Positions 1 through 64,000 of a stretch of 64,000 nucleotides of DNA are shown here, one piece after another (the first letter of the stretch is position 1; each line of letters begins with the position of its first letter). This stretch comes from a virus, in the IMG/VR virus record IMGVR_UViG_3300032307_000117, positions 1 through 64,000 of that record. The stretch is one strand, 5' to 3'. Below the pieces are notes generated by a model. That model made no database searches. It worked only from the letters and a program-made list of their open reading frames with translations, and had not been told where the DNA came from. The translations under genes were made by a program, and so were the position numbers.

Positions 1-463
1 CAAGCTTATCTTTTGTATAGTCTATAATATTGTGAAACTCTACGACTATTTGACGAAACCTATCTACAGACTCACTAGAGCAATTTTTTAAAACATCAAT
101 CTCCGAACCTTCAATATCCATTTTTAAAATTAAGTCTTTGTCAAAATCGGCTCTTGATATAGCTTCGTCTAAACCAATATCGCTTCCAACGGTCTCTTTA
201 AAGAATTTTGAATCTACCACATGCTCTGGCAAACCATCAATAGAGTTGTCATACATATGAATTCCGCTAGCAAATTTCATAAAGTCTTGATCCCAGCTTA
301 CATCTCCAGCAATACCAAAAGAAATTCCAAAGTCATTTTGGGTAATGTCGTCTACCAGAATATATCCACCGTCATTATCTCTACCAAATCTTTTATAAGA
401 CACCTCAACTGCTGTTGCCTTAGTCAAAATTGTTTTTAATCTTTTTACGTTGTCTATAATCAT
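1..463 (-). CDS. FkbM-family methyltransferase, C-terminus cut by window edge
   Basis: The minus-strand frame begins with ATG at 463 and stays open to position 1, giving about 154 residues with no stop, so the gene continues outside the window. The segment LKMDIEGSEIDVLK is the hallmark of FkbM-type SAM-dependent O-methyltransferases, and the N-terminal part (YKRFGRDNDGGYILVDD) also fits that family. The start overlaps the stop of the preceding methyltransferase gene as TAATG, so the two are probably translationally coupled. FkbM enzymes commonly methylate sugars. Here the target could be a virion or host-surface glycan, but that is inference. Confidence 0.8.
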   Translation of the reverse strand, partial: MIIDNVKRLKTILTKATAVEVSYKRFGRDNDGGYILVDDITQNDFGISFGIAGDVSWDQDFMKFASGIHMYDNSIDGLPEHVVDSKFFKETVGSDIGLDEAISRADFDKDLILKMDIEGSEIDVLKNCSSESVDRFRQIVVEFHNIIDYTKDKL

Positions 464-1056
464 TAGGCTTCTCTTTTATAATAGTAAACTGCCTTGGTAA
501 ATCCTGCAGCATCATATTTAAACAATAGGCTAGCGTTAAGGGATAACTTTATTAGTTCTAAAGATATTGGCCTATACTCTCCAGGATTAATGTCTGAATT
601 AGTGGTCCCCGAAAAATCCTCACAAATTAATGCATGATTGCAAGATTCTTTTATTTTGTTAAGTATTTTATTTACATCGGAGTTTGGGTTGTGCTGCAAA
701 ACATCCTTTATTATAATTAAATCAGATTGTGGATATTCTTCATCAATAATGGAGGAGTTTATAATTCTGTAGTCTTTATCCTTATTATTTTTATAGAATA
801 ATGCAACTGCTGCATTCGAAGCCTCAATACCAACGTAGGACATATTTTCAAGATTTAGCTTTGAAACAAGTCTTCCGTCTCCAGATCCCAAATCCAATAT
901 TGATTTTATGTTATTTTCTGCAATAAATTTTTGCAGAAATACCAGCCAATCGGCAGAAACTTGGGGGTCAGACCCAGGCCCTGAATTCTTGTCCGAACTC
1001 CAAACCCCGTTCTTGTATATGCTATCCCACAAATCTAAAGCTGACAAGACACGCAC
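463..1056 (-). CDS. Class I SAM-dependent methyltransferase
   Basis: This 197-residue protein has a clear SAM-binding motif [10 protein letters not shown], at residues 53-61, followed by an acidic residue at the end of the next strand (YVGIEAS). A later [11 protein letters not shown] segment fits motif IV of Rossmann-fold methyltransferases. The substrate is not recognisable. The start overlaps the end of nrdE by 22 bases and the stop overlaps the next methyltransferase start, so it sits inside a tight operon. It is not a DNA adenine or cytosine methylase by motif. Small-molecule, sugar or lipid methylation is more likely. Confidence 0.75.
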
Positions 1057-3158
1057 CCTTCCATCTCTGTACCCTCTAGTGCAGTCTGTCTAATGCGAAT
1101 GTAGTAAATTGTTTTGATACCCTTTTTCCATGCGTAAATCTGTGCCTTGTTTACGTCACGAGTAGTAGCAGTATCCTTAAAGAATAGTGTCAAGGATAGC
1201 CCCTGATCAATGTGCTGCGTTGCTGCAGCATAAACATCAATAACCTTTTCTGGACCAATCTCGTATGCATCCTGGAAGTATTCACGGTTGTCATTAGTTA
1301 GGTATGGGGCAGGGTAGTAAACACGACCCAGCTTTCCCTCTTTACGAATTTCAATCTGAGACGCAATAGGATGAATAGAGCTAGTGCTATTGTTAATGTA
1401 GCTAATTGATCCTGTAGGTGGAACTGCTTGTAGGTTCTGGTTGTATAGACCATGAGCCATTACAGAACTAGCTAAAGACTTCCAATCTTCTTGTGTTGGA
1501 ATTTCAATATTTGCATTAGCAAAAATCTTTGCAACTTTATCTGTTTGTGGTAGCCACTCTTGAGTAGTATATTTAGTAAAAAATTCGCCAGACGCATACT
1601 TGGACTTTTCAAAACCCTCAAAAGGCGATCCTGTTTCCTTTGCAAGCTTATTGCTTGCTCGTAGTGCATGGTACAACACTGTGTAGAAATAGATGTTTGT
1701 AAAGTCAATTGATTCCTCTTCTCCATAATGCATCTCCTCTTTTCCAAAATATCCATGTAGGTTCATCTGCCCTAGACCAATTGCACGAGACTTTCTATTA
1801 CCTTCTGCAACAGACATTACGGAATCAATGTAGGACTGCTCAGATACCGATGTAAGGGCACGAATGGCGATTTCAATGGTTTTACCAAAGTCTGGAGACT
1901 CCATAGCTTTTGCAATGTTTAGTGATCCTAAGTTACATGAGATGTCCTTGCCAATATCCTTGTATGACATGTCATTGTTGTAGGTGGTTGGGGTGTTGAC
2001 CTGCAGAATTTCAGAGCAGAGGTTAGACATGTTGATGCGGCCCTCAATTGGGTTTTCCTTATTTACAGTATCCTCATAAACGATGTATGGATAGCCAGAC
2101 TCAAACTGTAGCTCTGCAATCTTTTCAAAAAGCTCACGGGCCTTGATCTTGGACTTACGGATGCGTGGGTCATCGACCATCTCGTTGTATAGTTCTGTAA
2201 CAGATACATCGCTCATTGGTTTTCCATAGACTCTTTCTACGTCGTATGGAGAGAATAGATACATATCTTCATTAGTCTTAGCAAGTTCGATAGTAATGTC
2301 TGGAATAACTACCCCCAGGCTTAGGGTCTTGATGCGAGTCTTTTCGTCAGCGTTTTCTTTCTTGGTATCCAAGAATCTCATAATGTCTGGGTGGTGAGCG
2401 TTTAGGTAAACCGCACCTGCACCCTGACGAGCACCTAGCTGGTTGGCGTAGGAGAATGCATCCTCAAGCATCTTCATGACTGGGATAACTCCAGAGGACT
2501 GACTTTCAATCTTCTTAATTGGTGCCCCATGTTCACGAACGTTTGTAAGATTAAGACCTACACCACCACCACGCTTTGATAGCTGAAGGGATGATGCGAC
2601 AGCACGAGCAATTGACTCCATGTTATCTTCTACACGTAGCAAGAAACAAGACACAAACTCTCCACGCTGCTTCTTACCAGCATTAAGAAATGTTGGGGTA
2701 GCTGGTTGGAAACGACCTGAGATAATTTCGTCTACAGTGTCTTTTGCAATCTGCTCATTACCACGTGCAAGCATAAGTGCGTTCATTACGACACGGTCTT
2801 CAAAGCGCTCTAGGTAGCGCTCACCATCAAAAGTCTTTAGGGCATAGGATGTATAAAACTTGTAGGCTCCGACAAATGTAGGGAATCTAAACTTATATGA
2901 GTATGTGTGCTTAAATAGATCTTTGATAAATTCTGCGGAATACTGGTCTAAGACATCTTTGTCATAGTATTCATTTTCAACAAGATAGCTTAGCTTTTCT
3001 TCAATAGAGTGAAAGAATACTGTGTTCTGGTTTACGTGATCTAAGAAGTATGACTTTGCGGCCTCCCTATCCTTGTCAAACTGTATCTTGCCATTCTCGT
3101 CATAGAGATTTAGCATTGCGTTTAGTTCGTGGTAGCTATAGCCGTTATTCGTTGTCAT
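1035..3158 (-). CDS. nrdE: Ribonucleoside-diphosphate reductase alpha subunit, class Ib
   Basis: This protein reduces ribonucleoside diphosphates to deoxyribonucleotides for phage DNA synthesis. Its 707 residues match NrdE length. Visible signatures are the first active-site Cys in EFVSCFLL (about 169), the catalytic NLCSE segment (about 379-383), the partner Cys in [10 protein letters not shown] (about 406), the two adjacent tyrosines in [14 protein letters not shown] near the C-terminus and the terminal CVSC pair (702-705) that exchanges electrons with NrdH. The start has a GAGGATG ribosome-binding site and overlaps nrdI by 14 bases. The radical-generating subunit NrdF is not in the window and may lie beyond position 1 or be supplied by the host. 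Confidence 0.96.
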
Positions 3159-3561
3159 ACAACATCCTCATTCTTTCTTTTACAATATTTAGGTCTTCTG
3201 GTGTTCCAAATATCTCTACTCTAGCGATAATTGGCACCCCAGTTTTTTGAGAGATAACCTCTGCGGCTTTGCAGAAGTGCTCTCCAAAATTGGTGTTCCC
3301 AAATCCAACGATACCCCTAAGGTTATCCCTGTTTTGGGAAATATTTAAAAACTTCTTGACTTGCCTAGGGACTGCTGAGCTTTCAGAGCCGCCACCATAG
3401 GTAGGAATAAACAATACAAAATCACTGGGGGCAACCAAGGGATCAGATTGATCCCAATCGATAGGAATTCTGTGAACATTCCCAAAGCTGTCTCCCAGTT
3501 TCTCCACAAATTTTTTAGTATTACCAGAGTAGTTTGAAAAGTATACTATGTTGATGGACAT
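3145..3561 (-). CDS. nrdI: NrdI flavodoxin-like protein
   Basis: NrdI is the flavodoxin-like partner that supplies oxidant for assembling the manganese-tyrosyl radical cofactor of NrdF in class Ib ribonucleotide reductases. The 138-residue protein begins with [17 protein letters not shown], matching the FMN phosphate-binding loop of NrdI, and has the typical YGGG and GFGNTNFG segments. A GAGAGG ribosome-binding site lies 8 bases before the ATG. It overlaps nrdE, forming an nrdI-nrdE operon that follows a hairpin terminator. Its presence implies that an NrdF protein acts with this set. Confidence 0.93.
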
Positions 3562-3615
3562 CTATTATACCTCTCTTTTAAACTTGTTGCAAATCAATGA
3601 TTTTTATAATATAAA

Positions 3616-3639
3616 TGGGGGCACCTTTCGATGCCCCCA
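3616..3639 (-). terminator. Hairpin terminator after the secreted-protein gene
   Basis: An 8-bp perfect stem, TGGGGGCA with TGCCCCCA, encloses an 8-base loop. On the minus strand it is followed by an AT-rich stretch with several T residues. It lies just after the stop at 3653 and before nrdI, so it should end transcripts of the upstream gene. The T-tract is imperfect, so leakage into nrdI is likely. Confidence 0.75.
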
Positions 3640-3652
3640 CTCAATTAATAGG

Positions 3653-4513
3653 TTACTTCTTTTTCTTTAGCTTAGCTACTCGCTTAGCTAGCTTGGCTAC
3701 CTTGGCCTCTAGCTCTGCAATCTTTGCATTTGCAGCAGTGATTGCATCGTTTAGGTTGAGTACGCTTACAGTAAACGATACCTCTGTTACTGGCTTAGCT
3801 AGTCCAGCTACTGCAGTTGCAGAAATTCTGGCTACACCAAAGTCGTTTCCAGCTGTTGCTGGAGCAGTAACAACAGCCTTGTAGACCTTGTCAGTTGCAT
3901 TCCAGGCAAACTGTGTTGTAACAGTGCCACGAAGAACTGTTGCGGTAATTGCAGCATTCTCCACAGCATTTCCAAAGATGTCCTGAGCTGTCGCAGTTAG
4001 GTTTACTGCAGACCCTAGTCCTGCAAAAGCTGGAGCAGTCACAGAAACTGTGTATGCTGGGCCAGCTGTTCCCTTAACGTGGTAAACAGTTGTGTTTCCA
4101 CCAACAGAAACTGATACAGAACCAGTTGCAGTTGATGTGGTGTACACGTAGATGTCTGCAGTTGTTCCGCTACCTGTGTTTACAGATACAGAAGATGCTC
4201 CAGCATCTGCCTTAACTACGTCTGAACCAGTGGTGACCTTTGTCACAAGCTTTAGGTTAGTTGTAGTTGCGGTTACAGTGGTGTTTGTTGCAACACCAGT
4301 AAGTGCAATGCGAAGTGCATCTGCAGAGCTAACATCGTTATCTGCTGGAACTGGAACAGCAATTGCAGTTGCTGCAGTTGTTCCACCAGTAGCAGAAGAT
4401 CCTGCAATAGTTAGCGTTGCGGTATTAGCATTTGCAGGAACAGCCACGAGCATAGCTCCTGCAAGAGCTACTGCAGAGGCAATAGCGATTAGTGGATTCT
4501 TAAATGAATTCAT
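3653..4513 (-). CDS. Secreted Ala/Thr/Val-rich protein with Lys-rich coiled-coil C-terminus
   Basis: This 286-residue protein starts with a clear Sec signal peptide: a short basic N-region, a hydrophobic Ala/Leu/Val core to about residue 25 and an ANA cleavage site near residue 29. The body is beta-rich, low in charge and high in Ala, Thr and Val, resembling Ig-like bacterial surface domains. Residues 253-286 form a heptad-like coiled coil that ends in four lysines. The start has AGGAG 11 bases upstream and the gene ends in a hairpin terminator. Codon and residue composition differ from neighbouring genes. It resembles actinobacterial surface proteins and could be a host-derived moron that alters the infected cell's surface. 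A virion role is possible but a signal peptide argues against it. Confidence 0.7.
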   Translation of the reverse strand: MNSFKNPLIAIASAVALAGAMLVAVPANANTATLTIAGSSATGGTTAATAIAVPVPADNDVSSADALRIALTGVATNTTVTATTTNLKLVTKVTTGSDVVKADAGASSVSVNTGSGTTADIYVYTTSTATGSVSVSVGGNTTVYHVKGTAGPAYTVSVTAPAFAGLGSAVNLTATAQDIFGNAVENAAITATVLRGTVTTQFAWNATDKVYKAVVTAPATAGNDFGVARISATAVAGLAKPVTEVSFTVSVLNLNDAITAANAKIAELEAKVAKLAKRVAKLKKKK

Positions 4514-4530
4514 TTATTTATTTCTCCTAT

Positions 4531-6315
4531 TTACATTAGATTAAATCTATCCAAATATTCTTTTACTTCTTTTGGGATAGGCTTATATTGTATCACATTG
4601 CTTCTTTCGTTGTCAACCTGTGTTTTAGGCCTATCTTTGAAAGTATGAATCTCTACTTCAAGGTTTTGGTCTCTAGGGGTGTGGGATATTGCCCCAAATA
4701 CCGCCCCACAAACGGCGTCAGCCAAGTCCTTAGACTTTTTACGTGGGTGGTCAACCTTATTATTCTTCATAATCTTAAGTTCTGTTAGCTCTTCATACAG
4801 GAGGTCTATGGCTGGCATAGCTAGCCTTTCTTCATATATGAGCATTGCCATATCCTCATAGTGCTTTTTAGCAACAGATACCGTCTCTGTTCTAAGCCCC
4901 ACTTGCTTTAGCTCATTCTGGATATCAAATGACTGCCAGCGGTCAAAGCTAACCATTCCGATATTAAATCCTAGCCTTCTTAGGTTTTGAATCCATTGCT
5001 TAACCTCAGATAGGTTTACTGGGCCTTCAACCCTTGGCTCCCAGTATGCTACTGCATCCACAACAACGACTGGTGCTACCTGCTGGTAGTCCTTAATAAC
5101 CTGAATGTTTACCCATTTATCTACGTGAGCAATTGCTACCGCACACTTGTCGTGTTGCTGAGCAAGGTCGGCATGGACATAGTAAATCTTTTCTGGATCT
5201 GGAACAAACGTTTCATCAAATCTTCTAAAGGCATCCAGAGGATTACGAAGCATCATTGCTTCACGAACCTTTTCTGTCTGCTTAAAAAATGCATCAGATG
5301 AGTAGGTTGGGACGCAAGCAAAACGCTGCATGGCATCTCCGAGATCTGTATAAAAAGCTAGCTTGAAGTCATCAATCTTTCTAGTTGGATTAACTTCCCA
5401 CGTTGGTTTCTTTAGCGCAAACATTCCTGGATACTTGTAAGAGATTATGTTATCTTCATCCCAAGATATTTCCATAGAATTTCCTGGGGCATCTTCTGGA
5501 AGATCTTCGTTCATAATAAACTTGTGAGTCTTGGCGACAACTTCTTTTTCCATGATGACATCTTCGTATCTCTGAGAAATAAAGTCTCCTGGATAGCGTG
5601 GGAACGATAGCAAAGCAACCTTGCCAAGGTCTGGGAAACGAGAGTCTACGGATGCACGGAAGGCCTTGTAGATGTTGTCTGCTGTTTTACCCTGGTCATT
5701 ACCAGTCCCAACCTCATTTGCGAATCCAGAAATCTCATCAAGAACTGCTAGGATTAGGTTAAGACCCTCGTGAGATTCTCGTTCTGAGTGACCAGAGTAA
5801 ACAGTAATAGCCTTATCGAACTCTACGCTATCTGCCTTTGCATAAAACTTTCCTGCAAACCATGGAGACTTTTCTACCTTAGTCTTGAACCCTTTAAAGA
5901 AAACGTTCTTAGCCTGCTGTGCGTTAATAGCTACGTTAATAATATCAATAGCATCTCCAGATGGCTTGCCAAAGTATCTTGCTGGATCCTTTAGACATAG
6001 AAGCTTGTATACGATGTAGGCACAGGCCACGGTAGATGTAAAGTCTTTTCCAGATCCCTTGCCCAGCTGTAGAATAACTTCATTTTTTGTATACTTCTTG
6101 TAGTATCTTCTACCCTCTTCATCGCCCATAAGATCAATAAGATCTTCTTGCTTGTAGATCTGGCTCATAGCTTCTACAATCTGATACTGGATTTCAGATA
6201 GCGGAGGCTGATTAAGATAATTCTCACCTTCAACAAATGTCTTTGCGTCTACAGGCTTCTCCTCAAAGTTGTCTGCCTTAAGAACCTCAAAGAATTCATT
6301 AAACGTTGTGGACAA
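4531..6315 (-). CDS. terL: Terminase large subunit
   Basis: This 594-residue packaging motor has an N-terminal ATPase with a P-loop in QLGKGSGKDFTS (about 83-94) and a Walker B strand ILAVLDEISG (about 188-197). The C-terminal RNase H-like nuclease begins at YYVHADLAQQHDKCAVAIAH and includes MVSFDRWQS and a late acidic KDLADAV segment. The P-loop has Asp after the Lys where Ser or Thr is usual. The start is TTG at 6315, inside the end of the small terminase gene, with AGAGG upstream. No intein or frameshift is visible. It cuts and translocates concatemeric phage DNA into proheads. Confidence 0.93.
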   Translation of the reverse strand: MSTTFNEFFEVLKADNFEEKPVDAKTFVEGENYLNQPPLSEIQYQIVEAMSQIYKQEDLIDLMGDEEGRRYYKKYTKNEVILQLGKGSGKDFTSTVACAYIVYKLLCLKDPARYFGKPSGDAIDIINVAINAQQAKNVFFKGFKTKVEKSPWFAGKFYAKADSVEFDKAITVYSGHSERESHEGLNLILAVLDEISGFANEVGTGNDQGKTADNIYKAFRASVDSRFPDLGKVALLSFPRYPGDFISQRYEDVIMEKEVVAKTHKFIMNEDLPEDAPGNSMEISWDEDNIISYKYPGMFALKKPTWEVNPTRKIDDFKLAFYTDLGDAMQRFACVPTYSSDAFFKQTEKVREAMMLRNPLDAFRRFDETFVPDPEKIYYVHADLAQQHDKCAVAIAHVDKWVNIQVIKDYQQVAPVVVVDAVAYWEPRVEGPVNLSEVKQWIQNLRRLGFNIGMVSFDRWQSFDIQNELKQVGLRTETVSVAKKHYEDMAMLIYEERLAMPAIDLLYEELTELKIMKNNKVDHPRKKSKDLADAVCGAVFGAISHTPRDQNLEVEIHTFKDRPKTQVDNERSNVIQYKPIPKEVKEYLDRFNLM

Positions 6316-6832
6316 TTGTGATTACCTCTTTTTCTTTAGAGACATCAGATAGCCTACGCATAATCTCATCACGAATCTGTGGATACTCTGCAGCTATGTC
6401 TCTTAGAATACCGACCAGGATATCCTGCTTTCTCTCAATCTCCAGCATCTCTTCTGCTAGCTCTTTGTTTTCTAGCAGACCAGCTTTCTGCAGCATGTCA
6501 ATTCTTTTAGCTTCAATATCCAATACCAGCTTAATTGCTGATGTTTTTGCTGTAAGGTTTGCTGTGGTGGTGGCATCATCTATAACTTCGTAAGCCTTTT
6601 GTATTAGTTTGTTATAGTGTGTGTCTGCTCCTGCAAGCGCTTCCTTTGCCCTGGCTCTAATGACGGCATTGTCGGAAGCCATCTGCTTCCACTCATTGAT
6701 ATGGGCTACGACCTTTTGTCTTGGTATCACAAGCTCTTTTGATATCTGTGTTGGATCATTACCCTTAAGGTATTCTTCTACGACCTTATTTACTTCATCT
6801 AAATGCTCTATTAGTTTATCTTCAGTTGACAT
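6299..6832 (-). CDS. terS: Probable terminase small subunit
   Basis: This 177-residue, mostly helical protein lies directly upstream of terL and overlaps its start by 17 bases. An N-terminal helix-turn-helix-like region (DPTQISKELVIPRQKVVAHINEW) would bind packaging-site DNA. The middle and C-terminal helices, including a charged stretch around AEEMLEIERKQDILVGIL, fit an oligomerisation domain. AGAGGGGAAG precedes the ATG. The assignment rests on size, helix-turn-helix and position rather than on a diagnostic motif. Confidence 0.75.
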   Translation of the reverse strand: MSTEDKLIEHLDEVNKVVEEYLKGNDPTQISKELVIPRQKVVAHINEWKQMASDNAVIRARAKEALAGADTHYNKLIQKAYEVIDDATTTANLTAKTSAIKLVLDIEAKRIDMLQKAGLLENKELAEEMLEIERKQDILVGILRDIAAEYPQIRDEIMRRLSDVSKEKEVITIVHNV

Positions 6833-7103
6833 TTCTTCTTCCCCTCTTTGTTGGAATTCTCTTTATTTTATCAATCTTAAAGGACCTATATGCAGAAGCT
6901 GCACCCCTTTGCATTTCAAAGCAGTCGACCCACTTAGCCCCAGTAAGTGTGTTTGTAACAAGGCTGTCAAACTTAAACTTGGTTCCGTATTCTCCACGCA
7001 CCTTTATGATGTCGCCCTTTTGTATCACAAAGTTATCTAGCTGAAGCTCATACTCTCTGCTAAAGATAGTTGATGCTACTGGCGCAAAAGTTCTTTTATT
7101 CAT
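6822..7103 (-). CDS. Conserved phage protein of unknown function, small beta-barrel-like
   Basis: This 93-residue basic protein contains a beta-strand-rich middle (VIQKGDIIKVRGEYGTKF) that resembles an SH3 or KOW-like barrel, followed by a short linker and an Arg/Lys-rich tail (RIPTKRGRR). That pattern suggests nucleic-acid binding, but I do not recognise a named family. The start overlaps the stop of the upstream helix-turn-helix gene as ATGA, and the end overlaps terS by 11 bases. Confidence 0.65.
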   Translation of the reverse strand: MNKRTFAPVASTIFSREYELQLDNFVIQKGDIIKVRGEYGTKFKFDSLVTNTLTGAKWVDCFEMQRGAASAYRSFKIDKIKRIPTKRGRRNVN

Positions 7104-7255
7104 CTCCCAGCCTTTCTGAGATTAAACTTCTTTAGATAGAGGTAGATAGTTTCTACGCTTACCCCGCACTCCTTGGCAATCTCCTCTGGAGTCTTTTTAT
7201 CGATCCAGTATCTTTTGCGTAGAAATGCTTCGCTTGTGTGTAGTTTAGCAGCCAT
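7100..7255 (-). CDS. 51-residue helix-turn-helix protein
   Basis: A complete reading frame fills the gap between the RuvC-like gene and the 93-residue gene: ATG at 7255, TGA at 7102-7100 overlapping the next ATG. The product has a clear helix-turn-helix, TPEEIAKECGVSVETIYLYL, at residues 22-41, flanked by basic residues. This is the resolvase/sigma-type DNA-binding motif seen in small phage regulators and terminase-associated proteins. Its position just upstream of terS suggests DNA recognition for packaging or local transcription control. Confidence 0.75.
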   Translation of the reverse strand: MAAKLHTSEAFLRKRYWIDKKTPEEIAKECGVSVETIYLYLKKFNLRKAGR

Positions 7256-7258
7256 GAT

Positions 7259-7840
7259 TTAGTTTGTCAACTTCTCCCAATTATTGATGGCCCAATGTCC
7301 AATACCACAGGCATCTGCAACATCGTTATCATCTATTGTTTTATCATAGTAGGTATTAATAAAGCTAATAGTCTTCTGCTTTCTTAATTCTCTTTCATGA
7401 GCTTTGTACCAAGCCTTTGACTTACCTGGAAATTCCTGAACAATGTCCTGCTTCTCTTTTGTTGTAAATCTTTTGTTCCCCAAAAAGTTTTGCCACGTTA
7501 TAGGGCTTACAGATCCAGATATCTTTATGCCGTGTATCCCAGCAGCCCCCAGGATGGCTCCCTGGACTAGGGCAAGGTCAGCTGCCACCTTTGGACTATT
7601 CATAAATACTGTATGCTCAATTACAATAGCATCTACGGCATCATAGATAGAAAAGAATGAGCTAACCTTTCTGCAGGCATCTGCAACCTTTTCGTAATTA
7701 GTTTTTCCCTCAAACTTAATCTTCCCAGTTGAGATTAAATCTTTTTTATTAAAGACTGCAAATGCAAGGCTATTTGTACTAGCATCTATTGCAAAAATTG
7801 TATCTGGCTGGCTACTCTTTATTTGGCTTAGATTTACCAT
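7259..7840 (-). CDS. RuvC-like Holliday junction resolvase
   Basis: This 193-residue protein has the RNase H-fold signature of RuvC-type resolvases: Asp19 in FAIDAST, Glu75 in AIVIEHT and the Asp173/Asp176 pair in DNDVADACGIGHWA. The spacing of strands between these residues fits phage RuvC-like proteins. It probably resolves branched replication and recombination intermediates before packaging, consistent with its position near terminase. The start overlaps the preceding zinc-ribbon gene by 29 bases. Confidence 0.85.
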   Translation of the reverse strand: MVNLSQIKSSQPDTIFAIDASTNSLAFAVFNKKDLISTGKIKFEGKTNYEKVADACRKVSSFFSIYDAVDAIVIEHTVFMNSPKVAADLALVQGAILGAAGIHGIKISGSVSPITWQNFLGNKRFTTKEKQDIVQEFPGKSKAWYKAHERELRKQKTISFINTYYDKTIDDNDVADACGIGHWAINNWEKLTN

Positions 7841-8114
7841 TGGCCAACCCCTTTATATCCTTCAGAGCTTTTGAGACATCCCCTGGAATAATTAAACATC
7901 TTGGACAAAGAACTTCGTCATTATAAATTGATAGGACGCTATCGCAAGACTTACACTTTCGTTCTTTTGAAACCCTATTGGTTCTTCTCTTTACAAGATA
8001 CCTAGCCGCAATCTTTTCTTTGGTCGCAGCCTCTCTACAGCTCACAGAGCAGTAGATCTGGTAAGAAATTTGTGTGTCGAACTGTGCGTCACACCATTGG
8101 CAATGTTTCATCAA
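7812..8114 (-). CDS. Double zinc-ribbon protein
   Basis: This 100-residue protein has two candidate zinc sites. The N-terminal one is CQWC with CSVSC, and the second is CKSC with CPRC. A basic linker (RYLVKRRTNRVSKERK) joins them and the tail is Lys-rich. Such proteins usually bind nucleic acids or partner proteins. The exact role is unknown. It overlaps the Cas4-like gene upstream by 26 bases and the resolvase gene downstream, so it belongs to the recombination operon. Confidence 0.7.
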   Translation of the reverse strand: MMKHCQWCDAQFDTQISYQIYCSVSCREAATKEKIAARYLVKRRTNRVSKERKCKSCDSVLSIYNDEVLCPRCLIIPGDVSKALKDIKGLANGKSKPNKE

Positions 8115-8889
8115 GTGGCTCCAAGGATTTGATCTTTAGCTCTCCAACACCAGCATCTGCACACACCTTTGTCAAAGGACATGTTTTGCAGATCTTTGAG
8201 TTTGAACGATAGTTCTTGGTTGGAAGCTTCTTGTCTTCCCAAGCCTTACGAACCTCTTTCATCCAATCAAATGCTGCATTTACCCACTTTTTGTAATAGT
8301 CATTTATTTCAACTGGAATAATCAATAGGTCATGGTTATTCTTGTTTTCATAAATTAGCACCGCTCTTGCTTTTTTAAGAATCTTCATATAGATTAGTAG
8401 CTGAATTAGGTGGCCAGTCTTAGCCTTACCAGCAGCCTTTCTATACTCAAATCCCTCGCTTGGCATAGTCTTAATCTCGCCAAGAAGTTCTTCGCCACCC
8501 CAATTAAGAATGACGTCTCCAAATCCAAAAATCGGAGGATCATTATAAGTAATCTTGAACTCTGAATCCACAAGAAAGTCTGGCACGTTGCTCATGGCTT
8601 CCTGAATACGCTCGTGAGCCTTTGTTCCAGCCGTCATGTTAGCTCCACCATAAGCATCTGCATTGTCCTCAAAGACTCCGCCTTCAAATGCAAGATACCA
8701 ATACCTAGGGCATTCACCATGAGAGAATGCTATTGTGCTTGGAGCAAAAGAGTTTTTCTTGGTAAACTTATCTACACGGTTAATAGTGTAGCCAGATCTA
8801 ATCTTTTCTATTAAGGCATCCTTGTCCACAAAAGAAGGACCTTCTCCTGGGCTTTTTACCATTATTTGTTTTAATAAGTTTTGTGCCAT
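8089..8889 (-). CDS. Cas4/RecB-like PD-(D/E)XK nuclease with Fe-S cluster cysteines
   Basis: This 266-residue protein carries the PD-(D/E)XK core with Asp125 in FGFGDV, Glu138 and Lys140 in GEIKT and a downstream Gln/Tyr region (GHLIQLLIYM). Cys60 in GECPRYWY and Cys234, Cys237 and Cys243 in CKTCPLTKVC match the four-cysteine iron-sulphur site of Cas4 and AddB nucleases. Phage Cas4-like proteins are usually 5'-3' single-strand or end-processing exonucleases working with a RecA-type recombinase. No cas genes or CRISPR repeats are present, so a CRISPR role is not supported. Confidence 0.85.
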   Translation of the reverse strand: MAQNLLKQIMVKSPGEGPSFVDKDALIEKIRSGYTINRVDKFTKKNSFAPSTIAFSHGECPRYWYLAFEGGVFEDNADAYGGANMTAGTKAHERIQEAMSNVPDFLVDSEFKITYNDPPIFGFGDVILNWGGEELLGEIKTMPSEGFEYRKAAGKAKTGHLIQLLIYMKILKKARAVLIYENKNNHDLLIIPVEINDYYKKWVNAAFDWMKEVRKAWEDKKLPTKNYRSNSKICKTCPLTKVCADAGVGELKIKSLEPLDETLPMV

Positions 8890-8895
8890 AATAAT

Positions 8896-9207
8896 TTAGC
8901 GAGTTATATACTTTAGGGCAGAAACCAGTTGTCCAACTGCCTCTGCTGCCGTATAGTATAAGTTCTTCTTCGCCCTATCTCCTTTATCAACATTTGCCAT
9001 CCATGTGGCTTTTAGCGATAGCTTTGCAGCAATAGCCTGCAATCTAACTATTTCGAGAGTAACGACGTTAATAGGAATGTCTGGCTTGATAATAGCTTTT
9101 GCAATAAATGTTAGAGCCTGTGTAAGCTCCTCATCTTGCATGTAATCTGCTATTTCAGAGAGACCATTTATCTTATCAATCGTATTACTGTTTTCGTTTT
9201 TCTCCAT
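8896..9207 (-). CDS. Unknown 103-residue helical protein
   Basis: I choose ATG at 9207 (MEKNENSN) rather than the further open start at 9312, because the longer version would run 97 bases into the exonuclease gene, while 9207 lies 6 bases after a TATAAT box. The protein is predicted helical with a mild amphipathic pattern and no Cys or His cluster. I do not recognise it. It sits between two nuclease genes and has its own apparent promoter, which hints at separate expression from the replication operon. Confidence 0.65.
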   Translation of the reverse strand: MEKNENSNTIDKINGLSEIADYMQDEELTQALTFIAKAIIKPDIPINVVTLEIVRLQAIAAKLSLKATWMANVDKGDRAKKNLYYTAAEAVGQLVSALKYITR

Positions 9208-9213
9208 AGTATA

Positions 9214-9223
9214 ATTATAGCAC
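9214..9223 (-). promoter_or_regulatory. Extended -10 promoter of a leaderless gene
   Basis: TATAAT at 9214-9219, preceded by TG one base upstream (TGCTATAAT), ends 6 bases before the ATG at 9207. This places the likely start site on the start codon. No convincing -35 hexamer or ribosome-binding site is seen. The box overlaps the stop of the upstream exonuclease gene. Confidence 0.55.
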
Positions 9224-9823
9224 GAAGCCAGATTCTTGGATTCCCTGCTTTTCCTTGCTGGTAACGCTTGCCTTACCAGTAAACCAGGGCAATAGGTGGT
9301 AGTATAGATCAACTAGGAGGTTGACATCCTGAACCTGATATTCCTTCATTTCCTTCCAGGCCTTCTTGTCACCCTCCATGCATCGAACCCAAAGGCTAAA
9401 CCCAGAATGCTTAACCTTTGAACCCACGCCAAGTGCCTGGGCTACGTAGTCAAGCTTATTGGATGGAAACTGGAAGTTAGCCTTAGTGATGCTCATAAGG
9501 TCTAGGTCTTTTACTGGTGAAGGTGGGGTCATCCCATTCTCAAGGAATTCCCTATTGATGTGCTTGTGGTCAAATGCAGCAGAGTTCCAGCCGACAAGGA
9601 TGTCTGCCTCTTCCATTAGGCCGTGAAGCTCTTGAAGCATCTCCTTCTTGCCGTCATGATGGACTGATTTAAAGATAACCTTCTTTTTGTCTAGCCATCT
9701 AGCACCAAAGCATAGCATTTCTGTTGGCTTAATGATTTGATCAATGGTTATGTTTTGATCCCATAGTCCCCAAGCATAAACCTGCATTGGAGTTGTTTCT
9801 ATATCCAGTAGTAATATTTTCAT
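9215..9823 (-). CDS. DEDDy-family 3'-5' exonuclease
   Basis: This 202-residue DnaQ-like protein has motif I DIET (Asp7, Glu9), motif II GWNSAAFDHKHINREF and motif III Tyr162-x3-Asp166 in YQVQD, which marks the DEDDy group. It could proofread for the phage DnaE polymerase, whose own sequence lacks an embedded exonuclease domain, or process DNA ends in recombination. A GAGGATAATAAATAA leader gives the ribosome-binding site. The start lies one base after the upstream nuclease gene, so the two are co-transcribed. Confidence 0.88.
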   Translation of the reverse strand: MKILLLDIETTPMQVYAWGLWDQNITIDQIIKPTEMLCFGARWLDKKKVIFKSVHHDGKKEMLQELHGLMEEADILVGWNSAAFDHKHINREFLENGMTPPSPVKDLDLMSITKANFQFPSNKLDYVAQALGVGSKVKHSGFSLWVRCMEGDKKAWKEMKEYQVQDVNLLVDLYYHLLPWFTGKASVTSKEKQGIQESGFVL

Positions 9824-9824
9824 T

Positions 9825-10112
9825 TTATTTATTATCCTCTATTAGTTGTTCTAAAATTGACATCTCTATAACTGCTAGTCTTGTCTTAATTCCTGATTCT
9901 CCTAGGACCACAACGATTGCTGGGTCCTTGCCGTTCTTTAGTGCATCAGTCGTAGCTTTTGCCCATACATCTTTATTAAGTGTAAATGACTTGCCAACTT
10001 CCTTAAAGTCAATAACGAAGTTTTCCCAGGATGCGTCTCCCTTTTGTGTATTCCTGCCAGAATTCTTGTGCTGCTTAGCACCAATTCTTTTGGACTCACC
10101 CTTTTCGCTCAT
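9825..10112 (-). CDS. Small PD-(D/E)XK-type endonuclease, resolvase-like
   Basis: The 95-residue protein shows NSGR (17-20), then GD at 25-26, then DFK at 35-37 (Asp35, Lys37). This order, a basic loop, GD and then (D/E)xK after about eight residues, matches archaeal Hjc-like and phage PD-(D/E)XK resolvases. A later IVVVL strand fits the fold. It is short for the family. Gene order next to RecA supports a recombination role. The function is a motif-based inference. Confidence 0.55.
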   Translation of the reverse strand: MSEKGESKRIGAKQHKNSGRNTQKGDASWENFVIDFKEVGKSFTLNKDVWAKATTDALKNGKDPAIVVVLGESGIKTRLAVIEMSILEQLIEDNK

Positions 10113-10275
10113 TTTTCCTCTTACTCTTTTTAGTGTTTAAGTTTACCAAGGTCATGTGCTTTTGAGAACACATCCAGGTCAGCTCTTTTGTATCTGGGTA
10201 GAGCCTTAGGGTCTTTACGTCTTCTTTGCATGTATGACACTTAAAGATTCCGTGATAAACAGAATAGCTAGACAT
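10096..10275 (-). CDS. 59-residue zinc-ribbon protein
   Basis: A complete frame fills the gap between recA and the small nuclease gene. ATG at 10275 lies inside the last codons of recA, and TGA at 10098-10096 lies inside the next gene. The product has CHTC at residues 13-16 and MCSQKHM with Cys36 and His40, giving a C-x2-C, C-x3-H candidate zinc site, then a Lys/Arg-rich tail (NTKKSKRKNERKG). Overlaps of 8 and 17 bases with both neighbours support real, coupled translation. Function is unknown; nucleic-acid binding is likely. Confidence 0.7.
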   Translation of the reverse strand: MSSYSVYHGIFKCHTCKEDVKTLRLYPDTKELTWMCSQKHMTLVNLNTKKSKRKNERKG

Positions 10276-11275
10276 TAAGTTTATCCCTAATAGACTGCTG
10301 TAGCTCTAGATCTTCTCTAACCTTATTTACGAATCCATCTCTACCCTGGACCTTAGATCCATCTGGAAGAATATACCAGGCACCAGTACGCTCTACAATG
10401 CCCATCATTTCTGCAGTATCAACAAGATCTCCAATTTCGTCAACACCAATCATGTCTCCCCTAAAGAAGAAGTCGTACTCACCAGTTTCTCCTGGAGCAG
10501 AAGTTTTTGAGTTTTGAACTTCCCAAAGAACACGTCTTCCAATTTTTTGTTCGATAAGCTTGTCTCCAGATTTAATCTTGCCCTTAATTGCTTTTGTATC
10601 TGAGCTAGAAGAAAACAACTTAATGATTGTTGACGAGAAGAACTGTGTTGCATTTCCGCCAGTAGGGACTGACTGGGTATACATTGCAGTAATGTTATTT
10701 CTTGCCTGAGAAATTGCAATTACCAAAGCTGGCTTTTCTCTATTGTTAGCATAGTTAATCATCATCCAAGCATGCTTTAGATCTTTAGACTCTGCACCAA
10801 TCTGCTTTGTCTGGTCTAGCTGCTTTAGTTCTGTAGAATCTTTTTCAAAGTATACCGCTGGCAACAAAGAGCTAATACTATCGATTACCACAAGGTCAAC
10901 TCCAGCATGTAGCAGGGCTACAGTCACATCCACCATGTCGTTAATACTTCTTGCTTCTGAATAGATTAGCTTTTCTGTATCAACGCCTAGTTTCTTTGCC
11001 CACTCTTCATCGTAGGACATCTCTGCATCAACCCAGGCACACAGCTTTCCCTCTTTTTGTGCAAGACCAATTGTCTGTAGGCACAAGGATGACTTTGCAC
11101 TAGATTTGCTACCCCACAGAAGGACCTGCCTTCCGTATGGGAGGCCTCCTCCAAGGGCTCTATTTAGCCCTATACTGGGCGTAGGCTGCATTTCAGTCTT
11201 AATCCCTACCCCAGGGCCTATTCGCTTTCTGATCTTTGGATCTAGCTGAGCCAAGGCTTCCTCTATCGTTGTCAT
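10268..11275 (-). CDS. RecA/UvsX-like recombinase
   Basis: This 335-residue strand-exchange ATPase has a P-loop at residues 55-63 (GSKSSAKSS), a Walker B strand VDLVVIDSISSLLP and RecA loop 2-like segments (ANNREKPALVIAISQARNN, VPTGGNATQFFSS). The usual second Gly of the P-loop is Ala here. The region after residue 290 is short, without the full RecA C-terminal domain. It should drive recombination-dependent replication with the nearby ssDNA-binding protein and nucleases. The start overlaps the nrdH stop. Confidence 0.92.
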   Translation of the reverse strand: MTTIEEALAQLDPKIRKRIGPGVGIKTEMQPTPSIGLNRALGGGLPYGRQVLLWGSKSSAKSSLCLQTIGLAQKEGKLCAWVDAEMSYDEEWAKKLGVDTEKLIYSEARSINDMVDVTVALLHAGVDLVVIDSISSLLPAVYFEKDSTELKQLDQTKQIGAESKDLKHAWMMINYANNREKPALVIAISQARNNITAMYTQSVPTGGNATQFFSSTIIKLFSSSSDTKAIKGKIKSGDKLIEQKIGRRVLWEVQNSKTSAPGETGEYDFFFRGDMIGVDEIGDLVDTAEMMGIVERTGAWYILPDGSKVQGRDGFVNKVREDLELQQSIRDKLNV

Positions 11276-11496
11276 TATTCTGCCAATCCTGAGATCTTGT
11301 CTGGATTAAATCCAGCCCAAGAGTCATCATCCGTAATTACTACTGGTGCTGATTTGAACCCCTTAGAGATTAGCATATCAAAGGCCTCTGTGTCAAGGGT
11401 AATATCCACCGTGTTGTAATCAATCTTTAGTTTATCCATCATTCTCTTTGTGGCATCGCACTGAACGCATGCTGGCTTTGTGTATACTGTAATCAT
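11275..11496 (-). CDS. nrdH: NrdH-type glutaredoxin
   Basis: This 73-residue thioredoxin-fold protein has the redox motif CVQC at residues 10-13 and the family pattern SAPVVITDDDSWAGFNPDKI near the end, which closely fits NrdH. It passes electrons to the C-terminal cysteines of NrdE. It lies between dnaE and recA, about 8 kb away from nrdI and nrdE, instead of beside them as in most bacterial nrdHIEF operons. A GGAGG ribosome-binding site precedes the ATG, which overlaps the dnaE stop. Confidence 0.92.
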   Translation of the reverse strand: MITVYTKPACVQCDATKRMMDKLKIDYNTVDITLDTEAFDMLISKGFKSAPVVITDDDSWAGFNPDKISGLAE

Positions 11497-14400
11497 TTTT
11501 CTATATCCTCCAAGATAATTGTTCCGTCTTTTGTTTTACCAAAACTGAATTTATAGGCATTGCCTTCCTTAACCATCATGTATGCCTTTGGGTATGCCGT
11601 GGGAAATACTGTCACCAAGTGTAGATCTCTAGCATCATCTGCCAGTGTCATAAGTGCCATCTTCTTGCCAGCCTTTGTAATTCTTGACTTAAAAGAAATT
11701 ACGAACAGCTCGTCATCCTTGTATGGCAGTTGCTTGTAGTTTAAAAACTTAACTAGCGTTGAGTCAGACTTTCTGATTTCATCCGCAGGGACAGCTTCAA
11801 GAATCCTGTTGTCGCCACATAGAAGAAGATACGTCCTACCAGCCTCAATGGCTGTTTGCTCTTCATCAAAGATTCCAACACTTCCTGTTTTGTCTAGAAT
11901 TTCTACACGAGACCAGCCCTTGCCACGCTTAATTCCTTTTACCATACCCATAAGAATAAACGATCCCTTTTCTTCAAACTCCTCTACATCATTTATAAAT
12001 GCGTGGAAGTGAGATGGAACGGTAATGTTAAACTCTGGTAGGTTTAGATACTCGTATAGGTTCTCACGAATGTCATCATCGTTTCTTGGGTTGTCCTCAA
12101 ATGTTGCAGCACCGACAACTCTCAAAGCCTGGAGGGCACGAGTGTTAACACCATTGCCCTTGGTCATAGTAAACTCTTCTAGCTCTTTATAGGTCTTGAA
12201 TGGTCTAGCAGCAAGATACTTGGAGGCAATGTTGTCTGAGATATACTTGATAGCAGTTAGTCCAAATCTAATGCCCTTGCCCTCAATCTTAAAGTCAATA
12301 TCTGAATCATTGATGTGTGGCAGCCTTACAGAAATACCCATTCTTTTTGCCTCAATTAGATATTCAGTTCTTGCATCCTTATCTTTTTCATTCTTAAGAA
12401 TCGCAAACATAAATTCTAGTGGATAGTGGGACTTTAGCCAAGCTGTCCAGTAAGATAGTGTTGAATAGGCCACAGCGTGAGACTTGTTGAAGGAGTAGCC
12501 AGCGTGGGCTTCAAAGTCTTGCCAAAGCTCTACAGCTACGCTTGGAGCTAAGAATCTAGATGCACCCTCTACGAATCTATCCTTAAATACATCGAACTCT
12601 TTGGCATCCTTCTTCTTACCAATGATCTTACGAACCTTGTCAGCCTCAGCCATTGACATGCCACCAAGCTCTGTACATGCCTGCATAACCTGTTCCTGGT
12701 ATAGAATACAGCCATAGGTATCCTCTGTAAACTTCTTCATAACCTGGTGGTGGTAGCTAATGTTTTGCTTACCGTGCTTTCTAGCAATATAGTCTTTTCC
12801 AATGGTGTTAGCTGCACCTGGTCTAACCAATGCGTTAGAGGCTACTAGCTCAGAAAAATTCCTTACACCCATCTTTACAAGAAGATTGGTATATGGTGTA
12901 GCTTCACATTGGAATACGCCCTTTGTGTATCCACTAGATAGCATTTCATATACCTTATCGTCTTCCATGCCAATTTTTAGAAGGTCTATCTTTTTGCCAT
13001 GGCGATCTTCGATAATCTGCAAAGTATCTTTAAGAACACTGAGGGTCTTCAGACCCAAAGCATCAATCTTAATAAGACCAATTCTCTCTGCTTCTGTCAT
13101 GTCTACCGCAACCACAGGGATTCTTTCATTAGACCCAGGGCTTGTTCTAGTTTCCATTGGTGCAAATCTGAAGATGGGGTCCTTGCTAGTAACAACTCCA
13201 GCAGCGTGGATTCCAGTACCACGAATACGGCCACGAAGCTGTTCCCCATACTTTTCAATTTCTGGATACTTGAGCCTAAACTCTAGTGTGCTCTTTGAGG
13301 TGCAATATTCATCCCATGTGTCTACCATCTTAAGAACCTTGTTGACATCTGGCAAAGGGATGTTTAGAACACGTGCGATGTCTCGAACAACACCCTTGTC
13401 TTTGAATTCCAGGAACGTTGCAATAGATGCTACGTGTCGATACTGTCGGACTAGATAGTCCTTAACCTCATCACGCCTAGAGTCCTGGATATCTGTATCA
13501 ATATCTGGAAAGTCATTACGTTCAGGATTAATAAATCGGAAGAATAGCAAACCGTGTGGAATTGGGTCAATATCTGTAATTCCTAAGGAATAGCATAGCA
13601 ATGATCCAGCAGATGATCCTCGTCCTGGGCCTACCATGATACCCTCTTTTTTAGCCCAGTTAATCATATTACGAACCACAAGAAAGTATGGCCCAAAGTT
13701 TTTGTCCTTGATTACTTTCAGCTCTTCGTCAAGTCTGTCGAGATACTCTTGCTTGGTATCAAGGCCTCTTTCCTTTAGCCCTTCAAGAGCTAGTGACTTT
13801 AGCTCACCATCTGGATCCTTATACTGAACTGGCAAAAGGTTGAGGCCATCTTTAATATTGTAGTCTTCAATCTTTTCTGCAAGTTCAACCGTATTAGAAT
13901 ACATGTCTGGTCTATCAATACCCTGGGCTTCCATGGCAGACTTAATCTCTTCGTAAGATAGCAGATGAATGTCAAACTTATTAAAGCTCATCTGCCTATC
14001 TGCACCATATAGGTAGTCAAGTCTTTCCATCAAGTTTTCGTACTTCTTAGACTTTTCATATGTAGCGTCTTTCTGTACCTTGTTAGAGTATGTGTTTAGA
14101 ATAAGCTTTAGCTCCTGCACTTCTTTCTGAGAAGTGTCTGCGTGGTGACAGTCTGGGGTGGCAATCATCTTTACCCCGAATTCATCCGCAAGCTCTACAA
14201 GAACTTTGTTAATTTCTGCGGCTGTGTGTGGCATCATTTCGATGTAGTAGTCATCGCCAAAAACATTCTTAAACCACTCGATGTGTTTCTTGGCTACTGC
14301 AAGCTCTCCAGCTTCGATAGCCTTTGCCAGAACACCAGATGGACAGGCTGAAGAAACAATAATTCCTTCTTTATATTGCTCTAGAACCTTGTAGTCAATT

Positions 14401-14768
14401 CTTGGCTTCTTGTAAAAGCCTTCAGTCCATGCAATTTCATTTAGCTTGTTTAGGTTTTCCAAACCCTTTTTGTTCTTGGCGAGAAGGATAATGTGATTGT
14501 AGATTAGGTCTAGTGGACCAGTTCTTTCGTCTTTATCACGGTGGTCAAAACGGTCATCAGTGATGTACCCTTCTACGCCAAGGATTGGCTTAATGCCCTT
14601 TTCTTTCGCAGCACGGTACATCTCTCTGTGTCCAGAAAGAGACCCGTGGTCCGTGATTGCTAGGGCAGGCATCCCCAGGGATACCGCACGATCTACATAC
14701 TCTTGTGGGGTGGCGATTCCGTCAAAGAGTGAGTAGTGCGTGTGGACATGTAAGCCAACATAAGCCAT
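11493..14768 (-). CDS. dnaE: DNA polymerase III alpha subunit
   Basis: This 1091-residue replicative polymerase (C family) starts with a PHP domain (HVHTHYSLFDG, about residues 7-17; LAITDHGSLSG; TPDCHHAD). The palm includes GRGSSAGSLL (about 381-390), PDIDTDIQDSRRDEV (about 417-431, two catalytic Asp) and the third Asp in GLIKIDALGLKTL (about 569). A helix-hairpin-helix region and an OB-like C-terminal segment follow. Length matches cellular DnaE. A phage-encoded bacterial-type polymerase in place of family A or B enzymes is well known in some actinophages. Its PHP metal ligands appear largely kept, so intrinsic proofreading is possible. Confidence 0.95.
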   Translation of the reverse strand: MAYVGLHVHTHYSLFDGIATPQEYVDRAVSLGMPALAITDHGSLSGHREMYRAAKEKGIKPILGVEGYITDDRFDHRDKDERTGPLDLIYNHIILLAKNKKGLENLNKLNEIAWTEGFYKKPRIDYKVLEQYKEGIIVSSACPSGVLAKAIEAGELAVAKKHIEWFKNVFGDDYYIEMMPHTAAEINKVLVELADEFGVKMIATPDCHHADTSQKEVQELKLILNTYSNKVQKDATYEKSKKYENLMERLDYLYGADRQMSFNKFDIHLLSYEEIKSAMEAQGIDRPDMYSNTVELAEKIEDYNIKDGLNLLPVQYKDPDGELKSLALEGLKERGLDTKQEYLDRLDEELKVIKDKNFGPYFLVVRNMINWAKKEGIMVGPGRGSSAGSLLCYSLGITDIDPIPHGLLFFRFINPERNDFPDIDTDIQDSRRDEVKDYLVRQYRHVASIATFLEFKDKGVVRDIARVLNIPLPDVNKVLKMVDTWDEYCTSKSTLEFRLKYPEIEKYGEQLRGRIRGTGIHAAGVVTSKDPIFRFAPMETRTSPGSNERIPVVAVDMTEAERIGLIKIDALGLKTLSVLKDTLQIIEDRHGKKIDLLKIGMEDDKVYEMLSSGYTKGVFQCEATPYTNLLVKMGVRNFSELVASNALVRPGAANTIGKDYIARKHGKQNISYHHQVMKKFTEDTYGCILYQEQVMQACTELGGMSMAEADKVRKIIGKKKDAKEFDVFKDRFVEGASRFLAPSVAVELWQDFEAHAGYSFNKSHAVAYSTLSYWTAWLKSHYPLEFMFAILKNEKDKDARTEYLIEAKRMGISVRLPHINDSDIDFKIEGKGIRFGLTAIKYISDNIASKYLAARPFKTYKELEEFTMTKGNGVNTRALQALRVVGAATFEDNPRNDDDIRENLYEYLNLPEFNITVPSHFHAFINDVEEFEEKGSFILMGMVKGIKRGKGWSRVEILDKTGSVGIFDEEQTAIEAGRTYLLLCGDNRILEAVPADEIRKSDSTLVKFLNYKQLPYKDDELFVISFKSRITKAGKKMALMTLADDARDLHLVTVFPTAYPKAYMMVKEGNAYKFSFGKTKDGTIILEDIEK

Positions 14769-14781
14769 AGTTATTTATCTT

Positions 14782-15435
14782 CTACCAGTCGATGTTGGAT
14801 GAAGTAACTGATGGCGAGTCAAAGCCCAGGTAGAAAGCTTCCTGCTCTGCATATGGAACTTTCTTTAGGGCCATCTCTAGTGGGTATGGCTCAACGCTTG
14901 CCCAATTGAATGGCTCTGTATCTGGAGCTGAAGGAATTAGTGTGTAGTTTGTTTCTGTTCCCTGACCATTGCGCTTTAGCTTCCAGGTTAGGTTCGAGAT
15001 ACTTCCAGTCTCTAGCGCATACTCACGAATTGTGTTAAACGATGACTGCTTGCTAATGCCCATAGACCAAATAGCTACGTATGGAGCATCGATACCGTCG
15101 TCTACTAGAACGTTGCAGTAGAAGCGCAGTCTTGCTCTCCAGCCAGCCTTAGGATCTTTTCTGTGCATTTCTTCTGCCCAGTCACGACCTTCTGTGTCCA
15201 TTGTGTCTACAGCCTTACGCTTGTAGTCCTTTGGATTTGTGTGTTCCTTTACAACGATAGCCAAGCCACGCTTAGGATCATAGTTAGCTGAATCCTCGTC
15301 CAGCTCTTCAATAAAGCGGATCTTTACTGACTGGCCGTCAGCAAGCTTTAGCCACTTTACTCTTGGTGAATTTTCGTCATACTTTGGTTTGTCAAGCAGG
15401 GCGTTGATGTCTTTTAGTCCCTTTATTACGCTCAT
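14782..15435 (-). CDS. Single-stranded DNA-binding protein, gp32-like
   Basis: The 217-residue protein has a beta-rich core with an OB-fold-like pattern (KWLKLADGQSVKIRFIEEL, WRARLRFYCNVLVDDG, APYVAIWSMG) and an acidic, flexible C-terminus rich in Ser and Asp. It lies between primase and polymerase genes. These features fit phage ssDNA-binding proteins of the T4 gp32/T7 gp2.5 functional class. A strong TAGGAG site precedes the ATG. No zinc-ligand cluster like that of T4 gp32 is visible. The role is inferred from fold pattern and position. Confidence 0.7.
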   Translation of the reverse strand: MSVIKGLKDINALLDKPKYDENSPRVKWLKLADGQSVKIRFIEELDEDSANYDPKRGLAIVVKEHTNPKDYKRKAVDTMDTEGRDWAEEMHRKDPKAGWRARLRFYCNVLVDDGIDAPYVAIWSMGISKQSSFNTIREYALETGSISNLTWKLKRNGQGTETNYTLIPSAPDTEPFNWASVEPYPLEMALKKVPYAEQEAFYLGFDSPSVTSSNIDW

Positions 15436-15466
15436 TATTTCTCCTATTTTTATATTTTTGGTTTTA

Positions 15467-16411
15467 TTATTTTAACATAGACATGATAGAGTTGTCAAAC
15501 TTAAAGTCTAATTCTTTAATTGCTTCGTCTGTCATATCCCCAATATCCTTGTATTGTTTGTCTATTTGTATTACGCTAACACGTGATGCTAGTTTCTCAA
15601 CTATCTTATCTTTCATGTTACCGCCAGCTTCATCGTTATCTGCAATGACAATAATGTCATTGAAATACTTCTGAAGAAGTTCTATTTGAATGTTTGATAC
15701 ATTTGATCCCAAGGTTGCTACCGCTGGGAATCCGCACTGGTCCAGCCTAATAGCATCGAATGATGACTCTACGACATATACCTTACCAGCTGCCTTTATT
15801 CTGTGTAGGTTAAACAGAATCTTGCTCTTAGGAAGTTTCGGAGTGTTCTTAAATTCTTTGCCCTCAATAGATCTACCAACAAAACCGACCTCCATGCCGT
15901 CTGGAGAGTGAACTGGTATTGTGACCATATCCTGCTTTTCAGAAAATCCTAGGGAAAACTTCTTTACAGACTCTTCGGATATCAGCCTAGACTGAAAATA
16001 TCTCATAGCTCTAGGGGACTCTAGTGCCTGGGTGTTTAGCCTTTTAATTGTTAGCTCATCGAACTGGACATAGTCTGGCTGGTGCCTTAGCTGATTTTCA
16101 ATATCCTGCTCAAGGCTTGTCTCTTGTTCTTTGCTCTTTATAAATCTTACAGATTCAAAGTAGGTTCTGTTAGACGTGAACATTATTAGCTCTACTAGAT
16201 CTACAACCTTGTGACAAGAAAAGCAAAAGAATATGCCGCTAGACTTATCTACTTCTCCAGCTGGTGTCCTGTAGTTTCCATGAAAAGGACAAAATATGAT
16301 GTAGTCAGAGTCTACCTCTGATTCAACATCTATACCCGCACCAGCAAGGACTCTCTTAATCTGCTCTTTTGAGTATAGATTTGAGTGTCTTCTTCTGTCT
16401 CTGCTATCCAT
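15467..16411 (-). CDS. DnaG-type primase
   Basis: This 314-residue primase starts with a CHC2-type zinc finger: Cys41, His44, Cys63 and Cys66. The TOPRIM domain follows with VYVVESSFDAIRL (the conserved Glu) and IVIADNDEAGGNMKDKI (the DxD pair). It lacks a C-terminal helicase-interaction domain of cellular length. It makes RNA primers for the phage DnaE polymerase and lies directly after the helicase gene, as expected for a primosome pair. Confidence 0.93.
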   Translation of the reverse strand: MDSRDRRRHSNLYSKEQIKRVLAGAGIDVESEVDSDYIIFCPFHGNYRTPAGEVDKSSGIFFCFSCHKVVDLVELIMFTSNRTYFESVRFIKSKEQETSLEQDIENQLRHQPDYVQFDELTIKRLNTQALESPRAMRYFQSRLISEESVKKFSLGFSEKQDMVTIPVHSPDGMEVGFVGRSIEGKEFKNTPKLPKSKILFNLHRIKAAGKVYVVESSFDAIRLDQCGFPAVATLGSNVSNIQIELLQKYFNDIIVIADNDEAGGNMKDKIVEKLASRVSVIQIDKQYKDIGDMTDEAIKELDFKFDNSIMSMLK

Positions 16412-16436
16412 TTTATTTCCGTATATTCTTTATATT

Positions 16437-17657
16437 TTATTTATCTTCAAAGTCTTTGTATTTGTAAATGCCTCTGTCAAAATCTGCCTGGACTAGGAAC
16501 TCCCCCATAAATCCATTTCTATTTTTCCTAAAAACACATTCTATGATATCACTATTTGTTCCACGACCCAAAGCCATTACCCAGTCAGCATCGTAAGCAA
16601 TCTGGCGAGACCATGCAGTCTGACCAAGAGTTGGTACGGTGTCTAGCTTTGTAACATCGTCTGGCGTTGCAGAAGAAATGGCCATGATTGGCACTGCTTC
16701 AGAAATAGCCATAAGCTTTAGCTCACGAGAAAGATTCTTCATTCTAACAGTTTCGTTATCTGACTTTTGGTTTGGGCTCATAAGCTGAAGGTAGTCTACG
16801 ATTACGAAGTCTGGCTTATATTGATCAATCTTTCCACGAAGAACTGATGGCGTAATATCTCCACCAGTGTCATTAGAAATAATGTGAAACTCTGGCTTGC
16901 CCTCTAGATGATTCTTGTGCCACATCTTAAGCGTGTCTAGCTCAACCTCTCCAGAGCTCATCTTTCTGTGGGACCAAAGACCTTCGCCCATAATTGTAAA
17001 TACACGATTACGGACTTCTGTCTCTGACATTTCTAGAGAGATTACTAGTGGCGACTTTCCCTGTTTCCATGCCTGTACCGCAAAGTAAAGTGATAGCCAG
17101 GACTTACCGATTCCAGGATACGCTAGGAACACGCCAAGCTGTCCTGGCATAATTCCAGCTGGGAGATAGTTGTCAAATCCTGGCAGGCCAGTTTTAATTC
17201 CAGCGATTCCAGCTTCTTGCTGCTTCTTTAGGTTTTCAAAGTAAGCAATGGCAGACTCTAGGTCGGTGACATCAATGTCTCGAATTGCTGCAGTGTTTTT
17301 CTTAAGCTCTGATGTTTGCGAGATGAGCGACTCTAGGGCATGAGTACCATTGCCATTCTGAACGTCTGCAGCAGCCTGTCTAATAATATCCTTTAGGCTA
17401 TCGTTAAGATATTCTGTCTGCAGCTCTTCTAGGTGGTGCTTGGTTGCACCAACGCTATCTACAGGGTGGAAGTCTCTAAACTTTTCTATGACCAGTGACT
17501 TTGGTGGAACTGATCCATTGTGCTCTGTATAGTTTCTAATGAAATCCCAGATATCGTTGTGGGTTCTTAGAAGTCCGTCGACGTTGGCCTGAAGCAAAAC
17601 ATGAACTTGTTTATCTTCCAATACCGCAGATATTAGTTTTGCCTCTGTGTTATTCAT
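16437..17657 (-). CDS. DnaB-type replicative helicase
   Basis: This 406-residue hexameric helicase has a Walker A loop AYPGIGKSW (about 177-185), a Walker B strand FVIVDYLQLMSP and the following LSRELKLMA and SRQIAYDADWVMAL segments typical of the RecA-like DnaB core. The N-terminal region (1-120) resembles a shortened DnaB N-domain with a linker helix. It unwinds the fork ahead of DnaE. The upstream small gene overlaps its start by 8 bases and may encode a loader. Confidence 0.92.
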   Translation of the reverse strand: MNNTEAKLISAVLEDKQVHVLLQANVDGLLRTHNDIWDFIRNYTEHNGSVPPKSLVIEKFRDFHPVDSVGATKHHLEELQTEYLNDSLKDIIRQAAADVQNGNGTHALESLISQTSELKKNTAAIRDIDVTDLESAIAYFENLKKQQEAGIAGIKTGLPGFDNYLPAGIMPGQLGVFLAYPGIGKSWLSLYFAVQAWKQGKSPLVISLEMSETEVRNRVFTIMGEGLWSHRKMSSGEVELDTLKMWHKNHLEGKPEFHIISNDTGGDITPSVLRGKIDQYKPDFVIVDYLQLMSPNQKSDNETVRMKNLSRELKLMAISEAVPIMAISSATPDDVTKLDTVPTLGQTAWSRQIAYDADWVMALGRGTNSDIIECVFRKNRNGFMGEFLVQADFDRGIYKYKDFEDK

Positions 17658-17958
17658 TTAGCCATTCCCTCGCCATTCTTCGTCTCTGTATTCTTTCTTG
17701 TAAATCTTGTTCGTACTGACTTCTAGAGTCCTGGATTTTATCTGCATAGTTTGCAAAGTATTTCCATGCTGGACTCTGAGAAACGTCGAAATAATATTGT
17801 AGCAGATCGTAGCAGAACTCTATACCATACGACTCAATCAGGGCATCTGCTGCCCACTGCTCTACGTTTAGATTAAGATTGGGTCGCTCATTGTACTTTG
17901 CTGCATGCAACTTGCTGTATCTGCTGAGCAAAGCCATACGGTCTTTGCGCTCAGGCAT
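17650..17958 (-). CDS. Unknown small protein beside helicase, possible loader
   Basis: This 102-residue, helical, highly charged protein has aromatic helices (FCYDLLQYYFDVSQSPAWKYFANY) and a basic C-terminus (ERIQRRRMAREW). Its stop overlaps the helicase start, and its start abuts the upstream gene. Helicase loaders often sit in this place, and the size and helical character fit. No family motif is recognised, so the loader role is inference from position only. Confidence 0.5.
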   Translation of the reverse strand: MPERKDRMALLSRYSKLHAAKYNERPNLNLNVEQWAADALIESYGIEFCYDLLQYYFDVSQSPAWKYFANYADKIQDSRSQYEQDLQERIQRRRMAREWLNE

Positions 17959-18170
17959 TACTCTGAAACTTCTTCTTTGGCTTCGTTAATCTTAGTAATT
18001 AGCTTCTGCTCAACAAATGAGTAGACACGAGTAAAGGCTTCGTCAATCGATTCGCCATCTCGCTTTGAGTCAACAACCCCAAGATCAATTCTTAGAGATT
18101 GGAAGTTTCCTAGATTAAGCGTATAACCTAGAGCAACGTTAACTTTTGTGCTGTCGTTTTCCATACCCAT
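17958..18170 (-). CDS. Conserved 70-residue phage protein
   Basis: The short protein has a beta-strand pair (VNVALGYTLNLGNFQSLRIDLGVVD) followed by a helix (GESIDEAFTRVYSFVEQKLITKINEAKEEV). I recall similar small proteins in other actinophages but cannot name the function. GAAAGG precedes two closely spaced ATGs. The first (18170) is taken, and the second, two codons later, is equally possible. Confidence 0.6.
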   Translation of the reverse strand: MGMENDSTKVNVALGYTLNLGNFQSLRIDLGVVDSKRDGESIDEAFTRVYSFVEQKLITKINEAKEEVSE

Positions 18171-18184
18171 ACCCTTTCAAGGTA

Positions 18185-18730
18185 CTAAATAGATTCACTC
18201 CAAATCGGAATGAATCTGCCGTCTTCTGTTCTCGTATAAGTCAGTATACCATCACCCATACGCCTTGTCAACTCCTGACGTGTTGGGGTTATATCATTTG
18301 TAATAAGCTTATCTTTCCTTGGTCTACCCTGATGGTAAGAGGCAAGGATGTCACGGATTTCTCTGACCTGTGATTCAGAGTAGTAGGACCTAACCTGCCA
18401 GCCCCTCTCTCCGCCCTTCTGGGAGCCCATAGGAAAGGGAATGACGCCTCTTTTCATCAAACTAGGCATATACTTCTTGTGCCTGTTTACAAGGTCTGCA
18501 GTCTGTCCTACGGTATAGGCTCTTTCCCTGTTCTTCTTAAAATCACTAATAAGACAGCTTTCAATCTGGTCTTTGGTTATGTTGTAAACAGACATAATTC
18601 CATTAGACTTATTCAGGTGATGGATCCTTACAAGGTCACCATTTAAGAACCAGACCTTTTTGTTGCCAGGAATTACTGGAGCCTCGTTATATTTTTCTTC
18701 TTCTATTGATCGCTTATCGTTGGCTGCCAA
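18185..18730 (-). CDS. MerR-like helix-turn-helix DNA-binding protein
   Basis: The 181-residue protein has a central winged helix-turn-helix resembling MerR-type domains: YTVGQTADLVNRHKKYMPSLM, then a wing-like GWQVRSYYSESQVREIRDIL. A basic patch (GRPRKDK) follows. The only in-frame start is TTG at 18730, with AAAGGCGGGG about 8 bases upstream. It lies at the junction between tail and replication genes, a natural place for a regulator or an origin-binding protein. No drug- or metal-sensor domain is seen. Confidence 0.65.
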   Translation of the reverse strand: MAANDKRSIEEEKYNEAPVIPGNKKVWFLNGDLVRIHHLNKSNGIMSVYNITKDQIESCLISDFKKNRERAYTVGQTADLVNRHKKYMPSLMKRGVIPFPMGSQKGGERGWQVRSYYSESQVREIRDILASYHQGRPRKDKLITNDITPTRQELTRRMGDGILTYTRTEDGRFIPIWSESI

Positions 18731-18747
18731 AACATACCCCGCCTTTA

Positions 18748-19191
18748 TTAGTTAGGGATTCCAATTGCAATTAGGTTTACGCCAGCAGATACGTCTCCGC
18801 TAATATTAAATTTAACTAGCCCATCAATAGATGATGTGGTTACTCCAGTTATTACAACTGAAACGTCTTTACCAGCTGAAGTATTTCCAATATTCACTAG
18901 TGTAGCTGTAACAATTGGCGGATACTTAAAGTCTGTTGGAAAGCTGTATGAAAAGGTCTTTTCGTTTCCTGCGTTTACTGAGCTGTTGTTTGCTACCTGC
19001 ACGAACCCTGCAATAAATCTTGCCTCTGAGGCCCTAACGCTTTGCTTGCCCGCACTTGGGGTGTCAACAGTTACATACTTATAAACTGCTGGAGAAATCT
19101 CCGACGACATCTCATTAACTGCATTAACAATCTGAGCAACATAAGTCAAGTCTAGTGGTTGCCCACGCTCTGGTACTGGTATTCTTGCCAT
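18748..19191 (-). CDS. Minor tail protein with H-type-lectin-like C-terminal domain
   Basis: The 147-residue protein begins with an extended segment (MARIPVPERGQPLDLTYV) and a short helix. It ends with a beta-sandwich-like domain whose FPTDFKYPPIVTATLVN stretch matches the pattern of H-type lectin domains in phage tails. It is the last of the tail genes in transcription order and has a strong TAGGAG site. A role at the tail tip in carbohydrate contact is plausible but inferred. Confidence 0.6.
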   Translation of the reverse strand: MARIPVPERGQPLDLTYVAQIVNAVNEMSSEISPAVYKYVTVDTPSAGKQSVRASEARFIAGFVQVANNSSVNAGNEKTFSYSFPTDFKYPPIVTATLVNIGNTSAGKDVSVVITGVTTSSIDGLVKFNISGDVSAGVNLIAIGIPN

Positions 19192-19214
19192 TTTTCTCCT
19201 ATATTATTATATCA

Positions 19215-19724
19215 TTAAATCGTTGTGTTAGCTTTAGAGTATACCTTTAAAAAGGCGTCTGGAGCATCTGATCTGGTCACTGGATTGCCAACGACATATA
19301 TCTCAACATCTAGCCTATTAGGCTGGTCTTCTTGATCCACGCCATTGATAAAGTAGGTATCTACTGGAATAATTGTTAGGCTGGTTCCTTCGATTCTTTC
19401 AAAGTATGTCCAGTCTCCCGCATCACTCTTATGCCACCTAAGCCAAACATCGTATTGTAAAGCTTTTCTAACAATATTATTATTCTTTTTAATTGTTACT
19501 GGATTCCAGATGATCAGGACGTGACCAGCATTCTTTTCTACCAGCAATTGACCATATGGCACTAATTCATACTCTGGTTTAATATTATATACTGGAGACC
19601 AGTGAGAGGCCCTGTTTCGGTCTTCAGAAATTATTCGATACCTAACGCTGTATGCCTCAGTCTGAGTATTTACTGGTGGAAGGTTTGCTTGTAAAACTAC
19701 CGCCTTTTTTACAACATCTGCCAT
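19215..19724 (-). CDS. Minor tail protein, fibronectin-III-like
   Basis: The 169-residue beta-rich protein carries a fibronectin type III-like strand pattern (HVLIIWNPVTIKKNN, ALQYDVWLRWHKS, TSLTIIPVD). Such domains decorate tail-tip proteins and bind surface sugars weakly. It is adjacent to other minor tail genes and overlaps the upstream start region by one base. No enzyme motif is seen. Confidence 0.55.
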   Translation of the reverse strand: MADVVKKAVVLQANLPPVNTQTEAYSVRYRIISEDRNRASHWSPVYNIKPEYELVPYGQLLVEKNAGHVLIIWNPVTIKKNNNIVRKALQYDVWLRWHKSDAGDWTYFERIEGTSLTIIPVDTYFINGVDQEDQPNRLDVEIYVVGNPVTRSDAPDAFLKVYSKANTTI

Positions 19725-20878
19725 TAGATTACATCCATTGCAAATCTAAACTCAATAAAGTTTGTAGTGTTGGCAAGCTTAGTAATTGTTCTGGCTTCCT
19801 GAGTTCTTACAGTTGAATACCCAGTAAGACCATATAGTGGATTTTCAGAAGTGGTGTTTTCCAGTCTTAGCGCATCCAAGAAAACATAGAAGTCACTTGA
19901 AACAGCTCCACCATTTACAACTGAAGCATAGATTTTTACAACATCCACAGAATTCCAGGTAAACCCAGCACTCTTAAACAGATCCTCAATCTTTTTGCTA
20001 ACAACAACATATCTATTCTGGGCAAAGTCATGTTGTCCAGTTCCAGTTCCATTTTGTAGGTTAACCTCAAATCTAGCAAACTCAATATTCTCTGGAACAG
20101 AAGAATCTGAAGATGCAAACTCTAGCAAGATTCTAACAGTGTCTGGCACTTGAGAAGTGTTGGCATCTTTGCTAACAACAGAGAAAGCAAGCCTTAGCTC
20201 ATCAGTTGGGGCACTCTTGTTTAGGTCAATAACTAGTCCAGTAATGTGAATGTGATTAGACTGATTTCCAGGAGATATGTCTGTTGGAATTAGGTGTCCG
20301 TCACCATCTGGAACAAGGCTTGAATCATCTCCACGAATAACTATTGTATTGTTCAAGAACCTGGTGGTTTCGTACCTTGCAATTCTTTCTGGTCTAGAAA
20401 AAATTCTATTGTCTGGGTTTGTCTGGAAAACCTGTAGGCCAGTCTCAATCTGTCCATCCTCGTTCTCCTCGTCAAGTGGCCCGTAAAGCTGTGGAATGGA
20501 AGTTGCAGCCTGTGCGGTGTGATATTCCCATCTTTCATTCTGACCAAAAGAATATATCATCTTGCTGTCATTGTCTCTTGCAGATGGATTTGATCCAGCA
20601 GAATAGATACCAATTTCGGTAATCTCATATCTTTCTTCTGTTGGTAGCTCTGCAGTTAATACAACTTTTGACATGCCTTCTTCGTTCACGTATCCCCTGG
20701 AAATAATTGGAACACGGAACATCTCGAAGTCTAGGTTTTTCTTGGCAGAGTAATCTAGCAGTTCACCGTCAGATGCGATTGGCTTAGGGCCACAGCCCAC
20801 AGCAATGTAAGAGGCATAGGCTGGTGCCTGCCCAATCAAGTATTTGGCTAATATGTTTTTGCCTGTATTTGTTATCAT
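19724..20878 (-). CDS. Minor tail protein, fibre-attachment-like
   Basis: The 384-residue protein begins MITNTGKNILAKYLIGQAPAYASYIAVGCG and has YEITEIGIYSA, a pattern typical of the N-terminal domain of phage tail-collar and fibre proteins that dock to the baseplate. The rest is beta-rich (HIHITGLVIDLN, VVKIYASVVNGG) and could form a jelly-roll. A GAGGAAG site precedes the ATG, which overlaps the upstream stop. Confidence 0.6.
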   Translation of the reverse strand: MITNTGKNILAKYLIGQAPAYASYIAVGCGPKPIASDGELLDYSAKKNLDFEMFRVPIISRGYVNEEGMSKVVLTAELPTEERYEITEIGIYSAGSNPSARDNDSKMIYSFGQNERWEYHTAQAATSIPQLYGPLDEENEDGQIETGLQVFQTNPDNRIFSRPERIARYETTRFLNNTIVIRGDDSSLVPDGDGHLIPTDISPGNQSNHIHITGLVIDLNKSAPTDELRLAFSVVSKDANTSQVPDTVRILLEFASSDSSVPENIEFARFEVNLQNGTGTGQHDFAQNRYVVVSKKIEDLFKSAGFTWNSVDVVKIYASVVNGGAVSSDFYVFLDALRLENTTSENPLYGLTGYSTVRTQEARTITKLANTTNFIEFRFAMDVI

Positions 20879-21408
20879 GGTGCTTCCTCTATATCTACAT
20901 ATATTGTATCACTAAGTCGATCTTCTGAGGCCAATATCTGGACCTCTATTTGATACCCAGGATTTATGTTAATGACCTCTATATTTAGGTTTCCATTATT
21001 ATCTAAATAAACAATCTTGTTCTTATTTGGATTTGCTGGATCTTCTGGTTCATCTATCTGGATATTTGGTAGATAGTTTTCAAGCTTAATTGGAAAGTTA
21101 TTGAAAAAGGCAGAAGAATTCTGTGGTGAGAAAAGAATGTTCTGGGAGTTATACTGTAGGGCAATATCGTTTATGTTTTTAATAGGCTGGTTTATTACGT
21201 CCTGTCCATTAATAATATCATTGCGTGAAATACTGAGCAGTTCCTGTCCTCCGATGTCTTCAAAGAGTAGGTCTGCCATTATTTCTACTTCGATGCCCTC
21301 CTGGTCAAACAGGATTAGATCTGGAGTTGCTGGCTTTACTGGTTGTTCACGTGTCCTAGTTTTTAACTCTGGAATAATCGGAAATGGCATTATTCTAAAT
21401 TCACCCAT
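20875..21408 (-). CDS. Unknown baseplate-region protein
   Basis: The 177-residue protein is Pro-, Asn- and Ile-rich with an acidic C-terminus and short repeated hydrophobic strands. It has no motif that I recognise. It lies between the hub-like protein and the fibre-attachment protein, so a baseplate or tail-tip part is likely. The first ATG (21408) has no ribosome-binding site, but an in-frame ATG six codons later has GGGTGA upstream, so the true start may be 21390. Confidence 0.5.
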   Translation of the reverse strand: MGEFRIMPFPIIPELKTRTREQPVKPATPDLILFDQEGIEVEIMADLLFEDIGGQELLSISRNDIINGQDVINQPIKNINDIALQYNSQNILFSPQNSSAFFNNFPIKLENYLPNIQIDEPEDPANPNKNKIVYLDNNGNLNIEVININPGYQIEVQILASEDRLSDTIYVDIEEAP

Positions 21409-21411
21409 TTA

Positions 21412-24400
21412 CTAAACTACCTCACTTAAGTATGCCGTTATTTCTGGCCCTGATCCATTATTTGAATACTCTATATTGTATACCACAAACTTAGATTCTG
21501 GAGATAAAACCTGGTCTACGTTTGCATCCGACTTGTAATTAATATTTACAATATCTCCTAGCTGAAGTGTAGACGCACCAAATAGCCTAATTCCAACGGC
21601 CATCCTTGGCTTCATGATTTTTGATATTATCCATCCCATCAAATCGTTAGCGTCATCCTGGGTTTGAATGTATGGAGTGTCAAGCGTGAACTCTCTCTTG
21701 CCATATGTAATTCTGCTATTTTTTATGTCCTGGTATTCTTTCTTTTCTTTAATTGGAGAGATGACCAGGTTTGAGCCAACGGTTTGTGGATTTGAAAAAT
21801 CTCCACGCTTAGAGAAGTAGTCGTCTACTGTAAGCTCCTGTGGCGAAGACTGGGTAAAGGTAATGCCCTGAATTCTTAAGTAATTTCCAGTAGTCTCATC
21901 TAGGCTAATAGCAGTATCAGTAGAGTTAAAGATTAAGAACTCTGCACCATACGCACCAGGAATATAGCCAGATACTGTATATCCCTTTATGGAATTAAAA
22001 GTTGGTGAAATCTTTGAGTATAGAGCTGGATACGCCTTGTCATACTTTACGTTAAGGTATGAAGCTTCCCTCATAATAGTGCCAAACTCTTCAAAATACA
22101 TATTGTATCTTGGCGGTTCGAGTGGGCTAATGCCAGAAAGATATGTTGACTGAATCATTCCACTCATAGCGTATTTTCTAAATGCTTCGTTTAAGTCTAT
22201 CTCTGGATCTTGGAATGCAGAGTTAACTGGTGTATTTATAGATGCCCCAGTATTTTGACTATAGTTATTTGCAAGAGCATAAAGGTTTTCAAACATTACC
22301 CTGGATGATCCACGTACAAATAATCCCATGTTGTTGTAAACTGGTAGGGGATTTTCATCATCTACTGTGGCTACAAGCTTATTGTTGATGTATAGGAAGA
22401 ATCTTCTCTTTGTGCCTATGTTTTGATACTCTACTGCTAAATCGTAGACGGTTGGATTCTCTTCTCCAGTCATACGATACTGGCCAGTAAAAATTCCATT
22501 GTCTACAATTATCTTAGATAGTCCAGACCAAAGTTTAATCGGTAGGGCCTTATCGTCTCTCGTAAGCTCCCACTTGTAGTTTATCACTTCGTCAGTTTCT
22601 GGATCTGTGTAGCTTCCACCAATATTAGTAACAAGGTAGTAGCCATTTTGCTCTGTATTTGGAGCCTGATCCTCAACTAAAACCCTGTCTCCTATTTGTG
22701 CAGTATTTCCATTTATTATGAGCTCTTGTCCTGGAACCTTGCTTGTTAGGGTATTTACTTCATAAATTCCATCGATAGCAAATCCGCCAGTGTCATAGGT
22801 AAACGAAACATTTTCTTTTACTTTATAAAACACAATATTAAATATATCTGAAGTAGAAGAGTATGACTCTACGTTGTTTTCTGTTAGGGCAGCAATTTCA
22901 AAGTAGTAGCCAACATTTGTTTCTGGATTAACCATGACAGCTAGCCCGCCAGAAGCACCGCTAATATTTATATTTTGGTCTGGTGTATTATTTGCAGATG
23001 ATGTCTGACCATTATTGTTCTGGCTTTCTAGTGATTCCGATATACCGCCAGTTGCTGTGTAGTATGTTGTACTTCCAATAGGTGTCTGGCCACGCACCCT
23101 GCTGTTTTCAATTTTACCAATAATGCGCATTCTTGTTCCAAAATGCCTAAATGATTTATTTAACGGCTTAAAAACATAAGAGATAAAGTCGACTGGCTTT
23201 TCAGTTGTTGCAAAGGTTGGACCATTCATTACCAAGGCTGATGACTGAACTGTTCCACTTTGAGTAGAGTAAAGACTTGCTACATCTGACTCTTTAGAGA
23301 AGGAGTTGCTAAAGAAGTTTTTTATGATTCCGTTTCTTGTTGTCTTTTCTGCAAGAGTGTTGTTGACTCCAGCGTGACCAATATCGGATTCAAGCGCATC
23401 TGTGCCAGAGACTAGGTAGTTAAAGTCCATAGTGCAGCCACGAATATTTTGATTGCTTGACCAGTAGTTATCTAGTCCAGCTTTGTGAGCTACTAGGTCG
23501 GTGCCAAACTGTTTTCTACCGTGCTTTGCAACAGGTCCATTTTGCAACCTAGTAATTCCGTTTATTATCTCATAGTTTGGCTCTGAGTAAATTCTTACCA
23601 GTCCTGTTGGGTATATCTTTCCGTTAAACGGAATCTTTGAAAAGTAGTTCTGGTATTCTTGAGTGCTAGAAATCCAGACGTTATTCTCTAACTGATTTGT
23701 TTCTGGATTAAATATTCCAGCTCCTGGTACGCTATATTGCACAGCATCATACCTTATAATTTCTCCATTAGCATAGAAGTAGCCGTTATAGCGTGTTATC
23801 CAATACACACCTTCTCCCAGATCCATAACGTTGTTGACCACTCTGTGATTTACAACCTGTGGCAAATCTGCAGCAAGATCTGAGTTAAGTGGTATTGCAG
23901 CTAAAACGTATGATGACTGATTGCTTGCCTCCTCATTGATTGATTTGGTGGCTTCTGTTCCGCTAATTTCCCAGAGTAGCGCTGGCTTATAAATCCAGGT
24001 TTTGTCTCTGTCAATCATGCTTGCTTGTTTTATTGAACTATATGACCTTTGAATGTATCTGGATGTATAGGTTATCTTTCCATCATTGTATACCAAATTT
24101 GGCTGGAATGAAATATCTTCAATGTTGGCAAGAGATGTGTTAGTTGCTTTATTCTTATATGCGCCCTCAGATATGCTGTCTTTAGATCCATATAGCGTCA
24201 TATCGATTTCACGCTGGCCCTCGGATGGCAGAATGTATTCTTTGCTCATCATAACAAAATTGTTGTATTCGTCAAAGAACATGGCTGTCTGTGTTGATAC
24301 CGCAATATTTTCTAATGCCTGTGCTATAGAGGTGTCTGGGCCAACGAAAAAGTATGGGATTACGACCTCTGTGTCTTCTTCGTTTCTTTTAAATACATAA

Positions 24401-26049
24401 TTTGAAAATCCAATAGAATCTAGCAATAGAGCAACGGCATAGCTAACAGACGCATTTTGAATTAGTATTTCTGGAGCAGTTATTGATTCAAAATAGAATA
24501 GAAGATCCCTAAGCTCTAGGTCAACTTGCCTATCTAGTGAATTAGTTTCTGGAAATCCATCTGCGTATAAAACCTTTATAGGAATAAAAAAGTCTTCTGT
24601 TTTGCCTGGCGAAACCTCCACGTCTTTAACTACTTCAAATAGTTTGATTTGTAGGTTTTGGCCAGAATATTTAGAGATAATACTGTTAGTATTATTTTTA
24701 TTAAATGCCTGGTCATAGTCAAAGATACTCAACCTTCCAGTAGCTGCCAATAATTGTCCGACTGGCATTCCGCTTAGACCTAGGTCTGATGCTGGCTTGG
24801 TAGCAGAAAACGATATAGTCCTATCTGATAGATCGGCAGTTAGTCTCGGAGACATTTCTATTAGGTCTAGGGTAGAGTCGTACACATTCATGGTGTCTAC
24901 TACAATTCTGATGCCCTGAATATATTCGAACTCTCTATATTTCTTTTCTGTGCTTGTGCCAGTAATATATTCTGGTGGCGATACAAACTGTTTGACTGTG
25001 GCAGTCCTACTGTCAATTTCATCTTGTGATAAATACCAGCCATAGCTTGGTACGAATGTCTCGTATTCAGACCCCATCCAAACATGATAGGTTCCTAAGC
25101 TAGAAGCTGTAGCTCCAACCAGATAGGCGTCTCCAACTGAAGATGTCTGTGGCAGCAAAATTTCTGAAGCAACTTCACCAGCATATCTTAATATGGTTTT
25201 GTATTTATCTGGAATGTTTAATCCATAGGATATTTCCACATAGCCATCAATGCCAACTATTGGCTGACCGTTTATTCTAGACGAGTTCTCGTCAAAGGAA
25301 ATTGCGTCTGTCCAAATATTATTATTAAGATACTGAATCTTCCATCTTTTTGGAGTTCTCTGATTGTTAAATCCAAAAAATGGGTCCTCAAAAGATTGGA
25401 AAGAATTGCCAAATGGGCCGAGATCAACTGAACCAACGCCAGTCTGCATTTTTACAACAATTCTGTTTACTGGGATTTGCTCTTTATAGACTATATATGG
25501 TGCGGCATCGCTAATGTAAAACTGATTATTTACTTTCTTATTGGCAATTCCAAACTCCTGGCCACCCTCAGTTCTGTATGAAGTCCAGTATTTAAACTTA
25601 TCATCTTTGCTAGCCATATAAAATCTTGGTCTTTTTACAAGATCTATGTTTGAGTGGTGAGAAAACTGTGTGTCAAAGTAACGCAGCTTATTGATTCCAG
25701 ATCTTGGCCTAAACCTATTGAAGCAATCTTCTAATGAATAAAGAAGCTTTTCTTTTTCTTTTGGAGATATGAATGGGGCTGGAGGTACATTGTCGTTACC
25801 CATACCGCCGTCAATAACAATGTCTGCATCTGTAGCGCCAGTATAAAAATTACCCTCGTCATTTTCATCAAAGTTATTAGGGATTGTTCGATAAACTGAT
25901 GACACTGGGTCTGTTGGCCTATAGCGATAGTTTCCCAACCTAAAAATATTTTCTGCAATATTCAGGTTCCATTCTGCTATGACTGCAGACTCTACCTTTA
26001 TTGTTGAAGATGTTTCTAGGTGATTTTGTAAGTTGACATCTTTAAACAT
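21412..26049 (-). CDS. Large tail hub/tip protein with LamG-like insert
   Basis: This 1545-residue protein follows the tape measure and distal tail genes in order, where the tail-associated hub is usual. The C-terminal ~120 residues (DANDLMGWIISKIMKPRMAVGIRLFGASTLQLGDIVNI) match the pattern of hub domains that ring the tail tube exit. The middle has a LamG/concanavalin-like section ending KLVATVDDENPLPVYNNMGLFVRG. The N-terminal third is beta-rich. No peptidase or lysozyme catalytic motif is evident. It probably contacts the host and opens the tail. Confidence 0.65.
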   Translation of the reverse strand: MFKDVNLQNHLETSSTIKVESAVIAEWNLNIAENIFRLGNYRYRPTDPVSSVYRTIPNNFDENDEGNFYTGATDADIVIDGGMGNDNVPPAPFISPKEKEKLLYSLEDCFNRFRPRSGINKLRYFDTQFSHHSNIDLVKRPRFYMASKDDKFKYWTSYRTEGGQEFGIANKKVNNQFYISDAAPYIVYKEQIPVNRIVVKMQTGVGSVDLGPFGNSFQSFEDPFFGFNNQRTPKRWKIQYLNNNIWTDAISFDENSSRINGQPIVGIDGYVEISYGLNIPDKYKTILRYAGEVASEILLPQTSSVGDAYLVGATASSLGTYHVWMGSEYETFVPSYGWYLSQDEIDSRTATVKQFVSPPEYITGTSTEKKYREFEYIQGIRIVVDTMNVYDSTLDLIEMSPRLTADLSDRTISFSATKPASDLGLSGMPVGQLLAATGRLSIFDYDQAFNKNNTNSIISKYSGQNLQIKLFEVVKDVEVSPGKTEDFFIPIKVLYADGFPETNSLDRQVDLELRDLLFYFESITAPEILIQNASVSYAVALLLDSIGFSNYVFKRNEEDTEVVIPYFFVGPDTSIAQALENIAVSTQTAMFFDEYNNFVMMSKEYILPSEGQREIDMTLYGSKDSISEGAYKNKATNTSLANIEDISFQPNLVYNDGKITYTSRYIQRSYSSIKQASMIDRDKTWIYKPALLWEISGTEATKSINEEASNQSSYVLAAIPLNSDLAADLPQVVNHRVVNNVMDLGEGVYWITRYNGYFYANGEIIRYDAVQYSVPGAGIFNPETNQLENNVWISSTQEYQNYFSKIPFNGKIYPTGLVRIYSEPNYEIINGITRLQNGPVAKHGRKQFGTDLVAHKAGLDNYWSSNQNIRGCTMDFNYLVSGTDALESDIGHAGVNNTLAEKTTRNGIIKNFFSNSFSKESDVASLYSTQSGTVQSSALVMNGPTFATTEKPVDFISYVFKPLNKSFRHFGTRMRIIGKIENSRVRGQTPIGSTTYYTATGGISESLESQNNNGQTSSANNTPDQNINISGASGGLAVMVNPETNVGYYFEIAALTENNVESYSSTSDIFNIVFYKVKENVSFTYDTGGFAIDGIYEVNTLTSKVPGQELIINGNTAQIGDRVLVEDQAPNTEQNGYYLVTNIGGSYTDPETDEVINYKWELTRDDKALPIKLWSGLSKIIVDNGIFTGQYRMTGEENPTVYDLAVEYQNIGTKRRFFLYINNKLVATVDDENPLPVYNNMGLFVRGSSRVMFENLYALANNYSQNTGASINTPVNSAFQDPEIDLNEAFRKYAMSGMIQSTYLSGISPLEPPRYNMYFEEFGTIMREASYLNVKYDKAYPALYSKISPTFNSIKGYTVSGYIPGAYGAEFLIFNSTDTAISLDETTGNYLRIQGITFTQSSPQELTVDDYFSKRGDFSNPQTVGSNLVISPIKEKKEYQDIKNSRITYGKREFTLDTPYIQTQDDANDLMGWIISKIMKPRMAVGIRLFGASTLQLGDIVNINYKSDANVDQVLSPESKFVVYNIEYSNNGSGPEITAYLSEVV

Positions 26050-26687
26050 TATACCTCTTCCAGGCTAAGAGATATGTTCCAAAAGTCATAGTTGCTGCCA
26101 CCACGCTTAACAACCCCGTAAGAAAAGTCTGAAAAGAATACTTCGACAACTTCATTGTATTTCTGCAGGTTTGTGTATGAACCAGCATCTCTACCAAAAT
26201 TTGTGTGCTTGTCGTATGCAAGGTATACCCAGAAAGATCCACTGTGTTTTTCGTACCAGTCTAGAATCTCTACTCCACCAGCACCACCATCTGAAGTAAA
26301 TTCCTGAGTGTTGTTCTTGTAGTATTGAGATCTTCCCTCTTCATCAAATCCAGGATATGATGTGTACGATCTTGATGGCAACATATCCCAAGAAGCAGAA
26401 ATCTCTAGCTTGTCAGCAATATGATAGGACCTCATCCTACCATTTACCATTCGTTTCCTGTTTTCAATTCTGTTTACGTTAAAGCCAAGCTCTGCCCTAT
26501 TGTCGTCTGAAAGGATTAAGAATTGATCTAGATCTGATGCAGATGCACCCTCTGTTGTTTCTTGGTTAACCTCAAGACCGTTTGGCACATAGAAACCATC
26601 AATAATCGTTCCTGGATTGTCTGCAAATAGCAAGGCCTGTGGACGCTGATATCTTTTTCTACCAGACATGTATTCAAGGGTGGACAT
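26049..26687 (-). CDS. Distal tail protein candidate
   Basis: The 212-residue protein follows the tape measure gene by a one-base overlap, the usual place of the distal tail (Dit-like) protein in siphoviruses. It is beta-rich (HIADKLEISASWDMLPSRSY, SYGVVKRGGSNYDFWNISLSLEEV), and the last segment is a typical end of a Dit/tail-tube-like beta domain. No carbohydrate-binding insert is obvious. Assigned by order and strand pattern. Confidence 0.55.
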   Translation of the reverse strand: MSTLEYMSGRKRYQRPQALLFADNPGTIIDGFYVPNGLEVNQETTEGASASDLDQFLILSDDNRAELGFNVNRIENRKRMVNGRMRSYHIADKLEISASWDMLPSRSYTSYPGFDEEGRSQYYKNNTQEFTSDGGAGGVEILDWYEKHSGSFWVYLAYDKHTNFGRDAGSYTNLQKYNEVVEVFFSDFSYGVVKRGGSNYDFWNISLSLEEV

Positions 26688-29600
26688 TAGAACCTATTAC
26701 CCCTGATTCTCTGAGAGTCAATTCTCTTAATCTGTGTCATTACATTCCTTGCAATTTGGTCTGCGTTAGCATCTGTTTGTACGTTTACGTTGATACTATA
26801 ATTATACACTGATTCGCCAGAATATGTTCCGTTATTTATTGCCTTCATATTATCTAGGCCAAAGTTCTCAACAGCATACTTTCTCATTACAAATTCGCCA
26901 GGTGTTAGCATTGCTGGGACAATGTCGGTTCCGCCCTTGGCAAACTTTACGTTGGCTAGGCCTCCACCCGCAAACATCTTGGCAACATAGCCACCCTGGT
27001 TAAACTTAGCTGCATTAACCTTGCCAACATTAGAAATCTTATTCCACTTCTTGCCATCCCACTTCCAGGTTGCATTTGGACCAACCCAAACCTCACCCTT
27101 CTTTTTCCCATCGTGATCTGGGCCTGGCCTTGTACCCTTAAATTCGGCATTTGGCTGGCCTGCAACTGGAGCCTGAGCCCCAGTGCCCTGACTTACCAGA
27201 GGAACGTCAACCTGCGTTTCTCCTGGAGTAGCATTTTTCCATGCAGTCTTTAAGCTTTCTACCATTGCGATTGCATTAGAAATTGATTCAGTATAGCGAG
27301 TACTTCCAATTCTAGAGTTCTCTATTTCGGATTCGATTTGTTGCCAAGCTAGTCTAGTCTTATCCAAAACAGTTACGGAATCTATAAGGGCTTGTTTCTC
27401 GATGTCTGCTAATCTAATTCTTTCTTGTGCTGGCTCCAGCCTCTTTTCCTCTATAGCAAAGATTTCATCTTGCAACTTTTTAATCTCATCTTCTAGCTGC
27501 TTTCTAGTTTTGCCATTAGAAGATACTAGGGTCGCTAGCTCTTTCTCCTTTGAAAGCTCTAGGGCCTTTTGCTGAGCGTCTATGCTTGTTTGAGCCTGAG
27601 TAGCACGAAGATCTTGGGCTGCCTTTGCAGCTGCAGCAATATCTCCTCTAGATAGTGCATCTGCTACGGTAAGCTGAGCTTTTTGCTGAGCTACTAGGTC
27701 TGAGTTTATTTCTTTTATCTCACTCAGGGCCTTGCTACGGTCAGCGTACTTCTTGTTAACCACATCTTCCTGGTCTGCAATTTCCTTTATTCCAGCCTGA
27801 AGGTCATCAATTGTAAACGATATCTTATCGATATCATTCTGTGCAGCATCAATAATCTTTAGATCTGGCTGAGTCTTTACTTCAAAGTCTAGCTCTATCT
27901 TTCTTTCTTTTACTGAGATTGCATTCATTGCAGCATTAAAGCCTTCGTCAAACAGACCCTGTAAGAACTCTGGATTAAGGATTTGCTTTACTCTAGCCTG
28001 AAGAAGCTTTTGATTTTTACCGCTCAGGAATAGCTCTGTGAGTGCTGAGTCGCTAAGAATTGCCTGTCTTTCTGCAAAGCTGTAAGAGCTCTTTTCAAGA
28101 GCGTTAGCAGCCTTAGCCAAGTTGTTTGCATCTTGTGCGGCTATCTGAACTGAGGCTACATTTTGGAATTCTTTTGTTGCAGCAGTTGCAGCCTTAGTAT
28201 CTGCAATTAGCTTAGTAAGTGCAGATTCACTTATCTGCTTTCCAGCAAGCGCAGCTGCTACTCCAGCATTTTCAACAGCGTTGTAGGCCTCTTCTAGAGA
28301 TAATCCTGCAGCTACTAGCCTGTTTACTGCAACAGTCTGGTCTTTTGTCTCTTGAATGGTTCTAGCCTGATTTAGCCCAAATTCACCAACTGCAATTCTA
28401 GCATAAGCGGCCTCTCTTCTCTTACCAGCCTTAGTAAGAATTGCTGTTCCATCTTTTCCTATTTGAACAAATTTCTTTCTAGCATCTTTGCCCATGCCCA
28501 TAAGCTCATCAGCAAATGCTTCTGAAATGCCAGCTTTTGCAAGTTTTTGTCCAAGTCCGTCGAACACGTTTAGCTTAGTTCCATCGATTACACGCTTTAG
28601 CTCTTTTAGTCCACCGTTTGCATTAATTGATGCATTAGTTAGGTTCTTTAGCTTTTTAAGTGTGTCATCAATCCAGGTTGTCTTTTTAGCTCCTGCACCA
28701 GTAGTTGTTGTCTCTCCCTCAGTGTTGGTTCCAGTACCACCATCAGTTTCAGATGGTTGACCAAGGAATGCAGCCATCCGCTGTTCTGCAGTAATTCTAG
28801 ACATTGCAGTTTCGCTTCTGATGTTTTTACCTGGGCCAACCGTGTAGTACCAAGCGTCAACGGCTGTCTGGTTGTATTTTCCAATTGCAAAGTCAACAAT
28901 TAACTCTGCATTCATTGTTTTCTTTCCACCAGACAAGACATCCCAATTTGCAAGAACTGATTCCAGGATTCCCTTTGATGGACCAGCTGGCATCGTAGAT
29001 ATGAAGTTTGTCAAGACTGTCTGAGTTACTTCCTTTGGAAGACCCTTTGTGTCCTTTACTAGATTTCCGATAACTTCAGTGTTTTCGGCAGTTATTTCAA
29101 CGCCTATACCATATTCACTCTGCATGCTGTTTAGTTCAGCAAGTGCCTTTAGGTTATAGTCTATGTCTGCTTTATCTTTAGTAACAAGGCTAAAGACGGC
29201 CTCGTACTCTTTACCTTCAACCCCTGCGGCATTTAGTAATTGAATTACCTGGTTTGAATCTGCAGTTCCAACTGCTTTTACCATTAGATTAAACTTAGAG
29301 CTGATATTGCCGTTAGATTCTTTATTAGCATTAATGAGGTTTGAAATAGTGACTGGATCAAATTCGCCGCTTGCCAAACCTATCTGAAGCGTTGTCTTAA
29401 AGTCTCCCTGCTCCAACCCAGCCAGCGAACTCTTCGCTAGATCAGCAGCTGCCTTCATGGCTCCAGTTGCATTTGCAAATCTTGAATCAATCGCCAAGTT
29501 TATTGAGTCTGTGAAGCCAGATCCCATTATTCTTGCTTGCTCTACTAGAGAATCAAATACCGCTGCATTTGCTGCTTTTTGTTTTGCCAGCCCAGCATTT

Positions 29601-32600
29601 CTTTCAGCAATCTTATCGCTAATCTGCTTCTCTATGGCAAGTCTTTCTTTTCTAGTTGTTGCAGCTTCTTTTTCTGCCTCAAGCTGGGATATCTGACCGT
29701 CGTACTGTCTTTCTAGAGAATCTAGCAATCCCTGGTTTTGTGCAATTTGTTCTGCACCAAGCTGTACGGCTACGCCACGAGCCTTGTTGTTTTCTTCCTG
29801 ATCTCCGAGTGCCTCTACTCCTAGGGTTGCACCAGCTGCAGCAACACCTCCAGAAATAAGTCCGATACCAAGAAGACCACCAATACCAGTTGCAGTTAGG
29901 GCTGCCCCAACGGCTGTCATAATTCCAGCACCGATTAGGTTGCCTACAGAACCACCAGATACCTCGGCATTCTTTTTCATTAATTCTATTGAGTTGTCAA
30001 AAGCCTTGTTTTGCTGTGCAAGAGAATCTTTTTGGATTGCCAAAGAAATTTCTATTGGATCTCCATTAAGAAGGTTCTCTCCGTTTGGACCAAAAAGCTG
30101 TGTTAACTTTCCACCGATGTTTGCGCTTATAGAATAGTCTCCGAGTTTTTCTGAAAGCCCAAACGCAATACTTCTAGCCTGTTGGTCAGTTATTGCACCC
30201 TGCATTATTGCATAAGAAAGTTGGCTAGCAATGCTTGAGGCAACTTCTGCACTGCTCATTCCAGATGTTGTCATTGCCTCTGCATCGGAAAGCAGCTTCT
30301 TTCCAGCCTGAGATTCTAAGAAGTTTTGTCCGAACTCTCTCTTCTTTGCACCTTGACCACTTAGCTGTTTTTCTCTTTGTCTTTCGGCAATTTGACTTGC
30401 TGTTACTTTTCCAGTAATCTCAGACATTTCGTTAAGCTTTTCGCTTGTCATTGCCATAGACTTACCAGCCTCTAGCCCAGCCTTAGTGGCATCTGATAGC
30501 TTAGTGGTTAGATAAATAATTCCTGCAGCTAAAGCCCCAACTGCAACTAGTGCCAAACCTATTTTATTTGCAATCATAGGAAGCATCATTAATGGTAGCG
30601 AGGCCATTCCAGCTAAGTCTGACGCTGGGCCTCCAGTCATGCTGTACATCATAGCAGCGGTACCAGCAAGCATGCCAACTCCGCCTACACGACCAGCCAT
30701 AGATCTCTTTCCTGCTGTGGCTGGTTCTGTTGGATCAAGATCGGCTGGGGCCGTTCCAGTTCCTGGAGCTCTAACTCCAGTAGCTGCTGCAATTGCTCTT
30801 CTAGCTGCATCGCCAAAGCCCTGCTTTAGATTGCCAGCAAGACCTCTTGATGACTTTTGGGTAAGCTCAACCTGAACTGGCTCAGCTGTATTTGGTAGCG
30901 TACCTCCAGGTGCCGTCTTTCCTTTTACGTATCCAGGTACGTTATCGGCAATCATAGAATTAATTAGTGGTGCATACTTCTTTGACATTTGAGCTGGTAT
31001 TACAGCTTCTCCTGGAGAAAGCATTGCTGGAACGATGTCCCCAGCACCCTTTGGGCCTGGAACAGACACTACGCCCTTATTAAAGGCAAAGCCTCTTCTT
31101 CTAAAGAATGCCTTAAAGAAATTAGTATTTGGAGACTTAGCATATTCAAGGTTTTCTTTAGATCCTGGGAACTGCTTAGCCAGTGGCCTCATTGGTATCC
31201 CAATTGGCTTTCTTTCCAGCCCCTTGCTCTTAAAGCCAGGAAGGTCTTTGTTTCTTATTTCGGCTGGTGAAGTTTGTGATCTTTTAAAGATGTACTGTAA
31301 ATCTTTAGTTCCTGCTGGCAAACGCTTTTTGGCTAAGTCATAAATTCTTTCCATACTTATGGCTTTGACACCTTTACTTTCTAAGTATCTGGCTGATGCT
31401 TCAGAATCTACTACCTTTGTTCCTTGCGGAAGATCGTCTAAAATTTTAGTGATGGTGTCATCAAACATCTTCGTCTGAGGAGCTAAAGCAGCTGGGTCTC
31501 CTCCGCCAAAAATAATAGAGCGATCCCATTTAGAAATGCCAGATCTTCTGAATTCTCTAAGTAATGCATCCTTGTCTGCTCCCTTTGCATACTTAATTGA
31601 CCCATCTGAATTTTGCCCTTCTGCCATTTGAGCATTTAGTCTTACTAGCTTTCCATCTGGCCCTATTTCTTTGTTTTCTATGTCAAAACCAAAGCCACTC
31701 TTTAGGTCTAACATTGTAGCATTTGGATCGGCAACTGTTTGCAAAGCTCTTTTTTGACTAGGAGAAAGCTTAAGTATTCCCTGATCAGATAGCCTTAATG
31801 CTTCTGCAGCAGATATTTTTGTTCCAGATCCGATATGAGCAAATTCTTTTTTAATTGAAAAAGCTTGTATGCCCATAGCTTCTCTGAAAGATTTCTTTAA
31901 GACTCCTGATCCTAGCTTAGTTCCACTCTGGTTTGCAGTTAAAATTAATGAGTCTATGGCTCTAAGAGTTTTTTGAGCACCTAGCTGTGTTTTTGATTCA
32001 TTTGCAGCATCGCTCATTATAGATGCAGCATCTTGGCTACCGATATTTGCCTGTGCTAATTTTGCAAGAATTTGTCTACCAATGTCAGCAGATCCTGCAG
32101 CATCAAACATGGCTAAGCTTGTTGGGACAGTTCTATAGCTTCTGCCACCACTATAGGTGTATCCTAGAAGCTCAGAATATTTCTTTTGCTGGGAGCCAGT
32201 TAGGTTAAGATCACGGAATACCGCTCTATCTTGGTCAGTAAGGGCTAGTGCTGCACCTATCGTTCCACTCATCAATCCCTGGAAAAGTCCAGACTGAGAA
32301 CCGCCTGGTACAGAGGCGATGCCCTTGCTATATCCTGGAACCCCAAGCTTTTTAAATAGCCTTGCTATAAAGCCAGGCCCTGTAACACGGATTGAGCCAA
32401 GACCTGCAGATTTTAATTCTGACTTGATCTGCTTTGCCATTGCTGGATTGCTAGCAATTACCTTTTCAATTTCGGCAAATCCAAATCCACCAGGAGTATA
32501 TGTTTCTACGTATGGAGATCTTGGATTAGTGGTGTACTGGTTCTTAGTTCCTGGAGTTAGGTTGCTGCCAAAGGGCATTCCCAGTCTTTCAAAAGAACTT

Positions 32601-35344
32601 AGTTGTCCAGCTGATGCGCCTCGCATTGGAGCAATCTGGAATGTGCCTCGGCCACCTGAGCTTTTTGCTCTATAGTAATCCATCAGGATATCACCAGGGT
32701 ATGCAGAAGACCTTCTTGCAACAGAACCCTTAGTTATAAGATCTATATCTCCATACATACCCAAAGATTTATCTGTTGGCTTTCTGGTAAGGGCATTAAA
32801 GTTTCTTCCCTTAATTCCAAACAGTGAATTAACTATTGACTGAAGAACAGAAGTTTTTGCATATCCGTATGTAGGCCTAGCAGATCCTGAAGTAGTCTTG
32901 GGATCTAGACCAAAAACATCGGACTCCATTTTTGCACGAAGCTTTTGCTGCTTTGGGTTTTGGCGACCATACTTTGTGAGGTAATCTGCCCCGCTTTGTG
33001 TGTCAAATGCGCTTTGATATCTTGCATTCTTTCCTTGTGACTGTAGAGCACTTATAAAGTTTCCTGAACCCATCCTTACAGCAACTCTGGATTTACCTAG
33101 CATCGATGCAAATGGATTTCGTCCAAAAGCAAAGCCAGGAACGTTGTCGGCAATAAGAGATGAAATAATTCCACTGTACTTTTGGGATTGTCTTGCAGGA
33201 ATAACTGCTTCTCCTGGTGAAAGCATGGCTGGCACAACATCTCCAGCCCCCTTAGGACCTGGAACAGAAAGAATTCCACGTGCATATCCTGGTATGCCAT
33301 CAATGGTTCCCTGTGGTGACTGAGCTCTTCTGCCTCCAGGAATTCTAGTTATTGGCGGTGCAATAGAAATTCTTTGATTTGCGGCAGCCGCATTCATTGC
33401 TAGCTGTGCTCTAGTTGCTGCCTGATAAACTCCAATTAGCTGAGTTAGGGCTGCTGCCTCAGAAGTGAAGGTTTGCTTAAGCATTGCATGAGATTGATTC
33501 AAAGATGCTGCTACGGCTGCTGCTTCCAGCTGCTCTTGGGTCATGTATTGGGTTGCAGATCCTAGCTCTGTAGAAGACCCAGACAATCTTTGATAGAATA
33601 ACCTTAAGGCATTAAATCCCTTTGCCAGGTTTGCAACACCGTTGGCAACTAGACCTATAGTCATAAGAGCCGCTGGCGCAATTAATCCCAATGTTGTAAT
33701 AAGTCCAGTTACAAAGGCTTTTCCGCCTTCGCTCATATTGTTAAACTGTTTTAGTAGCGATGTTCCAAAATCAATAATTGGTGTAACAAGCTTAATAAAC
33801 TGTTCTCCAAATGGGGCAAGAGATGCCTGAAGATCTTCCATTGCTTTCTTAAACTTGTAAGCTGGAGAATCCTCTAGTCTCTTTAATTCTCGCTCTGAAA
33901 GTATCGCAAGCTCTTCTGCGGTTGCCTTAGATAGCTGAAGAACACGGCTTGCCTGATTTCCTTGTCCAATTACGTTTTGAAATAGTGTTGAAATACGTGA
34001 AAATTGGAACTTACCGAATAGCTGCTCAATTGCTCTAGCACGGTTTAGAGGATCTAGCGTATCCAATGCATTAGCAAAATCAATGACTAGACCTTTTACG
34101 TCGCCCTTATTTGACTCTACAATATTTTTTACATTTATTCCAAATTGAGCCAGCATTTCTGCAGCTTTGCCAGTTGGATTAATTAAAGAGGCAAGACCAG
34201 ACTTAAGTGCGTTGGCACCTTCAGAGGCATTAATTCCACCTTCTTTCATGGCGGTTAGGAAAAATGCTAAGTCCTCGACGTCTCCACCCAGCTGTTGAAC
34301 TACTGGACCAGCTTTTGGAATGGCAATAGTTAAGTCTTCAATACTTACAACAGTTTGGTTTTCAACAGCGTTAAGAAAGTCTGTTTTTCTTGCAAGATCT
34401 TCGGTTGCAACACCAAAAGCACTAGTTAAAGATATTGTAGTTTTTAGTGCTTCTTGCTGTTCTACCCCACCCAAAACGGCAAGTCTTGTTGCCTCTGCAA
34501 CCTGAGCTGTTAATCCTGCGCCCATTTGACCCATTGCTGCAGCATCGGCTGCTAGCTCCATAGTCTTTTCTACGGCAACACCATATTTTGTAAACTCATT
34601 TGCAAGGTCTCTAATACCAGCCAAAGCCTTTTCTGTTTCAGCAGTGGTTGTAAACATTTCACCATAAACACGTCTAAAACGAATTGCCTGCTCTTCGAGC
34701 TTCATAAATGTCTTAGAGGCAACAGTCCCAAGCATTGTAAGAGGAATAGTAAAACCAACCATAAGCTGGCGACCAGCCCACTGAGTATTTTTACCCCAGT
34801 TTAAAAGATTTGTAGATCCTTGCTTTACAAGCTGATTGAATAGTTGCTGCTTCTGAGCAGTCATGGCTGTCTGGGTAGCCAAGTTATTCATATCTAGAAC
34901 AAGTGGTCTAACGTTAATTGCCTGAAGGGCACCGCTAGCATCACGACCCATCTTAATGTATTGGGTCTGAAGAGTCTTTACTCTTTCTCTAGATACCTTT
35001 TCAATTGTGTCAAACTCGGATCTGAATAGTCGTCCGAATGTTTTTGTAGATGCCCCAGCGTACCTAAAGTACTCTCCCATAGAGAGCTTGTTCTTTTCCA
35101 GGGCATTGGTAAAAGATTCTGTAGTGCTTTTTATTGTAGAAAGATTGGCAGAAAACTTGCCAGTAGCATTAATAGAGTCAACAAGACTCTTCTGCATGTT
35201 TCTGGACATAGCAGCATTAGCTGCATTTCCAGATGCTTGCATTTGTGTGTGAAAGGCCGAAATCTGACGCTGCAGATTTTTAATACTTGCCAGAGCTGAC
35301 GAAGTATCAATATCTATTCTAATATTGGCTTCAGAATCAGCCAT
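26687..35344 (-). CDS. Tail tape measure protein
   Basis: This 2885-residue protein is the tape measure. It has long helical and Ala/Gln-rich stretches, an N-terminal phage-tail-like region around 190-480 and hydrophobic segments near 545-580, 1540-1610 and 1800-1850. Copies of a Gly-Pro-rich segment with DVVPAMLSPGEAVIPA start near residues 682 and 1421. A shortened copy (DIVPAMLTPGEFVM) lies near 2801 and a fragment near 1001. Between the first two copies, residues about 800-1400 look like an inserted globular region. At roughly 0.15 nm per residue the tail would be near 430 nm long. AGAGGTG precedes the ATG. Confidence 0.93.
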   Translation of the reverse strand: MADSEANIRIDIDTSSALASIKNLQRQISAFHTQMQASGNAANAAMSRNMQKSLVDSINATGKFSANLSTIKSTTESFTNALEKNKLSMGEYFRYAGASTKTFGRLFRSEFDTIEKVSRERVKTLQTQYIKMGRDASGALQAINVRPLVLDMNNLATQTAMTAQKQQLFNQLVKQGSTNLLNWGKNTQWAGRQLMVGFTIPLTMLGTVASKTFMKLEEQAIRFRRVYGEMFTTTAETEKALAGIRDLANEFTKYGVAVEKTMELAADAAAMGQMGAGLTAQVAEATRLAVLGGVEQQEALKTTISLTSAFGVATEDLARKTDFLNAVENQTVVSIEDLTIAIPKAGPVVQQLGGDVEDLAFFLTAMKEGGINASEGANALKSGLASLINPTGKAAEMLAQFGINVKNIVESNKGDVKGLVIDFANALDTLDPLNRARAIEQLFGKFQFSRISTLFQNVIGQGNQASRVLQLSKATAEELAILSERELKRLEDSPAYKFKKAMEDLQASLAPFGEQFIKLVTPIIDFGTSLLKQFNNMSEGGKAFVTGLITTLGLIAPAALMTIGLVANGVANLAKGFNALRLFYQRLSGSSTELGSATQYMTQEQLEAAAVAASLNQSHAMLKQTFTSEAAALTQLIGVYQAATRAQLAMNAAAANQRISIAPPITRIPGGRRAQSPQGTIDGIPGYARGILSVPGPKGAGDVVPAMLSPGEAVIPARQSQKYSGIISSLIADNVPGFAFGRNPFASMLGKSRVAVRMGSGNFISALQSQGKNARYQSAFDTQSGADYLTKYGRQNPKQQKLRAKMESDVFGLDPKTTSGSARPTYGYAKTSVLQSIVNSLFGIKGRNFNALTRKPTDKSLGMYGDIDLITKGSVARRSSAYPGDILMDYYRAKSSGGRGTFQIAPMRGASAGQLSSFERLGMPFGSNLTPGTKNQYTTNPRSPYVETYTPGGFGFAEIEKVIASNPAMAKQIKSELKSAGLGSIRVTGPGFIARLFKKLGVPGYSKGIASVPGGSQSGLFQGLMSGTIGAALALTDQDRAVFRDLNLTGSQQKKYSELLGYTYSGGRSYRTVPTSLAMFDAAGSADIGRQILAKLAQANIGSQDAASIMSDAANESKTQLGAQKTLRAIDSLILTANQSGTKLGSGVLKKSFREAMGIQAFSIKKEFAHIGSGTKISAAEALRLSDQGILKLSPSQKRALQTVADPNATMLDLKSGFGFDIENKEIGPDGKLVRLNAQMAEGQNSDGSIKYAKGADKDALLREFRRSGISKWDRSIIFGGGDPAALAPQTKMFDDTITKILDDLPQGTKVVDSEASARYLESKGVKAISMERIYDLAKKRLPAGTKDLQYIFKRSQTSPAEIRNKDLPGFKSKGLERKPIGIPMRPLAKQFPGSKENLEYAKSPNTNFFKAFFRRRGFAFNKGVVSVPGPKGAGDIVPAMLSPGEAVIPAQMSKKYAPLINSMIADNVPGYVKGKTAPGGTLPNTAEPVQVELTQKSSRGLAGNLKQGFGDAARRAIAAATGVRAPGTGTAPADLDPTEPATAGKRSMAGRVGGVGMLAGTAAMMYSMTGGPASDLAGMASLPLMMLPMIANKIGLALVAVGALAAGIIYLTTKLSDATKAGLEAGKSMAMTSEKLNEMSEITGKVTASQIAERQREKQLSGQGAKKREFGQNFLESQAGKKLLSDAEAMTTSGMSSAEVASSIASQLSYAIMQGAITDQQARSIAFGLSEKLGDYSISANIGGKLTQLFGPNGENLLNGDPIEISLAIQKDSLAQQNKAFDNSIELMKKNAEVSGGSVGNLIGAGIMTAVGAALTATGIGGLLGIGLISGGVAAAGATLGVEALGDQEENNKARGVAVQLGAEQIAQNQGLLDSLERQYDGQISQLEAEKEAATTRKERLAIEKQISDKIAERNAGLAKQKAANAAVFDSLVEQARIMGSGFTDSINLAIDSRFANATGAMKAAADLAKSSLAGLEQGDFKTTLQIGLASGEFDPVTISNLINANKESNGNISSKFNLMVKAVGTADSNQVIQLLNAAGVEGKEYEAVFSLVTKDKADIDYNLKALAELNSMQSEYGIGVEITAENTEVIGNLVKDTKGLPKEVTQTVLTNFISTMPAGPSKGILESVLANWDVLSGGKKTMNAELIVDFAIGKYNQTAVDAWYYTVGPGKNIRSETAMSRITAEQRMAAFLGQPSETDGGTGTNTEGETTTTGAGAKKTTWIDDTLKKLKNLTNASINANGGLKELKRVIDGTKLNVFDGLGQKLAKAGISEAFADELMGMGKDARKKFVQIGKDGTAILTKAGKRREAAYARIAVGEFGLNQARTIQETKDQTVAVNRLVAAGLSLEEAYNAVENAGVAAALAGKQISESALTKLIADTKAATAATKEFQNVASVQIAAQDANNLAKAANALEKSSYSFAERQAILSDSALTELFLSGKNQKLLQARVKQILNPEFLQGLFDEGFNAAMNAISVKERKIELDFEVKTQPDLKIIDAAQNDIDKISFTIDDLQAGIKEIADQEDVVNKKYADRSKALSEIKEINSDLVAQQKAQLTVADALSRGDIAAAAKAAQDLRATQAQTSIDAQQKALELSKEKELATLVSSNGKTRKQLEDEIKKLQDEIFAIEEKRLEPAQERIRLADIEKQALIDSVTVLDKTRLAWQQIESEIENSRIGSTRYTESISNAIAMVESLKTAWKNATPGETQVDVPLVSQGTGAQAPVAGQPNAEFKGTRPGPDHDGKKKGEVWVGPNATWKWDGKKWNKISNVGKVNAAKFNQGGYVAKMFAGGGLANVKFAKGGTDIVPAMLTPGEFVMRKYAVENFGLDNMKAINNGTYSGESVYNYSINVNVQTDANADQIARNVMTQIKRIDSQRIRGNRF

Positions 35345-35367
35345 TCACTAGCACCTCTTTGTTGTTT

Positions 35368-35688
35368 TTACTTAAGATTGTTTAGCAAAGCTGCATCTGT
35401 AAGATTAATTCCAGATGCCTCTTCTACAATCTTATACACAGTTGGAAGGTCTAGAAGCTCTTCCAAAGCTGCTGCATCAGCTGCCAACTCTGGCTTGTAC
35501 TGCTGCATAGCAATCTGTACACATTCCATCAGTAGGCTCATCGACTTCTCGTTGTCCTCTGCCACCTTTGCAATGCCCTCAAACTTGGACATGAATGGAC
35601 GCAGTAGAGAAATCTTTAGTGGGCGAACTGCCACCTTTGTTCCATCAATTAGTGTAATTGTCTTTTCTTCATTTACTGTTGTAGCCAT
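35368..35688 (-). CDS. Tail assembly chaperone, short paralogue
   Basis: The 106-residue protein aligns along most of its length with the N-terminal ~100 residues of the next gene upstream (35715-36410). Shared features include MAT start, ITLxDGT near 10-16, PLKI, FM-x2-F, EC-x2-IAM-x-QY and TxYKIxExAxGI. It lies directly upstream of the tape measure gene, the place of the G/GT-type tail chaperones. It looks like the chaperone's N-domain alone, equivalent to the shorter G product. GAGAGG gives a good ribosome-binding site. Confidence 0.75.
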   Translation of the reverse strand: MATTVNEEKTITLIDGTKVAVRPLKISLLRPFMSKFEGIAKVAEDNEKSMSLLMECVQIAMQQYKPELAADAAALEELLDLPTVYKIVEEASGINLTDAALLNNLK

Positions 35689-35713
35689 TTTTTCCTCTCA
35701 TATGGTTGATTAA

Positions 35714-35743
35714 ATTATACCACAGTTGCACTCTTTTTGTCTA
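35714..35743 (-). promoter_or_regulatory. Promoter candidate for short chaperone and tape measure
   Basis: A -35 hexamer TAGACA at 35738-35743 and a perfect TATAAT at 35714-35719 are separated by 18 bases, one mismatch to the consensus in total. It lies in the last codons of the upstream chaperone gene and would start transcripts with a leader holding the GAGAGG site of the 35688 gene. Confidence 0.55.
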
Positions 35744-36410
35744 TCTTTTCATAGCTTAGCCCCATGCCAATGCCGAAGCCAGCCTTCTGGGCTCCTACCC
35801 CTTGCAGGGCGACAACGTCATTTGGATCCTTTGTGGTTCCACCACTAAAGACCTTTGCCTTCATCTGTTCCCATGCGTTAGAGCTCTTCTTGTTGTCTTT
35901 ATCTATGTCAACTCCCTGAATGGCAGCCAAAAACTTTTTTTCTTGATAGTCTAGCTCTCTTTTAGATTCTAGGGTGGCCATTAATTCTGGCATAGATAGC
36001 GATGACTCTAGTTGTTCATAGTCTTTCCAGATACCCAGCAAGAATGCCTCTGCCTCTAGCTTTGCCAGGTCAAGGGTTTCCCATGTAGAACCACTCTCTA
36101 CGGCCTGGTCTTTAACAGTTTCTTCAGAATCTGGCTTTACCTTGATTCCAGCGGCTACCTCTATGATCTTATAAATAGTGTGAATATCGGCATTGTCTTC
36201 TAGGTCAAACCTGTCTGGGGTATATTGCTTCATAGCTATTTTTGCACATTCCGTCAAAAATAAAACAGCTTGACTGTCATTACTTGCATTTTTTACAAAC
36301 TCAAACAGCTCCATAAATTCTCTAAGATATTTAATCTTTAGTGGAGTTAGGCTAACTTCCGTGCCGTCCATAAGAGTTATGCTCTCAACGTCATATATTT
36401 TAGTAGCCAT
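35715..36410 (-). CDS. Tail assembly chaperone, long paralogue
   Basis: The 231-residue protein has an N-domain homologous to the 106-residue downstream gene plus a helical, charged C-terminal extension (about 110-231). This is the organisation of the longer GT product in other siphoviruses, but here it is one continuous frame. The C-terminus is Gly-rich (GVGAQKAGFGIGMGLSYEK). The gene starts 6 bases after a TATAAT box and lacks a ribosome-binding site. It would guide tail-tube subunits onto the tape measure protein. Confidence 0.75.
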   Translation of the reverse strand: MATKIYDVESITLMDGTEVSLTPLKIKYLREFMELFEFVKNASNDSQAVLFLTECAKIAMKQYTPDRFDLEDNADIHTIYKIIEVAAGIKVKPDSEETVKDQAVESGSTWETLDLAKLEAEAFLLGIWKDYEQLESSLSMPELMATLESKRELDYQEKKFLAAIQGVDIDKDNKKSSNAWEQMKAKVFSGGTTKDPNDVVALQGVGAQKAGFGIGMGLSYEKIDKKSATVV

Positions 36411-36416
36411 CTAACC

Positions 36417-36446
36417 ATTATAACAAAAATAAGGCTACCCAGTCAA
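36417..36446 (-). promoter_or_regulatory. Consensus promoter overlapping a terminator, leaderless start
   Basis: TTGACT at 36441-36446 and TATAAT at 36417-36422 are separated by 18 bases. The -10 box ends 6 bases before the ATG at 36410, so the start site falls on the start codon. The -35 hexamer lies inside the terminator hairpin loop. Confidence 0.75.
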
Positions 36447-36466
36447 CAAATGACCGAATAGCCTTA
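36430..36466 (-). terminator. Strong terminator after tail tube gene
   Basis: The stem TAAGGCTA pairs with TAGCCTTA with a partly paired interior, and the minus-strand 3' side continues ATTTTTGTT. It lies just after the tail tube stop and would end the capsid-to-tube transcript before the chaperones. Confidence 0.8.
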
Positions 36467-36481
36467 TCTTTATTAGTTTTA

Positions 36482-37120
36482 TTACGAAGCAGCAGGAATG
36501 GTGCGATCTACGATCTTACCATATGATGCGTTATCGTTTGGAAGCAGACGGAAAGAAACCTCGAACATGGTTGGTTCGTCACGCTTAGCAGATACTGTAA
36601 CACTCTCAATTGAAAGCGCACGGTATGCGGCGTAGACTCTTTCGATCTGGTCACCTAGAGCACAGTCTCCTGTACCAGGACCAACAGCCACTAGACCACG
36701 CTCTACTGGACATTCTCCAATGTCACCAGCAGATAGGTTTAGGGTTGGGTTGCCACCAACGGTAGTCAAGTCTTCGTCCTGACCAGCTAGTGAGAATAGC
36801 AAGTTTTCCAATGTTGCCTCAGCAAATGCTGTGTTTAGGTTAACCTGCATACCCTGCTTGTATAGCTTTGCAACGTCTAGAACCTGGTCGACCTGCACCT
36901 CACCAAAATCAGGCTGGAAAACAATTTCCAAACCGTTCATGGTGTAACCAACGTTTCTGAAGTCTGCGTCGTCAGAAAGTGTAGTTCTGTACGATACATC
37001 GTCAACGTAGCTTGGCAAGTCTGCTTCGGTAAGCTGTGAAGCTCCTCCAACAGGCTCGTATGTAAAAAGTGCAGCTGCACCAACAATGATGTTTGCACTT
37101 GAACCACGTGTATATGCCAT
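36482..37120 (-). CDS. Major tail tube protein
   Basis: This 212-residue protein is the tail tube subunit by order (after the terminator candidate, before chaperones) and by pattern: an N-terminal extended arm, a beta-sandwich (GLEIVFQPDFGEVQVDQVLDVAKLYK) and strands such as YRALSIESVTVSAKRDEPTMFEVSFRLLP at the end. The gene has a 5' leader of about 80 bases with an AGAGGTGA ribosome-binding site, expected for a highly expressed protein. Confidence 0.75.
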   Translation of the reverse strand: MAYTRGSSANIIVGAAALFTYEPVGGASQLTEADLPSYVDDVSYRTTLSDDADFRNVGYTMNGLEIVFQPDFGEVQVDQVLDVAKLYKQGMQVNLNTAFAEATLENLLFSLAGQDEDLTTVGGNPTLNLSAGDIGECPVERGLVAVGPGTGDCALGDQIERVYAAYRALSIESVTVSAKRDEPTMFEVSFRLLPNDNASYGKIVDRTIPAAS

Positions 37121-37167
37121 ATTTTTTCACCTCTTTTTCTTTAATAGATTAAAGGCGTGTTTCCTCA

Positions 37168-37181
37168 TGTATAAGTATACA
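37168..37181. promoter_or_regulatory. 14-bp palindrome in tail tube leader
   Basis: TGTATA and TATACA are separated by two bases. It lies about 50 bases upstream of the tail tube ATG, in an 81-base intergenic leader, and could be an operator or part of a -10 region (TATACT). It is short and AT-rich, so chance cannot be excluded. Confidence 0.3.
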
Positions 37182-37201
37182 CCCATTTATGAAAGGATTA
37201 T

Positions 37202-37810
37202 TTAAGATATTGGCGCTGAATAGTGCCAGTCATAGTCTACAATTATCTTGTTTCCAGCATAGGTTCTGGCTGTACCAAAGTCAATAATATCCCTGGTTTC
37301 TTCTAGCTGGTAGATCTTAATTTCGTGGAAAAACGGTAGCAAAAAGTCTTTTGCGGATGGTCCAGAGCCAAAAGTAACGACTTTAAAGGTTTCGTTTTGT
37401 CCAGTAACAACGTTTGCAACCTGGGTTGTCTTTTTGCCCTGAGCAATGTGAATGTTAGCAATCCAAGAGTTTAGCTCTTGAGCTGATTCGTCTCCTCTGT
37501 CCAACAGATCCATAACTAGCTGAGATGTCTCGATAAGCTCTTCTGGGGTATCCTGCATTTTGTAGAAGTAGTAGAGTAGTTGCTCTCTTTTAATGTGTGG
37601 GAAGGCTGTTCTTCTCATCTTAAACATTCTGTCATATACCGCAAATAATCCGCTTCCGTTTGGAAATGACTCTGTTAGTGCATTAATGTCTGTTGGACTT
37701 GTTGGGAAAAATGGAAGACTTACGTCCCGTCCAGTCTGAGCACCAAAGTAGCCACTAACCTTTTCAGAAAGATAGTTGTTTATAAAAACTGGTGGGTAAT
37801 GAATAGCCAT
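37202..37810 (-). CDS. Tail terminator candidate
   Basis: The 202-residue protein lies between the tail completion candidate and the tail tube gene, the usual position of the tail terminator. It has a helical middle (EELIETSQLVMDLLDRGDESAQELNSW) and beta strands at the C-terminus (NKIIVDYDWHY). No specific motif is recognised. GGAG precedes the ATG. Confidence 0.5.
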   Translation of the reverse strand: MAIHYPPVFINNYLSEKVSGYFGAQTGRDVSLPFFPTSPTDINALTESFPNGSGLFAVYDRMFKMRRTAFPHIKREQLLYYFYKMQDTPEELIETSQLVMDLLDRGDESAQELNSWIANIHIAQGKKTTQVANVVTGQNETFKVVTFGSGPSAKDFLLPFFHEIKIYQLEETRDIIDFGTARTYAGNKIIVDYDWHYSAPIS

Positions 37811-38487
37811 TATATCTCCAAACCTGCATTAGCTATCCAGCGATAGCCTGTTGATATTCCCTTGGATTTACCTATTCTACTGCCACTTCTCATATCTTTC
37901 TTAAATACTTCTGCATTAGAAAGGTACCGCCCAATTCCGCTAGAGCTTAGGAATGCCTGGGTAAAATAATTCCTAAAGAAATCATCAAATGTTCTTTGGA
38001 AGCTGCCTTCTACGTTATCTCCACCAGGATTTGAAACAGATATTGGTTTTCTTGTAAAGACCTGTTCACCGTTATCGTCAAAAGCTAGGACCTCTGATCG
38101 TCTAGGACTAATTGTAACACCAATACCATTTTCCATTATTGCTGCCTTGTTATAAAATGGAACATTTGACCCCATCTTAACAGAGGTAGACTGTCTAAAG
38201 TTAGACTTTAGTGATAGGCCTAGCCCACTCACAGTATAGTTAATGTCAAATAGTCTAGCATCTGGGCTTCCAGTTCTAGACCACTCGTATACGTGATGCA
38301 AGGCTTCTGGATTTACTCTAGCATTAGCGTCTATAAATTGCTGCAAAATTTGTACGGTATTCTTACCTATATTATTAAGAAGCTCATTCTTGCCAAGCTT
38401 TATTCCATCTAAGAATCCAATAGAGTAGTTCATGATATTGTTCATATCTTTCATAAACTTTCTAGAGTCAATCTTTGATTTCATCAT
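37810..38487 (-). CDS. Tail completion / head-tail joining candidate
   Basis: The 225-residue basic protein resembles HK97 gp10-like neck proteins in size, order and a mid-region strand pattern (FDINYTVSGLGLSLKSNFRQS, GVTISPRRSEVLAFDDNG). Its start overlaps the upstream stop as ATGATG, so it is translationally coupled. The role is inferred from position in the connector cluster. Confidence 0.5.
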   Translation of the reverse strand: MMKSKIDSRKFMKDMNNIMNYSIGFLDGIKLGKNELLNNIGKNTVQILQQFIDANARVNPEALHHVYEWSRTGSPDARLFDINYTVSGLGLSLKSNFRQSTSVKMGSNVPFYNKAAIMENGIGVTISPRRSEVLAFDDNGEQVFTRKPISVSNPGGDNVEGSFQRTFDDFFRNYFTQAFLSSSGIGRYLSNAEVFKKDMRSGSRIGKSKGISTGYRWIANAGLEI

Positions 38488-38930
38488 AGCGTTGCCGCCT
38501 GATTCTCTGATCTACGAATAACTATCTTGTAGTATTCTGTTGATCCAAATGGACCTACAAATGGCTCTACTGTGGCGACTTCAAATATAGTTGACTTTCC
38601 AGTTCTTGGACCAGAAGTTTCTAGATAAATCTCATTGTCATTCTTGTCCCTGATGTTAGTGACAATAATGTTTGTTATTGCATTTTTAGAGTCCCTGGCT
38701 GAAATACGGATGTCGGTTTTTGCTCTTCCAAGAAGGACCGAGTTTTCAATAATTGCCCTGTTTGGCTTTACTTCTTGAGCCCAGTCTGTACCAGCAGTAG
38801 TAAAGCTAGAGGCTATTGTTCTGTCGTGCATCCATTCTTTTTGTACAGATCCATAGGCATTCTGAGAAATGGTTGGATAAAAGATATCTGCCTTCATGGG
38901 GAACATGAAGTCTGGAGTTTCGCAAATCAT
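38484..38930 (-). CDS. Head closure/connector candidate
   Basis: The 148-residue beta-rich protein (ADIFYPTISQNAYGSVQKEW, YYKIVIRRSENQA) matches the size and barrel pattern of head-completion proteins that sit below the portal adaptor. It is flanked by other connectors and overlaps both neighbours by a few bases. No catalytic motif is seen. Confidence 0.5.
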   Translation of the reverse strand: MICETPDFMFPMKADIFYPTISQNAYGSVQKEWMHDRTIASSFTTAGTDWAQEVKPNRAIIENSVLLGRAKTDIRISARDSKNAITNIIVTNIRDKNDNEIYLETSGPRTGKSTIFEVATVEPFVGPFGSTEYYKIVIRRSENQAATL

Positions 38931-39841
38931 TATAGAACTCCAATTTTACGAATAGACTTTATATACTTAGAAAGTATCTTGTCTACAATAAGGTTTCCTG
39001 TCCCCTCAAACGATTGCTTGTCAAACTGAATCTTAAATTGATCTGTATTGTAGGATGAGACGTATCTCTTGTAATATTCTAGCTTTCCGCATTCAATGTC
39101 ATCTATAAGAAGCTGGGTTGCTCTTGCAATGTCTGATGGGACTGCGTATACCCCAGCCTCAAGGAATATCCTGTAGTCAAAAGTGTGTGGGAATCCTCTA
39201 CGTCCAAAGTATGCTAGGTCTACATAGTCTGATGGAGAAGCTGGAAGCTCTAGTGGAGCACCCTCTCTTCTATTAAAGGTTCCAGTGTAGTCTTCCACAA
39301 TGGCTGTTTTGTCATCTGAAATCTTGTAAAGCGTTCTGGATGTTTCTGGGCTAAGTGCGTCGAATACCAAAACATTGTTTTCGTATACTTTTAAAATCTT
39401 TTTTGCGTCTACCCAAACTGGGATATAGTCCAATCCAAGACCAGTGGTCTCTAGGACAACCTTCTTGAGATAGAATCCGTCTGGAACTATTGAGTCTATG
39501 ACTGCCCTAGCCAATTCTTCCTTTTCGGCAAATGCCGCTATTTCTGATGGCAACTCTGCCTTTGTAGCTGGATCAATGTACGGCCTAACTAGCTCTACAG
39601 TTTCGTCTATAAGTATTGATGAGTCTGGAGCAAATATTCTCACTCTATAAGAGTTGTCATATTCTCCTGGCAAAACGACAACTATTTTTTGTCCAGTTGA
39701 TTTTGTAGATGTTGTAGAGGTTTCTGACAAGTCCGCCATATCAGTTACGGTAATCTTAAATTCTGCATTGGTGTATCCAGCTGGTACTGTCAATGCTTCA
39801 AAATTAACGTCTAGATATGGCGAGACTCTCAGAATTTCCAT
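38930..39841 (-). CDS. Head-tail connector/adaptor candidate
   Basis: The 303-residue protein lies after the capsid genes. The C-terminal half is helical (PSDIARATQLLIDDIECGKLEYYKRYV, IVDKILSKYIKSI) as in gp6-like adaptor proteins. The N-terminal half has Ig-like beta strands (AEFKITVTDMADLSE, YRVRIFAPD). The combination suggests an adaptor with an added Ig-like domain. It is longer than the usual ~100-170-residue adaptor. Confidence 0.55.
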   Translation of the reverse strand: MEILRVSPYLDVNFEALTVPAGYTNAEFKITVTDMADLSETSTTSTKSTGQKIVVVLPGEYDNSYRVRIFAPDSSILIDETVELVRPYIDPATKAELPSEIAAFAEKEELARAVIDSIVPDGFYLKKVVLETTGLGLDYIPVWVDAKKILKVYENNVLVFDALSPETSRTLYKISDDKTAIVEDYTGTFNRREGAPLELPASPSDYVDLAYFGRRGFPHTFDYRIFLEAGVYAVPSDIARATQLLIDDIECGKLEYYKRYVSSYNTDQFKIQFDKQSFEGTGNLIVDKILSKYIKSIRKIGVL

Positions 39842-39844
39842 GTT

Positions 39845-40297
39845 TTACTTACCGAACTCTTTAGCAACTTCTTCTGGAGTTGCAAGTCTTATGTGACCAC
39901 GAGTTAGCCACTTTTCTGCAGCTGACTTCTTCACAATGTTGTAGCCAGTGTAAACTTTGCCAACTTCATTCCAGGTTACATTTCTGGTAGAATGAATGGC
40001 TACGGTTTCTTCTTTTGGCTCTTGCTTTTTGGCAGGCTTCTTTTCTGCCTTTTCTGCAGATGCTGAGCCAAACGCTCCGCTCTTTAGATTTACAATTCCA
40101 GATGACTTACGGGCAGCTGGAACTACCTTTTGTACTGAATCGATAACATTGTTTTCTTCGACTGCTGGCTTGACATCTTCAGAAATTGATGCGGTAATTC
40201 CTAGCTCTTCGGCTACTTCTTCTACCTTAGTTTCTGGAGCCTGAGCCAACTCTTCTTCAATTACTGGTTCATTATTTGTATTAATATCTTCAGACAT
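39845..40297 (-). CDS. Acidic low-complexity protein with basic C-terminal domain
   Basis: The 150-residue protein has a disordered N-terminal half rich in Glu, Val and Ala, a Lys/Ala/Glu-rich linker and a compact C-terminal part (WNEVGKVYTGYNIVKKSAAEKWLTRGHIRLATPEEVAKEFG). It sits between the capsid and adaptor genes. A capsid-associated or decoration role is likely. AGGAGG gives a strong ribosome-binding site. Confidence 0.6.
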   Translation of the reverse strand: MSEDINTNNEPVIEEELAQAPETKVEEVAEELGITASISEDVKPAVEENNVIDSVQKVVPAARKSSGIVNLKSGAFGSASAEKAEKKPAKKQEPKEETVAIHSTRNVTWNEVGKVYTGYNIVKKSAAEKWLTRGHIRLATPEEVAKEFGK

Positions 40298-40318
40298 AAA
40301 TACCTCCTATTTATATAT

Positions 40319-40324
40319 ATTATA
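40319..40324 (-). promoter_or_regulatory. Possible -10 box after capsid terminator
   Basis: TATAAT lies between the terminator after the capsid gene and the strong AGGAGG site of the next gene. No good -35 hexamer is present 16-19 bases upstream, so this is a weak candidate. Confidence 0.3.
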
Positions 40325-40342
40325 ACAGATTAATTAATAATA

Positions 40343-40375
40343 AAGGGGCAGAGACCGTTAAGCCCCTGCCCCCTT
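40343..40375 (-). terminator. Terminator hairpin after major capsid gene
   Basis: AAGGGGCAG pairs with CTGCCCCCTT with one bulged C; an alternative inner stem is AGGGGC with GCCCCT. The minus-strand 3' side is TTTATTATTAATTAAT. It directly follows the capsid stop and would raise capsid mRNA over downstream genes. Confidence 0.7.
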
Positions 40376-40390
40376 AAAAGGTTTTACAGA

Positions 40391-41503
40391 TTATGAAGCG
40401 TCTGCTCCAGCATCTGCGAACGCAATGGCGTCTTCCTCTTCGAACTGAATACCGAAACGTACGAATACGGTGTACTCAATTGTGTCCTTCTTTGCAACGT
40501 ACTCACGGTTTACAACGATGTCACGCTGGAAACCCCAAACACGGTTAGCTGGGAAGGTTAGGTCAACATAACCATCTGGGTAGTAAGGAACTTCCTGAAC
40601 GTCGATGCCAAGAACACGAGTGGTACGTGCAGTACCAAGTGTCTGAGCAGCTCCGTCTAGGTAAGACTGACGGTTTCTTTCGGTTCCGCCAGTAGCTGGT
40701 GAAAATGCTTCAGCAATTGCGTCTGCAAGTGTACCATTGTTCTTTACGATACCCTGGAATGCATCGGTACCTGCGTAGAACTTTAGGTTGTTCTTGATCG
40801 CACGGTACTTACGAGGCATTGCCAAGATGATGTTCTGCATTACGTCTGGAGTCCATGCATTGTTGGCTACTGTTACAACAGCCTCGTGTGCATCTCCAGT
40901 AACGGTCTTGTTAACAAAACCGTTCATGATTGAAAGGAATGCATCTGGGCCAGTTCCTGTTCCGTTGATCGCTAGATCTTCGATGTCATTAGCAAAAGCG
41001 TTTGTCATCAAACGGACTAGGTGGTCCTCAAGTGCACCTCCTTCAATATTGTCTTCTAGTGCTTCAGCAGAAACTTCCCAGTCCAAGCGAATCTTCTTGG
41101 TGGTTAGCTCTACCTTTGAGAATGTTGCACCAGTGTTTGTGTATGTTGCATCAGCCTGGGCTGCAGCACGGATAACACGCTCACCGACGTTAACCTTCTC
41201 TAGTTCCATTGTGTTGGCTCGCATAGTTACACGACGACCGTCTTTGGCGAGAACTGTAGCATCCCACACGTAGTCAATAAAACGACGTGCCTGTTCAGGG
41301 CGTAGGATACCGCTTGCTGCATCACCCGAAGGATTTACGGCATTTGGACCACTTGTAACACCAAATTCGGCTGTTGGGATGTTGCCTAGGGTGTTTAGCC
41401 CTGGATCAGTTACCCCTCCAACACCTCCAGACGCAAATGCACCTTCGCCGTTTACTTCGTTAGCGCCAGCTCCTGGATAGTTTTTCTTAATCTCTTCCGA
41501 CAT
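40391..41503 (-). CDS. Major capsid protein, HK97 fold
   Basis: The 370-residue protein has the HK97-type pattern: an N-terminal arm, then VTMRANTMELEKV, TTKKIRLDWEVSAEALEDN, LMTNAFANDIEDLAINGTG and a C-terminal VVNREYVAKKDTIEYTVFVRFGIQF. I start at ATG 41503 (MSEEIKKN), because AGGAGGTGA lies 5 bases upstream; the open frame to 41608 adds 35 residues that overlap the upstream protease gene and lack a ribosome-binding site. The first ~75 residues are Gly/Asn-rich and may be removed by the protease. Confidence 0.9.
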   Translation of the reverse strand: MSEEIKKNYPGAGANEVNGEGAFASGGVGGVTDPGLNTLGNIPTAEFGVTSGPNAVNPSGDAASGILRPEQARRFIDYVWDATVLAKDGRRVTMRANTMELEKVNVGERVIRAAAQADATYTNTGATFSKVELTTKKIRLDWEVSAEALEDNIEGGALEDHLVRLMTNAFANDIEDLAINGTGTGPDAFLSIMNGFVNKTVTGDAHEAVVTVANNAWTPDVMQNIILAMPRKYRAIKNNLKFYAGTDAFQGIVKNNGTLADAIAEAFSPATGGTERNRQSYLDGAAQTLGTARTTRVLGIDVQEVPYYPDGYVDLTFPANRVWGFQRDIVVNREYVAKKDTIEYTVFVRFGIQFEEEDAIAFADAGADAS

Positions 41504-41528
41504 ATTGTCACCTCCTAAGTGAATTTTC

Positions 41529-42155
41529 TTATCTAAATAGATCGGCAGTTTTGAGGAAACGTCCGCCCCATAGGGATTTTTCAACCGTTTCAGGTTGATT
41601 CTGTACAATCTCGCCTAGATCGCCAGACTTACGGAAAGCGGTGTCTGCCTCAACAGCATCAATCCTCTTTCCAAACTCATTAAAGTCGCTTTCTGCATCT
41701 GCAAGTTTTGCATTTGCTAGATCAAGTGACTTCTTTAGCTCAGCAATTTCGTCACCAAGTGACTTTACTACTGATGTTAGATCGCTAAAGGCTGTTGTGA
41801 TACCGTCACGAATTTCAGCAACTGCTGCTGTAACGACATCCTCTGACTTAGATACCTCTTCGGTTGACTCAGATTTTTCTACAGCAGGCTCTACAGAAGC
41901 GGAGTCTTCCGACTTCTCCTTGTAGTTGCCCTTCATAGCGTCTTCTTCATCTTCTTCATCGTCTTCATCGTCCATGCCTTCGGAGCCAGCAGCAGGGCCA
42001 CCAGCAGTAGCTGACTTTTCAGCATCTACTTCTTCAGACTTTTCGACATTCAACTCGGCAGCGGTATCTGCCTCTGGAGCGACCTGTGTTTCTTCAACTG
42101 CTGGAGCTTCTGCTACTGGAGCTTCTGCTGCCACGTTTTCTGTTGCGTCAGTCAT
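41529..42155 (-). CDS. Nested scaffold protein within the protease gene
   Basis: Inside the protease frame, AAGGAGGT at 42163-42170 lies 7 bases before an in-frame ATG at 42155. Initiation there gives a 208-residue protein identical to the protease C-terminus: an acidic, Ala/Pro/Glu-rich region followed by a long coiled coil (EIAELKKSLDLANAKLADAE). This is the composition of phage scaffolds, and the arrangement matches the lambda C/Nu3 plan. Independent production is inferred from the ribosome-binding site. Confidence 0.7.
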   Translation of the reverse strand: MTDATENVAAEAPVAEAPAVEETQVAPEADTAAELNVEKSEEVDAEKSATAGGPAAGSEGMDDEDDEEDEEDAMKGNYKEKSEDSASVEPAVEKSESTEEVSKSEDVVTAAVAEIRDGITTAFSDLTSVVKSLGDEIAELKKSLDLANAKLADAESDFNEFGKRIDAVEADTAFRKSGDLGEIVQNQPETVEKSLWGGRFLKTADLFR

Positions 42156-42914
42156 AGGACTTACCTCCTTAATTATCTTAGAAGTATTAATGCCTTTAGC
42201 ACTATCAACTAAGAACTTTATCATTTCTGGTTTTTCTGTATCCGTCTTTTCAACGAAACCTATGTTTTGCATTTCTATGCCAGAGGTGGGACTTACCTCT
42301 GTTTCGTTTTCGGATAGTAGGACCATGCCAGCTTCGGCATCCCAGAAAACATTTTCAATTACGGTATCTGCATTTGCACCCTGAACGGTGTCTACACCAT
42401 CTACCTTCTGAACAGACAAAATACTAGCAAACTGATTTGCTGGATTGTCTACAAGTGAAAGCTCTACAAGGTCGTATTCTTTGATAATGCGAACCTTGGA
42501 TTCCATCTTCTCATCGTAAGCGTCATCCCACTTGTTCATTCTACCGCCGATTGAAAAACCAGTGTATGTTCCATCTAAAACTTTTTCCCAAGCATCCTGG
42601 GCACCCTTAGAAATATAAGTAGATACGTAAACACCAGAATAAAACTTCTTTGTCTCTGGGTCAAAGTACTTGTCTTCCTTAAACGATAGCATCTTGCCAA
42701 CAGCAATTGGTTGGTGCATTTCACGGATGTTGCCACGGAATTTTGCAAAAGCCTTCATGCTTGCTTCTGCTGTGACAATGTCAGCCTGCTTGTCTACGTT
42801 ATCGAGTGTTGCAAATCCAGAGACAATACGTCTCTCAACGTCCACTTTACTGAACGGCATGGATAGGCGAACATTCTCGCCCTCTGTGTCCCAATGGGCT
42901 TTTGCAATAGTCAT
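41529..42914 (-). CDS. Prohead protease-scaffold fusion
   Basis: The 461-residue protein has an N-terminal XkdF-like herpesvirus-fold protease: SGFATLDNVDKQADIV (32-47), catalytic His67 in REMHQP, Ser121 in TGFSIGGRM and VELSLVDNPAN. Residues after about 240 form an acidic linker with a D/E run (EGMDDEDDEEDEEDA) and a C-terminal coiled coil, i.e. a scaffold domain. The protease cleaves scaffold and capsid arms during maturation. The gene has its own promoter. Confidence 0.85.
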   Translation of the reverse strand: MTIAKAHWDTEGENVRLSMPFSKVDVERRIVSGFATLDNVDKQADIVTAEASMKAFAKFRGNIREMHQPIAVGKMLSFKEDKYFDPETKKFYSGVYVSTYISKGAQDAWEKVLDGTYTGFSIGGRMNKWDDAYDEKMESKVRIIKEYDLVELSLVDNPANQFASILSVQKVDGVDTVQGANADTVIENVFWDAEAGMVLLSENETEVSPTSGIEMQNIGFVEKTDTEKPEMIKFLVDSAKGINTSKIIKEVSPMTDATENVAAEAPVAEAPAVEETQVAPEADTAAELNVEKSEEVDAEKSATAGGPAAGSEGMDDEDDEEDEEDAMKGNYKEKSEDSASVEPAVEKSESTEEVSKSEDVVTAAVAEIRDGITTAFSDLTSVVKSLGDEIAELKKSLDLANAKLADAESDFNEFGKRIDAVEADTAFRKSGDLGEIVQNQPETVEKSLWGGRFLKTADLFR

Positions 42915-42923
42915 ACTACTCCA

Positions 42924-42953
42924 ATTATAGGGCCTTTTTGTAATGATTGTTAA
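42924..42953 (-). promoter_or_regulatory. Promoter of the protease-scaffold-capsid operon
   Basis: TTAACA at 42948-42953 and TATAAT at 42924-42929 are 18 bases apart, one mismatch to the bacterial consensus. The -10 box ends 9 bases before ATG 42914, so the leader would be very short. It lies in the 53-base gap after the portal gene. Confidence 0.65.
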
Positions 42954-42967
42954 AAACCTACAAAAAA

Positions 42968-44560
42968 CTACTCAGCTGCTCTACCCTCACCCTGTGGATT
43001 TCTACCACTTAGGGTTGTTGGGCTATCAGAAGCGTTGTTAGACCTTTCGGTGTCCCTTGCTCTATTTCCTGAGAGATCCGCCCTAGTATCCGCAGCCTGC
43101 CGTGGTGACATTACAAATGGCATGTCTCCGTCTGGCCTCTGTGGCAAACCAAGAACCTGTCTGGCTTCGTTAGGAACCATAACTTGGGTCTTTACGTATC
43201 TTTCAAGAATCTGGGACTGAGCAATTTCATCAGTCAGGGTTAGCTCGTTAAACTTAAGCTCTAGGATGTCAGTCTTTTCACGAATAATCTTATTAAGAAC
43301 CTTCTCTAGATTCCTCTGAGCTGGTCTTGCCACCTGCTCTTTAAATGTACGATCCTGGGCAAGGGCAGATGCGATGTTTGAAGAATCCCCTCCACCAATC
43401 TTAGATAGCGGAACCTGGTGTGCAATAAGAATGTCGTCTCTGTTTTGCTTGCGGTATTCCTTGAAGGAAGCTTCCTGAACACCGTTCTCAATTGGCTCCA
43501 TTTTAAACTCAACCTTATTAGTCTCTGTATCTCCTGGTAGCGGAACGTAGAGGGTTCTGTGGGACTGACCCTTTAGATTTGTCTGAAGGAATCTAAATAA
43601 CTTATCTTCTGCCTCGTCAGATAGTCTTGCACCCTTTAGGGTTACGACGTATCTAGGAACAGCCTTATTTCCAAAGTAATCAATGTTGTATTGTGATGCT
43701 AGCTGGTCTCCATGCAAAGATCCAATTGCAGCCATAATGTCTGGAATACCATAGAAAGTATTTAGTGGAGAATACTGCTTAAAGTGAATGATCTCGTTTG
43801 GTCTTGGATCATCAGTCATTGGGTTTACGTTAGTTGCCCCGAAATTTCTAAAGTAGACAACCCTGTGACCAATCATCTGGACATAGCCATCACGAAGTCT
43901 ACGGACTCTCATGGTTGTTGCTGGAATGTGCCCCAGGTATCCAATCTGGCCATTTACGGTTCTACCAATTTCTAGGTATCCATTTCCAGTTGCCTGAACA
44001 TCTGTGTAAACCTTTGTCATAACGTTTGTAAAGGACTCGTCATCATTAAGGGTTTCTATCCAGTCCCGCATCTCAATTTTTGCTCGTTCAATTCTGTTTC
44101 TTGCCCTAGCCCTCTGCTCTTCATTAGCAGACTCAAGCTTCATCATAGTCCTATCAGAAACGTGGAAGTCATAACCAAGTCCAACGATATTTTCCACCTT
44201 TGCATCAATGGCTGCGTGGTTGGCAAAAGATGTGTCATAGTAGTTTGCAAGCTCATAAAGATTCCATGGCGGGGTAATGACATCAAACAAGCCATATCCG
44301 TTGTGGTAAACAACTCCAGGGTTAATCTCCTTAGATCTTGCACCGTCTCTACCAGCATTTACAGCAAGGGCATTCCCAAGGTATTGGTCGGTTGCATCAA
44401 CCTTTGCAATCCTGTTGGTTTTTCTTTTAAAGTTATTGCTAATTCCAGAGAACTTCTTTAGCTCTTCCCAAGGCTTGTTAAAGGGGTCTTGCCTTTTAAA
44501 GGTGTCATCTTCTGGTAATAGGTCATCTGTTTTTAGCAGAATTCTCTGGATTTCATCCAT
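42968..44560 (-). CDS. Portal protein
   Basis: The 530-residue protein fits phage portals of the HK97/SPP1 type: an N-terminal region leading to LYELANYYDTSFANHAAIDAKVENIVGLGYDF, the wing strands GYLEIGRTVNGQIGYLGHIPATTMRVR, EIIHFKQYSPLNTFYGIPDI and the stem/crown region KEYRKQNRDDILIAHQVPLSKIGG. The C-terminal 60 residues are Arg/Asp/Asn-rich and disordered. It forms the dodecameric DNA channel. Terminase is about 36 kb away. Confidence 0.9.
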   Translation of the reverse strand: MDEIQRILLKTDDLLPEDDTFKRQDPFNKPWEELKKFSGISNNFKRKTNRIAKVDATDQYLGNALAVNAGRDGARSKEINPGVVYHNGYGLFDVITPPWNLYELANYYDTSFANHAAIDAKVENIVGLGYDFHVSDRTMMKLESANEEQRARARNRIERAKIEMRDWIETLNDDESFTNVMTKVYTDVQATGNGYLEIGRTVNGQIGYLGHIPATTMRVRRLRDGYVQMIGHRVVYFRNFGATNVNPMTDDPRPNEIIHFKQYSPLNTFYGIPDIMAAIGSLHGDQLASQYNIDYFGNKAVPRYVVTLKGARLSDEAEDKLFRFLQTNLKGQSHRTLYVPLPGDTETNKVEFKMEPIENGVQEASFKEYRKQNRDDILIAHQVPLSKIGGGDSSNIASALAQDRTFKEQVARPAQRNLEKVLNKIIREKTDILELKFNELTLTDEIAQSQILERYVKTQVMVPNEARQVLGLPQRPDGDMPFVMSPRQAADTRADLSGNRARDTERSNNASDSPTTLSGRNPQGEGRAAE

Positions 44561-44940
44561 TATTCATCACTTCCATAAGCATCGAAGGTTTTCTTTGCAG
44601 CTATCAAAGCACCAATGTCATTCTCGGATGGGATTAGACCTTGGTTCATTCTATCTGCCTGCTCGCTATACTGCTCATCAGATATCTTTGAGCTTCCTTC
44701 GAAGTAATACTCTTTTCCATCTGGTTCGCCATAATAGGCTGCAGCTGCTCTAAGCTCAGCAATCTTAGACTCATCACCTTTGCGAGAATTGATGCTAAGA
44801 ACGTTACCCTGGCCATCAGTAAACCATTTGCCATTAGCTTTTTTCCAAACGTAAACGCCGAATCCAGTAAAAGATTCGTTTACGATCTGTACTTTTGTGT
44901 CACCAACTTGACCAGGAAATCGTGGTTTTTGCCTTTTCAT
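44560..44940 (-). CDS. Unknown 126-residue protein at head-module start
   Basis: I choose ATG 44940 (MKRQK), because TATACT ends 7 bases upstream with a matched -35; the alternative GTG two codons earlier would put the start inside the expected transcription start. The protein has a small beta-sheet (TKVQIVNESFTGFGVYVWKKANGKWFTDGQGN) and an acidic C-terminal helix. The stop overlaps the portal start. Its place at the head of the head operon suggests a morphogenesis role. Confidence 0.65.
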   Translation of the reverse strand: MKRQKPRFPGQVGDTKVQIVNESFTGFGVYVWKKANGKWFTDGQGNVLSINSRKGDESKIAELRAAAAYYGEPDGKEYYFEGSSKISDEQYSEQADRMNQGLIPSENDIGALIAAKKTFDAYGSDE

Positions 44941-44947
44941 AACCACC

Positions 44948-44976
44948 AGTATACCACATTATGCTGGGTCTGTCAC
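44948..44976 (-). promoter_or_regulatory. Strong promoter for the head operon, leaderless start
   Basis: GTGACA at 44971-44976 and TATACT at 44948-44953 are separated by 17 bases. The -10 box ends 7 bases before ATG 44940, so the expected start site falls on the start codon. No ribosome-binding site precedes the ATG. Confidence 0.75.
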
Positions 44977-47900
44977 GCTAGACTCTAAAAGAACGTTTCT
45001 AAGGACGTTGTATTGATAGTTTTTGAGCCTAAAAGTATTAGAGGTGTTTGTATCTACCTTTAAATCGTCCACAATTATCTTATTTGTTCCAGTGTAAGCC
45101 TTGTAAATGTTAGAGGCATTCAGACCAAGGAAGCTGGCAGACGAGATAACAAGAACATCGTTCCAGGTAAAGGAGTCTAGCCAGTATTCCCAGGTTCTAT
45201 CTAGTGGATCAGTTGTGCTGGACTTAACTCTTAGCCATGGCCTAGACACGGTCACCTGGACCTCCTGGAGGCTTGTAGACTGATAATAGGATACATTGTT
45301 GATAAGAACATCCCCCGTAATTCTAAAGGCTCCCTGGTAGTTCTTAAAGTCGATGGTTTGAGAGAAGCTAATCCCTAGCATAGCCCATTCATCTACAGAG
45401 ATCATAGGGTTCTTGGCAGCATTTCCATTTACATAAAATACTATTCCGTCCTCTACCATTCCAGTATTTGCATTTATAGCGTAGATTCTTCCACGTTTTC
45501 TGTCTGGTTGAGAAGAAACAACGTAGAACTTTATATATGTGCTCCTACCCTGTATCTCAAAGATTTCTCTAGCTTGCTCAGGAAATAGGCCCTGATTCTG
45601 TAGAATAGCCAATTGAGCTGCAATAATTCTATAGTTTGTAGCAAGGTTTTCGTTTATCGGAATAGATAGCCCTCTACTTACTCCAGGCTCTTCTGGACCC
45701 CTAAGCTGAATACCGCTGTTTTTTGTCAGGTATAGGTAGGGTGTGCTGCCCTTGTAAATACTAATTGGATTTCTTTCCTTGTAAGAAAAATATACGCCAT
45801 ATTTCTTGTATGGAAACATCTTTGCTCCAAATCTTGTACCAATCGGATTTGGGGAGACCTCATTAAATGACTGAGAGGCAAGCTGTAGCTTTTTGATTTT
45901 TACTGGCTGTGTCAAAATACCTTCGCTTTGCAGCTCTATGTGAACGACAATTTGTAGGTCATTAAAGTTTATGCCACTTGGCATATAAATGACTGAATTG
46001 TCTACAACCTCATACTTTGTATTAAATATGCTTGAGTCTGGAATAACTATCCCATCGGCTGGCAACAATCTGGTATTTGTAAAAGACTTAAATGGTGCAT
46101 TTGGAGACTGAAGATATTGGAATGTTATGTAGGTCTTTACCAATGCGTCGGATGTGTCATAGTATTGCTGTCCCTCTAGCTCTACCGTTTTTGTCACGGC
46201 TGGGTAATTAATATTGAGCTGAATAAAGTCTAGGTCGTAATAGCTGTCACCATTAACATCTGTGACAAATTTTGCAAAGTATGTAAGTGGCAGGTAATCT
46301 TCCCAATAAGAGTCAGTAGCTATATCTAGGATTAGCTTGTTAAATATTATTTTAGGAACCAGAGTATAGCTTGCTGTATGAGCATCAGTGCTTATTACAG
46401 ATCCAGACTCGTAAGATCCTCCGTCTGTTATTGTTGGCCATTCAGTAGTGTTGTAGCTACCGCCATCAAGATCTGTTAGCTCATTAAATGGGTCTCCGAA
46501 ATCGTTAAAAATATCGTTATAGGGAATAAGGCCATTGTCATTAAAGGCATCGTATATCTTATCTAAGTTTCTTTCCGAACAAATAGCGACCTTATAGATC
46601 TTGCCGCTGAAAGTATTTGTAAGGTCTTTATTGCCACCAACGTATAGTTTTAGCCCATCCTTGTTACCAAAGAATGACAATAGGTTGCCGCCTACTGACT
46701 CTGCAAACCGTTTTATGTCAAAGCCTACGGAAAACTCTGTGCCCTCAACATACTGGTTTGATGTTGTAAGAATATTCTGCTCTGCACCCTGTCCAAATTT
46801 TAGCTTGTATACAACTTCTCTATCTACGAGACTTACTGTCAGGTAATTATTTGTTAGCTCATTTACTAGCTGTAGCAGTACCTGTTCAGATGGGGATGCT
46901 TCCATAAACTTGAATATGCCATATACTGCTTTTGGATCTTGACCTATTAGATTTAGGCTAGGGAACAATATGTGACCCTGTGAGCTATCCCAGTCTGAAT
47001 CTGGCCTAAGGCTTATAAATGTCTTTAGGTCATCTTGGGCAGCTAGGCAATCTGCGTACCAGTCACTACTAGGGTTATTTCTAAATACTATTTCTGGCAA
47101 CGAGTAAGATGGGGAAGACAGTGTGTTGTTTTGTACAGAAACGTTCTCCTGAACTCCCTGACTCCATCTACCAATATCTGGATACAAATAGTTATTTGCA
47201 TAATCTGCAAATGGATAATCTATAAATACAGATGTTCCACTATATGCGGTGTTAATGTTTTCTGGAAATTCCACACCCTGGCCATACACCCACCTTCTTT
47301 TAGCAACAATTGCTGGAACAGAATATGGGTAAAGAGCCACACAGTCTATTTCTATTGGGTCTACGTCATCATATGCATAGAATCCTAACCAGTCTTGGCT
47401 TCTTCCAAACTCGTCAAATTCTTTTGGTAGCTGTAGATTGGCAGTATCTACGTCAAGGAATAGAACTTCTTCTCCGTTTATCATAAGGCTGGCAGAATTA
47501 TTAAGAACTCTAATATTAATAAGCATTGGCCTAAACCATTCCCCGACAAAGTGCGAAGAAAATGCATCTCCAACCTTCAGAGTTATAAACGGCCCATCTA
47601 CATAAAGTCCATCTGTAGATGCTATTGGTCCAAAGATTCTTTTATTTTCTGTAGTATTGGAGTTTAGTCTTAGCCACATCTCCATGGTATATTCTTTATA
47701 TTGACCAACATCATTCAAGAATCCAGATCCAGGAATTATTAAGGATGGACCGTCTGGATTTGGGGAAATCTTTGTAACGCTAGATGCCCCATAAACCAAT
47801 GGTACACCAGAGTTTTTTGCAAACAAAAAGTTATCTTTTGCTAAATAGTATCCAGGCAGATCCTGCAATCCATAAGCCCTTGCTTCAATTCCATGACTCA

Positions 47901-48546
47901 TAGACAGAGCAATATTCTTGTCCGATAAGTCTTCTAAGTCTACCCCCAAAGAGCTTGTGCTAAAGTTCTCTGACCACTGCCCTAGAGTTAATCCATTTAT
48001 CAAAAACGGATACTCTGTAATTTCTGGGGTCGCTTCATATTTAAGCTTAAGAATTATTCTTATTCCCTCAGTGGTTTCTGGGATTTCAAAGGTCTCTGAT
48101 AAAAATATCCAGCGATTAAATATGCTGCTAACAAAGCTCTTTGTTTGTGTAACTGTATCTAGTGTATCTGGATCTGTATACTCGTATCCAAGCTCAAAGC
48201 CACTGACTAGCGGAGTTTCTGGATATACGTATACCCCAATAGAAAATGTGCCAAGATCCTGATTCATTTGTGGTACTGGGAATCCCTCGTTTTTAAAGCA
48301 TACCACTTCTGGATCTGCGGGAGACCCAATAACCCTGCTTACAACACTATTAATAAAAGGCTCGTCAGAAATTGTTTCTGGTCCAGTCGCCTCTCCATTA
48401 ACAATGCCCCATTCGGTTTCATTAAAAAACTGGCGGTCTTGCTCGTTAATAAAAGACACAAAATCTGCCTTGTCATCTAGAGACCATAAAGCCGTAGGAT
48501 GCTCTGCGAACACCTTTTCAGCATAGAGGTTTGATGGAGATGACAT
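44959..48546 (-). CDS. Large virion surface protein, LamG/concanavalin-like
   Basis: The 1195-residue protein is beta-rich with repeated lectin-like segments: TALWSLDDKADFVSF, YTMEMWLRLNSNTTENKRIFGPIASTDG, PSLIIPGSGFLN and SKIYKVAICSERNLDKIYDAF. Patterns such as (M/L)W(L/F)R...G fit LamG-type domains, repeated at least three times. It lies just upstream of the head operon and downstream of the fibre region. A receptor-binding or capsid-associated adhesin is likely. TAAACT ends 6 bases before its ATG; AGGA lies too close to act well. Confidence 0.65.
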   Translation of the reverse strand: MSSPSNLYAEKVFAEHPTALWSLDDKADFVSFINEQDRQFFNETEWGIVNGEATGPETISDEPFINSVVSRVIGSPADPEVVCFKNEGFPVPQMNQDLGTFSIGVYVYPETPLVSGFELGYEYTDPDTLDTVTQTKSFVSSIFNRWIFLSETFEIPETTEGIRIILKLKYEATPEITEYPFLINGLTLGQWSENFSTSSLGVDLEDLSDKNIALSMSHGIEARAYGLQDLPGYYLAKDNFLFAKNSGVPLVYGASSVTKISPNPDGPSLIIPGSGFLNDVGQYKEYTMEMWLRLNSNTTENKRIFGPIASTDGLYVDGPFITLKVGDAFSSHFVGEWFRPMLINIRVLNNSASLMINGEEVLFLDVDTANLQLPKEFDEFGRSQDWLGFYAYDDVDPIEIDCVALYPYSVPAIVAKRRWVYGQGVEFPENINTAYSGTSVFIDYPFADYANNYLYPDIGRWSQGVQENVSVQNNTLSSPSYSLPEIVFRNNPSSDWYADCLAAQDDLKTFISLRPDSDWDSSQGHILFPSLNLIGQDPKAVYGIFKFMEASPSEQVLLQLVNELTNNYLTVSLVDREVVYKLKFGQGAEQNILTTSNQYVEGTEFSVGFDIKRFAESVGGNLLSFFGNKDGLKLYVGGNKDLTNTFSGKIYKVAICSERNLDKIYDAFNDNGLIPYNDIFNDFGDPFNELTDLDGGSYNTTEWPTITDGGSYESGSVISTDAHTASYTLVPKIIFNKLILDIATDSYWEDYLPLTYFAKFVTDVNGDSYYDLDFIQLNINYPAVTKTVELEGQQYYDTSDALVKTYITFQYLQSPNAPFKSFTNTRLLPADGIVIPDSSIFNTKYEVVDNSVIYMPSGINFNDLQIVVHIELQSEGILTQPVKIKKLQLASQSFNEVSPNPIGTRFGAKMFPYKKYGVYFSYKERNPISIYKGSTPYLYLTKNSGIQLRGPEEPGVSRGLSIPINENLATNYRIIAAQLAILQNQGLFPEQAREIFEIQGRSTYIKFYVVSSQPDRKRGRIYAINANTGMVEDGIVFYVNGNAAKNPMISVDEWAMLGISFSQTIDFKNYQGAFRITGDVLINNVSYYQSTSLQEVQVTVSRPWLRVKSSTTDPLDRTWEYWLDSFTWNDVLVISSASFLGLNASNIYKAYTGTNKIIVDDLKVDTNTSNTFRLKNYQYNVLRNVLLESSVTDPA

Positions 48547-48552
48547 ATTCCT

Positions 48553-48558
48553 AGTTTA
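48553..48558 (-). promoter_or_regulatory. Possible -10 box of a leaderless gene (48546)
   Basis: TAAACT ends 6 bases before the ATG, the same spacing as other leaderless candidates in this window. The -35 region is not recognisable. Confidence 0.35.
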
Positions 48559-48586
48559 CCATATCTGCAGTTAATTAATTAAGGTT

Positions 48587-49927
48587 TTACACTTTTACGA
48601 TTGTATCCGATAAAACAACATCGCTTGTTGGTCTTCCGCCTGGGTCTCCGCCAAACAGGGACGGAGGGCTACCTTCCAAAAAAGTGGCATCTGATATTGT
48701 AAGCGATCCATTAGATTCTGAAAATGATCCAGCAACAACAGTAAAAGTCTGCCCCTCCATCTTATAAGATCCTAAAACTGAACCGTCTGTTGGCAATGAC
48801 AAAAGCATGTGTCTTTTGTTTCCAAGATAAGGAAAGGCAGTTGATTGAAGAAGAATTAGGCTGTCTTTTGGAAGCCTTGAGTCTACAGTTTGCAAGTTAC
48901 TAGAAGTAATAGATGCAAGTCTTTGCAATTGCAATGCCCCAGAACTGTTGTACTTTACAAAAAACATAGCGCTTCCAGATGCTCCAGTTACATAGCAGTT
49001 AGACGATGAGTCTACGTGAATTTTATCAAAGCCATATATGTTGGGTCCAAAAAGATTTTTTTGCCAAAGGATGTCCCCCGCTGGACTTAATTTTACTACA
49101 ATTGCTTTGGATGGGCTTCCATTTATTCCAGGGTCTGAAATTAGAAGATAAATATTATTCGAGGGGTCTGTAGCAGTACTAACTGGCATAATTCTAGAGC
49201 CTGCAGGAGAAACTATTAGCTTTTGCCATTGTAGCGTTCCAGAAGAGTTATACTTTGCAATAAGACCTCCCTCTGCCCAACCACTGCCCAAAAAATTTCT
49301 TTGCCTAGCTGCTGGAATAATAATGTTTCCAGAGCTATCTATCGTAGGTGGAACTCCAGCAAAAATACCATCCGCAGATTCGGTACCATTTCCATCTATT
49401 ACAGAGTTGTTTCTCAGCATTCTTTGAAACAAAACGCTTCCAGAATTATTTAATTTAGAAAGAACCATGGCGTTTGGAGACTGAAAACCGCTAAAAATCA
49501 TGTATCTATTTTCTGAAGAATCTAGGCAGTGACCACCCCAAAATCCAGATCCATAAATTATCCTCCACTGCTCTACCCCAGAAGAGTCTCTCCTAGAAAT
49601 ATATGGGCTACTAGAGTTTCTAATGTTTGCTGTGTATATGTTTCCAGAACTAGAAACATTAAATGCGTTTTGATAGAACCACTCTTCTTCAAGAGCTACT
49701 CTGTCAAAAACCTTTGAGAACAAGATTGTTCCACCACTATTATATTTTCTTAAAGATGTTTTAGAGGTATTTCTGTACCATCCACCAACATAAATATTTC
49801 CAGAGGAATCGGCATCAAAGGATTTAATTATAGATTCTTCGACTGGGGAGCCTGGTGATCCTATCAATAGAAACCAGTGCTCTGGATTCCTTTCTCCTTC
49901 TTTAACTACTCCGATTGGGATTCTCAA
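48587..49927 (-). CDS. SBBP-type beta-propeller adhesin
   Basis: The 446-residue protein is built from repeats of about 45-60 residues with the core DSSGNIYVGG: FDADSSGNIYVGGWYR, VSSSGNIYTAN, IDSSGNIIIPAAR, TDPSNNIYLLIS and VDSSSNCYVTGAS, each followed by KYNSSG-like strands. This is the pattern of SBBP (beta-propeller) repeats, here about six blades. It starts with TTG at 49927 after GGAGG, directly after the upstream stop. A surface-binding role is probable. Confidence 0.7.
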   Translation of the reverse strand: MRIPIGVVKEGERNPEHWFLLIGSPGSPVEESIIKSFDADSSGNIYVGGWYRNTSKTSLRKYNSGGTILFSKVFDRVALEEEWFYQNAFNVSSSGNIYTANIRNSSSPYISRRDSSGVEQWRIIYGSGFWGGHCLDSSENRYMIFSGFQSPNAMVLSKLNNSGSVLFQRMLRNNSVIDGNGTESADGIFAGVPPTIDSSGNIIIPAARQRNFLGSGWAEGGLIAKYNSSGTLQWQKLIVSPAGSRIMPVSTATDPSNNIYLLISDPGINGSPSKAIVVKLSPAGDILWQKNLFGPNIYGFDKIHVDSSSNCYVTGASGSAMFFVKYNSSGALQLQRLASITSSNLQTVDSRLPKDSLILLQSTAFPYLGNKRHMLLSLPTDGSVLGSYKMEGQTFTVVAGSFSESNGSLTISDATFLEGSPPSLFGGDPGGRPTSDVVLSDTIVKV

Positions 49928-49929
49928 GA

Positions 49930-50592
49930 CTAGCCTCCGATATCCCCAACAAAATAGTAAACGCCATCTAGCTTAACCAGAGTTGCAGCGGCATATTGAG
50001 AAAAAGTAGCAAGCTTTCCATCCCTAGAATTAATCGTAAGTCCACTGCCAGCAACGGTAATTTTGCCATCTCCAGACTGAATGAAGGTCACAGATTGTCC
50101 ATTTTGCAAAACATCTGGAACTGTTATTGTGATATCAAAAGCTCCAGATCCAATTATAGTGTTTGCATCTGTTGCCTGTAGAGTATACGAGGTAGTCTTG
50201 CTTGTTGTAGTTGTTTCTAGCTGAGTGCTGCTTATGGATATGGAAGACTGATTTATAGATACCGTTTCGCTTTGGGCATCATAAGCTAGTGGGCTTGTTG
50301 CATTAGTTACCCCAGAGGGTCCGTCATCACCTTTTATACCAGTGTCACCTTTTGGTCCTGCTGGACCTGCTGGCCCCAGTGGTCCAACTGGGCCCTGTGG
50401 TCCAACTGGGCCCTGTGGTCCTGGAACACCTTCGGCTACATAGGGAAGGTCTACCCACTCGGTTGCTCCATCTCCAACTTTTAGATTGGTAGTGTCTGAC
50501 TCAAATCCAATTTCACCATCTTCCAGTATTGGATTTGCGGTTTCCCACTGAGCCGCCGTACCACGCCTCTGTCTAGTTCTAACGAAAGTCAT
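49930..50592 (-). CDS. Collagen-like fibre with tropism-type N-terminal domain
   Basis: The 220-residue protein starts with [38 protein letters not shown], the pattern of the short N-terminal domain found in many phage fibres including Mtd-like proteins. A collagen-like run of Gly-Pro-x repeats (about residues 75-95) leads to a beta-rich C-terminal domain ([24 protein letters not shown]). It is a paralogue of the next gene. A ribosome-binding site (AGGAG) is clear. Confidence 0.75.
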
Positions 50593-50604
50593 ATATTTCT
50601 CCTA

Positions 50605-51264
50605 TTAATCCAGATCGCCAAATAAAAAGTAGCTGCCATTTGCTTTTGCTACAGATGCTCCAGCATATTGCATTTTTGTTTTTGGTGAAGTAGCCTTTGT
50701 ATTCAGGGTGATGCCTTGTCCTGTAAACGTTATCTTTTCCGTGCCAGTTTGAATAAAAGTAACCATGTCACCGTCCTGCAGAACATCTGGAACTGTCACA
50801 GTCAATGCTAGTGTCGATGATCCTATAAAAGAGTTGGCATCAGATGCCTGCAGTGTATATGTTGACTGCTTTGTGCTCGTCAAAGACGATACCCGTGATT
50901 CGTTTACTGTGATTGCAGATTGATTAAGGGATAACGCTTTTGTTGTTGAATTGTAAAGAATTGGTGGTTCTACATTTACCGAGCCTGAGTCTCCGATAGG
51001 CCCCTCGTCTCCAATTGGACCTTTTATGCCAACAGGTCCTAGTGGTCCACTTGGTCCCGCTGGACCCTCTGGTCCTAACGAACCAGTTTCTCCTGGCACT
51101 GCGCCACCAACATATGTAAGATTATTCCAGGCTGTTCTGCCATCTCCAAGCTTTAATTTTTTGGTGTCTGTTTCTATGCCTAGCTCACCAGACTCTAAAA
51201 CTGGATTAGTAACGGCCCATTGGGGTGCTGTTCCCCTTCTTTGCAGTAGTCTGCTAAGTGCCAT
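50605..51264 (-). CDS. Collagen-like fibre, paralogue of the neighbouring gene
   Basis: The 219-residue protein has the same three-part plan as 49930-50592: N-terminal RRGTAPQWAVTNPVLESGELGIETDTKKLKLGDG, a Gly-Pro-rich collagen-like middle and a C-terminal domain with TLQASDANSFIGSSTLALTVTVPD. The C-terminal domains align throughout and end in a Phe-x-Gly-Asp motif. The pair is a clear tandem duplication, probably forming different fibres or mixed trimers. AGGAT is a weak ribosome-binding site. Confidence 0.75.
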   Translation of the reverse strand: MALSRLLQRRGTAPQWAVTNPVLESGELGIETDTKKLKLGDGRTAWNNLTYVGGAVPGETGSLGPEGPAGPSGPLGPVGIKGPIGDEGPIGDSGSVNVEPPILYNSTTKALSLNQSAITVNESRVSSLTSTKQSTYTLQASDANSFIGSSTLALTVTVPDVLQDGDMVTFIQTGTEKITFTGQGITLNTKATSPKTKMQYAGASVAKANGSYFLFGDLD

Positions 51265-51281
51265 GAAAAATCCTAATCAGT

Positions 51282-51611
51282 TTAAAATAGTCTATTTTGA
51301 ACTATAGCCTGTATCTCAGCTTCTGAAAATCCGAGCGTAGCTAATTTCTCTCTTGCAGTTCTAGGAGCATTCATAATTTCTAGCTCTGCCTCAGTTAAAT
51401 CTCTTACAATCCAAGTGTGGAACCATTCCCCATTAATCTCTTCTGGCTCCCCAGCTTCAAAGGTCTGTCCAGGCTCTAGTTCTGGAGGATTAGTTTCATT
51501 TACGAATATCCATCCAGCTGGTAGCGGATCTCCGACATTCCATTCTGGATTAAGGATCTGGATATCTCCAGGGTATCTAGGGTATTCATTGTTTGGTGAT
51601 ATGTATGGCAT
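51282..51611 (-). CDS. Small fibre-region protein with Pro/Glu-rich middle
   Basis: The 109-residue protein has aromatic motifs (WNVGDPLPAGWIFVNETNPPELEPGQTFE), WFHTWIV and a C-terminal helix (AREKLATLGFSEAEIQAIVQNRLF). It resembles small chaperones or fibre accessory proteins, similar in style to the 59423 gene. The N-terminal part is Pro-rich. AAGGAG precedes the ATG. Function is unknown. Confidence 0.55.
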   Translation of the reverse strand: MPYISPNNEYPRYPGDIQILNPEWNVGDPLPAGWIFVNETNPPELEPGQTFEAGEPEEINGEWFHTWIVRDLTEAELEIMNAPRTAREKLATLGFSEAEIQAIVQNRLF

Positions 51612-51632
51612 ATAACTCTCCTTGTTAAGACT

Positions 51633-51638
51633 ATTTTA
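51633..51638 (-). promoter_or_regulatory. Possible -10 box downstream of terminator
   Basis: TAAAAT in the context GATAAAATAGTCTTA closely matches the sequence before the 57804 gene (GATAAAATAGCCTTA). It lies between the terminator at 51668 and the AAGGAG site of the 51611 gene. A TTGAAT lies 19 bases upstream, so a promoter is plausible. Confidence 0.4.
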
Positions 51639-51667
51639 TCATACTATAAGTTGTATTATTCAAGTAA

Positions 51668-51702
51668 AATAGCGGAGCAGATTTTAGGTCTGCCCCGCTA
51701 TT
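51668..51702 (-). terminator. Strong hairpin terminator after the fibre gene
   Basis: A 14-bp stem, AATAGCGGAGCAGA with TCTGCCCCGCTATT (one G-U pair on RNA), has a 7-base loop and is followed on the minus strand by TTTACTTG. It follows the stop at 51716 and would end the tail-fibre transcript. Confidence 0.85.
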
Positions 51703-51715
51703 ATCGCAATATTGA

Positions 51716-53317
51716 TTATACTAGTAGCGTTCCTACAGTTGTAATCGTGGCTGCTCCTGTCACGGTAACCCAGACATAAACGTCTGTTCCAGAAACAATA
51801 GCTGAAACTTCTGACAAAGAACCGTTAGTTCCCACAACTCCGTACTCGGTAACTGCAACGTTGTCTGAAGAGTCCAGAGTAAGTAATAGCTTTGAAATTT
51901 CTGTGTGAGATCCAGACTGAACCTTTACCAAGAATTCTGCAGATCGGTATTCTGACTTTAGGAATGTTGCAGCTGCAAGAGATCCAGCCTCAACTGCTTG
52001 GGTTGTAAATGCTACCTGCTTAGCAATCGAATTAATATCTACGGCTAGGTAGGTTGGGGTAGCTGTAGCATCACCAGCAGCAACCAAAGCATCTGAATAT
52101 CCATTGGCAGCAAGCAGTGTAGCTGCATCCTGCTGATCAATGTATTCAACTGTTGTACCAGTACTTGGATCTAGGAACCCATCGATGTAGTTCGTAAGAT
52201 CGCTTACGGCTGTGTCTGTGTATTCCTTAGTTACAGCGTGGTCATTAGCTGTTGGTGTTGCAAGACCAGTAATATTGTTGCTACCCATGGCTAGGTTTCC
52301 AGTCATGGAGTCTCCAGCCTTGCTAACCTTAGTTCCGATGTCAGTTGCTATTGTGGCTGCAAAGTTTTCGTCATCGTTAATAGCTGCGGCTAGCTCATTA
52401 AGGGTATCCAACAAAGCTGGGGCACCGTCAACAAGATTTGCAACTGCAGAATCTACATAAACTTTTGTAGCAGCATCGTTGTCACTGTTTGGAGCACCTA
52501 GATTATTGATGTTCTTAAAGTTAGCATCTAGAGCACTGTCAAGTAAGGTTCCAGACCCAAGAGTCTTGTTTGTAAGAGTCTGGCTGTCTGAGTCACCTAC
52601 AATGTTTCCATTTACTCCGTGGGCAGATGTTGCCTCAGTGTGATTAAGAAGAGAGCCTCCAATTGCACCAGTTGCAAAATCTACATAAGGCTTTGTTGCA
52701 GCAATTTCATAACCTATTCTAACTTCGTAGCCAGCTGCTGGGAAAAGGCTAATGTCGTTAGATGTTGAGCTAATTGCAACCCCATTAACATCGTTAGAAA
52801 ATGCAATGCTAAGGTTAGTTCCAGCATCATCAACAGTCAGCCCAGTTGCTGAAATATCTCCAGCTGCAAAGTCTCCATTTGCATCACGCTGTACAATCTT
52901 GTTTGCAGTGTTAGTTGAGGTGGCAGCTGTCTCTACTGCGTCTACTGCTCTCTGGTCTGTAAAGTACTTGTTAGTTGTGCCTTCATCTAGATCGTCTGTA
53001 GTTGAATCTTCTACACCGTTTTCAGCGGTAATGACTAGACCTTCTTCAGTTCCAGTAATTGATATATTTGTCTGTGTAGACTGTACCAAAAGCTGTGTAG
53101 CTGCTGCTTTAGCTTCTTCGTCTGTATAACCTGGAGCTGCCTCAAAGGTTACTTTTTTCTCTACTGCATCGTATCCTACAGTAATGTTTAAGTTACCGTC
53201 GCCATTTCCAGCGAGAAGGGCATCCTCTGTAATAATGTCTGATCCGTTGATGGTACCATTCTGTCCCTCAACGACTAAACCATGTTTGACCTTAAAGTCT
53301 TTGGTTACTGTTGCCAT
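51716..53317 (-). CDS. Tail fibre protein
   Basis: The 533-residue protein has N-terminal fibre repeats and clear fibre motifs: ATKPYVDFATGAIGG, SDSQTLTNKTLGSGTL, AATKVYVDSAVANL and MTGNLAMGSNNITGLATPTANDHAVTKEYTD. These are common in myovirus and cyanophage fibres. The last ~100 residues align with the 53334 gene (VTEYGVVGTNG against VSEYGVLDNDG). AAGGAG is present. It is the longest fibre in the cluster. Confidence 0.82.
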   Translation of the reverse strand: MATVTKDFKVKHGLVVEGQNGTINGSDIITEDALLAGNGDGNLNITVGYDAVEKKVTFEAAPGYTDEEAKAAATQLLVQSTQTNISITGTEEGLVITAENGVEDSTTDDLDEGTTNKYFTDQRAVDAVETAATSTNTANKIVQRDANGDFAAGDISATGLTVDDAGTNLSIAFSNDVNGVAISSTSNDISLFPAAGYEVRIGYEIAATKPYVDFATGAIGGSLLNHTEATSAHGVNGNIVGDSDSQTLTNKTLGSGTLLDSALDANFKNINNLGAPNSDNDAATKVYVDSAVANLVDGAPALLDTLNELAAAINDDENFAATIATDIGTKVSKAGDSMTGNLAMGSNNITGLATPTANDHAVTKEYTDTAVSDLTNYIDGFLDPSTGTTVEYIDQQDAATLLAANGYSDALVAAGDATATPTYLAVDINSIAKQVAFTTQAVEAGSLAAATFLKSEYRSAEFLVKVQSGSHTEISKLLLTLDSSDNVAVTEYGVVGTNGSLSEVSAIVSGTDVYVWVTVTGAATITTVGTLLV

Positions 53318-53333
53318 TTCTTATCTCCTTATT

Positions 53334-53783
53334 TTATGCCTTTAATCCTATGCGAGCAAAACGCACAGTGATTGGCCTAACTGCAGGATTGGGGGTAACG
53401 ACAAGATTAATATCGCCAGCCTCAGTCCTTGAGACGCTAATGGTTCCAACATCCCCATCATTGTCTAAAACTCCATATTCTGAGACGTTAACATTTGTAC
53501 CGTCGCTTAGTATGGATAATTCTGTAGCAAAAAATTTGTTATCATCATTTGAGGTTTTTGATATAGAAACTAGATACTTAACCATTCTCCAGTCAGATGC
53601 CCTGAATGAATCAACTACCGTTTCGTTTTCTATGCCAAAAATCTCATTTTCGTTATTACCATTAGTGCCTAGATCAGTTGCCTGAGCTGCAAGGGTATCA
53701 ATTAGATTCTTGTAATCATCAGACGTCGGCCTATCGCCTCTCTCAAAACGTGTTTTGAGCGTGGTAATATCAATTTTAGCCAT
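53334..53783 (-). CDS. Short fibre-end protein, paralogous to the fibre C-terminus
   Basis: The 149-residue protein aligns with the C-terminal domain of the 51716 fibre through (S/D)xxRxxxxxVKxxxS, LxxLSDGTNVxVSEYGVxxxDG and a closing beta strand. It has a short helical N-terminus (RPTSDDYKNLIDTL). A TATAAT box ends 6 bases before the ATG, and no ribosome-binding site is seen, so it is a leaderless candidate. It may be a partner subunit or a spare fibre tip. Confidence 0.7.
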   Translation of the reverse strand: MAKIDITTLKTRFERGDRPTSDDYKNLIDTLAAQATDLGTNGNNENEIFGIENETVVDSFRASDWRMVKYLVSISKTSNDDNKFFATELSILSDGTNVNVSEYGVLDNDGDVGTISVSRTEAGDINLVVTPNPAVRPITVRFARIGLKA

Positions 53784-53789
53784 AACGAT

Positions 53790-53795
53790 ATTATA
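53790..53795 (-). promoter_or_regulatory. -10 box of the leaderless 53783 gene
   Basis: TATAAT in GATATAATATCGTT ends 6 bases before the ATG. No -35 hexamer close to consensus is visible. Confidence 0.55.
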
Positions 53796-53808
53796 TCATT
53801 ATTTTATT

Positions 53809-54156
53809 TTATATAGACTGCTGATCCCAAGATATGGTTTCTTCGTTCCATAAATACATACCGCCGTCATTTGGATACGGTGTTGGGGATTCCCACAAAG
53901 CGGTTTCTTCATTTAGTGTCCACGACTCAAAAGGTTTTGGCGATATAAAAGCATCTAAAGCTTCATCATAGGTGTAGCCAACCCCAGCATAGTTTTTACG
54001 ATAGTTACCGTTGTACGAAGTTCTTTTACAGGTCTGCCCCCGAAATTCTCCATACCATACTTCAGGGTGCTTACCCTCAATTAGCTCTGTTTCATCAATT
54101 CCGACGATAACCTCTGTTACGATATTGTCGTTGTCTAGAAATGCATAGTGTGCCAT
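53809..54156 (-). CDS. Short tail-fibre-cassette protein, AxLDxDN family
   Basis: The 115-residue protein starts MAHYAFLDNDNIVTEVIVG and ends with IxPKPFESWTL and GGMYLWNEE. It is a clear paralogue of the 55666 gene, with the same CxxTSYNGNxRKNxAxxGY core. Such proteins occur in many marine and freshwater phages near fibre genes. The function is not known. A tail-fibre accessory role is inferred. AAGGAG precedes the ATG. Confidence 0.65.
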   Translation of the reverse strand: MAHYAFLDNDNIVTEVIVGIDETELIEGKHPEVWYGEFRGQTCKRTSYNGNYRKNYAGVGYTYDEALDAFISPKPFESWTLNEETALWESPTPYPNDGGMYLWNEETISWDQQSI

Positions 54157-54166
54157 TTTTATCTCC

Positions 54167-55129
54167 TTATGTCCAACTAATATTTCCAGCTCCTGCTGTT
54201 ATTATTGTAGTTACAAGCCCTCCACTTGCCGCAGATGATGATCCAGTTAGTCCTGCCCCAATGGTCAGAGAATATGATTCTGGATATCGTAAAACAACAA
54301 CTCCTGAACCACCGTTTCCACCACCCTGTTCATATAGATATCCAGCCCCACCTCCACCAGTATTGGCTACTCCATTTGCATTTCCTAGTCCACGCCTTGC
54401 TGTTTGGTTAGGAACCTTTAGTCCAGAAGTTCCTCCACCACCAATACCACCAACTCCAGTAGTAAGTGGAGAAGTTGCAGATAGGTTTCCTCCACCGCCA
54501 CCTCCAGCATAATAACTGTTAGTAAACCCCAAAAGTCCTGCACCACCAACACCAGAAGTATTTATAATGTTTGGTTGTGTTCCAGCAGACCCAGCTCCTC
54601 CACCACCACCGTTTGCATAGTCATAAACGTAAAAATTACCGCTTCCACTAGAGTGCCCTCCTACAAACCCCTGATTAGCAGTTCCAGTACCAGCCCTGTT
54701 TGCACTATCTGAAGCTCCACCACCAGATCCACCATCATTTACTGAGCCTGCTGTTTGTCCTTGTGCTACACCTCTTCCACCACCTAAAGAAGTAATAGAG
54801 CCAAAAACTGAATCTATACCTTTAGTGCCTTGATCAGCTCCAGACTGATTTCCAATAGCTCCACCAGCACCAATTGTTACTGAATAATTTACATTAGTTT
54901 GAGCAATTAGAGCACCTTCTGGATTAGATCCACCACCTGAGGTAAAACCAATGGCATTTGTCCTGTAGCCACCGCCACCACCACCGCCTGAGTGATATCC
55001 ACCACCGCCACCACCACCCGCAACAACAATATATTCAACTGTTAGTAATGGTGGTGGTAACTGAGCTTTTGCATTACGAAAAACATAAAAATTATTTATT
55101 CCAGAATATCTTAGGCTTCTTGCTGACAT
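54167..55129 (-). CDS. Glycine-rich adhesin
   Basis: The 320-residue protein starts with a short beta segment, then VEYIVVAGGGGGGG and long Gly-rich stretches with scattered Tyr, Asn and Ser. It ends with VLRYPESYSLTIGAGLTGS, a pattern seen in polyglycine-II adhesins at fibre tips. It pairs with the 56084 gene. Variable loops between Gly runs would carry receptor contacts. A GAGG/AGGA site precedes the ATG. Confidence 0.75.
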   Translation of the reverse strand: MSARSLRYSGINNFYVFRNAKAQLPPPLLTVEYIVVAGGGGGGGYHSGGGGGGGYRTNAIGFTSGGGSNPEGALIAQTNVNYSVTIGAGGAIGNQSGADQGTKGIDSVFGSITSLGGGRGVAQGQTAGSVNDGGSGGGASDSANRAGTGTANQGFVGGHSSGSGNFYVYDYANGGGGGAGSAGTQPNIINTSGVGGAGLLGFTNSYYAGGGGGGNLSATSPLTTGVGGIGGGGTSGLKVPNQTARRGLGNANGVANTGGGGAGYLYEQGGGNGGSGVVVLRYPESYSLTIGAGLTGSSSAASGGLVTTIITAGAGNISWT

Positions 55130-55137
55130 ATATTGTC

Positions 55138-55470
55138 CTAAGCTGTTATCTCGGAGCCAAACACACTAAATGTTAAAAGATCACTTGATGCTCTAACAGT
55201 AATGACATCTGCTGCATCAAGGGTAATTCCAAGAGTAAGGGTTGTTGAGTCAGACGCTGATACTGGGACATCGTAGGCAATGTAATGCTGATTTGCTAAA
55301 GTAGCCCCATTTGGTCTAATTGCAATTCTATATGTTGCGTCCTGAGTATGTCTGTTTGCAATTATAATTGAAGAAATAATTGCTTGAGTGTTTGCTGGTA
55401 CAGTGTATAAATTTACGTCTACTTCAGCATCTTGGGCAGACTGCCCTAAAACTTTATAAGTTGTCGCCAT
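55138..55470 (-). CDS. Small beta-sandwich tail protein, cassette member
   Basis: The 110-residue protein has the pattern YKVLGQSAQDAEVDVNLYTVPANTQAIISSIIIANR, then strands ending DVITVRASSDLLTFSVFGSEI. It aligns with the 57097 and 58743 products. Such ~100-residue beta proteins are common partners of phage fibres. GGGAG lies just upstream. Role unknown. Confidence 0.65.
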   Translation of the reverse strand: MATTYKVLGQSAQDAEVDVNLYTVPANTQAIISSIIIANRHTQDATYRIAIRPNGATLANQHYIAYDVPVSASDSTTLTLGITLDAADVITVRASSDLLTFSVFGSEITA

Positions 55471-55471
55471 T

Positions 55472-55642
55472 TTAGGCTCCCATCAATAAAAATATGTTTG
55501 GATCTACGCCACTTTGTGCAGATGACTGACCTACAGATACCGCCTTCCAAACGCCAACGGTATCGTTCCAAACCCAAGTTTTACCAGATGCAGAGAACTC
55601 TTGTCCATCTGTAGGAGTGTCTGGAAAGTCAATAGCGGGCAT
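55472..55642 (-). CDS. 56-residue DFP-domain mini-protein
   Basis: A complete frame fills this gap: ATG 55642, TAA at 55474-55472. The sequence follows the module DFPxxPTDGQEFxxxGxxWVWNxxxxVW shared with the 57463, 57844 and 59076 genes. After this module it has only about 25 residues, so it is the shortest member. TATAAT ends 6 bases before the ATG, and no ribosome-binding site is seen. Confidence 0.7.
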   Translation of the reverse strand: MPAIDFPDTPTDGQEFSASGKTWVWNDTVGVWKAVSVGQSSAQSGVDPNIFLLMGA

Positions 55643-55648
55643 ACGCTA

Positions 55649-55654
55649 ATTATA
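55649..55654 (-). promoter_or_regulatory. -10 box of the leaderless 55642 gene
   Basis: TATAAT in GTATAATTAGCGT ends 6 bases before the start codon. The -35 hexamer is not recognisable. Confidence 0.55.
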
Positions 55655-55665
55655 CCATAATAGTT

Positions 55666-56019
55666 TTAAGACTCTGACGACACTTCTACAGGAATCCAAG
55701 AAAGTTCGTCTTCGTTCCATAGATACATACCGTCATCATTTGGATAAGGTGTTGGTGGCTCCCACAATGCACTACTTTCATCAAGTATCCATGACTCGAA
55801 TGGTTTTGGAGGTATAAAAGCATCCAATTCTTCGTTATACGAATATCCAATTGCTGCGAAGTTTTTTCTAATATTGCCATTGTAGCTGGTTTTTATCCAG
55901 GTTCCCCCAAGATTATCGATTAGCCATTGATACCCTTCGTCACCGTTAGGATCTTCATTATCTCCAACAAGCACACGAAGAACAATGTTGTCTTTATCTA
56001 GTTCTGCCCAGTGTGACAT
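55666..56019 (-). CDS. Short tail-fibre-cassette protein, HWAELD paralogue
   Basis: The 117-residue protein starts MSHWAELDKDNIVLRVLVG and ends with IPPKPFESWIL and GMYLWNEDELSW. It is a close paralogue of the 53809 gene, including the Gly-Asn-x-Arg-Lys-Asn core. AAGGAG is the ribosome-binding site. A TATAAT about 30 bases upstream could give a leadered transcript. Confidence 0.65.
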   Translation of the reverse strand: MSHWAELDKDNIVLRVLVGDNEDPNGDEGYQWLIDNLGGTWIKTSYNGNIRKNFAAIGYSYNEELDAFIPPKPFESWILDESSALWEPPTPYPNDDGMYLWNEDELSWIPVEVSSES

Positions 56020-56083
56020 AATTTCTCCTTATAAAATTTATTTATATTATAGCATTGGGTGATGTAAAAGAATTCTGTAACTT

Positions 56084-57097
56084 TTAGTTAGATGCTGCTG
56101 TTCTAAGGTATCTAATAATTACAATTCCAGCCCCTCCAGCACCCGAAACTCCACGATAACTAGCATAGCCAGACTGTTCCGCACTTCCACCACCAGAGCC
56201 CGTGTTAATTCCACCATCTCCAGCTCTTGTGATAGCACCATTATTAAATACAATGCTACCATTTCCACCAGAATTCCTAGCAGATCCACCGCCGACTCCA
56301 GCCTGGGTGCCACCATTGTAATCTGCCCTGCTGCCGCCTCCACCGCCACCTATTCCACCATTTCCACCTCTTCCAGAGTTCCAGGAAGATCCGCCACCGC
56401 CAGCTGCATAAAAAAGTCCATCAACCCATTGTTTTCCAGGTCCACCGTCTCCACCATTTGTTGATCCTGTTTGACCAGCACCACCTGCACCTCCACCGCC
56501 ACCAGAAACAACGTTTGTATTCCAGCCACCGCCAGAAAAACCAAAAGCAGTTCCTTGTACTCCTGCTACCTGATTACTTGCTCCTGGAGATCCTCCATAT
56601 GGAGCTCCACCACCCGAACCACCAGCAAGTCCATTTTGAATAACTGGTCCACCATCGCCATAAACTCCACCGCCACCGCCACCGACGGCCACTTCTTGCA
56701 AAAATGAAGAATTTGTTCCATTATTTCCAAGAACTCCATTGCCCTCTACCGAGGCTCCTCCTGCACCGATAAGGACTGGATAAGATCCAGGTGTGATTGA
56801 TAGGCTTCCAGAAATAAATCCGCCAGCCCCGCCGCCTCCACCGTGACGTCCGCCTCCAGATCCGCCACCAGCAACTACTAAGAAATCAGCCTGAACGGGG
56901 CCATTAAATACTTCCAGGGTTCCATTACCTGTAAAGGTGCGATAGTGATAAACGGAATCAGAAGTTAAAATGCCACCAGTAACAGTAGGCAGTAGCCAAG
57001 CATTATCCCTTACTAATTGATAATGCTCAGGAAGTCCGAAAAATCCTTTGATGCTGCCATTAGCCGTAGGCCCTAGCCTGCCACCATTCTTTGGCAT
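56084..57097 (-). CDS. Glycine-rich adhesin, paralogue of 54167 gene
   Basis: The 337-residue protein has a short N-terminal beta segment, then ADFLVVAGGGSGGGRHGGGGGAGG and Gly-rich stretches to the C-terminus, which ends GGAGIVIIRYLRTAASN. The layout matches the 54167 protein, with a different variable interior. A likely polyglycine-II receptor-binding tip. GAGGAA precedes the ATG. The gene is preceded by cassette genes in the same order as its paralogue. Confidence 0.75.
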   Translation of the reverse strand: MPKNGGRLGPTANGSIKGFFGLPEHYQLVRDNAWLLPTVTGGILTSDSVYHYRTFTGNGTLEVFNGPVQADFLVVAGGGSGGGRHGGGGGAGGFISGSLSITPGSYPVLIGAGGASVEGNGVLGNNGTNSSFLQEVAVGGGGGGVYGDGGPVIQNGLAGGSGGGAPYGGSPGASNQVAGVQGTAFGFSGGGWNTNVVSGGGGGAGGAGQTGSTNGGDGGPGKQWVDGLFYAAGGGGSSWNSGRGGNGGIGGGGGGSRADYNGGTQAGVGGGSARNSGGNGSIVFNNGAITRAGDGGINTGSGGGSAEQSGYASYRGVSGAGGAGIVIIRYLRTAASN

Positions 57098-57459
57098 TAC
57101 GCAATTTCCTCATAAGAACAGATCGCTGTTAGGTCTCCTGCAGCACTGGCCTGTAGCCAAATACTGTCATTTTCTTCTAGGTAAATCGAAGTAGCTTTGT
57201 CAATAAGTGTTAGAGTCGAATCAGCTGGTACAGAGATAGTTGAAGCTATAAAAAAGTTTGCGCTGTTATTCTTTCTAACATATGCGGTAACGTCTGCAGC
57301 TGCTGAACCATCAACATTTGCAATTATTAATGAGTTAATCTTAAAAATCTTGTTGCTGTTTGAAGAGTTGGTTACAATTGCTGCAGCGGATGTACCTATA
57401 GCCTGTCCAGCAATTTTTCCTAGAATGCTTGTTACACTTACAATGTTTGGGTTTGCCAT
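57097..57459 (-). CDS. Small beta-sandwich tail protein
   Basis: The 120-residue protein has the cassette pattern KIFKINSLIIANVDGSAAADVTAYVRKNN, then TLTLIDKATSIYLEENDSIWLQASAAGDLTAICSYEEI. It aligns in length and strand order with the 55138 and 58743 proteins. GGAGGA is a strong ribosome-binding site. Virion location is inferred. Confidence 0.65.
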   Translation of the reverse strand: MANPNIVSVTSILGKIAGQAIGTSAAAIVTNSSNSNKIFKINSLIIANVDGSAAADVTAYVRKNNSANFFIASTISVPADSTLTLIDKATSIYLEENDSIWLQASAAGDLTAICSYEEIA

Positions 57460-57462
57460 TTG

Positions 57463-57804
57463 TTATCCTCCAAAAACTATTGACATTGCAATAGCCTTTC
57501 CTGTTGATGCCTTTGTTTCTAGCTGAGACTCTAGCTCTGAAATACCGTCGCTTATGCTATTAGTTACTAGCTCAACCCAAAAACTATCGTAATAAATATA
57601 TGTCGATCCGTCTACGGAGTTAAACCAAAGATCTCCCTCTTCGGCGTCTTCTGGCGCTGTTTCAGAAACAGTGATGCTACCAGATCCTCCACCAGAGGTT
57701 ACCCCCATTGACTCCCATCGAGATCCATCCCAAATCCACACCCTACCATTTTCAGTAGTAAAGGTGTCATTCAGGCTTGGCGAATTGGGAAAGTCTAAAG
57801 GCAT
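57463..57804 (-). CDS. DFP/WYN-domain tail protein
   Basis: The 113-residue protein has a DFP module (DFPNSPSLNDTFTTENGRVWIW) and a WYN/YYD module (SETAPEDAEEGDLWFNSVDG, YIYYDSFWVELV), both shared with neighbours. It ends with a helix (SELESQLETKASTGKAIAMSI). TAAAAT ends 6 bases before the ATG; no ribosome-binding site is seen. Confidence 0.65.
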   Translation of the reverse strand: MPLDFPNSPSLNDTFTTENGRVWIWDGSRWESMGVTSGGGSGSITVSETAPEDAEEGDLWFNSVDGSTYIYYDSFWVELVTNSISDGISELESQLETKASTGKAIAMSIVFGG

Positions 57805-57810
57805 AAGGCT

Positions 57811-57816
57811 ATTTTA
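57811..57816 (-). promoter_or_regulatory. -10 box of the leaderless 57804 gene
   Basis: TAAAAT in GATAAAATAGCCTT ends 6 bases before the ATG. Confidence 0.5.
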
Positions 57817-57843
57817 TCACACTATTAAGCTAGTTTTAATAAG

Positions 57844-58695
57844 CTATGATACTTTTAAGATAGTAGAAACTATGGCTCTTCCAGCCTCTGTATCTGGAGT
57901 AATAATTGCCATGCTACTTCCAGCTCTATAGACCCTTAAGTAATAGCCAGTCGATATATCTGTAACGTTAGCCATAAAAGAAAACATTGCTGGCCCTGGA
58001 TCATTTACAACGTTTCCAGTTCCAAAGCTTCTAGCAATTATCGTTCCTGCTGCCGTTGCAAGATTTACACCAGTCCAAACATCTCCACCAGATCCAAATC
58101 TCCATCCAACATTTATTAGATATACTCCAGGCTGAGAGAATGTTATTAGGCCGTTAGACGTATTCAGGGTTATATTGCTAGCTATAACTGATTCATTTAA
58201 AACAATATTTTGATGACCAGATCCGTAAGTTACTTCTTGAATTCTATTAAACTGGGCATAAGCTTTAGATAAATCAATTGTTGACCACTGGGTATCATAA
58301 TCATTAGTTGATGCCTTGGTTAAAATTTGACCAGTGGTTCCGCCAACTGCTATTCCTGGGCCTGCTGGACCAGTTTCTCCTGCGACACCATTTGCCCCAT
58401 TTTGTCCGTTTGCTCCTGTAGGTCCTGCTGGACCTCTTGCACCAGCAGGGCCAACTCTGACCTCTCCAACCTCAACCCAGGAATTGTCGTAATAAATAAA
58501 AAATTGGCCAGTATTTGAGTCAAACCAGCCCTGCCCCTCTTGGATATTTTCTGGTGGGGTAGTGGAAGCGATAAATTTTCCAGGGAATATGGTAGTTACT
58601 GCTGCATCCCAAGAGGTGCCATTCCAAGTCCAAGCATTTCCATTTACGGAAAACTGCTGCCCTACTGATGGCGTGTTTGGAAAATCAATAGGCAT
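57844..58695 (-). CDS. DFP/WYN/collagen-like fibre protein
   Basis: The 283-residue protein has a DFP module, a WYN/YYD module (PENIQEGQGWFDSNTGQFFIYYDNSWVEVG), a collagen-like Gly-x-y run (about 83-115) and a C1q/TNF-like C-terminal domain with VYLINVGWRFGSGGDVWTGVN. A trimeric short fibre is the likely role. TATAAT ends 7 bases before the ATG; no ribosome-binding site. Confidence 0.7.
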   Translation of the reverse strand: MPIDFPNTPSVGQQFSVNGNAWTWNGTSWDAAVTTIFPGKFIASTTPPENIQEGQGWFDSNTGQFFIYYDNSWVEVGEVRVGPAGARGPAGPTGANGQNGANGVAGETGPAGPGIAVGGTTGQILTKASTNDYDTQWSTIDLSKAYAQFNRIQEVTYGSGHQNIVLNESVIASNITLNTSNGLITFSQPGVYLINVGWRFGSGGDVWTGVNLATAAGTIIARSFGTGNVVNDPGPAMFSFMANVTDISTGYYLRVYRAGSSMAIITPDTEAGRAIVSTILKVS

Positions 58696-58702
58696 AATCT
58701 AT

Positions 58703-58708
58703 ATTATA
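58703..58708 (-). promoter_or_regulatory. -10 box of the leaderless 58695 gene
   Basis: TATAAT in GATATAATATAGATT ends 7 bases before the start codon. No clear -35 hexamer is visible. Confidence 0.5.
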
Positions 58709-58742
58709 TCTTATATTATTGAGATTAGGCTGAGTTTAACTA

Positions 58743-59048
58743 TTAAGCTATTTCAACGCCACTGATGTGGAATGTTAGGCCTGTTCCAGATGCCCCGCCA
58801 GTCACTGCGTCTCCAGCATCCAAGACCTGCTTAAGATCAATGTACGCTGTTGAATTTCCAGCCAAAGGTGCTGCGGTGTTAATGGCTATACCATCTAGCG
58901 AAAGAGTAAAGGTTCTTTCTGAAGATGTTGCATTTGATACAACAATGTTTGTTACGATAGCCTGTTTACCTGTAGGCACGGTATACAAAGCGGTGGTAGT
59001 TGTAGTAGTAGCGGCACCTCTAAATAGCACCTTGCTTGTTACTGGCAT
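58743..59048 (-). CDS. Small beta-sandwich tail protein
   Basis: The 101-residue protein has the cassette pattern TALYTVPTGKQAIVTNIVVSNATSSERTFTL, then AYIDLKQVLDAGDAVTGGASGTGLTFHISGVEI. It is a paralogue of the 55138 protein. GGAGGA is a strong ribosome-binding site. Confidence 0.65.
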   Translation of the reverse strand: MPVTSKVLFRGAATTTTTTALYTVPTGKQAIVTNIVVSNATSSERTFTLSLDGIAINTAAPLAGNSTAYIDLKQVLDAGDAVTGGASGTGLTFHISGVEIA

Positions 59049-59075
59049 AATTCCTCCATAAATAAGTTTATCATA

Positions 59076-59336
59076 TTAAATTGCGCCCATGATGGATAAA
59101 AGCTCTGAATCTTCTAGCCCAGCAACCTGGGACTTTTCGATTTCTATAAGGCTTTCGTTTATACCAATTATTGGACTATACTGAGTTCCAGTATTTGTAA
59201 TTGGTGAAGTTGTCTGTGTCCCATTTATTGCAAATGAAACAGTATTCCAAACAGAACCATCCCAGCTCCAACTGCGACCATCGGTTGCAACAAAGACCTG
59301 ATTTAATGTGGGGGAATTTGGAAAGTTAATGCGCAT
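59076..59336 (-). CDS. DFP-module tail protein
   Basis: The 86-residue protein carries the DFP module (INFPNSPTLNQVFVATDGRSWSW) and a short beta segment with a C-terminal helix. The TATAAT box ends 6 bases before the ATG and there is no ribosome-binding site. It belongs to a third, partial copy of the fibre cassette together with the 58743 gene. Confidence 0.65.
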   Translation of the reverse strand: MRINFPNSPTLNQVFVATDGRSWSWDGSVWNTVSFAINGTQTTSPITNTGTQYSPIIGINESLIEIEKSQVAGLEDSELLSIMGAI

Positions 59337-59342
59337 AGCTTA

Positions 59343-59348
59343 ATTATA
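59343..59348 (-). promoter_or_regulatory. -10 box of the leaderless 59336 gene
   Basis: TATAAT in GATATAATTAAGCT ends 6 bases before the ATG and lies just after the terminator hairpin at 59374-59417. Confidence 0.55.
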
Positions 59349-59373
59349 TCACTAATTAAAATAATCACTGTAG

Positions 59374-59417
59374 ATATAGCAATACCCCAGAATTTTTATC
59401 TTCTGGGGTAGCTATAT
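59374..59417 (-). terminator. Hairpin terminator after the 59423 gene
   Basis: Stem TACCCCAGAA with TTCTGGGGTA, extended by ATATAGC with GCTATAT across a 2-base bulge, has an 8-base loop. It lies directly after the stop at 59423 and before a leaderless start. The trailing T-tract is moderate, so partial read-through is expected. Confidence 0.75.
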
Positions 59418-59422
59418 TGTTT

Positions 59423-59764
59423 TTAGGATTCGTCTAGCAGAGTGTATGTTCCATCTGGTGCTGGCTCGTGGGGAACTGGCTCATCTGATGGTGGGACTAC
59501 AATAGACGGATCATAGTCAAATGGCTCTGGTCTAGGAATTACTGGCTCATCTGGGTTGTTGCCCTGAATAAATTCAGATGTTGAATCTAGCAATGCCGTA
59601 ATGTAGGCATCTGCCCAATTCTGAACTTCCTGTCTATTAGCCCAAGGCGTACCATCTGGCCAGTCTGGCTGGAATAGGAATGGGGCATTGCCTGGTAGCT
59701 CCAAGTCATTATCCCAAACCCTAAGGTGATTGTTTGCATCTATTTCATAGTAGTACTTGCTCAT
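59423..59764 (-). CDS. Small fibre-region protein with aromatic/Pro-rich composition
   Basis: I choose ATG 59764 (MSKYYYEIDANNHLRVW), which has AAGGA upstream and overlaps the glycosyltransferase stop as ATGA, over the frame open to 59782. The 113-residue protein has WPDGTPWANRQEVQNWADAYI and a Pro-rich C-terminus. It resembles phage fibre accessory proteins in style. Function is unknown. Confidence 0.6.
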   Translation of the reverse strand: MSKYYYEIDANNHLRVWDNDLELPGNAPFLFQPDWPDGTPWANRQEVQNWADAYITALLDSTSEFIQGNNPDEPVIPRPEPFDYDPSIVVPPSDEPVPHEPAPDGTYTLLDES

Positions 59765-60429
59765 GATCTTGGTCCTTCCCATGTTAGTTTCATGACTTTG
59801 TTGTGTTCTAGTTTGATACTTGGGTCGAACCAGATTTCAAATCCAGCTTCCCCCGCTCTGTGGCAGAATGATAGGTCTTCTCCAGTGATAGAAAAGTCAA
59901 GTTTTCCACCATCCCAGTCTACCTCAACTTTTGGAGACTGGAACCATGGCCTGCTAAGTGATTCGAATACTCCAGACTTTACTGCCATAAAACCCATTCC
60001 TGCACCCCAAACCTGTACTGGCTCTTTCATTTGTAGAACCTGATCGTAGGTGTATGGCTGCCCCATCTTTTCTTTGTGGGCAACAACTGTTCCATTTCCA
60101 AGAAGGTACGCTCCAGCAACAACGTCATACTCAGACTCATAGGCTTTGATAACGTCTTCTGGGGTAAACCTGATATCAGAATCTATCCATAAAATTTTGT
60201 CGTATGTAATTTGACCACTAAATGGTCTGCTGTCTTTTGGATTTGGAGTATTGCTACCATTTAAAGTTATTTCTCTGGCGTCAGCCACATGGCTAGAATA
60301 TTCTGAGGTATATAGCCAAGAAATCTGCCTTCTGTTTAGCTCATCAATTGTCAACAATAGGCTTTTTAGATATGGTGCCATAACTGAATGACCAGGGGTA
60401 GCTATAACTAAATTTACGTGATTTTCCAT
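59761..60429 (-). CDS. Glycosyltransferase, GT-A fold
   Basis: The 222-residue protein has NLVIATPGHSVMAPYLKSLL at the N-terminus, the metal-binding DxD in ILWIDSDIRFTPEDV, then GAYLL and a C-terminal ITGEDLSFCHRAGEAGF acidic motif. These fit GT-A glycosyltransferases. The gene sits among fibre genes, so it may glycosylate virion proteins or modify host glycans. GAGAGAAG gives the ribosome-binding site. Confidence 0.78.
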   Translation of the reverse strand: MENHVNLVIATPGHSVMAPYLKSLLLTIDELNRRQISWLYTSEYSSHVADAREITLNGSNTPNPKDSRPFSGQITYDKILWIDSDIRFTPEDVIKAYESEYDVVAGAYLLGNGTVVAHKEKMGQPYTYDQVLQMKEPVQVWGAGMGFMAVKSGVFESLSRPWFQSPKVEVDWDGGKLDFSITGEDLSFCHRAGEAGFEIWFDPSIKLEHNKVMKLTWEGPRS

Positions 60430-60457
60430 TTAACTTCTCTCTAGTATTTTGCTTATA

Positions 60458-61696
60458 TTATACTATAGCAGAAATTTCAGCTTTTTTCTCAAACAGGACT
60501 CTGGTCTCTGCAGTTGCTGCTCCACCAAAGGTGGTTGTATTCCACAAAACTGCCTGATGTACACCAGTGTTTGGCTGGAATCCCATACCGCCCATGAGAT
60601 AACGGTTGTTTCCAAAAATAATTCCATAGGCGTGATAGTCTGCACCACTAAATGTTGACGGATTTGTTCTAAGGGTCCATGTAAGTCCATCTACCGATGT
60701 TTGTACAGAATATCTTGCAGCAGCAATAAATATTCCACCCTGGAAAATTATTTCAAATATTGGCTGTTGGTTGCCAAATGGCGTAACTGCCCAAACCACA
60801 CCATCTGTAGAAGTTCTAAGCTGTCCATTTCCAGCAACCACAAATCTGCCATTACCAAATGCTGCAGCCTCTAGCCAGTTACCAACAGCATTAGCATTCC
60901 TTGTTGTCCAGGTAACGGTATCTGTAGAAGTTATAAGCTGGCCTTCTGCACCGCAGATAACATAAACGCCATTTCCGAACGCTGCGGATCTCATGCTTCT
61001 GCTTTGAAACGCTGATTGTGCAGAAGAGTTTACTTCGGACCAATTTACTCCATTTGTAGAAGTTCTTAGTGTCCCGCTGTCTCCACCTGCCAAGAAAATG
61101 TTATTTAAAAATCTTGCAAAGAAATAAGATGTTCCAGAAAAGGGTCTATCCCAATGCCAGGCATTTGTAGATGTCCACAACTCTCCTCCAGCAGATCCAC
61201 CAGCAACTGGAATAACATATCTTCCAGCACCGTAGGCTCCTGGGAAAAATGTACTATTTATCGTAGCATTTAATGGGTGGCCCCAGTCACCAGTTCCAGT
61301 TGTTGAAACCCTTAGTTGTGGGGCAAAGTTGTTGCCATCATACCTATAAACCCCCAATAAAAATAGCTCATTTCCAAATACTAAAGGTTTTGCAACGAAA
61401 TAGTTGTTAGACTCATATCCATATCCGCCAGTTAGGCCAGACCACGGAACAGCTCCAGATGCGCCCAATGGAGCAATCGTCATAGATGTTTGTGGGGTAG
61501 TTATGAAGTATGTGCCAGTAGTATTATTAACAAGAGTGTTTGTTCCTAAAGCAATGTTTCCAGATGAAGCTACTGTGACATTGTATACCCCAGGCTTAAT
61601 GTCAACTGGAACAGATCCAGAACGCTCAGTTATATACGCTCTGCTATAGCTAGATGGATCTCCACCAGCTGATAGCGGGAATTGTGAAATTGCCAC
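60458..61696 (-). CDS. Asp-box beta-propeller adhesin, paralogue of the next gene
   Basis: The 412-residue protein contains about six repeats of the S-(T/V)-x-(G/D/N)-x-x-W type, including TSTNAWHWDRP, TSTNGVNWSEV, TSTDTVTWTTRN, TSTDGVVWAV and TSVDGLTWTLRT, between YGNGRYVV-like strands. Asp-box repeats of this kind form sialidase-type propellers. The start is GTG at 61696, after GAGGTCAGG. The C-terminus is a FEKKAEISAIV tail, also found in its paralogue. Catalytic residues of sialidases are not evident, so binding is more likely than cleavage. Confidence 0.75.
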   Translation of the reverse strand: MAISQFPLSAGGDPSSYSRAYITERSGSVPVDIKPGVYNVTVASSGNIALGTNTLVNNTTGTYFITTPQTSMTIAPLGASGAVPWSGLTGGYGYESNNYFVAKPLVFGNELFLLGVYRYDGNNFAPQLRVSTTGTGDWGHPLNATINSTFFPGAYGAGRYVIPVAGGSAGGELWTSTNAWHWDRPFSGTSYFFARFLNNIFLAGGDSGTLRTSTNGVNWSEVNSSAQSAFQSRSMRSAAFGNGVYVICGAEGQLITSTDTVTWTTRNANAVGNWLEAAAFGNGRFVVAGNGQLRTSTDGVVWAVTPFGNQQPIFEIIFQGGIFIAAARYSVQTSVDGLTWTLRTNPSTFSGADYHAYGIIFGNNRYLMGGMGFQPNTGVHQAVLWNTTTFGGAATAETRVLFEKKAEISAIV

Positions 61697-61737
61697 TACC
61701 TGACCTCAATTCTTAGAATAATCATTTTTAAATATAA

Positions 61738-63123
61738 CTACTGAGTTAATGTAGTTATCTCACCCTTCTTTTCAAAGGAAACATACGTGCTACCGCCAGA
61801 GACTGCCTCACCCATGCTTGTTGTGGTTAGTCCAGTTGCGTATGACCAGTTATTTCCATCTCGTCTACCCTGGCCACTCATAATCCATCTTCCATTACCA
61901 AAGTCAATTTTGCTAACATATCCAGAAGGATAGGTTCCAGTCCACCAAGGTGGATTATTTCTTAATGTCCAAGTAATTCCACTTGGAGATGTTGCCACAA
62001 AGTAATCTCCAGCCATAACAAAAATACCATTAGCAAACTTAAGTGCGTAAATCGCATTTCCAGTTCCTGGATTTCTTAGTTCCCAGTTTACTCCGTCAGT
62101 AGACGACCTTAGTTGATTTCCTCCAGCAACCAAGAATAATCCATTGCCGTAGGTTGCAGCTGTTAGCCAGTTACCAACGGCATTAGAGTTTCTTGTGGTC
62201 CAAGTTGTTAAGTTAGTTGAAGTAACGAGCTGTCCTTCTTGGCCTGCAACAACATAAGTTCCATTTCCATAAGCCATGCTTCTGATTGATCTGCCAACAA
62301 ATCCAATATCAATTGGAGCTGTCCAGTTAGTTCCATTTGTTGCATACCTAAAGTGACCGCCATCACCACCAATAAAGTGATAGCCATTAAAAAATTCTGC
62401 CATGTATGGCTGACCAAGTCCACCAGAAGAGTTACTGTTAATTTGTTCGTCCCAGTGGAAAGCATTTGTTGAAGACCAGACCCTTGGAGTACCAACCTGA
62501 GTAACCACATATCTTCCATTGCCGTATCCGCCAACAAAGAATTCGTTATCTACGTTTCCAGTTAAAACCTGTGGCCAGCTAGAAACGTTTGTAGAGACAT
62601 AAAGTCTAGGAACTTCTCCAACACCAGACCTATGCCTGAAGGCCATTAGGTAAACATCGTTTCCATAGCCGCAGCTACTAAACCAGCCATTCCAGTTGTC
62701 ATTGATAAAAATAGCGCCCCAGTTTACGTTTCCAGTAGATCCAATAGGGAGAATGTTCATGCTTGTTTGTGGTGTGTCAAAGAAATACATTGTGTTAGCA
62801 TTTTGAGAGATCGTCTGTCCACCGACAATAAAATCTGCAGCTGCTTGAGCTCTTACGTGATATGCTCCAGCTGGCACGTTAATTGTGTAAGTTCCAAAAC
62901 CAGTAACCTTATATGTTGGGTTATACTCAGTCTGGTCTCCAATAATTCCCAGGGTATTTGGTTCAGCAACGGCATATTCCAAAGCATTCCAAGCGGTAAC
63001 ACCATCACCAATCTTAAACTGGTTAGTGTCATTCTCTATACCCACTTCGCCAATAGCTAAAGTTGGGTTTTCAGATGTCCAGTTTGCCGCTGTATCATTA
63101 CGAAGCTGGATTTGTACTGACAT
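61738..63123 (-). CDS. Tropism-domain plus Asp-box propeller adhesin
   Basis: The 461-residue protein has an N-terminal fibre domain (QIQLRNDTAANWTSENPTLAIGEVGIEND) like that of the 49930 and 50605 proteins, then a propeller of about six Asp-box repeats (SSTNAFHWDEQ, ATNGTNWTAP, TSTNLTTWTTRN, SSTDGVNWELRN, TSPSGITWTLRN). The propeller aligns with the 60458 protein almost blade by blade. It ends with FEKKGEITTLTQ. GGGAG precedes the ATG, which overlaps the upstream stop. Confidence 0.78.
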   Translation of the reverse strand: MSVQIQLRNDTAANWTSENPTLAIGEVGIENDTNQFKIGDGVTAWNALEYAVAEPNTLGIIGDQTEYNPTYKVTGFGTYTINVPAGAYHVRAQAAADFIVGGQTISQNANTMYFFDTPQTSMNILPIGSTGNVNWGAIFINDNWNGWFSSCGYGNDVYLMAFRHRSGVGEVPRLYVSTNVSSWPQVLTGNVDNEFFVGGYGNGRYVVTQVGTPRVWSSTNAFHWDEQINSNSSGGLGQPYMAEFFNGYHFIGGDGGHFRYATNGTNWTAPIDIGFVGRSIRSMAYGNGTYVVAGQEGQLVTSTNLTTWTTRNSNAVGNWLTAATYGNGLFLVAGGNQLRSSTDGVNWELRNPGTGNAIYALKFANGIFVMAGDYFVATSPSGITWTLRNNPPWWTGTYPSGYVSKIDFGNGRWIMSGQGRRDGNNWSYATGLTTTSMGEAVSGGSTYVSFEKKGEITTLTQ

Positions 63124-64000
63124 TAAAAACTCCCTGCGTTTCCACCACTAATAGACATTATACCATTATAAATAGCACTAGCAGAGCCTCCGTCTATGTT
63201 TCCAAAATATCCGATATTGCCCTCTGGTCCTTGTGGACCCGCTGGACCCTGTGGTCCTGCTGGACCCTGTGGTCCTGGAACAGTACTAGCCGCTCCTGCT
63301 GGACCTGTTGGCCCCGCTGGTCCTTGTGGTCCTGCAGGTCCTTGTGGTCCTGGAACAGTACTGGCTGCACCAGTTGCTCCTGTCGGACCTGCTGGCCCCT
63401 GAGGACCTGGCTGATTAGAGGTTACCTCAATCCAATAGTTGTCATAAAAAATGTAAAACCTTGAGCTTGCTGCATCATACCAAAGTTTTCCTTCTTCGGG
63501 ATTCTGTGGCATATTTTCAGATACCAGGAATTTTCCATCTGGTCCCTGAGGTCCTTCTACACCCTGAGGACCTGGCTGACTAGGAAATGTCTCAACCCAG
63601 TAGTTATCATAAAACATGTAGAATCTAGAAGTTTCTGCATTGTACCAGGCGTCTCCCTCTTCTGGCGATTCTGGAGCAGTCTCAGAAACTAGGAACTTTC
63701 CTAAAGGACCTTGTGGGCCTTGTGGTCCTTCTGGACCAACCTGAGATGGATTTGAGTCTACCCAGAAACCATCGTAGTACAAGTAAGTTGTTCCAACGCT
63801 TGAGTTATACCAAAGATCTCCAGTTGCAGGATTTAGTGGTGGGGTATCGCTGACCGTTACGCTTACGGTTTCGCCACCGCCTCCGCCTCCTCCAGTCATT
63901 TCTCCTGGTATCCAGCTTGAGGTAGATTCGTTATAGATTAAGACATCGCCATTGCTTAGGCCAGAAAGATTTACGTTTGCAAGGGCATCTAAAGGAGATG
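63123..64000 (-). CDS. Collagen-like fibre with three WYN/YYD repeats, N-terminus beyond window
   Basis: The frame stays open past ATG 63899 to the window edge, giving at least 291 residues. The upstream segment, [23 protein letters not shown], is a common fibre repeat, so the true start is outside. Three repeats of GDLWYN to YYDGFWV type follow, then a collagen-like GPQGPAG run (about 60 residues) and a short C-terminal cap. No ribosome-binding site fits 63899. It is the most upstream fibre in this window. Confidence 0.8.

Follow-up and report, generated by a model that had tools for sequence, protein, structure and literature searches.

Conserved C-terminal tails of modular phage fibre genes predict the protein encoded by the next gene and may act as docking tags

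In the fibre operons of an IMG/VR viral contig and its relatives, a short C-terminal tail predicts which protein the next gene encodes, across upstream proteins that are otherwise unrelated. Our favoured reading, which we hold to be probable, is that these are cassette-type fibre genes in which the tail would bind, as a docking tag, the partner encoded by the next gene. In the evolution of phage host range the compatibility of fibre parts is a standing question, and most fibre genes from the environment lack annotation; a tail from which the following protein can be predicted provides both a functional hypothesis for the protein family phrog_1276 and a way in which fibre operons can be read.

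Fibre genes of the window

The window is the whole stretch of DNA analysed here, 64,000 nucleotides in length (positions 1 to 64,000 of IMG/VR record IMGVR_UViG_3300032307_000117), and is part of a 75,891-base viral contig, with the fibre genes on its minus strand. The portal protein is 46–48% identical to the portals of ~130 kb Streptomyces phages and 73–79% identical to those of the best 80 environmental contigs, and no cultured phage was matched when the locus was searched with megablast. The three small modules from which the first-pass annotation had seen these genes built are all present. The DFP adaptor opens 55472, which encodes a 56 aa protein (adaptor at 55538..55642), 57463 (57700..57804), 57844 (58591..58695) and, as an NFP rather than a DFP variant, the 86 aa protein of 59076 (gene at 59076-59336, adaptor at 59232..59336). 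The WYN module occurs once in 57463 (57571..57678), once in 57844 (58471..58578) and three times in 63123 (63756..63863, a DUF7360-like copy at 63591..63698, and 63426..63533). Gly-x-y collagen runs are found in 57844 (58357..58452; Collagen E 1.9e-4, under the Pfam cut-off) and in 63123 (main run 63195..63407; Collagen E 5.2e-9), and additionally in 49930 and 50605.

Further parts are shared within the window. FKVKHGL, a fourth module common to 63123 and 51716, opens 63123, where three WYN modules, collagen and a DGG tail follow; this gene has a GTG start and occupies 63123-64094, the window edge cutting it at position 64000. Mtd_N is common to 61738, 49930 and 50605, and the 61738 protein (61738..63123) is a member of PF18454 (48.2 bits at residues 5–43, cut-off 26.3). 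Gly_rich_2 is common to 56084 and 54167, and a beta-sandwich of ~100–110 aa to 58743 and 55138. The latter belongs to phrog_1276 (hereafter P1276), the profile of which is matched by 24/24 aligned members and which has no assigned function. Gene 57844 is laid out as DFP, WYN, collagen and a C-terminal head (possibly C1q/TNF-like), and BclA_C scores 13.6 bits on its protein against a cut-off of 38 (E 0.062). The matches between module-bearing genes were better than chance (blastp E 1e-5 to 1e-19 for most of them). The best score of WYN against DUF7360 (PF24059) was 26.5 bits (E 5.6e-6), obtained with the 63123 protein, with single WYN modules scoring lower and the gathering cut-off lying at 27.6; judged by these profile scores, WYN is related to DUF7360 and is not classed as a member. 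No solved structure matching P1276, DFP or WYN by sequence was found.

Upstream of 59076 lies a predicted leaderless-type promoter, TGATATAAT plus 6 nt before the ATG (59337..59351), and the ATG codons of the other DFP genes are preceded by TATAAT plus 7 nt (57844; 58696..58708), TGATAAAAT plus 6 nt (57463; 57805..57819) and TGGTATAAT plus 6 nt (55472; 55643..55657). A diversity-generating retroelement with Mtd was considered and rejected because the 75.9 kb contig, which may be a fragment, has no reverse transcriptase (RVT_1 not found).

The tail and the next gene

The short DFP proteins differ in their middles and are alike at their ends (NIFLLMGA, SFLLMGA, LLSIMGAI and GKAIAMSIVFGG). The tail of 55472, NIFLLMGA (type A; 55475..55498), is followed by a 110 aa type A P1276 partner (55138..55470) and then by a Gly_rich_2 protein (54167..55129; PF21722, E 1.5e-15), whilst that of 59076, DSELLSIMGAI (type B; 59079..59111), is followed by a 101 aa type B partner (58743..59048). 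Gene 57463 ends in GKAIAMSIVFGG (57466..57501), and next come a 120 aa P1276b partner (57097..57459), a Gly_rich_2 protein that is a candidate receptor-binding tip (56084..57097; PF21722, E 2.7e-14) and a phrog_7759 protein (55666..56019) with a paralogue at 53809-54156. Two four-gene sets (57463-57097-56084-55666 and 55472-55138-54167-53809) run in parallel order, with phrog_7759 genes 59% identical; a single duplication of a four-gene cassette is not claimed since the partner genes belong to different families. The DGG-type tail of 63123, 26 residues in length (63126..63203), precedes the Mtd_N protein 61738, the two genes sharing a TAATG stop/start overlap.

The modules were also sought in other phages, as the first-pass annotation had proposed, and profiles built from the window matched dozens of relatives among IMG/VR contigs and cultured phages, in which genes had been called mechanically. 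DFP, Mtd_N and FKVKHGL adaptors stand at the extreme N-terminus of these proteins and WYN and collagen are internal, in combinations that include DFP, DFP-WYN, DFP-COL, MTDN-COL, MTDN-COL-WYN, FKVKHGL-WYN and WYN-WYN-COL. A scan of viral contigs with the whole of 57844 and the whole of 61738 found no loci.

Most P1276 genes are preceded by a gene with an LMGA-type tail, irrespective of the architecture of that preceding gene. A strict motif was fixed on the loci fetched first and then tested on P1276 loci fetched later, where it was found upstream of 95 of the 136 partner genes, many of the misses being near variants (LMTMGA, IMQAY) or badly called ORFs. Across all loci the strict motif was present in 118/169 genes before P1276 vs 66/2393 other genes, counts from which redundancy was removed only by identity of the last 40 residues and whose rows, coming from related phages and contigs, are not independent. 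A recognisable upstream tail was missing for 25 of 153 partners, some of which have another ORF between. Other tails are likewise associated with particular next genes: DGG lies within the last 32 residues of 23/32 genes before Mtd_N vs 31/2530 others, GKxIAMSIVFGG precedes P1276b in all three cases (57463 and the loci L019 and L014), and a WxEAQA tail accompanies a diverged P1276 domain in 3/3. Fusion of tail and partner by read-through or frameshift was rejected, there being gaps in all three frames and partners having their own starts. We found no description of a rule linking tail and next gene in the open-access literature.

Cultured phages carry the same arrangement. Gp20 of Pontimonas phage phiPsal1 ends in ..LMLMGG directly before a P1276 gene, and in the Streptomyces phages Saftant, phiScoe1, Caelum and Diane a protein ending in ..IMGVW precedes a type B-like P1276; this protein is the baseplate hub (annotated as such in phiScoe1, and matching Pfam Sipho_Gp37 in Saftant). 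Looser, aromatic tails were seen in Kyanoviridae.

Tail and partner subtypes

P1276 proteins are of type A (~109 aa) or type B, which is shorter (~100 aa) and lacks an 8-residue insert. Tails before type A end in ..MGA, ..GG or ..LGGM and those before type B in ..MGA plus one further residue, the tail subtype agreeing with the partner subtype in 128/128 classifiable pairs (79 A, 49 B) after six partners had been reclassified: classing by length only leaves four apparent mismatches, each a type B protein that has a short insert, and classing by motif only leaves two, both type A with YSVLGQ. The upstream bodies form 48 N-terminal clusters. The P1276 tree has one A/B split, and on it tail subtype needs a single change (shuffled mean 39), while 11 N-terminal clusters require at least 43 changes (shuffled mean 69, minimum 10). 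The second-largest body family shows five switches, each of tail and partner together, with 29/29 rows and 4/4 supported independent pairs concordant, and in the Mtd_N set tail and partner both change three times.

Where the exchange boundary lies

Pairs of close P1276 genes that differ in their upstream bodies averaged a DNA identity of 0.81 in the partner gene and 0.62 in the tail, falling upstream of the tail to 0.46 and then 0.37 against a background of 0.31. The boundary mapped in this way is found some tens of bases before the start of the tail. The first-pass annotation, which had asked for such an alignment of module boundaries, had read the mosaics as the product of frequent shuffling, perhaps through recombination at repeats, and had taken WYN to differ little between genes. 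The WYN copies in fact share only 36–69% of residues and 50–70% of bases and agree at about half of the four-fold third positions, and DFP pairs are 31–54% identical in residues. The module copies are old, and since WYN is diverged and its synonymous sites are randomised nothing points to recent recombination at the repeats; copy divergence also rules out recent duplication or recombination within the window. Shuffling over evolutionary time is nevertheless borne out by the many module combinations among relatives and by the repeated changes of N-terminal family on the partner tree. These combinations, together with 83% identity over 59 nt between the collagen DNA of 49930 and 63123, are what favours recombination between the repeated WYN and collagen DNA segments, and old events may have taken place at collagen DNA. 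With the mapped loss of identity adjoining the tail, not WYN or collagen, and with WYN copies as diverged as described, we consider that route highly unlikely to account for the mosaics.

The same boundary bears on the main rival to a docking tag, namely that the tail serves another common assembly step, as a trimerisation cap or chaperone signal, without contacting the partner, and travels with the next gene only because exchange falls just upstream of it. The identity gradient is consistent with such co-transfer, some structural genes that have no P1276 next to them likewise carry LMGA-like ends, and an AlphaFold model of a read-through fusion of 59076 and 58743 folded the tail into a short helix with moderate confidence (pLDDT about 70) and docked no strand, an outcome compatible both with docking and with its absence. 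Linkage, however, predicts less than the complete agreement of the two tail subtypes with the two partner subtypes, several other tail types each have their own partner family, and the Streptomyces phages carry the same end on a baseplate hub, an unrelated protein. We therefore judge linkage without contact to be a rather unlikely explanation, and prefer the docking tag.

Peptide or DNA signal

A conserved C-terminus might also arise as a by-product of DNA signals, the tail codons containing a Shine-Dalgarno site and a start coupled to the gene that follows. In 52/63 type A cases the tail codons do overlap the ribosome site, with Gly mostly encoded by GGA, so that part of the GGA codon bias is translational, and DGG tails often end in the TAATG overlap. 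In type B, however, the ribosome site is intergenic in 26/34 cases and MGA is invariant with mixed Gly codons (GGC, GGT and GGA), and the hydrophobic residues before MGA lie outside any ribosome site and are encoded by many codons. The conserved L, G and A are encoded by varying codons, as is seen for Leu in type A. As the peptide is conserved despite varied codons and the type B site is intergenic, the tail peptide itself is under selection; a ribosome-site artefact is largely refuted for type B, and DNA signals are an extremely improbable source of the conserved C-terminus as a whole.

The partner protein and the Gly-rich protein

The AlphaFold2 model of the type A partner 55138 is an eight-stranded beta-sandwich (pLDDT 92.9). 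A fold search of a viral library with 55138 returned mostly uncharacterised phage proteins, together with some tail-fibre-like ones, and P1276 fold searches of the PDB gave weak, generic matches to viral jelly rolls as well as to a phage cement trimer and a fibre domain. The gene after P1276 is Gly-rich in 94/171 cases vs 153/2417 elsewhere. Both 56084 and 54167 match the PF21722 Gly-rich domain and pass the curated cut-offs; Gly_rich_2 is the domain type of known fibre tips, for example Pam3 gp24 (PMC9608196).

Discussion

We propose that each protein is probably anchored to the virion by its small N-terminal adaptor, which is DFP, Mtd_N or FKVKHGL, that WYN and collagen runs would serve as spacers, and that the last ~6–12 residues would act as a tag onto which the product of the next gene docks. 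For tags of the LMGA type this partner would be the ~100–110 aa phrog_1276 beta-sandwich, after which a Gly-rich, adhesin-like protein is often encoded. The tag and its partner stay together with their subtypes matched (A with A, B with B) whilst all parts upstream of the tag are exchanged; with exchange confined to the region upstream of the tag, new adaptors and stalks could be fitted and the joint kept intact. We infer the physical binding of tail to partner, and likewise the role of DFP as the virion anchor is presumptive, as is a role for the partner in carrying or forming the fibre tip.

More tentatively, the fibre operons of environmental phages may follow a general addressing code in which each protein n ends in a tag that specifies the N-terminal domain of protein n+1, through several tag/socket pairs: P1276 subfamilies would pair with LMGA types A and B, SIVFGG and WxEAQA, and Mtd_N with DGG. 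We put the chance of this somewhat below even. If it is true, gene order is assembly order and any rightly tagged part can be dropped in.

A hypervariable fibre and collagen island resembling the one described here is known from the freshwater actinobacterial 'Ca. Nanopelagicales' phages, in which part of the tail fibre and two collagen-like genes vary among relatives (PMC10202952), although the available part of that account describes no tail/partner rule. Short peptide tags are known to join swappable receptor-binding proteins to an anchor in SP6, K1E/K1-5 and KP32, where attachment is through an N-terminal 'conserved peptide' and tags may be as short as 7 or 11 residues (PMC6872550). In SP6, K1-5 and KP32 the tag is N-terminal on the distal protein, whereas here it lies at the C-terminal end of the preceding protein and corresponds to what the next gene encodes. 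In the gp37-gp38 system of T2/S16-type phages a Gly-rich tip at the distal, C-terminal end of the fibre must match that fibre, T2 gp37 rejecting PP01 gp38 unless the gp38 N-terminus is swapped (PMC12892980), and the PF21722 proteins are placed likewise here. A separate beta-sandwich gene, however, stands here between the fibre and the Gly-rich protein, and what does the matching is a short linear tail carried by many unrelated proteins. The proposed docking tag therefore resembles both the SP6/K1-5/KP32 tags and the gp37-gp38 match but is neither.

Promoters of the DFP genes

The four genes of the window that carry the N-terminal DFP adaptor module, named here by their lower coordinates, all have a TATAAT-like box 6–7 nt 5′ of the ATG. 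These leaderless-type promoters lie on the minus strand at 59337–59351 (gene 59076), 58696–58708 (57844), 57805–57819 (57463) and 55643–55657 (55472), with the box taking the form TGnTA.AAT in three of the four. In relatives, this promoter type was found at 15 of 38 DFP genes compared with 73 of 2158 other genes, and each DFP gene may start its own transcript. A promoter of the same type, TGATATAAT-N6-ATG (53784–53798, minus strand), lies before a 149-aa gene (53334–53783, minus strand) whose product ends in RIGLKA and which precedes the gene with the FKVKHGL adaptor; the promoter is kept in many relatives.

Adaptor swapping and tail partners

Genes 60458–61696 and 61738–63123 are a clean case of adaptor swapping: their bodies are homologous (40% over ~400 aa) whilst their N-termini differ, Mtd_N being present in 61738 and absent from 60458. 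Also within the fibre locus is a phrog_1574 gene (59761–60429), kept in relatives and with weak glycosyltransferase similarity. Directly upstream of the fibre genes, a 102-aa protein (L002 4142–4450; contig 64142–64450) contains about five LVKIxExKR repeats of ~10 residues each.

The phrog_1276-family partner, encoded after a tail-bearing gene, is in other cases fused into a longer fibre protein, of which it forms the N-terminal domain (L173 21259–23327, phage DSL-LC01; L016; L041); these longer proteins are preceded by proteins ending (R/K)LxWxEAQA. In five loci (L199, L205, L307, L266 and L279), a long fibre gene with a type B tail is followed by a 42–51 aa protein (N-terminus MSKARDLA or MTKARDLA, C-terminus LMTMGA) and, directly after it, a type A partner gene; these small proteins resemble a tag converter.
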